The translations under genes were made by a program, and so were the position numbers. Shown here piece by piece: positions 1 to 21,355 of a stretch of 21,355 nucleotides of DNA. Every line of letters starts with the position of its first letter. The first letter of the stretch is position 1. The notes below the pieces were generated by a model. That model saw nothing but the letters and a program-made list of their open reading frames with translations, ran no database searches and was not told the DNA's origin. This DNA is from a virus: positions 1-21,355 of IMG/VR virus record IMGVR_UViG_3300043119_000724. One strand, written 5' to 3'.

Positions 1-387
1 GACAGGATTTGATTGTTTCTTAACAGGTATCCCTGTTACTGCCACCTTAGGAGCACTTTCCACTATCATGTTAGCATTTTGAGATTTTACTTCGACAGTA
101 ACCTTTTTAGCAGCTTGTACTGTAAATGCTGAGGACCAAGGAACAAAGTAAGCATCTTCTGCTATTACTTCTAATTTAAGATTACCTTTGATATTCTCTC
201 CAAGAATTCCTCTTAGTTTTTTGATTGGGATTTGACATTTTCCATCTTTGTCAATTGTTCCGTTGAACATAAGATTCAATTCCTCTGATTCAACTACAAT
301 TCTAGCTATGCTTTTATCCAGAGATGCTCCTTCTATTTGTACATTGCATTCGAATATCTCAGTCTTGTCTGTAAATAGTTTATACAT
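1..387 (-). CDS. Hypothetical beta-rich protein, N-terminal part (runs off the window)
   Basis: An open frame starts with ATG at 387-385 and stays open to base 1, giving 129 residues beginning MYKLFTDKTEIFECNVQIEG. The start overlaps the stop of the upstream 107-aa gene as TAATG, which supports this start and suggests translational coupling. The visible part alternates short hydrophobic strands with charged residues and has no membrane segment or signal peptide, so it looks like an all-beta or mixed structural domain (residues about 1-95), followed by a Lys/Val-rich segment from about residue 96. I do not recognise the family. Its place downstream of the fibre genes makes a virion role plausible, but that is inference from context only. 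Confidence 0.75.
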   Translation of the reverse strand, partial: MYKLFTDKTEIFECNVQIEGASLDKSIARIVVESEELNLMFNGTIDKDGKCQIPIKKLRGILGENIKGNLKLEVIAEDAYFVPWSSAFTVQAAKKVTVEVKSQNANMIVESAPKVAVTGIPVKKQSNPV

Positions 388-710
388 TATAGTGTCAATT
401 TAACTGTGCTTAGAACTTCTTTGATTACTAATTTAACTTCCGAGATTGTGATCTTTCTGTCAACGATCTCTTTGGTTTCAATATACTCTTCCCCTTGTAC
501 CATGCAGATGATTTTTCGGAATTTCTTCCTTTTCTTTTCATCCTCAAAGTATTTATCTACATGAGATTTTCCTCTTCTTAAAGCCTCTGCTGCTCCTTCA
601 ATAAGAGCTACATCGTCCCAAGTAAAAGGATTTTTACTTTGTGAGGTACCAAATGGATTTGATTCCCAAGCAAAGTTCGCATTATCCCATGTAAAAGGCG
701 TTCTAGTCAT
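387..710 (-). CDS. Small protein with repeated NPFTWD motif
   Basis: This 107-residue protein has two copies of a PFTWD motif near the N-terminus (residues about 5-9 and 28-32), each followed by acidic and hydrophobic residues, plus an AWESNPFG segment between them. The middle is a charged helix (residues about 38-65, rich in Lys/Arg/Glu) and the C-terminus is another amphipathic segment. No membrane segment is seen. The gene lies alone behind a 75-nt spacer that carries a TATTTATA element, and its stop overlaps the start of the next gene (TAATG), so the two probably form one transcription unit. I do not know its function; a small virion or baseplate-associated protein is possible. Confidence 0.7.
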   Translation of the reverse strand: MTRTPFTWDNANFAWESNPFGTSQSKNPFTWDDVALIEGAAEALRRGKSHVDKYFEDEKKRKKFRKIICMVQGEEYIETKEIVDRKITISEVKLVIKEVLSTVKLTL

Positions 711-764
711 TTACTATATAATATAATGAATTCTTTTTGAGAATCAAACCAACAATGGGTTTAG

Positions 765-772
765 TATAAATA
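765..772 (-). promoter_or_regulatory. TATTTATA element upstream of the 107-aa gene
   Basis: The minus strand reads TTCA-TATTTATA-CTAA. It sits 54 nt before the ATG at 710, farther than most other copies. A short inverted repeat (AAACC/GGTTT, about 747-763) follows it in the leader. Promoter function is inferred from recurrence at other unit starts. Confidence 0.4.
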
Positions 773-785
773 TGAAGTAATTTAC

Positions 786-1127
786 TTATACTATTGGATC
801 AACAGGTACAATAAGGTCTACTGGTGGGGGTGTGTATTGTGTAAATACTGAATTTGAATTGATTGGTGTAGCATCTTTTAGATTATCAATCACAAAGTGA
901 TCTAAGGCATCAATTAGTTGTGTGTAAGCATCTGTGATGGCAGGATCATAAGTTAATGTGCTTTTATCAATGTTTTGATAACCAACTGCTCCTCCTGCTC
1001 CTGCAATCATAACATCCATTGATATTTGTCCTGCATATTGAAGGTGAGGAATTAAAGTTAAAAGTGGTGATTCGTAAATCAATCCTGATTGGGGGTTTTG
1101 GAAAAATCCTGTTACTTGTACTGCCAT
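786..1127 (-). CDS. Hypothetical 113-aa protein at the end of the fibre cluster
   Basis: A 113-residue protein that starts 13 nt after the first LamG gene upstream, behind an A/T-only leader (AAAAACAAAAACAAA before ATG). Residues about 35-50 form a Gly/Ala-rich hydrophobic stretch (MIAGAGGAVGY), residues about 60-85 look helical, and the C-terminus is Pro/Val/Asp-rich with a repeated IVPVDPIV-like ending. It is not clearly a transmembrane protein. I do not recognise the family. Being last in a row of receptor-type proteins, it may be a fibre-tip, trimerisation or attachment component, but nothing in the sequence proves that. Confidence 0.65.
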   Translation of the reverse strand: MAVQVTGFFQNPQSGLIYESPLLTLIPHLQYAGQISMDVMIAGAGGAVGYQNIDKSTLTYDPAITDAYTQLIDALDHFVIDNLKDATPINSNSVFTQYTPPPVDLIVPVDPIV

Positions 1128-1140
1128 TTTGTTTTTGTTT

Positions 1141-1833
1141 TTAAGTTAAATTAAATCTTGTTTTTGTTGCGTTATAGTTTTGTAGTACTTCTTGGGCTGA
1201 GAGTGCTCTGTTGTATATTTGGGTTGAAGCTATTCGGCCTGGGAATCTGATAGGGGTTCCTGTTATACTTGTTCCTAATCTATTATACAAAGCATTATTT
1301 GTTAAGGTATTAGTATTAGCACTTGCAAACGGTGTTTGTAAAATACCGTTCACATAAATTGATAGGGTATATGGTGATCCCGCTAGGGCTGTCCCAACTA
1401 TATAATACCAGGTGTTAGTAGATAGTGAAGTGTTTATACTCATATAACCTGCATTTACTGCTATAAAAAGTCTATTTGTATTGTCTATAGCTAGTGTATA
1501 TCCAGCTGTCCCACTACCTAAATTACCACCATCAACTAAAGGTCTAAATGCACTATTTAGTGTTGTTATATTAAAATAACAAGCAAGAGAAAAAGAAGAG
1601 TTGTTTGGTATACTATTTGTAGCAGTTTGTACATAATCATTAGTTCCATCAAAAACAATTGCTCCGCCATTTTGATTACTATACCCAGAACCACTTACCA
1701 ACGTTCCATTATTCCCATTCCCACTCATATCACTCCAAGTGGTAGAACCACTAACATATGATTTCGAATTAGCAGCATCTAAATACAATACTAATCCATT
1801 TGTAACTATATTATTTCTTGTACTTACTGCCAT
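1141..1833 (-). CDS. LamG/concanavalin A-like lectin-fold protein, paralogue 1
   Basis: This 230-residue protein has the hallmarks of a LamG_3/concanavalin A-like jelly-roll domain spanning nearly its whole length: the N-terminal LVLYLDAANSKSYVSGS segment (about 14-30), W-x-D-x-SGNGNNGTL (about 33-44), an FDGTNDYV strand (about 61-68), an NTWYYIVGT strand in the middle and a GRIASTQIYNRALSAQEV strand-helix close near the end. Known proteins of this fold bind carbohydrates or act as decoration domains; here a host-surface glycan-binding role is inferred. It is the third of three tandem paralogues; its ends match the other two closely while the centre is different. It starts 1 nt beyond the stop of the upstream paralogue. 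Confidence 0.85.
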   Translation of the reverse strand: MAVSTRNNIVTNGLVLYLDAANSKSYVSGSTTWSDMSGNGNNGTLVSGSGYSNQNGGAIVFDGTNDYVQTATNSIPNNSSFSLACYFNITTLNSAFRPLVDGGNLGSGTAGYTLAIDNTNRLFIAVNAGYMSINTSLSTNTWYYIVGTALAGSPYTLSIYVNGILQTPFASANTNTLTNNALYNRLGTSITGTPIRFPGRIASTQIYNRALSAQEVLQNYNATKTRFNLT

Positions 1834-1834
1834 A

Positions 1835-2569
1835 TTATGATAATGCGAATCTAGATTTTAATGCGTTGTAGTTTTGTGTTACTTCTGTGGCTGAGAGTGC
1901 TCTGTTGTAAATTCTTACTATAGCGTTATCGGCATTTGTGTAAAGGGCGTTTAAATTTGAATTATTGATTCTTAAGTTTCTACCAACATTATTTATAACA
2001 GAAGATGATGTAAATCCTGATGGACTTACGTTTTGCTTTAATACTCCATTAAGATATGTTTGCAGCGCACCTCCACTCCTTACTCCCACTAATTGATACC
2101 AAGTGTTTAAAGATAGTGGTTCTGAGCTTTCTCCTGTCCCGTATGCTGTTGTCCCTACTTCTACTACGAAACCGTATGTGTCACCAGTTCCATTAGTACC
2201 ATTTCCTATGAGTAACAACCATTCATTGGAACTTGGACCAGCACCACTATTCCATTTGTTAGGTCCCCATATATTATCGTAGCCAGCTGATGTAGTTAGT
2301 TTCCTAAACCAGTATTCCACAGTAAAATTATTTGCTCCAAAATCTAATGATGTGTTATCAATAACCTCAATATAGTCATTAGTACCATCACATCTTATAT
2401 ACCCCCCATTCTGACTACTGAAGGTGGGTCCGTTAATTAAACTGCCACTATTGTTATTACCACTCACATCATTCCACACAGTGGATCCAGATACATATGA
2501 TTTAGTATTAGCAGCATCTAAATTTAAAACTAATCCGTTTGTTACTATGGGTGGTGTTCCGTAATACAT
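1835..2569 (-). CDS. LamG/concanavalin A-like lectin-fold protein, paralogue 2
   Basis: A 244-residue protein built like its two neighbours: LVLNLDAANTKSYVSGS at about residues 13-29, W-N-D-V-SGNNNSGSL at about 32-43, a CDGTNDYIEV strand at about 60-69, a long variable middle (about 70-205), then VRIYNRALSATEVTQNYNA at about 217-235. The middle contains FTVEYWF and NTWYQLVGVR strands typical of LamG_3 domains. No signal peptide or membrane segment is present, as expected of a phage virion protein. It is 3 nt downstream of paralogue 3 and 1 nt upstream of paralogue 1, so the three are almost certainly co-transcribed. Glycan binding on the host surface is the likely role by family, not shown directly. 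Confidence 0.85.
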   Translation of the reverse strand: MYYGTPPIVTNGLVLNLDAANTKSYVSGSTVWNDVSGNNNSGSLINGPTFSSQNGGYIRCDGTNDYIEVIDNTSLDFGANNFTVEYWFRKLTTSAGYDNIWGPNKWNSGAGPSSNEWLLLIGNGTNGTGDTYGFVVEVGTTAYGTGESSEPLSLNTWYQLVGVRSGGALQTYLNGVLKQNVSPSGFTSSSVINNVGRNLRINNSNLNALYTNADNAIVRIYNRALSATEVTQNYNALKSRFALS

Positions 2570-2572
2570 AAT

Positions 2573-3289
2573 TTATGATAAGTTAAAACGGGTTTTTAAT
2601 GCATCGTAATTTTGTTTGACTTCTTGGGCTGATAGTGCTCTGTTATAGGTTTGTATGTTTGATATTTTACCTTTAAAATTAATAGCGTATGCAGGGTCAG
2701 AAGTACTATCAGTAATATCAAATGATCCATTTACTGTATTTATATTACGTTCTAATCCAGCATCAGCTACACCATTTTTGTAAATAGTTAATCTTGGGAA
2801 GGATACTCCTGTTGTAACAGTTATTGCAACATGATTCCAAATATCTCTATCTATTGAAAATGTTGATACATAGTTTATAACATTTCCCCATAAAATAAAT
2901 TTTCTATTATTATAAGTAGTACCTCCGACTGAAAGCATGAAGAACTGCCCATTTGAGTTATTACCATACCCAAATAGAGGAGATAAATCTCCAACATAGT
3001 CGGTGGATGAGTTATCTTGTACCCACCCCATCATAGTTCTATTTGATGTTCCTGTTGGTAGAGTTGATAGTACTCCTAAAGAAGCGTAATTAGTTGTCCC
3101 GTTAAATACAATACTACCACCGTTTGTAGGATCAAAAGCAGGGTTACTAAACAATGATCCAGTATACCCATTTCCACTCATATCATTCCAAATAGTGGAA
3201 CCACTTACATATGATCTTCTATTGGCAGCATCTAGATGTAAAACTAACCCACTAGTTACTATTGGAGGTGTATTTTTAAATATTGCCAT
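2573..3289 (-). CDS. LamG/concanavalin A-like lectin-fold protein, paralogue 3
   Basis: A 238-residue protein and the first translated of the LamG trio. Conserved parts are LVLHLDAANRRSYVSGS (about 16-32), W-N-D-M-SGNGYTGSL (about 35-46), an FNGTTNYASL strand (about 63-72), MMGWVQD and IWNHVAITV strands in the middle, and IQTYNRALSAQEVKQNYDA towards the C-terminus. The central third is strongly diverged from the other two copies. It follows the large fibre gene by 9 nt. A TATTTATA octamer lies inside the end of that fibre gene, 44 nt before this start, and could give the LamG genes their own transcript. A receptor-binding or fibre-decoration role is inferred from fold and position. Confidence 0.85.
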   Translation of the reverse strand: MAIFKNTPPIVTSGLVLHLDAANRRSYVSGSTIWNDMSGNGYTGSLFSNPAFDPTNGGSIVFNGTTNYASLGVLSTLPTGTSNRTMMGWVQDNSSTDYVGDLSPLFGYGNNSNGQFFMLSVGGTTYNNRKFILWGNVINYVSTFSIDRDIWNHVAITVTTGVSFPRLTIYKNGVADAGLERNINTVNGSFDITDSTSDPAYAINFKGKISNIQTYNRALSAQEVKQNYDALKTRFNLS

Positions 3290-3298
3290 AACTAAATT

Positions 3299-6184
3299 TT
3301 AAAAGAAACTTGCACTCATGTACCTTGTTCCATTATAAATAAATAATAAAGATCCTGACCAATAAGCACTTCCTGTTTGAGGAGTTGCTGATTGTGATAG
3401 TGGTAGTATGAATGAACCTGATACTTGTAAAGTACCATTTATGTTAACTTGTGATCCTGTTTTCTCAAGAACAACTCTTGGGAAATCATATATCTTAACT
3501 CCCCAATCTGAAGTTGCTTCTATGATTGGTAAACCTGAAACATCATTTACCATGTAAATGGAACCTGACGTTACATCAGTAACTGTAAGTTGTGATCCAG
3601 CTGAAGTTGATCCAAAATCTGCAATTATGTTTGTACCACCAGTTGCTGTTGCATTACTTGAGGTAAAAGTAGCTGCTACTCTAAAAGCAGTTTCAGTTTG
3701 TGATCCTGTTGTTTGGAAGAATGTTGGTGTAATGTTTACACCATAATACTGTCCTCCAACTACTGCTGAGGCAGATATGATTGGTGATATACTAAAGGCA
3801 GATTGTGATACTGCAAGTGACATTGTAGGTGAAGTAAAAGATACTTGACCTATATCGTTTATTGTAAGTAGGTTGGTTGGTGTTGAGTTTTGGAGTAGGA
3901 ATGTGGTTGTGGCTGAAGTTGCGCCTGAGCCTTTAACTGTTAGTTTTGCTAAGTCTGTTGTGGTGTTTAGTAAAAAGTTTCCGTTTCCTTTTACTCTTAA
4001 TTTTTCATCACTTGTTCCTCTTAAAACAAAATCCCATCCATTTCCTGATGCAAAGGAAAATCCTGTTGCAGGAGAAGATTTATAGTAAGTAACAACACCA
4101 CCTCCTAAATCTAAATCAGTACTAGAAACCTTTAAAGTAGTTATTCCTGTGCTGTTAAATGAAATATTATTTGTTGAGTTTCCAATTGCAAACTCCCAAG
4201 AAGACAACCATCCTGTTGGATTTATAAAAAATCTATATCCTCCTGCTGCGTGTAGTGTGCCAAACAACTCGTAAGCACTACCAAATTGGATTGTATTGTT
4301 TGAAGTATCGGTATAGTATTTTTTTGTAAATACCCCACCATCTAAATATAATTTAGTAACAGGCGCATTTGTTCCAATCCCAACATTACCCGAACCACTT
4401 ACAAATACAATACTTGAAGAGGCTGGTGAGTCTATTCTTAATAGATTAGCTGATGAAGCACCTGAGATGTGAAGGGATGCTGAGGGGGTTGTTGTCCCTA
4501 TACCTACATTTCCTCCACCACCATTTAGTAGTAAACTTGTTCCGTTTGCAGATAAGTATGCGTAAGTACTACCGTCTCCTAGTCGTATACCACCTACACC
4601 ATTTGGTCCCATGGTACTGTTGTATCCAACAATATTTTGAGTAAGTCCAACTCTATTGGAAGTGTTGTAACCTACATCAAATGTTCCTGAGTTTGTTTTA
4701 ACAAATGATGTATCTGCTCCTCTGACTTCTAGTTGAGATCCTGGTGTTGAAGTTCCAACACCTACTCTACTTCCACTTACATATAAAGTACCATCTACGT
4801 TTAGTGAACCTGCAGTACCTGATCCTGTTACGAGAAGTTTGTGTCCTGTGTCTGTTGTACTGTTTATTAGAACATTACCTGTTGATTGGGCTATAATCAT
4901 TAACTTATTAGCTCCACTTCCAAAATACATATGCCCAAAAGAAGGAGTCAAGTAAGTTGACCCAATATACATACCATTTGCCCTTGCTCCACTTTTCCAT
5001 AAATAAATAATAGATGAATCACCACCAACGTCTAGAGTACCTGCTATACCTACGTTTGTGTTTAATTCTGCACCGTGACTTAAAGTAGAGTTATATTGAG
5101 CATAAGAACTTCCTATTTTTAAACTTAAATTTTTGACACCTGTAAAAGCGCCATTTGTAAAAGTTGGTGAAATATCTAAACCTGCAAGTGTGTCGCTGTT
5201 TGCAGCAGCTACTAAAGTTGAGTTAATATTTACCCCCCTTGCAATAGAACTTGTAGCAGTTGTTGAACCTGAGATGTGAAGTAATGCAGAGGGGTTGTTT
5301 GTTCCAATTCCAACGTATGCTGTTGTAGCAGGTATAGCTATTGCAGTAGTTCCTTGGGAAATACTTCCCCCTAAGTACGTAGTTCCTGACAGGTCTGTGT
5401 TCTTAACATAAACATCTTGGTATCTTCCTGGGAGTATTTTGAATCCAATACTGTCTTGTTCGATTCTTCCCCAATAGTTTGAATTATATCCGCCAACGTT
5501 TCCAGTAAGTCTAAACCACATTTGTGTTTTGTAGTTACCTGTAGCATCACTTCCACCATCTTTTACTTGAATGATTCCATCATTACCTGCTCCATAAGTT
5601 GCTGCGTATGGAAAAGATGTTCCTATTGCAAAACTAGCAGATGAAAATCTAGCTGAACCTGATACATCTAAGGATGCTGAAGGTGTTGAAGTTCCTATAC
5701 CAACACTACCACTTACTTCAAAAATTCCAGAAGAAGTAATATGATCACCACCCTGTCCTTTCATCAAAGCATTTAGAGTAGTACCTTGCTCATTTCCAAT
5801 TCCTGAAGAGTTTCTAGGACCAGAAATTAACATACCACCATCGTAAGATGATCCTGATGGGTTAGAATAAATCCATCTATTGTTTAATGAATCCCAAAAG
5901 ATTGATCCAGTTGAACTGTTACCAAACGATCCTGAATCAACTACTGTTATTCCTCCAAATCTAGTGGCTGGATTGTCTGTGTTGAGTGTGATTATGTTTG
6001 ACCCAACTTGAACAATTGATGCTGTTGAGTAAGTAAAAGATGAAGTTCCTATTACACTTAAGTTACCAACAATGCTAACATCTTGGGTTAGTGGTCCAAT
6101 AGAAGAGGCATATGAAGCAGTACCAAATAAAGATCCTGTTAAATTTGCACTTATTTGTTTGCTTTGAATTAACTTTAATGACAT
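3299..6184 (-). CDS. Large tail-fibre-like protein with VGIGT-type repeats
   Basis: A 961-residue Ser/Gly/Thr/Asn-rich protein, the largest here. It contains five spaced copies of a (N)VGIGTxxPSAxLxxSG unit beginning at about residues 161, 291, 474, 560 and 601, with degenerate versions such as NVLINSTTDTGHKLLV near 437. These units occur in phage and bacterial beta-helical or trimeric fibre proteins and separate longer variable segments. The N-terminus (NLTGSLFGTASYASS, about 14-28) may be the virion-attachment end; the C-terminus ends in a short strand segment (SGSLLFIYNGTRYMSASFF). I see no S74-type intramolecular chaperone signature at the C-terminus. It lies 5 nt after the gp15-like gene and 9 nt before the LamG genes, consistent with a host-recognition cassette. 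Exact fibre type (long, short or baseplate) is unknown. Confidence 0.8.
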   Translation of the reverse strand: MSLKLIQSKQISANLTGSLFGTASYASSIGPLTQDVSIVGNLSVIGTSSFTYSTASIVQVGSNIITLNTDNPATRFGGITVVDSGSFGNSSTGSIFWDSLNNRWIYSNPSGSSYDGGMLISGPRNSSGIGNEQGTTLNALMKGQGGDHITSSGIFEVSGSVGIGTSTPSASLDVSGSARFSSASFAIGTSFPYAATYGAGNDGIIQVKDGGSDATGNYKTQMWFRLTGNVGGYNSNYWGRIEQDSIGFKILPGRYQDVYVKNTDLSGTTYLGGSISQGTTAIAIPATTAYVGIGTNNPSALLHISGSTTATSSIARGVNINSTLVAAANSDTLAGLDISPTFTNGAFTGVKNLSLKIGSSYAQYNSTLSHGAELNTNVGIAGTLDVGGDSSIIYLWKSGARANGMYIGSTYLTPSFGHMYFGSGANKLMIIAQSTGNVLINSTTDTGHKLLVTGSGTAGSLNVDGTLYVSGSRVGVGTSTPGSQLEVRGADTSFVKTNSGTFDVGYNTSNRVGLTQNIVGYNSTMGPNGVGGIRLGDGSTYAYLSANGTSLLLNGGGGNVGIGTTTPSASLHISGASSANLLRIDSPASSSIVFVSGSGNVGIGTNAPVTKLYLDGGVFTKKYYTDTSNNTIQFGSAYELFGTLHAAGGYRFFINPTGWLSSWEFAIGNSTNNISFNSTGITTLKVSSTDLDLGGGVVTYYKSSPATGFSFASGNGWDFVLRGTSDEKLRVKGNGNFLLNTTTDLAKLTVKGSGATSATTTFLLQNSTPTNLLTINDIGQVSFTSPTMSLAVSQSAFSISPIISASAVVGGQYYGVNITPTFFQTTGSQTETAFRVAATFTSSNATATGGTNIIADFGSTSAGSQLTVTDVTSGSIYMVNDVSGLPIIEATSDWGVKIYDFPRVVLEKTGSQVNINGTLQVSGSFILPLSQSATPQTGSAYWSGSLLFIYNGTRYMSASFF
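3334..3341 (-). promoter_or_regulatory. TATTTATA octamer inside the fibre gene end, upstream of the LamG trio
   Basis: The minus strand reads TATT-TATTTATA-ATGG within the codons for the C-terminal LLFIYNG of the fibre. It lies 44 nt before the ATG at 3289. It may be an internal promoter for the receptor-type genes or a chance match forced by the protein code. Confidence 0.25.
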
Positions 6185-6189
6185 ATCTC

Positions 6190-7407
6190 TTAACTAAATT
6201 TACCTACTAATATTACCTGGTCTGATGAATCTAAGGCAAAACCTAAATCAAGAAATGCAACTCTTATGTTACTTCCTGATTGTTGTGTTGTTCTATTTGC
6301 TGTTGGAATTGGAACACCATTTATGTAAACAGTAAAGTCTGCTTCTGTTATGGCTGGGAATCCGTCTGGTGGAGTAGCTATTGTCCTGTTATTGAATGTA
6401 GCGTCATCGGTGATAACTAAATCGGCTACTGCTGTTGTTACCAATCCTACATAAGCTATTTGCTCTGCTGTCATTCCTGATCCTCCTGTTGATCCTCCTG
6501 CTGGAGCAGCGTCAAAGAATCTACTTGGTGCTGCTGAGGCTGGTGTAGATGCTTTAGCATTTAAAATTTCACTTGATCCTGCTGTTTCTAAACTAAACCT
6601 AACTGCTGCTTTAGAGAAGTACTTATTTGAGTTTCCAATATTTGTATTAATAGAATCCGGTACAATGTACCCTGCTATCTTAATTTGAAACGAAGTCTTA
6701 ACCGTTCTATCACCTCCTTGTACCAATTCAGTTACTGTTGTATAAGTATCAATTGCAGCTCTAAATTTGAATCTTTCCGGATCACCCCAATATGAGTCTG
6801 ATGCAAAGTTAATTGATTCCACTATATTGTTCATTTGCTCTACATACTCTGTAAATACAGTGCAAGAGTAGACTAAATTAACATAGTCTGGCATAATTAC
6901 TCCGTAGTATTCTGTAACAGCCTCTCTGTTATTTAATGCAGCAAAGTTATCGTAGAAATTCTTTTGCGAGTATCTTTTTTGAAAAATACCAAAATGATTT
7001 GGATTATTTGCATCCAATTTATTACCTAGAGTTCTATTTTTTTCAACAGAATCTCTTTTAAACATAATAAGTGGAGTCTGGATTTTGCCATTATTGTCTC
7101 TGTAAAACCCATCTTTCTGCATTGCAGCCCATCTTTCTGGTGAACCATACAGTACCGGTACGTTTATTTTAGTTCCATTTTGAATAACTGATGGTCTGAT
7201 TACGTTGTTAAAGTAGTAAAAGATTGCCTCATCTGCGTCTTTTAGTCCAACTGAGAATTGTTTTACATCGTCATTCTTTCTAGTTCTCTGATTTTCTCTT
7301 TTTTTAGTAGAAGGTACAGGAGCCTTGCCGTTATTCAAATACGGTTCGATAGTGTCTTGAGATATCTCGACTTGTGATTTCGGTATTGGTTTTCTTGATG
7401 TGGCCAT
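6190..7407 (-). CDS. gp15-like tail completion / sheath-terminator protein with extra C-terminal domain
   Basis: A 405-residue protein. Residues about 50-275 match the T4 gp15 pattern as I remember it: a YYFNNVIRPSV start, INVPVLYGSPERWAAM (81-96), LVYSCTVFTEYVEQMNNIVES (178-198) and TVKTSFQIKIAGYIVPD (235-251). In T4, gp15 caps the tail tube and sheath and joins the tail to the head neck. T4 gp15 is about 270 residues; here a Gly/Ser/Ala linker (about 285-311) leads to an additional domain of about 95 residues with strands such as DFTVYINGVPIP and DSSDQVILVGKF. The basic N-terminus (1-50) is also extra. The start overlaps the upstream stop as TAATG, so it is coupled with the neck genes. Family assignment is by pattern, without a search. 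Confidence 0.7.
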   Translation of the reverse strand: MATSRKPIPKSQVEISQDTIEPYLNNGKAPVPSTKKRENQRTRKNDDVKQFSVGLKDADEAIFYYFNNVIRPSVIQNGTKINVPVLYGSPERWAAMQKDGFYRDNNGKIQTPLIMFKRDSVEKNRTLGNKLDANNPNHFGIFQKRYSQKNFYDNFAALNNREAVTEYYGVIMPDYVNLVYSCTVFTEYVEQMNNIVESINFASDSYWGDPERFKFRAAIDTYTTVTELVQGGDRTVKTSFQIKIAGYIVPDSINTNIGNSNKYFSKAAVRFSLETAGSSEILNAKASTPASAAPSRFFDAAPAGGSTGGSGMTAEQIAYVGLVTTAVADLVITDDATFNNRTIATPPDGFPAITEADFTVYINGVPIPTANRTTQQSGSNIRVAFLDLGFALDSSDQVILVGKFS

Positions 7408-7895
7408 TAGATTCTCTGTTTAACTACTCCTACTTTGTCTGCTCTTGTTAAGTGAGTAATGCAAATAATTGATAATGTACCTCCGAAGTCTGGTCCATAA
7501 GTGGTTAGTGCATAGTTCTCGTCTTTCCCTAGGAATAACTGGTTCTCCGTGGTGTTATCCACTTCATAGTAATCTTCATTCCACATGATGATATCCCCTA
7601 CCTCAGGGAAGGTATTTGTATCTTTTAGATCTTGTCTAAGGAATGCAAATTCTACATCACGACTACTGTCTGGACCAAAGTCATCTACTGTGGTTTGCTG
7701 ATCACCTCTTTTAATTAAACAGTTCAGTTTAACTGGTGACCAGAATACTTTATCGGCTGCTTCACCATATATATTGGCTTGAGTTTGTTCTAAAGACATT
7801 TTGTAGTAAAGAATTTCTTGCTCTACTACATCGGATAGCAACTCTCTGTTTATATTTACAAAAAGTGCAAAGTCTCTCTGGCTTCCAAATATCAT
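7407..7895 (-). CDS. Putative neck / head-closure protein (gp14-like)
   Basis: A 162-residue protein with conserved-looking blocks: an N-terminal helix (INRELLSDVVEQEILYYKM, about 14-32), NIYGEAADKVFWSPVKLNCLI (about 41-61), a VDDFGPDSSRDVEFAFLR strand pair (about 70-87), and PEVGDIIMWNEDYYEVD (about 97-113). The beta-rich GD-x-I-x(4)-YYEV pattern is common in small head-closure and neck proteins that sit under the portal and seal the filled head. It is coupled by TAATG at both ends, between the 102-aa gene and the gp15-like gene, which fits a neck role. I am fairly confident that it is a connector-region protein, less so that it is the exact gp14 equivalent. Confidence 0.6.
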   Translation of the reverse strand: MIFGSQRDFALFVNINRELLSDVVEQEILYYKMSLEQTQANIYGEAADKVFWSPVKLNCLIKRGDQQTTVDDFGPDSSRDVEFAFLRQDLKDTNTFPEVGDIIMWNEDYYEVDNTTENQLFLGKDENYALTTYGPDFGGTLSIICITHLTRADKVGVVKQRI

Positions 7896-8203
7896 TAGCT
7901 ACCTACTGTTTCTATAGATTTTTCAGATACTTCTACTTTTTTAATATTGGGAACCAATCTAAAAGTATCCTTTTTTAATTTTGCAAATACAACTGACCCT
8001 GGTTTTGATGTAAGTATTTTTACCTTTAATACAACTACGTTCGTATCTTCGTTAGAATCGATTGCCGTTACACGGGTTACCCCGGGCATGGCTCTTACAA
8101 AATCGGCTACCTCTGATGCTGATATTTCATCTGAATGACCGATTCGTATCAAACCCTGGTACATTGTAAAGGTTACTTCTGTTAATAAGTCTCTTAGTTT
8201 CAT
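7895..8203 (-). CDS. Small alpha/beta protein, possible ferredoxin-like fold, in the neck operon
   Basis: A 102-residue protein whose predicted order is strand (TMYQGLIRIGH), helix (ASEVADFVRAM), strand (VTRVTAIDS), strand (NVVVLKVKILT), helix (SVVFAKLKKDTFRL), strand (IKKVEVSEK). This beta-alpha-beta-beta-alpha-beta layout is that of ferredoxin-like or ACT-like folds, which often act as small binding or oligomerising modules. No catalytic residues stand out. Both ends overlap neighbours as TAATG, so it is made together with the neck proteins. A structural or assembly-helper role is inferred from position; I cannot name the family. Confidence 0.65.
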   Translation of the reverse strand: MKLRDLLTEVTFTMYQGLIRIGHSDEISASEVADFVRAMPGVTRVTAIDSNEDTNVVVLKVKILTSKPGSVVFAKLKKDTFRLVPNIKKVEVSEKSIETVGS

Positions 8204-9369
8204 TATCCTACGTATATTACCATTGGTACTTCTTTTAACACATCCGATAGGTAACCTGCTTCCTGTGATTTTCTTTCCAATTGTGCTACTTTAGAAGTTC
8301 CGTCTAAAATTGTTCTTAAATTCTCAATCAATGCTGCTTTTTCTGACCTAGCGTCTGCTAATAAGTCCTGTTGATTTAGTGTAGCTTCCGAACCTGGAAC
8401 TGGTACTGTGGTATACTTACCTCTAACATATGCCAATAATTCTTTTGCCAAAGCTAAAGTATATCGATAAATCCATTGCCTACCTATTGCATTTATACTT
8501 GTATAGGTTGGATTATTATACGGTACATTTGATATATTAGATATAGGTCCTGCTCCTCCTTGTGCTCCTCCAGCGGTGTTTGCATTATCGCTTAGGGCTT
8601 GTTTTTCTGTTAGTTTATAATACTCAAACCATATCACCCCAGATCTTGTTGGTACTGGGAATAATTTTAAGTGGTTGTTTACTATCTCAAAAGAGTATGC
8701 TGATTTTCTTACTTGATCGTTAAATTCAATTGCCTGTACTTTTAAAATATCATAAGAGATAGGCATTAAAAGGAAATTAACTCCTGGTGAGTAAGATCCA
8801 AAGTCAAACGCATCCATAAGGGACTGAATACCAGTTCCGGTACCTGCATAAGGGTCAAAGTATCTTAAAATAGCAGGTGGTGCTTCGTAGAATACTTTTC
8901 TAATTTCAATACTACCTGTAATTCCTTGGTCAATTGCCCACTGGTTTAGGTCGTATTCCTGCTGACCTTGTGTTACGTTTAATGAACCTGTGTGCTTGGT
9001 TACATGACCACCTACTCCTGCCTCTGATCCATAGGCTGAAGATATTCTAACTGTGTTCTGCAAGGATGGAGTAACTACTACATTGTTTAAAGGAGTGCCT
9101 GTATCTCCTCCTTCTAGAGAAATATAATTCTGAACAGCGAGTGCCTGGTATACCTCGTTACCGTATGTGGTTATTGCTTCTTCAAAGCAAGCATAGAAAG
9201 ATCCTGAGTTTAGTTCAACATCCATTAAAGGATACCCTAAACGTATTGCACAGAATGAAGCTACTTTATCGGCCGAGCCTGTAAATTCTGGATCTGCATC
9301 GTAAAATCCGAATGGGGTTTGTCCTGCTGCAAAAGTAGAACTACCATTCCATATAGAGATGTTTGCCAT
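8203..9369 (-). CDS. Putative neck / head-tail connector protein (gp13-like position)
   Basis: A 388-residue protein. The N-terminal region (about 32-80) has a helical adaptor-like pattern, with CAIRLGYPLMDVEL followed by FYACFEEAITTYGNEV, which resembles head-tail connector subunits that dock below the portal. A beta-rich middle (about 125-265) contains LRYFDPYAG, an IEIRKVFYEAP segment and strands ending in VIWFEYYKL. A Gly/Asn-rich loop (about 275-300) is followed by a long helical C-terminus (about 310-375). It heads a four-gene run joined by TAATG overlaps and has its own upstream TATTTATT element. T4 has gp13 and gp14 as neck proteins; I infer that this is the gp13-position protein, but sequence similarity to gp13 itself is not evident by eye. 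Confidence 0.55.
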   Translation of the reverse strand: MANISIWNGSSTFAAGQTPFGFYDADPEFTGSADKVASFCAIRLGYPLMDVELNSGSFYACFEEAITTYGNEVYQALAVQNYISLEGGDTGTPLNNVVVTPSLQNTVRISSAYGSEAGVGGHVTKHTGSLNVTQGQQEYDLNQWAIDQGITGSIEIRKVFYEAPPAILRYFDPYAGTGTGIQSLMDAFDFGSYSPGVNFLLMPISYDILKVQAIEFNDQVRKSAYSFEIVNNHLKLFPVPTRSGVIWFEYYKLTEKQALSDNANTAGGAQGGAGPISNISNVPYNNPTYTSINAIGRQWIYRYTLALAKELLAYVRGKYTTVPVPGSEATLNQQDLLADARSEKAALIENLRTILDGTSKVAQLERKSQEAGYLSDVLKEVPMVIYVG

Positions 9370-9383
9370 TATACTAGTTTATT

Positions 9384-9391
9384 AATAAATA
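9384..9391 (-). promoter_or_regulatory. TATTTATT element (variant) upstream of the neck operon
   Basis: The minus strand reads TTGC-TATTTATT-AATA, differing from the consensus octamer only in the last base, 14 nt before the ATG at 9369. It would give the neck operon its own start point, separate from phoH. Inferred only. Confidence 0.35.
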
Positions 9392-9401
9392 GCAACTTAG
9401 T

Positions 9402-10088
9402 TTAATCTCTGAAGTCTTGATATACTTTTAGGATAGGAGAAACGATCTCATGTCTGTGGTTTGCCTTCAAAGCAAATACTTTGAATCCTTTTACTTGTTC
9501 TTCAACTCTAGTTAAGAAAGAAAACCCTGTTTCTTTTTTTACTTTTAAATCAATTTGAGCTAAATCTCCACATACTACCATCTTAGATCCTTTACCAAGT
9601 CTTCCTAGCACAGTTTCCATTTGATCGTGAGTTACGTTTTGTGCCTCATCTACAATTACAAAGGAATTAACAAACGTCCTTCCTCTCATAAAAGCAAATG
9701 GTACAATCTCTATATTGCCGTATTCAAGTTCTTTATCAACCTTATCCTTTCCATATAGCATGTATAAGTTGTGATAAATTGGTGCTAACCAAGGATCCAT
9801 CTTTTCTTTAAGATCGCCTGGTAAGAAGCCTAGTTCTTCTTTAGCCACGGTTGGTCTTGTTATGATGATCTTTTCCACCTCTCTACTGAATAGCATATCT
9901 AGAGCTGCTTGTACTGCTACTAGCGTCTTTCCTGAACCTGCCATTCCTTTTAGTACGACTACTGGGTTTTCAACAATAAGTGCTTTTGCTTGTTTTTGTT
10001 CTTCATTAAGTTGGAGATTGAACTTAATTGGGTTTTTAGGTTTTCTTTTTTGTGTGAAAACCTCATCGGTGTGGTGGTTTGAAGCCAT
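9402..10088 (-). CDS. phoH: PhoH-like P-loop ATPase
   Basis: A 228-residue protein with the full PhoH set: NEEQKQAKAL near residue 28, Walker A GMAGSGKT at 48-55, the ITRPTV motif at 76-81, EELGFLPGDLKEKMDPWL at 84-101, Walker B VIVDEAQN at 144-151 (D147, E148), GDLAQID sensor region at 174-180 and a final KANHRH. PhoH proteins are cytoplasmic ATPases related to RNA helicase domains; phage copies are widespread and their role in infection is not settled, so no phosphate-related function should be assumed. It is placed between the capsid and neck genes, after the capsid terminator and behind its own TATTTATA element, so it is probably transcribed as its own unit with late genes. Confidence 0.93.
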   Translation of the reverse strand: MASNHHTDEVFTQKRKPKNPIKFNLQLNEEQKQAKALIVENPVVVLKGMAGSGKTLVAVQAALDMLFSREVEKIIITRPTVAKEELGFLPGDLKEKMDPWLAPIYHNLYMLYGKDKVDKELEYGNIEIVPFAFMRGRTFVNSFVIVDEAQNVTHDQMETVLGRLGKGSKMVVCGDLAQIDLKVKKETGFSFLTRVEEQVKGFKVFALKANHRHEIVSPILKVYQDFRD

Positions 10089-10109
10089 TTATATAACGTT
10101 AGTGTTTCC

Positions 10110-10117
10110 TATAAATA
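10110..10117 (-). promoter_or_regulatory. TATTTATA element upstream of phoH
   Basis: The minus strand reads CGTA-TATTTATA-GGAAAC, 21 nt before the phoH ATG and just after the capsid terminator. A unit start directly after a terminator is what a promoter here would explain. Confidence 0.45.
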
Positions 10118-10135
10118 TACGAAAATATTGGACAT

Positions 10136-10160
10136 AAAAAAAGAGAGCCGAAGCTCTCTT
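10136..10160 (-). terminator. Rho-independent terminator after the capsid gene
   Basis: An 8-bp perfect stem (aagagagc 10141-10148, gctctctt 10153-10160) closes a 4-nt loop that reads TTCG on the minus strand, the very stable UUCG tetraloop. It is followed on the minus strand by a run of T (10136-10140 and the stem base). It lies 24 nt beyond the capsid stop. The opposite strand also ends in T-rich sequence, so it may work both ways. Confidence 0.9.
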
Positions 10161-10183
10161 TAATTTTGTATTCTAGGTTATTC

Positions 10184-11803
10184 TTAGATAGTGTTAATAT
10201 CACTAACGAAGATTTTACCGTAGAACTCAGGACGAATCATTTTCTTAGCGTAACGAGTCATGATACCTTTACGTGGAGTGAAGGTGTTTGGATCGTACAC
10301 TAATGGAGTCATCATCAATGGAATATATGGAGCGTAAACCGCACCTGTTTCCAAGAATTGAGATCCTCTGTATCCTAACAAGATAGTGTTTTCAGTCATG
10401 TAAGGGTTTTTGTAAACTCTAAAACGAGAATTCAAGTTACCTACTTTCTGAACACCCATTGCAAAATCCATTTTGTCACCGTTAGTATCAGCAGCATATC
10501 CAGGAATTGATTCCAATACTGTTGCAACTGTTGGAGATACTACTAAGAAGTTTGCACCTCCACGTAATGTTTTTTGGTGAATTTTGTTAGATACTTTTTG
10601 GATTTTAGTTCCTAAAGTTTGGAACCAAGTACCTTGAGTGTTGTAGAAGTCTGTTGAAGCAGCAGTAGCTGTTGACCAAGCTGTTCCAGTCCATACTTTA
10701 TTGTTTCTAGCTGACCATTTTTCAGTTGTTGCTGCATCTTGAATCAACATATCTAACAATTCCAAATCGATCTCCATAGAGATGTACTCAGAAAGTAAAG
10801 ATGTTAATTCTGCTTCAGCATCAATTGAATGGTAAGCGTTCAAATCTTGTGCGAACTCTGGAGTCCATTGAGCTTTCAATTTACGTGTTTTAGCAACAAT
10901 CGCTTCAGAAGCTAATGATACATTGATTTCAGGGATAACAATTGTAGCTGGAGCTTGGATTCCTGATCCAGGCACTTTTGTTGATCCATCCTCGAAGTCA
11001 CCTCTTGAACTATCAGTTGGTTGAACTGAGTATACAACGTTTGCTGGGGCAATTGCTGCTGCAGCTCCTAGTACAGATCCTGTTACTACGAATACTACGT
11101 TAGTTCCACTTATTGTAGTCAACTCAGGGTGAGATGTAACGTCTACTGATGCAGAAAGAATTCTAAATGCTCTTACTGCTTCTGAATCTGAACCTGATAA
11201 AGAAGATAACGGTACTGTTACTGTTTTAAACTCAGATGGGTTAATACCATCTTGGTAGTTGATAGAAGCTGAGGTAGCTGTACCGTTTGTAACAGATGGA
11301 TGAGATGCTGTGTAGTTATTCATTGAATAACCAAAACGACCTGCTCCATATAAACCTCCAGATACTTCACTATCTACTCCAATTTTAGAGTTAGCTGTAG
11401 ATACGTTACCGTACATGTTGTTTAATCCAAATCCTGCTTCGTTTGTTCCATATTTGAAATCCAAATAGAATACAAGCCCAGAAGGCAAGTTCATTGGTTG
11501 TACTGATAAGAAGTCTTTGGCAGAGATTTGAGCGAATACTTTACGTACTAATGGTAAAGCTACACCAGCCCATTGCTCAGCACCACCTGTTGCAGTTCCG
11601 ATTGCACCGTTACCTGTAGCAGTTGCTTCAGATACGATTTGTTTTGCTTGATTCTCAAGAATCATAGCCATGTTGTTTCTGTCATTTACATTAGAGATCC
11701 CCTCTAACAATCCTGACTTGGCCCATTTACCAGACAAACGAGCAGCATCTGCTTGTAATGTCTTGTAGTTGTTTGAACCTTCTAATAATTGATTTAATTC
11801 CAT
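10184..11803 (-). CDS. 23: Major capsid protein, T4 gp23-like
   Basis: A 539-residue protein. The N-terminal part (WAKSGLLEGI, then NMAMILENQAKQIV at about 44-57) corresponds to the processed region of T4 gp23. VQPMNLPSGLVFYLDFKYGT at 101-120 matches the T4 VQPMNSPTGQVF segment that follows its cleaved N-terminus. LSEYISMEIDLELLDMLI and the C-terminal RYAKKMIRPEFYGKI complete the capsid pattern. An IVSE-A junction at residues 59/60 fits the T4 prohead protease consensus (L/I-x-E) and the T4 cleavage place (residue 65), so maturation is predicted there. The gene follows gp22 by 31 nt and ends in a strong terminator; it has no TATTTATA element of its own and is probably read from the gp22 promoter. 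It forms the hexamers of the head. Confidence 0.93.
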   Translation of the reverse strand: MELNQLLEGSNNYKTLQADAARLSGKWAKSGLLEGISNVNDRNNMAMILENQAKQIVSEATATGNGAIGTATGGAEQWAGVALPLVRKVFAQISAKDFLSVQPMNLPSGLVFYLDFKYGTNEAGFGLNNMYGNVSTANSKIGVDSEVSGGLYGAGRFGYSMNNYTASHPSVTNGTATSASINYQDGINPSEFKTVTVPLSSLSGSDSEAVRAFRILSASVDVTSHPELTTISGTNVVFVVTGSVLGAAAAIAPANVVYSVQPTDSSRGDFEDGSTKVPGSGIQAPATIVIPEINVSLASEAIVAKTRKLKAQWTPEFAQDLNAYHSIDAEAELTSLLSEYISMEIDLELLDMLIQDAATTEKWSARNNKVWTGTAWSTATAASTDFYNTQGTWFQTLGTKIQKVSNKIHQKTLRGGANFLVVSPTVATVLESIPGYAADTNGDKMDFAMGVQKVGNLNSRFRVYKNPYMTENTILLGYRGSQFLETGAVYAPYIPLMMTPLVYDPNTFTPRKGIMTRYAKKMIRPEFYGKIFVSDINTI

Positions 11804-11834
11804 GTGTTGATTAAAAGTGTTTTAATTTGTTTTT

Positions 11835-12782
11835 TTATTGTTTGATAATTCCTGCCAATATTTGCATTCTTTTAACTTGCTCTGATACTTCGTTGATTAC
11901 TTCTTTTTTAGGAGCAGCAGCTGTAGTACCGGTTGGTTTAGATGCAAATGATTTATGTTCCTTAATTGCTGTTGGCTTTTTAGCAACTACGTTTTTAGAA
12001 ACTGTTTCGAAAACTAATTTTACCTCTCTTACTGTTTCGGCTTTGTCAAATGCTGCGATAACATTTACTTTTTGCCCTTCAGTTAAGTTATTTGATTTGA
12101 AAACCTTATTTACATAAAGTAATTTTGCATTTAAAAGATTAACTTCTTGAAGTTGACCTCTTAATTCTTGAATTGTTGCCATAGCTTCCTCAAGTTCTTG
12201 TGCAGTAGCTTTGTTGTAATCCTCCAAAGTATCTGGTTTCTCTTGTTGACTATCTTCGTTATCTCCTTCTAGTTCTGCTAAAAGTTCGTCAATGTTGATT
12301 TCGTCATCTTGCTCTGGCTCCATTCCAGTCATATCATCGGCTGGAAGCTCATCCCCTTCAGGACCCAATTCTTCTTCACCTTCTTCGTGACCTACTTCTT
12401 GTGCAACGATATCTCTGATTAAATCTTTAAGATCCTCTACAGACATATCTTCGATTTCCATTTCTTCTTCCTCTTCGGCAGGCTCTTCTTCAGCTCCTTC
12501 TTCTTCGTCAGCTACTTCTTCCTCTTCTTCAGTTGGCTCATCGTCTTCACCTTCCCCTACTTGTCCTTTCAAGAAATCATCTTGATCGTCTTCCGGGTTT
12601 GTGTTGTTTAGGTTTTCATCTACTTCTTCTTCTAATTCCATTTCTTGCAATTTTGCAGCAAGCATTTCTTTTAAATGAGGAGTTAATGATTCTTCTAGAG
12701 CTTCTTTAGCGTTGGTAATTGCAGCCTCACGAATAGTTTTAGCCTCGGCAATTGCTTGCTTAAATAAATCTTTGTTTGTCAT
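11835..12782 (-). CDS. 22: Prohead core scaffold protein, T4 gp22-like
   Basis: A 315-residue protein. It begins with a helical segment (about 1-50), has an extremely acidic centre (about 50-180, long Glu runs), and a conserved helical C-terminal half with LLNAKLLYVNKVFKSNNLTE at about 217-236 and FDKAETVREVKLVFETVS next, which is the typical gp22 block. The core protein fills the procapsid, guides capsid assembly and is then degraded by the gp21 protease to small peptides. T4 gp22 is about 269 residues, so this one is longer, mostly by the acidic part. It directly precedes the capsid gene, as in T4, and starts a transcription unit behind a terminator, a TATTTATA element and an unusually long 91-nt leader. 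Confidence 0.85.
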   Translation of the reverse strand: MTNKDLFKQAIAEAKTIREAAITNAKEALEESLTPHLKEMLAAKLQEMELEEEVDENLNNTNPEDDQDDFLKGQVGEGEDDEPTEEEEEVADEEEGAEEEPAEEEEEMEIEDMSVEDLKDLIRDIVAQEVGHEEGEEELGPEGDELPADDMTGMEPEQDDEINIDELLAELEGDNEDSQQEKPDTLEDYNKATAQELEEAMATIQELRGQLQEVNLLNAKLLYVNKVFKSNNLTEGQKVNVIAAFDKAETVREVKLVFETVSKNVVAKKPTAIKEHKSFASKPTGTTAAAPKKEVINEVSEQVKRMQILAGIIKQ

Positions 12783-12846
12783 TTTGTTTTGTGATTTGTC
12801 GTACGCTTATTAAGTAGTAGCGTAATGTGATTTTACTTTGTAGTAG

Positions 12847-12866
12847 ATACCATATAGAGATGGTAT
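12847..12866 (-). repeat. Inverted repeat in the gp22 leader
   Basis: A perfect 7-bp inverted repeat (ataccat / atggtat, 6-nt spacer atagag) lies between the TATTTATA element and the gp22 ATG. If transcription starts at the element it would be near the 5' end of the mRNA and could form a stabilising or regulatory hairpin; it could equally be an operator. No other leader in the window has one this clear. Confidence 0.5.
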
Positions 12867-12873
12867 ATTCGTA

Positions 12874-12881
12874 TATAAATA
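12874..12881 (-). promoter_or_regulatory. TATTTATA element upstream of gp22-gp23
   Basis: The minus strand reads AGTA-TATTTATA-TACGAA. It is 91 nt before the gp22 ATG and 20 nt past the terminator stem of the preceding unit, so it is well placed to start the scaffold-capsid transcript. Confidence 0.45.
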
Positions 12882-12901
12882 TACTACTGTTTTCAAAACA
12901 T

Positions 12902-12927
12902 AAAAAACCCACCTTTTTGGGGTGGGT
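12902..12927 (-). terminator. Rho-independent terminator after the protease/85-aa unit
   Basis: A 7-bp stem (acccacc 12907-12913, ggtgggt 12921-12927) with a 7-nt loop is followed on the minus strand by six T (12902-12907). It lies about 23 nt beyond the stop of the 85-aa gene. Its stem is nearly the same as the terminator at 20235-20261. Confidence 0.9.
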
Positions 12928-12950
12928 GTGTTTCTGTAGCTTGTATTTTT

Positions 12951-13208
12951 TTATCTGAATTCAGTAGAATCTAAACTACCTCCTTCTTTCTCTATAACAT
13001 CTAAAGCCTCTAGTACTGCATCTGCTAGATCGTCTAATGACGCTTGTTTATATTGTGCACCTTCAAGTGCTCTGTATATTACAGATCTTGGTCCTATTGG
13101 TCCGTCATTGGTATCTAGTAATGCATCTACAATTTTCTCCATTGACATTCCTGCATTTTCCTTCAAATACTTTGCTTGCCACTCATGTATGTTAAAATCT
13201 TTTTCCAT
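12951..13208 (-). CDS. Hypothetical 85-aa protein between protease and scaffold
   Basis: An 85-residue, mostly helical and acidic protein. The N-terminus (KDFNIHEWQAKYLKENAG, about 3-20) is an amphipathic helix similar in style to the N-terminus of the 290-aa protein further upstream (DNFNLRTFLSENKLT). The rest contains LDDLADAVLEALDVIEKE, another amphipathic helix. No membrane segment. It overlaps the protease stop as TAATG and is the last gene before a terminator, so it is co-expressed with the prohead genes. A minor core component or a protease or scaffold partner is plausible; I cannot assign it to a family. Confidence 0.7.
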   Translation of the reverse strand: MEKDFNIHEWQAKYLKENAGMSMEKIVDALLDTNDGPIGPRSVIYRALEGAQYKQASLDDLADAVLEALDVIEKEGGSLDSTEFR

Positions 13209-13786
13209 TATGCTCTTAATATGTTGTTAATAATTGAATCTAACTTATCGTATTTTCCTACTGTTTGTTTTCCTTCGTTCAAAGAGATTGGATTCATAAA
13301 AGCTCCTTGAGTGGATGGATTTGATACAAAGTCCCAGCATACTAATTCAAAGTCCGGCTGTACCATTAAAGTACCTTCGTTTGTCTGTGTTACCGATCCT
13401 GTTCCTCTTGAAGAAATTCCTATTGTATGTCCTCCTTTTAGAATCTCTTTTACGATGTTTCCTGAGGGTGTGTTTAATAGTTCTACTTTACCCATTAGGT
13501 CGTCTCCCTCCCACCATAATTCTTTTACTACATGGGATGCATTTTTTAAAGATACAATAGCAGATTCTGGATGGTCTAATTCACCATAAGCATTACCTAC
13601 TTTAACAAAGTTCTCAATGTATTTTTGAACTTCTTGTTCAAGAATGTCTCTTTTATAGATTCTTCCATTTTGGTTCTTGGCACCTGCTCTTTGCATGATA
13701 CCTACCACTTCGGAAACACCTGGTCTGGTTTTCGATTCAGTAAGTATCCCTTTGAAAGGAGTTACATTTATTAATAGGTTGTTCAT
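13208..13786 (-). CDS. 21: Prohead maturation protease, T4 gp21-like (U35/S80-type serine protease)
   Basis: A 192-residue protein. Diagnostic blocks are NQNGRIYKRDIL (39-49), GELDHPES with candidate catalytic His72 (68-75), SHVVKELWWEGDDLMGKVEL (84-103), LNTPSGNIVKEIL (104-116) and GHTIGISSRGTG with the catalytic Ser in the ISSRG motif (S125/S126). These are the His and Ser blocks of herpesvirus-assemblin-like phage prohead proteases. T4 gp21 acts inside the procapsid, cutting capsid, core and internal proteins after L/I-x-E and then itself. At 192 residues it is near the T4 length (about 212). The start overlaps the 614-aa gene's stop as TAATG. Substrates are expected among gp22, gp23 and the 73- and 614-aa proteins. 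Confidence 0.92.
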   Translation of the reverse strand: MNNLLINVTPFKGILTESKTRPGVSEVVGIMQRAGAKNQNGRIYKRDILEQEVQKYIENFVKVGNAYGELDHPESAIVSLKNASHVVKELWWEGDDLMGKVELLNTPSGNIVKEILKGGHTIGISSRGTGSVTQTNEGTLMVQPDFELVCWDFVSNPSTQGAFMNPISLNEGKQTVGKYDKLDSIINNILRA

Positions 13787-15630
13787 TATAGTATGTCTTT
13801 TAATGATACTGTTTCAAAGATACTTTCGGTATACATTCCTGTTTTTCCTGTACGTGGCTTAAGTGCTACTACTCCTTTTTCGTCTGGTGATCCTAGGCTA
13901 TATACTTTATCATCTAAATCAGCACCAAGGTAGTTGTTGAAATACCCTACATTAGGGCTTACTTCTTTACCATCTAGTGTATATTTGTACTTTTTATATC
14001 TAGCAAGTTTATCATCATCAGATTCTTCATTTATCCCCTCTCTGTCTGCTTCAAATCTATCCTGGTTTGATAAACTTTTCAAAGCTCCTGCTTTTGCTCT
14101 ATTCAATAAACTTAATAAGTGTTTGTATTCTATACCCTTATTAGTATCTGCTTGAGTTGCTGCTTGCTTGTGTAATCTTTCAAACTTAGAAGGTTCAGTT
14201 TCGTACATTGTCATAAATTTACGAACCATATTCTTATCTGCTTCTGTGTCTGTTTCTTCAAATAAATCATCAAAATTTTCTTCGTCAGTAGCTTCTTCAT
14301 ACCCTCTTGGATGTGAGATATCATCATCTTCAGCTTCGTCTGGTTGATTCATCCAGTGCTGATCATATGGATAATCTGCATAGATTGCTTCAATTCCTCT
14401 ACCATATCCGTAGATTTGATTATCTTCTAAAAATCTTATTAACTCATCTATATTTTCAGCCTCATCTGGACCTGTCATGATATCGTGAATCCTGTCTGTA
14501 TATCCGTAGATTTGGTTATCCTCTAAATAATCTGCTAATTCACTTTTGTAGTATGAATCTTCTTTAGCTTCTTGTAATTCAAATTCTTCGTCTTCTACCG
14601 GCTCTTCATATGATCCGTATTTTTCTTCTCTTTCATATTTTTCTTCATCATCATATAATCCGCTGATTTCTGAATTTTCTTTCAAGATATTCTTAATTAA
14701 CTTTTTAAAGCCCTCTTTTAGTTGTGCTTTTTTTAATCCATTAAAAGTATCTACTGCATTATCTTTCTTTACATCAACCATCTTGTCATGTAGGTCAACT
14801 TTTTTGCTAATTCCTGCTACTTGATTTGTGTAGAAGATTTCATCTTTCTCTAAATTCTTAAGAACTTTAGCTAATGCCTTTTTATATTCTTCCGCCGTTG
14901 GTGTACCGGTTACTTGTAACCCTTCTAACTCAACTCTTAATCCTCTTAAGATTTGCTCATATGGATATTTGTCCATATCGTTAGTTGCTTTGTATCTGTA
15001 ATCTGTTAAGCTTTTATTGGTAAGTCTAGCTTCTTTTAAGCTTTCTGGTTTATTTTTATCTACGTATTTGATAAACTTATTAAGTGCATCTTGTCCTAAA
15101 AGTCCAACCAGTTGCATAATTTGTTTAGGACTTAACCTGTCTAGTCGATCCATCAATTCAGCTTCTGGGTCTCTTCTCTTTTCTTCAGCTACGGGGTACT
15201 CTCTAAACTGATCAATAAATCTTTTTCGAAAGCCTTCGATAGCACCTTTACCTGTACCGGTAATAATATCTCGTACATCGTATTTTTCTGTAGAATTGTT
15301 ATGCTGTCTAACGTAATCGGCTAGCTTTTTTGCATCCAATCCGTTATCGTCTACAAAGTGTTGGGCACCATGTTGACCAACTCCTGTGATTTGATGAATA
15401 TAAGCTGCTTCTGGTGAGATTATTATTTCGGGAGTAGTATCTTCTTGATCAATATCCTGTTCCATAGCCTCTTGAATCATCCCTCTGTTCTTAAGAATTT
15501 GAACAGCATCATCATATCCATTGAAGCGGGTAACTAGGTTAGGTAATTGTAATCTAGCATCTCTTAAGAACTGATCTTTTGAGAATGCTCCTTCATTTAC
15601 TCCGTTATATTTTTCTTGTAATGTTCTCAT
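13786..15630 (-). CDS. Putative prohead core / internal protein with 32-residue repeat
   Basis: A 614-residue, charged, mainly helical protein located where T4 has its small prohead-core genes 67 and 68, between portal and protease. The N-terminus (FSKDQFLRDARLQLPNLVTR, 17-36, then DDAVQILKNRG) looks conserved. The middle (about 320-470) is very acidic and Tyr-rich and contains a tandem duplication: LEDNQIYGY at 369-377 and again at 401-409, 32 residues apart. The C-terminus (from about 540) looks like a small separate beta-rich domain (YKYTLDGKEVSPNVGYF and onwards). Several L/I-x-E sites followed by small residues, such as SLKE-A at 197-201 and ILKE-N near 315, could be cut by the prohead protease. 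I infer a core or packaged internal protein; the family is not named with certainty. Confidence 0.6.
   Translation of the reverse strand: MRTLQEKYNGVNEGAFSKDQFLRDARLQLPNLVTRFNGYDDAVQILKNRGMIQEAMEQDIDQEDTTPEIIISPEAAYIHQITGVGQHGAQHFVDDNGLDAKKLADYVRQHNNSTEKYDVRDIITGTGKGAIEGFRKRFIDQFREYPVAEEKRRDPEAELMDRLDRLSPKQIMQLVGLLGQDALNKFIKYVDKNKPESLKEARLTNKSLTDYRYKATNDMDKYPYEQILRGLRVELEGLQVTGTPTAEEYKKALAKVLKNLEKDEIFYTNQVAGISKKVDLHDKMVDVKKDNAVDTFNGLKKAQLKEGFKKLIKNILKENSEISGLYDDEEKYEREEKYGSYEEPVEDEEFELQEAKEDSYYKSELADYLEDNQIYGYTDRIHDIMTGPDEAENIDELIRFLEDNQIYGYGRGIEAIYADYPYDQHWMNQPDEAEDDDISHPRGYEEATDEENFDDLFEETDTEADKNMVRKFMTMYETEPSKFERLHKQAATQADTNKGIEYKHLLSLLNRAKAGALKSLSNQDRFEADREGINEESDDDKLARYKKYKYTLDGKEVSPNVGYFNNYLGADLDDKVYSLGSPDEKGVVALKPRTGKTGMYTESIFETVSLKDIL
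14404..14526 (-). repeat. Direct repeat (96-nt period) in the 614-aa gene
   Basis: Two 27-nt copies (14404-14430 and 14500-14526) both encode LEDNQIYGY and differ at only a few positions. The 96-nt spacing preserves frame and gives a 32-residue period in the protein, so it looks like a recent internal duplication. Confidence 0.8.
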
Positions 15631-15631
15631 G

Positions 15632-15853
15632 TTATTTTTTTTCGTCTAAGTAAGTAAACATTTTTGTATTATAAGGTCTCTTTTTTTTCTCTACTGTTTT
15701 AAAACCTAATCTTTCTCCTTGTTTTGTAGCTGCATTTTTACCTTGACCTTTTTTTGCGAATGCTTTAGGTGTTAGGTATCCTCCAACTGCTCCTGTCATG
15801 CTCATCTCCTCTAATACTTCCCGGACTGCTTCAACTATTTGTGATCTTTTCAT
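15632..15853 (-). CDS. Small basic protein, possible prohead core/internal peptide
   Basis: A 73-residue protein with two parts: an amphipathic helix (SQIVEAVREVLEEMS, about 4-18) and a Lys-rich tail with a Gly-rich start (GAVGGYLTPKAFAKKGQGK, about 21-39, then LGFKTVEKKKRPYNTK). The VLEE-M junction resembles the L/I-x-E prohead protease signal, so cleavage could release the basic tail as a DNA-binding internal peptide; this is inference. It overlaps the upstream 283-aa gene by 4 nt (ATGA) and precedes the 614-aa gene by 1 nt. Its position between portal and protease matches that of the small head-core genes 67/68 in T4, though no direct similarity is evident. Confidence 0.7.
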   Translation of the reverse strand: MKRSQIVEAVREVLEEMSMTGAVGGYLTPKAFAKKGQGKNAATKQGERLGFKTVEKKKRPYNTKMFTYLDEKK

Positions 15854-16701
15854 AGATTTTTTAACTCGTTTACTAATTCATAGTATTGCATTAAAGAAAC
15901 TAGGTGATTGTCGTCTACTTTTTGTGTATTTTTTATCGGAGTGATTGCTTTAGATACTTCCTCTAACTTAATCTTAACTATTTCGTCAGTTACGTTTTTC
16001 TTGTAGGTGTTAATACTTTCCTGCAATTTAACTACCTCTTCGTTGTAAATGTTTCTCAATCTAGTTGATGAGTTAACTGATACAATTACCTCTTTTAGTA
16101 TATTCTTTTGTTCTGGAAGTAAGTCTCCATATTGTGAGTTGAATTTCTCTAAAAGAATCTTATAGGTAAGAAGGCGTAGGTCTTTATCGTACTTGGAGTA
16201 CTCCTCCATCATAGTATCCTTGTCTTGGTCTGTCTGTTTTGCTTGAGTTAAGTGCTCAAGAATTGTAGTCTTATTGTCTACAAAAACAGATGGATCTGTT
16301 TCGTTGGGAGTATTTTGAGCCTCCAATAAGCAATACAGTGCTGCTAATGGTTTATAGGCTTCAACTTTAATTGAGAAGAATTCTTCTAAGTCGTAATGGT
16401 TTTTTAGCTCCTTTATTAACTCGTATTTTTGTTTTTTTAAAGTAGTTGCATCTATCTTTTTTGCAATCTCAGTAATAGTTCCTAAAATTGTTTCTGCCTT
16501 TTTAGCTCCTACTCCTTTATTCTTTAAAATATAATCGTATAGTTTAAATTCTTTTACTAAAGAAGTATTTCCTGTATAGAATTTTCTCATTATCTTTACA
16601 GCAGGCGATTCTTTACTAGATAGTGTATCTGCTGCTATCTGCTTTACCAGTAGTTCAAATATAAGTCCAGTGTTTTTATACTTGCTATGTTTAATACGCA
16701 T
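15850..16701 (-). CDS. Conserved-looking 283-aa helical protein downstream of portal
   Basis: A 283-residue Lys/Glu-rich, almost fully helical protein. The N-terminal SKYKNTGLIFELLVKQIAAD (6-25) looks like its most constrained part. No Walker, nuclease or membrane motif is seen. Several heptad-like stretches (about 75-110 and 200-260) suggest coiled-coil packing. It follows the portal gene by 30 nt with its own TATTTATA element and overlaps the 73-aa gene by 4 nt. Proteins with a similar opening occur, as far as I recall, beside portal genes of other T4-like phages of marine bacteria, without known function. A role in portal or prohead assembly is inferred from position. Confidence 0.6.
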   Translation of the reverse strand: MRIKHSKYKNTGLIFELLVKQIAADTLSSKESPAVKIMRKFYTGNTSLVKEFKLYDYILKNKGVGAKKAETILGTITEIAKKIDATTLKKQKYELIKELKNHYDLEEFFSIKVEAYKPLAALYCLLEAQNTPNETDPSVFVDNKTTILEHLTQAKQTDQDKDTMMEEYSKYDKDLRLLTYKILLEKFNSQYGDLLPEQKNILKEVIVSVNSSTRLRNIYNEEVVKLQESINTYKKNVTDEIVKIKLEEVSKAITPIKNTQKVDDNHLVSLMQYYELVNELKNL

Positions 16702-16719
16702 GTCTATAATTATCTTTGT

Positions 16720-16727
16720 TATAAATA
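16720..16727 (-). promoter_or_regulatory. TATTTATA element upstream of the 283-aa gene
   Basis: The minus strand reads CTCC-TATTTATA-ACAAAG, 18 nt before the ATG at 16701, in the 30-nt gap after the portal gene. No terminator precedes it, so it would add to read-through from the portal unit. Confidence 0.4.
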
Positions 16728-16731
16728 GGAG

Positions 16732-18594
16732 TTAATTATCTAAATCCTGAATGTTATTTTCATTAAGTAAATCCGATTCTATTTCTTCTTGTTTCTCAAA
16801 GATTAGCTGTTTTTTGTTAGAAAAAATATCTTTGTTTCTTAAGAATACAGCTTTAGTTGATAACGTATTTTCTTTTACATTCTCATTATCACTTGGATAA
16901 CCTCCCTTCATTCCATGAACACCTAATCTATCTCTTCCTCCTACCGGGTCTTTCTGGGTTCTTAATATGGAGAATTTCTCCCTAGGTCTTCCTTCAGGTT
17001 TAACATCATTTTCATTATAACCAGCCGGCACCTCTCCTTGCTCTCTACCGTAGATTGTAGCTAGATCATGAGGTGTTCCATAAGACTGTCCTGTTGTTAC
17101 TGGGTCATTCCCTTCGTTTTCAATTTGAGATAATCTAAATGCTCGTTTACCATCTTCTCTAACTAGATCTCTCATTTCGTTATAAGTATCTTCTGATAAG
17201 TTAAAGATATTATCGTAGATATAGTCTGAAGAGAATAACTTGGTCTCTTGCATTTGACGAGCTAGATCTATTTTCTCTTTCATTAACGCTACCTTCTCTT
17301 GCTCATAGATAATAGATGGTGTAGTTAACTTAATCTCAAAGTTAGTTAGAGATTCTCCTTTAAATCCTTGAGCGTATAGGTGAACTAATCCAATTTTAGT
17401 TAATTCGCTTTCTAAGATTCTTTGAATTCTCTCTACCGTTCTAGCAAAACGAATGTCTTCTGCTGCAAGAGTTGCTTTACCTGTTAGGTCTTTTTCGTAT
17501 CCAAAATATGCTTTTGGTACTTTTAGTGCAGCAAACATCTTATCTCTTAAGTACTCAATATCCTTAATACCGTCGTAATCTAATCCTTTAGTTGTTTCAA
17601 TACGAGTTGAAGTATCTCCTCCACGAACTGGAAGGTAAAAATCCTCCATCATATTCATCATGTTGAATCTTAGGTTGTAGTCACCTGTTTGTGGATCAAC
17701 ATATGGAGTTTTCTTGATACTGTTAATAGTCTTTTGCATGAACTGCTCTACCTCGTTTGGTGGAATAGAACCTACATTAACGTAGAACATTCTCTTCTCA
17801 GGAGCTCTCATGATACGGTGAATTAACATCGCATCTTCCATCAAAGTCAATTGCTTGTAAATCTTTCTAGCTGGTTCAATATAAGATCTACCATATGGCA
17901 GGTAGCTGGTATCTGATATTAACCTAAAGTGAGCTACTTCGTAGTTCTCTAAAGTAATAATAGTCTTATTTGATTTTGGAATGTAGTTTGGATCTGCTGA
18001 AGAAGCAAGTCCATCTGGATCAATAGTGAAGGTTACTTTGGCAGGATTATTTTTATCCTGTCCTTCGTATCTAGCCATATGGTAGACCGTGTAAGGAAGT
18101 ACGTTATAAACTCCAAATTCTTCTGAGATCTCTAGTTTTAAGAAGAAGTCACCATACTTACACATATTTCTAGTCCAAGACCAGAGGTTGAATTCAATAT
18201 TTAATATATCGTAGTATAGGTTGTAAAGTACCCTCTGAATATTCTCATCTGAGGATTTAATTGATAGTACCTCATGCATATCATTTTTCAAGGTAGATTC
18301 ATCTGCTAGTACATCTAAGGTAGATGCAATAAGTGGATCGGAATCCATTGCTTCATAATCTGAATATAATTGAATCCTTAATGTCTGATAATTAAGGTTA
18401 GGGTTGAATATATTCTTATTGTTGTAGATATATAAACGAGAAAATCTATCCAGTAACGAGTTAGTTTGGTACTTTCCGGTTGTCTGAATTTGATTTACGT
18501 CAGCAATTTTTAGTTCAGTACCTCCTACGTTTCTTACTAAAATATCTGTTGAGAACAGTCTCTGTAGGGAGTTGAACAAATTTCTTTCTGCCAT
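16732..18594 (-). CDS. 20: Portal vertex protein, T4 gp20-like
   Basis: A 620-residue protein. Portal hallmarks are DPLIASTLDVLADEST (86-101), WSWTRNMCKYGDFFLKLEI (138-156), LPYGRSYIEPARKIYKQLTL (232-251) followed by LMEDAMLIHRIMRAPEKRMF (251-270), matching the T4 RAPERR block, then YVNVGSIPPNEVEQFM, LRDKMFAALKVPKAYFGYEK (349-368) and the LTGKATLAAEDIRFARTVER stretch. Twelve copies form the ring at one head vertex through which DNA passes; it nucleates prohead assembly and docks the terminase. It is about 100 residues longer than T4 gp20; the extra length is a polar C-terminal tail (about 475-620) with several charged, probably disordered stretches. It sits 29 nt after the terminase gene. Confidence 0.93.
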   Translation of the reverse strand: MAERNLFNSLQRLFSTDILVRNVGGTELKIADVNQIQTTGKYQTNSLLDRFSRLYIYNNKNIFNPNLNYQTLRIQLYSDYEAMDSDPLIASTLDVLADESTLKNDMHEVLSIKSSDENIQRVLYNLYYDILNIEFNLWSWTRNMCKYGDFFLKLEISEEFGVYNVLPYTVYHMARYEGQDKNNPAKVTFTIDPDGLASSADPNYIPKSNKTIITLENYEVAHFRLISDTSYLPYGRSYIEPARKIYKQLTLMEDAMLIHRIMRAPEKRMFYVNVGSIPPNEVEQFMQKTINSIKKTPYVDPQTGDYNLRFNMMNMMEDFYLPVRGGDTSTRIETTKGLDYDGIKDIEYLRDKMFAALKVPKAYFGYEKDLTGKATLAAEDIRFARTVERIQRILESELTKIGLVHLYAQGFKGESLTNFEIKLTTPSIIYEQEKVALMKEKIDLARQMQETKLFSSDYIYDNIFNLSEDTYNEMRDLVREDGKRAFRLSQIENEGNDPVTTGQSYGTPHDLATIYGREQGEVPAGYNENDVKPEGRPREKFSILRTQKDPVGGRDRLGVHGMKGGYPSDNENVKENTLSTKAVFLRNKDIFSNKKQLIFEKQEEIESDLLNENNIQDLDN

Positions 18595-18610
18595 TGTAAA
18601 ATGTTTTATT

Positions 18611-18618
18611 TATAAATA
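18611..18618 (-). promoter_or_regulatory. TATTTATA element upstream of the portal gene
   Basis: The minus strand reads GCAC-TATTTATA-AATAAA, 16 nt before the ATG. The overlapping sequence also contains TATAAATA in the gene-sense direction at 18614-18607, the T4 late-promoter core, but only 12 nt from the ATG. Confidence 0.45.
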
Positions 18619-18623
18619 GTGCG

Positions 18624-20201
18624 TTATCCTAATAGCCAGGAAAGATCTTCTTGTCCGTTTGGCGTCTGCATAAGGTACGGATTATTCTGCATTGGAGCAA
18701 CGTTATAAACCGGTGATGCTGTTCTTTGATTTAGGGCTGTGAAGGTGCTCATAGTGGCACGGGTTAGGTCCATACCCTGCTGTCTCATACGAATGGCAGT
18801 ATCTCTTACATATAGTCCTGTTGCAAAAGACATAACTAAGTCATCATTATACCCTGACTGTGCCTGTGCCTTTCCATTTCTCCATATGAATACACGCATT
18901 TCTCCTAATAACCTTTTGGACTGTATAAGAACCGATCTTTCCCTTACATACTCCGTCATCTTAGCTATTACCAGAGGTCTAGTCTTAAGAGACATTGTAA
19001 ATCCTGGTACTAGTTTATCTCTTTCGTATTTAGCCATATATGATTCAACTGTTTCTTGATCGGATCTTGATGAGTAATATAGGTTTTTGTATTCTCTTTC
19101 TACAATTTGTTCTATTGTTGACCATCCAATATTGGCGTTCTCTACTACAAGTAATGCATCATTGTATTCTGAGGCTATTCCTACCAGTACGTTTCCGTAG
19201 TCCTTGGGTGATATCTTGCCCCTATATTCGGCTACCTGTGTTACTGCTTCAATATCGAATACATGAAAGGCAGAATAATCAGTAGAATCACCTCTAGCAA
19301 CGTCAGCTACAACCATGTAGGACTTATTGTAGTCAGGTGACTCCCATACCCATAAATTGCTATCAACTCCCCTCTTCTCTACAGGTTCTTTCTGATATGT
19401 TTCTTCATAGAAAGACATATTCTCTACTTCGAATACAGTATCCCCTGATGATAGGAAGTCGCAGTCGCACTCTTGGGCGGCTTGCTTTTCTCCCAGCTGT
19501 CTTGTCTGTTCATCTCTCCAGGACTGTTCTCTTTCCGGATGTACATCCCACCGTAATTTAACTGGTATGAATCCATTCTCTCCTGATTCGGCTTTTTCCC
19601 AGGTCTTGTGGAACCAGTTACCTACTCCATTTGGTGTGGACAATGCCATACATTGACCTCCGGTAGCAAGGGTTTGTTGTGCTGCAGTAAACGTTTCTTC
19701 GATATTATCAATAAACGCAGCCTCATCTATTAAAAGTAGTGATACTGCTTCCGAACGAGCAGCATCTGAATTAGATGATTTAGCTGTTATTTTAGAACCG
19801 TTTTTAAGTCTTAGTGATAATTTATTCTTTTCTGTAAAAGGTAATTGTAGCCATTTTGGTAGATTCTCATACATGAAAATCGTTTTAGTTACAAGGTTTC
19901 TAGCTGTTGCTTGAGTGATTGCAAGTGCTAGTACGTTCTTATCTTTATGGAAAACCATTAACCATAATGCATATGCAGAGGCTAATGTTGATATTCCTAA
20001 CTGTCTTGACTTTAAGGTGATGATGAATTTCTCATCTCTAAATAGGTGAAGTACGCCTTCTTGGAATGGGTAGAGATTAAATAGAATTCTACCTCTTGTT
20101 GGATGTTGTATATAGCAATACTTCCTCATGAAGTAAGCTGGGTCTTTTGAGCACTTTAGGTACTCTTGTGCAACTATTTGTTTTATATCTTGTTGTGACA
20201 T
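18624..20201 (-). CDS. 17: Terminase large subunit, T4 gp17-like
   Basis: A 525-residue packaging motor. ATPase part: YPFQEGVLHLF (44-54, adenine-binding Q-type motif), Walker A KSRQLGIS (64-71), Walker B SLLLIDEAAF (154-163, D159/E160) and coupling motif LSTPNG (187-192). Nuclease part, RNase H-like: VVADVARGDSTDYSAFHVFD (297-316) with D300, the LLVVENANIGW strand with E354, and GYNDDLVMSFA with D453/D454. All expected catalytic residues are present. It binds the portal, cuts concatemeric DNA and pumps it into the prohead. It is somewhat shorter than T4 gp17 (610). The gene starts its own unit behind a terminator and a TATTTATA element. Unlike in T4, the portal gene follows at once, with no sheath or tube genes between. 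Confidence 0.95.
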   Translation of the reverse strand: MSQQDIKQIVAQEYLKCSKDPAYFMRKYCYIQHPTRGRILFNLYPFQEGVLHLFRDEKFIITLKSRQLGISTLASAYALWLMVFHKDKNVLALAITQATARNLVTKTIFMYENLPKWLQLPFTEKNKLSLRLKNGSKITAKSSNSDAARSEAVSLLLIDEAAFIDNIEETFTAAQQTLATGGQCMALSTPNGVGNWFHKTWEKAESGENGFIPVKLRWDVHPEREQSWRDEQTRQLGEKQAAQECDCDFLSSGDTVFEVENMSFYEETYQKEPVEKRGVDSNLWVWESPDYNKSYMVVADVARGDSTDYSAFHVFDIEAVTQVAEYRGKISPKDYGNVLVGIASEYNDALLVVENANIGWSTIEQIVEREYKNLYYSSRSDQETVESYMAKYERDKLVPGFTMSLKTRPLVIAKMTEYVRERSVLIQSKRLLGEMRVFIWRNGKAQAQSGYNDDLVMSFATGLYVRDTAIRMRQQGMDLTRATMSTFTALNQRTASPVYNVAPMQNNPYLMQTPNGQEDLSWLLG

Positions 20202-20218
20202 GTTATATATTTATATAC

Positions 20219-20226
20219 TATAAATA
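20219..20226 (-). promoter_or_regulatory. TATTTATA element upstream of terminase
   Basis: The minus strand reads TTTA-TATTTATA-GTATAT, 17 nt before the ATG at 20201 and just past a terminator, as at phoH and gp22. A second, gene-sense TATAAATA (20215-20208) lies only 6 nt from the ATG, too close for a normal leader. Confidence 0.45.
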
Positions 20227-20234
20227 TAAAGGTA

Positions 20235-20261
20235 TAAAAAAACCCACCTTTGTGGGGTGGG
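20235..20261 (-). terminator. Rho-independent terminator after the 290-aa gene
   Basis: A stem of cccacc (20243-20248) with ggtggg (20256-20261) and a 7-nt loop is followed on the minus strand by about eight A/T-paired T residues (20235-20242). It lies about 20 nt past the stop of the 290-aa gene. The stem matches the terminator at 12902-12927. Confidence 0.9.
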
Positions 20262-20281
20262 CTAGTCTTTTATTTTTAGAA

Positions 20282-21154
20282 TTACTTATCTTCTTTTTTA
20301 ACTTCTTTTTCTTTAAACTTTTTCTCTCCTATTTTTTCTAACTTCTCGATATTCTTTCTTAACGCCATAACATCTTTTTTCATCTGCTTAAGTTTCGTAA
20401 TATCGATATGCTCAGCATTTTCTCCTTCTTCAAGTCCTGTTGCTTTTTCTTCCAAAGCATTAGCTACTTCTTTCATTCTAGATACTTTATAATCGTGGCC
20501 TGCTTTGTCAGTCTCCTTTTCTATCTCTTGCATTAATTTCTCAATGTTCTCGTATTTTGGAAGTGGATTTTCTTTTACCATTTCTTCTCCTTCTGAATAA
20601 GTAGGACCCTGTGGTGCTGGTTCTCCTCTTTTTTCAGCTTTGAAGATTGCATTATCGTCCCCATGTCCTTCTAGTCCTAGAGCATCTTCAACCATCTCTA
20701 CTAGGCGTTTTTCTCTAGCAGTTAATTTTGATTCTCTTACATCTTCTCTTGGCAATCCGTTTTTCATCATATCTATTGCCATATCTGTGGAATCTTCTGG
20801 TACAGCGTTTTCCTCTTCTAACTCACCTTCAGTTTCACTTAATCCTAATTTTTCAAACTTCAATAAAGAGTTTGCTAGATATTGATCTAACTTACCTTTA
20901 TTGTTGATGCTTTTTAAAGTATCTAGAATTTGTTGTTTTGAGTTTATTCTTGAAGGCTCAATTAAGTCAATAACCAACTGTTTTGCTCTGTTTAGGTCTT
21001 TTTCTGCCCAAGCTGCTTGAATTACTTGCTCTAGTTTTGATTTCGGTGAGTAACCTTCTTCCTGGGTCTCTTCTTTAGTTTCTGCTAGAAGTTGTGCGTT
21101 TTTTGTAAGTTTATTCTCTGATAGGAATGTTCTTAAATTAAAGTTATCTGCCAT
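20282..21154 (-). CDS. Charged coiled-coil protein upstream of terminase
   Basis: A 290-residue Glu/Lys-rich helical protein. It opens with DNFNLRTFLSENKLTKNAQLL (3-23), an amphipathic segment like that of the 85-aa protein. A helical block follows (about 40-105), then an acidic linker (about 108-135), and a long C-terminal coiled coil (about 200-290) ending in an almost pure Lys/Glu tail. No enzyme motif is present. In T4 the small terminase subunit (gp16) precedes gp17; this protein is larger and shows no DNA-binding motif that I can see, so I do not call it gp16. A virion internal or assembly protein is equally possible. It has its own TATTTATA element and a terminator. Confidence 0.65.
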   Translation of the reverse strand: MADNFNLRTFLSENKLTKNAQLLAETKEETQEEGYSPKSKLEQVIQAAWAEKDLNRAKQLVIDLIEPSRINSKQQILDTLKSINNKGKLDQYLANSLLKFEKLGLSETEGELEEENAVPEDSTDMAIDMMKNGLPREDVRESKLTAREKRLVEMVEDALGLEGHGDDNAIFKAEKRGEPAPQGPTYSEGEEMVKENPLPKYENIEKLMQEIEKETDKAGHDYKVSRMKEVANALEEKATGLEEGENAEHIDITKLKQMKKDVMALRKNIEKLEKIGEKKFKEKEVKKEDK

Positions 21155-21172
21155 TGTGTTTTTTATTTTGTT

Positions 21173-21180
21173 TATAAATA
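21173..21180 (-). promoter_or_regulatory. TATTTATA element upstream of the 290-aa gene
   Basis: The minus strand reads AAAC-TATTTATA-AACAAA, 18 nt before the ATG at 21154 and 39 nt after the stop of the preceding gene. The rest of this 65-nt spacer shows nothing else recognisable. Confidence 0.45.
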
Positions 21181-21219
21181 GTTTCTTTTTATCTAAAAGT
21201 AGTTTACCTGTCTGTACCT

Positions 21220-21355
21220 CTATAATGCTTCCGGGGTTTCTTCCTCGGGACTTTCAAATTCTTCTGCCCCTGGTTCTTCTGCTGGTATTTCTTCTCCTGG
21301 AAATTCACCTCCACCACCGCCTCCGGCTGCTGCTTCTGGTGGTACTGCTCCAAAT
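21220..21355 (-). CDS. C-terminal end of an unknown acidic Gly/Pro-rich protein (enters from outside the window)
   Basis: An open frame from the window edge to TAG at 21222-21220 gives 44 residues: FGAVPPEAAAGGGGGG, then EFPGEEIPAEEPGAEE, then a short acidic end (TPEAL). The composition (six Gly in a row, repeated PxEE and Glu pairs) is that of a disordered, acidic C-terminal tail. Codon-position pattern and the absence of stops support coding, but no start is visible and the identity of the protein cannot be judged from the tail. Confidence 0.6.
   Translation of the reverse strand, partial: FGAVPPEAAAGGGGGGEFPGEEIPAEEPGAEEFESPEEETPEAL

What the first reader, a model, noticed from the sequence alone, without database searches (positions are those of the whole stretch)
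1141..3289. Three tandem LamG/concanavalin-like paralogues with conserved ends and diverged centres
Proteins of 230, 244 and 238 residues share an N-terminal LDAANxKSYVSGS block and a C-terminal YNRALSAxEVxQNY block, while their centres differ strongly. They are separated by only 1 and 3 nt. This looks like repeated duplication with swapped or fast-evolving binding regions, a possible multi-receptor set for surface glycans.
Basis: partly seen in the sequence, partly recalled or inferred. Interest (0 to 1): 0.6.

Follow-up and report, generated by a model that had tools for sequence, protein, structure and literature searches.

The report
Three phage lectin-fold genes, swappable centres
A tailed virus of bacteria carries, right behind its fibre gene, three genes for lectin-like proteins whose ends stay the same while their middles are exchanged wholesale with other viruses, probably changing which sugars on bacterial surfaces the virus can grip.

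Summary
In detail: three tandem ORFs (230, 244, 238 aa) with gaps of 1 and 3 nt, each a Laminin_G_3 protein. Between the window's paralogues the N-block is 59-65% identical, the centre 18-22% and the C-block 72-84%. This profile is not peculiar to the trio: a set of 173 phage LamG proteins shows it. The three are old paralogues, since silent sites in their N-blocks are saturated. What is special comes from relatives. Near-identical phages differ in the LamG centres (aa ~67-210), which fall to random nucleotide identity inside otherwise 84-99% identical DNA. Conversely, a ~400 nt centre that is essentially 100% identical sits inside different ends, a different slot and unrelated flanks. Centres are therefore replaced by recombination rather than diverging in place. 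Three is the favoured array size (16 of 27 clusters, none larger), and the first ~12 residues tend to mark the slot. The nearest relative carries the fibre + LamG cassette at another genome site. Best reading: a tail-fibre-linked, three-slot adhesin array with interchangeable ligand-binding centres, analogous to T2-type gp38 but built on another fold. Exchange is shown for relatives and inferred for the window. Sugar binding, and a heterotrimeric fibre tip, are inferred only.

The parts
2573..3289 (-). LamG slot 1 (P0003, 238 aa), head MAIFKNTPPIVTSG; N-block ~3086-3289, exchangeable centre ~2657-3085, C-block ~2576-2656
   Evidence: head type shared with slot 1 of L094, L035, L042, L178, L184
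1835..2569 (-). LamG slot 2 (P0002, 244 aa), head MYYGTPPIVTNG; N-block ~2372-2569, exchangeable centre ~1919-2371, C-block ~1838-1918
   Evidence: homologous centre (60-62%) in L175, next to an 89-aa small ORF and glycosyltransferase-like ORFs, whereas the closest N-block (L035 slot 2, 80%) carries an unrelated centre (24%)
1141..1833 (-). LamG slot 3 (P0001, 230 aa), head MAVSTRNNIVTNG; N-block ~1633-1833, exchangeable centre ~1225-1632, C-block ~1144-1224
   Evidence: model pLDDT 90, one jelly roll spanning residues 13-222; N 82%, centre 29%, C 84% against slot 3 of the nearest relative L094
3299..6184 (-). Tail-fibre-like protein (P0004, 961 aa) directly upstream of the array; putative carrier of the LamG proteins
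   Evidence: phrog_18345 and phrog_9942 tail fiber, E ~1e-5; a fibre-like gene precedes most LamG arrays in relatives
786..1127 (-). P0006 (113 aa), conserved small protein directly after the array; moves with the cassette; function unknown
   Evidence: 91% identical in L162 and follows the last array gene in L162, L164, L165, L166, L191; follows a fibre gene directly in L167 and L168; no fold match
6190..7407 (-). P0005 (405 aa), structural gene before the fibre; its last ~110 residues are absent from the relative whose cassette lies elsewhere

Best explanation
The three genes are the adhesin part of a tail-fibre cassette (fibre - three LamG proteins - P0006) of a tailed phage related to Flavobacterium phage immuto. 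Each LamG is one jelly-roll domain. Its first ~12 residues mark the slot, its N-block and C-block form a constant frame, and the stretch between (aa ~67-210) is the variable, probably ligand-binding part. Homologous recombination between co-infecting phages, with crossovers in or next to the constant blocks, replaces the centre of one slot while leaving the rest of the virion genes intact, so specificity can change one slot at a time. Shown in relatives: centre replacement, transfer between different phages and slots, an array size peaking at three, and a cassette at another genome site. Inferred for the window: that its own centres were acquired the same way. Inferred overall: that the proteins sit on the fibre, bind surface glycans, and that homologous recombination (not another enzyme) does the exchange.
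For: Replacement: L073 vs L081 are 97-100% identical around slot 1 and 93-100% through slots 2 and 3, while slot 1 falls to 32-47% for ~460 nt with both ends mostly 88-100%; L035 vs L042 show it in all three slots, L010 vs L049 in at least slot 1. Fitted breakpoints lie mostly at aa 65-69 and 208-229. Silent sites in the swapped pairs' ends are 83-95% identical, their centres mostly at background. Converse: L191 and L165 share ~400 nt of centre at ~100% with a 48% N-block, other slots and ~38% flanks; L080/L178 and L198/L203 similar. Of 81 pairs with N-blocks 80-90% identical, 78 have centres under 35%. Within 203 same-array pairs no two centres exceed 35%. The head finds its best match in the same slot in 76/114 cases (chance 1/3), N-block 39%, C-block 36%; slot effect in the N-block reached by 0/500 permutations, none in the centre. 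Array size: 16/27 stand-alone clusters have three, none more. Fold: AbnA domain 4, an arabinan-binding module, Z 22 over 189 residues. Context: fibre families, 'structural protein' annotation in immuto.
Against: No binding or virion location has been tested; the fold also serves non-sugar roles, and 'structural protein' is only a GenBank annotation. Conserved ends are a general feature of the LamG family seen here, so they need not be an attachment face. No donor was found for two of the window's three centres. Most swap cases come from metagenome contigs. Array size varies (1, 2, 4, 6, 9 also seen), arrays are related by descent, and one-of-each head composition depends on the clustering cut (25/27 at one cut, no better than chance at two others).
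Confidence: 0.72

Rival explanations
1. The centres diverge in place by fast point mutation under diversifying selection; no exchange takes place.
For: Low centre identity in general (mean 0.19) and intermediate centre identities (0.5-0.8) in some pairs.
Against: Near-identical phages with silent sites 83-95% identical in the ends but random-level centres with length differences; near-identical centres inside dissimilar ends.
Confidence: 0.05
2. Conserved ends are only the structural signature of the LamG fold; the trio is an ordinary set of diverged paralogues and nothing in the window itself shows exchange.
For: The same end conservation in 173 proteins; N and C termini belong to one jelly roll spanning 13-222; silent sites of the window paralogues' N-blocks saturated.
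Against: Explains the window's profile but not the abrupt centre replacements in relatives, the heads matching by slot, or that loops of the ends are conserved as well as strands (loops 0.60 vs 0.27 in the centre) while even core strands of the centre vary.
Confidence: 0.2
3. Apparent swaps are metagenome assembly chimeras joined at conserved blocks.
For: Breakpoints lie at conserved blocks; most cases are single contigs.
Against: The L025 version recurs in L026 and L028 and the L011 version in L012, from different assemblies; L191/L165 share at most 40 nt exact in the N-block, short for an assembly overlap; L035/L042 would need joins at both ends of each of three genes.
Confidence: 0.06
4. 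The LamG proteins decorate the capsid or another virion part and stick to environmental glycans rather than acting at the fibre tip.
For: phrog_8510, one of the matched families, is filed under head and packaging; in L162 the cassette lies next to head genes.
Against: The array follows a fibre-like gene in the window and most relatives, and in L162 an ORF with weak tail-fibre-assembly similarity precedes that fibre; a tail-family protein sits between the LamGs of L166.
Confidence: 0.15
5. A diversity-generating retroelement rewrites the centres.
For: Phage receptor-binding proteins are main targets of such elements (PMC10743442, abstract).
Against: No reverse transcriptase among the window genes searched; whole ~450 nt centres differ, with length changes, rather than scattered codons.
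Confidence: 0.02

Closest known systems
T2-type gp38 adhesin (T2, PP01, S16) at the gp37 fibre tip
   Same: Separate receptor-binding protein at the tip of the fibre, hypervariable regions flanked by constant motifs, sets receptor specificity (PMC12892980).
   Different: gp38 has a beta-helix plus polyglycine sandwich with short variable loops; here the fold is a jelly roll, there are usually three paralogues, and a block of ~135 residues is replaced.
Shared host-recognition modules of Alteromonas phages A5/V22
   Same: Fibre module passed between distantly related phages; lectin-like heads (PMC10579305).
   Different: Whole fibre/chaperone modules there; here exchange inside one domain and one slot at a time.
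DGR-diversified phage receptor-binding proteins (tentaclins; Mtd from own knowledge)
   Same: Variable ligand-binding face on a constant scaffold (PMC10743442, abstract only).
   Different: No retroelement seen, and replacement of whole segments instead of codon rewriting.
Pfam Laminin_G_3 / LamG proteins of phages (S-SKS1, S-PM2, immuto)
   Same: Same domain and end motifs; immuto has fibre + LamG 220 + LamG 233 + a 458-aa protein with C-terminal LamG.
   Different: In the cyanophages the domains are parts of long proteins; exchange of centres was not found described in the papers searched.
HsdS specificity subunits with exchangeable recognition domains (own knowledge)
   Same: Works like it: constant blocks flank exchangeable specificity segments.
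   Different: Unrelated protein and function.

Membership tests
Laminin_G_3 (ConA-like jelly roll) | Match above the Pfam gathering score | tested here: met
   80.5, 61.3 and 44.2 bits against 27.6
Laminin_G_3 (ConA-like jelly roll) | ConA-like fold | tested here: met
   Model of P0001, pLDDT 90; AbnA domain 4 (5hon_A) Z 22.4, rmsd 2.2 over 189 residues. Not modelled for P0002 and P0003.
Carbohydrate-binding lectin | Binds a sugar | not testable with these tools
   Only the fold is shown
Phage tail-fibre adhesin, gp38-like | Encoded directly beside the fibre gene | tested here: met
Phage tail-fibre adhesin, gp38-like | gp38 fold (beta-helix plus polyglycine sandwich) | tested here: not met
   The model is a jelly roll; the PP01 gp38 description is in PMC12892980. 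Not filed as a gp38.
Phage tail-fibre adhesin, gp38-like | Part of the virion at the fibre tip, sets host range | not testable with these tools
   Only annotation as 'structural protein' in immuto
Diversity-generating retroelement target | Reverse transcriptase and template repeat | tested here: inconclusive
   None among the window ORFs searched, but the record is a 21-kb fragment

The most novel reading that the evidence does not exclude
Probability: 0.22. Interest if true: 0.85.

Novelty: new variant of a known kind. Interest (0 to 1): 0.6.

Why it matters
Receptor-binding proteins usually keep the N-terminus and exchange the C-terminal end (own knowledge). Here the middle of a single domain, including core strands, is exchanged between constant ends, in arrays that usually have three slots. 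If right, this gives a readable map of what aquatic phages bind: centres can be catalogued as interchangeable modules and followed between genomes. It also makes testable why three paralogues are kept and how phages change receptors without rebuilding the fibre.

Tried and rejected
Scans with the centres of P0001 and P0003 alone found no relative in viral contigs, and P0001's centre none in phage records; only P0002's centre has one (L175) plus a weak match in phage DSL-LC04. An exact 44-nt junction of the window was not found in another contig. Cellular genomes gave only distant matches, 26-32%, so no host or prophage array was found. P0006: no family, no fold match, and only one of five models confident. 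Structure matches to neurotoxin binding domains and trans-sialidases reflect the common jelly roll and were not taken as function. Papers: no description of LamG arrays with exchanged centres found; these are word searches of an open-access library, so absence is weak evidence. Recent duplication or gene conversion in the N-blocks of the window's paralogues rejected. The automatic clustering of heads into classes was too threshold-dependent to carry the one-of-each claim.

Full report
WHAT IS THERE. The window is an entire IMG/VR virus record of 21,355 bases. Its main genes run on the minus strand: terminase, portal, head protease, major head protein, PhoH, head-tail adaptor, then P0005, a 961-aa fibre-like protein, three LamG ORFs, and three small proteins. 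The finding's coordinates, lengths and spacings are right. All three proteins are Laminin_G_3. A model of P0001 (pLDDT 90) is one jelly roll whose first and last strands belong to the same domain. The start codons show no clear Shine-Dalgarno sequence and have A/T-rich leaders; with the relation to immuto (P0005 68% identical) this suggests a Bacteroidota host (inference).

IS THE PATTERN SPECIAL? By block the window's paralogues are 59-65% (N), 18-22% (centre) and 72-84% (C) identical. A set of 173 phage LamG proteins gives the same profile: majority-residue frequency 0.60-0.67 over the first ~60 residues, 0.23-0.40 over most of the centre, 0.59-0.77 at the end. In the ends, loops are conserved as well as strands; in the centre even core strands vary. 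So the profile is that of the family. Silent sites in the window's N-blocks are at background (0.47-0.54 vs 0.51), hence old paralogues; the C-blocks are somewhat above background (mean 0.72 vs 0.53), which may hint at exchange there.

CENTRE EXCHANGE IN RELATIVES. L073 and L081 are 97-100% identical around slot 1 and 93-100% through slots 2 and 3, but slot 1 falls to 32-47% between nt ~208 and ~689 of the gene; L035/L042 show the fall in all three genes (one of them starting already at aa 26), L010/L049 in slot 1 and by eye in slot 2. The two-changepoint fit did not apply to L010/L049 slot 2. Silent codons in the ends of such pairs are 83-95% identical while most centres are at background. 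The reverse also exists: L191 and L165 share ~400 nt of centre at ~100% within N-blocks 48% identical, in different slots, with flanks at about 38%. In 232 proteins N-block identity hardly predicts centre identity until above 90%. For the window, P0002's centre is 62% identical in L175, while its closest N-block relative (L035 slot 2) has an unrelated centre; the L175 N-block is 68%, so this is consistent with, but no proof of, exchange in the window's own history.

SLOTS. Complete arrays number 12 with one ORF, 11 with two, 36 with three and 3 larger. After clustering by similarity, stand-alone arrays have 1:4, 2:7, 3:16, none more; a zero-truncated Poisson gives p 3e-5 for the excess of three, a rough guide because arrays are related and copy number was assigned as the commonest in each cluster. 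Some short arrays hold a non-LamG gene between LamGs, such as a 467-aa protein in L166 (tail family) and its look-alike in L191. Heads (residues 1-12) match best to the same slot in 67% of cases, N-block 39%, C-block 36%; the centre's 20% is biased low because array pairs sharing a same-slot centre were left out. In the window's group (L094, L035, L042, L178, L184, window) slots 1-3 start MAI[FY]KN.PP, M[YI]YGTP and MA[VI].TRN in the same order. In other groups two heads change order yet each array seems to keep one of each (L048/L188/L205 against L073/L081/L038/L039; L058 against L088); this is read by eye, and automatic classes gave 25/27 at one threshold but no excess at others.

CASSETTE. 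In the nearest relative (L162/L094; PhoH 99%, P0008 99%, P0007 93%, P0006 91% identical) the fibre-LamG-P0006 cassette lies between PhoH and the adaptor gene, not after P0005; its LamG centres share only 14-29% with the window's, and P0005 lacks its last ~110 residues. The cassette has thus changed both place and content while the backbone stayed.

MECHANISM AND LIMITS. Most likely homologous recombination between co-infecting phages inside the constant blocks (inference). Homing endonuclease genes lie inside or next to some arrays (L078, L181; the L181 assignment is from its sequence start) and might stimulate it; none was seen in the window. Replicate contigs (L025/L026/L028, L011/L012) make assembly chimeras an unlikely general explanation. 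Glycan binding is inferred from the fold, closest to an arabinan-binding module, and from the fibre context.

Noticed in passing
window 786-7407 vs L162/L094: The fibre + three LamG + P0006 cassette occupies two different genome sites in two otherwise closely related phages (after P0005 in the window, between PhoH and the head-tail adaptor in L162), with P0005 shortened by ~110 residues in the latter.
   Followed up: partly
L017:7385-7657 and similar in L036, L079, L088, L030, L048, L175, L181: A conserved ~85-aa protein (NREFMIFNVSELPQIDFTQV...) without convincing family match recurs between or right after LamG genes in many relatives but not in the window; a possible assembly factor.
   Followed up: partly
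L078:6784-7539; L181:723-1463; L051:6741-7319; L023:5182-5892: Homing-endonuclease genes (GIY-YIG type by family match in L078, by sequence start in the others) lie within or beside LamG arrays.
   Followed up: partly
L166:7875-9278 and L191:735-2138: A 467-aa protein matching tail family phrog_5939 (tested in L166) sits between two LamG genes, where other arrays have a third LamG.
   Followed up: partly
window 786-1127: P0006 is 57-91% conserved and in the relatives seen usually sits right after the array or after a fibre gene; no family and no fold match.
   Followed up: partly
L061:3215-10049: Nine LamG ORFs in a row, mostly with start and stop overlapping by one base, in a 316-kb contig.
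   Followed up: no
window 13786-15630: 614-aa protein next to the head protease gene without family match in Pfam or PHROGs.
   Followed up: no
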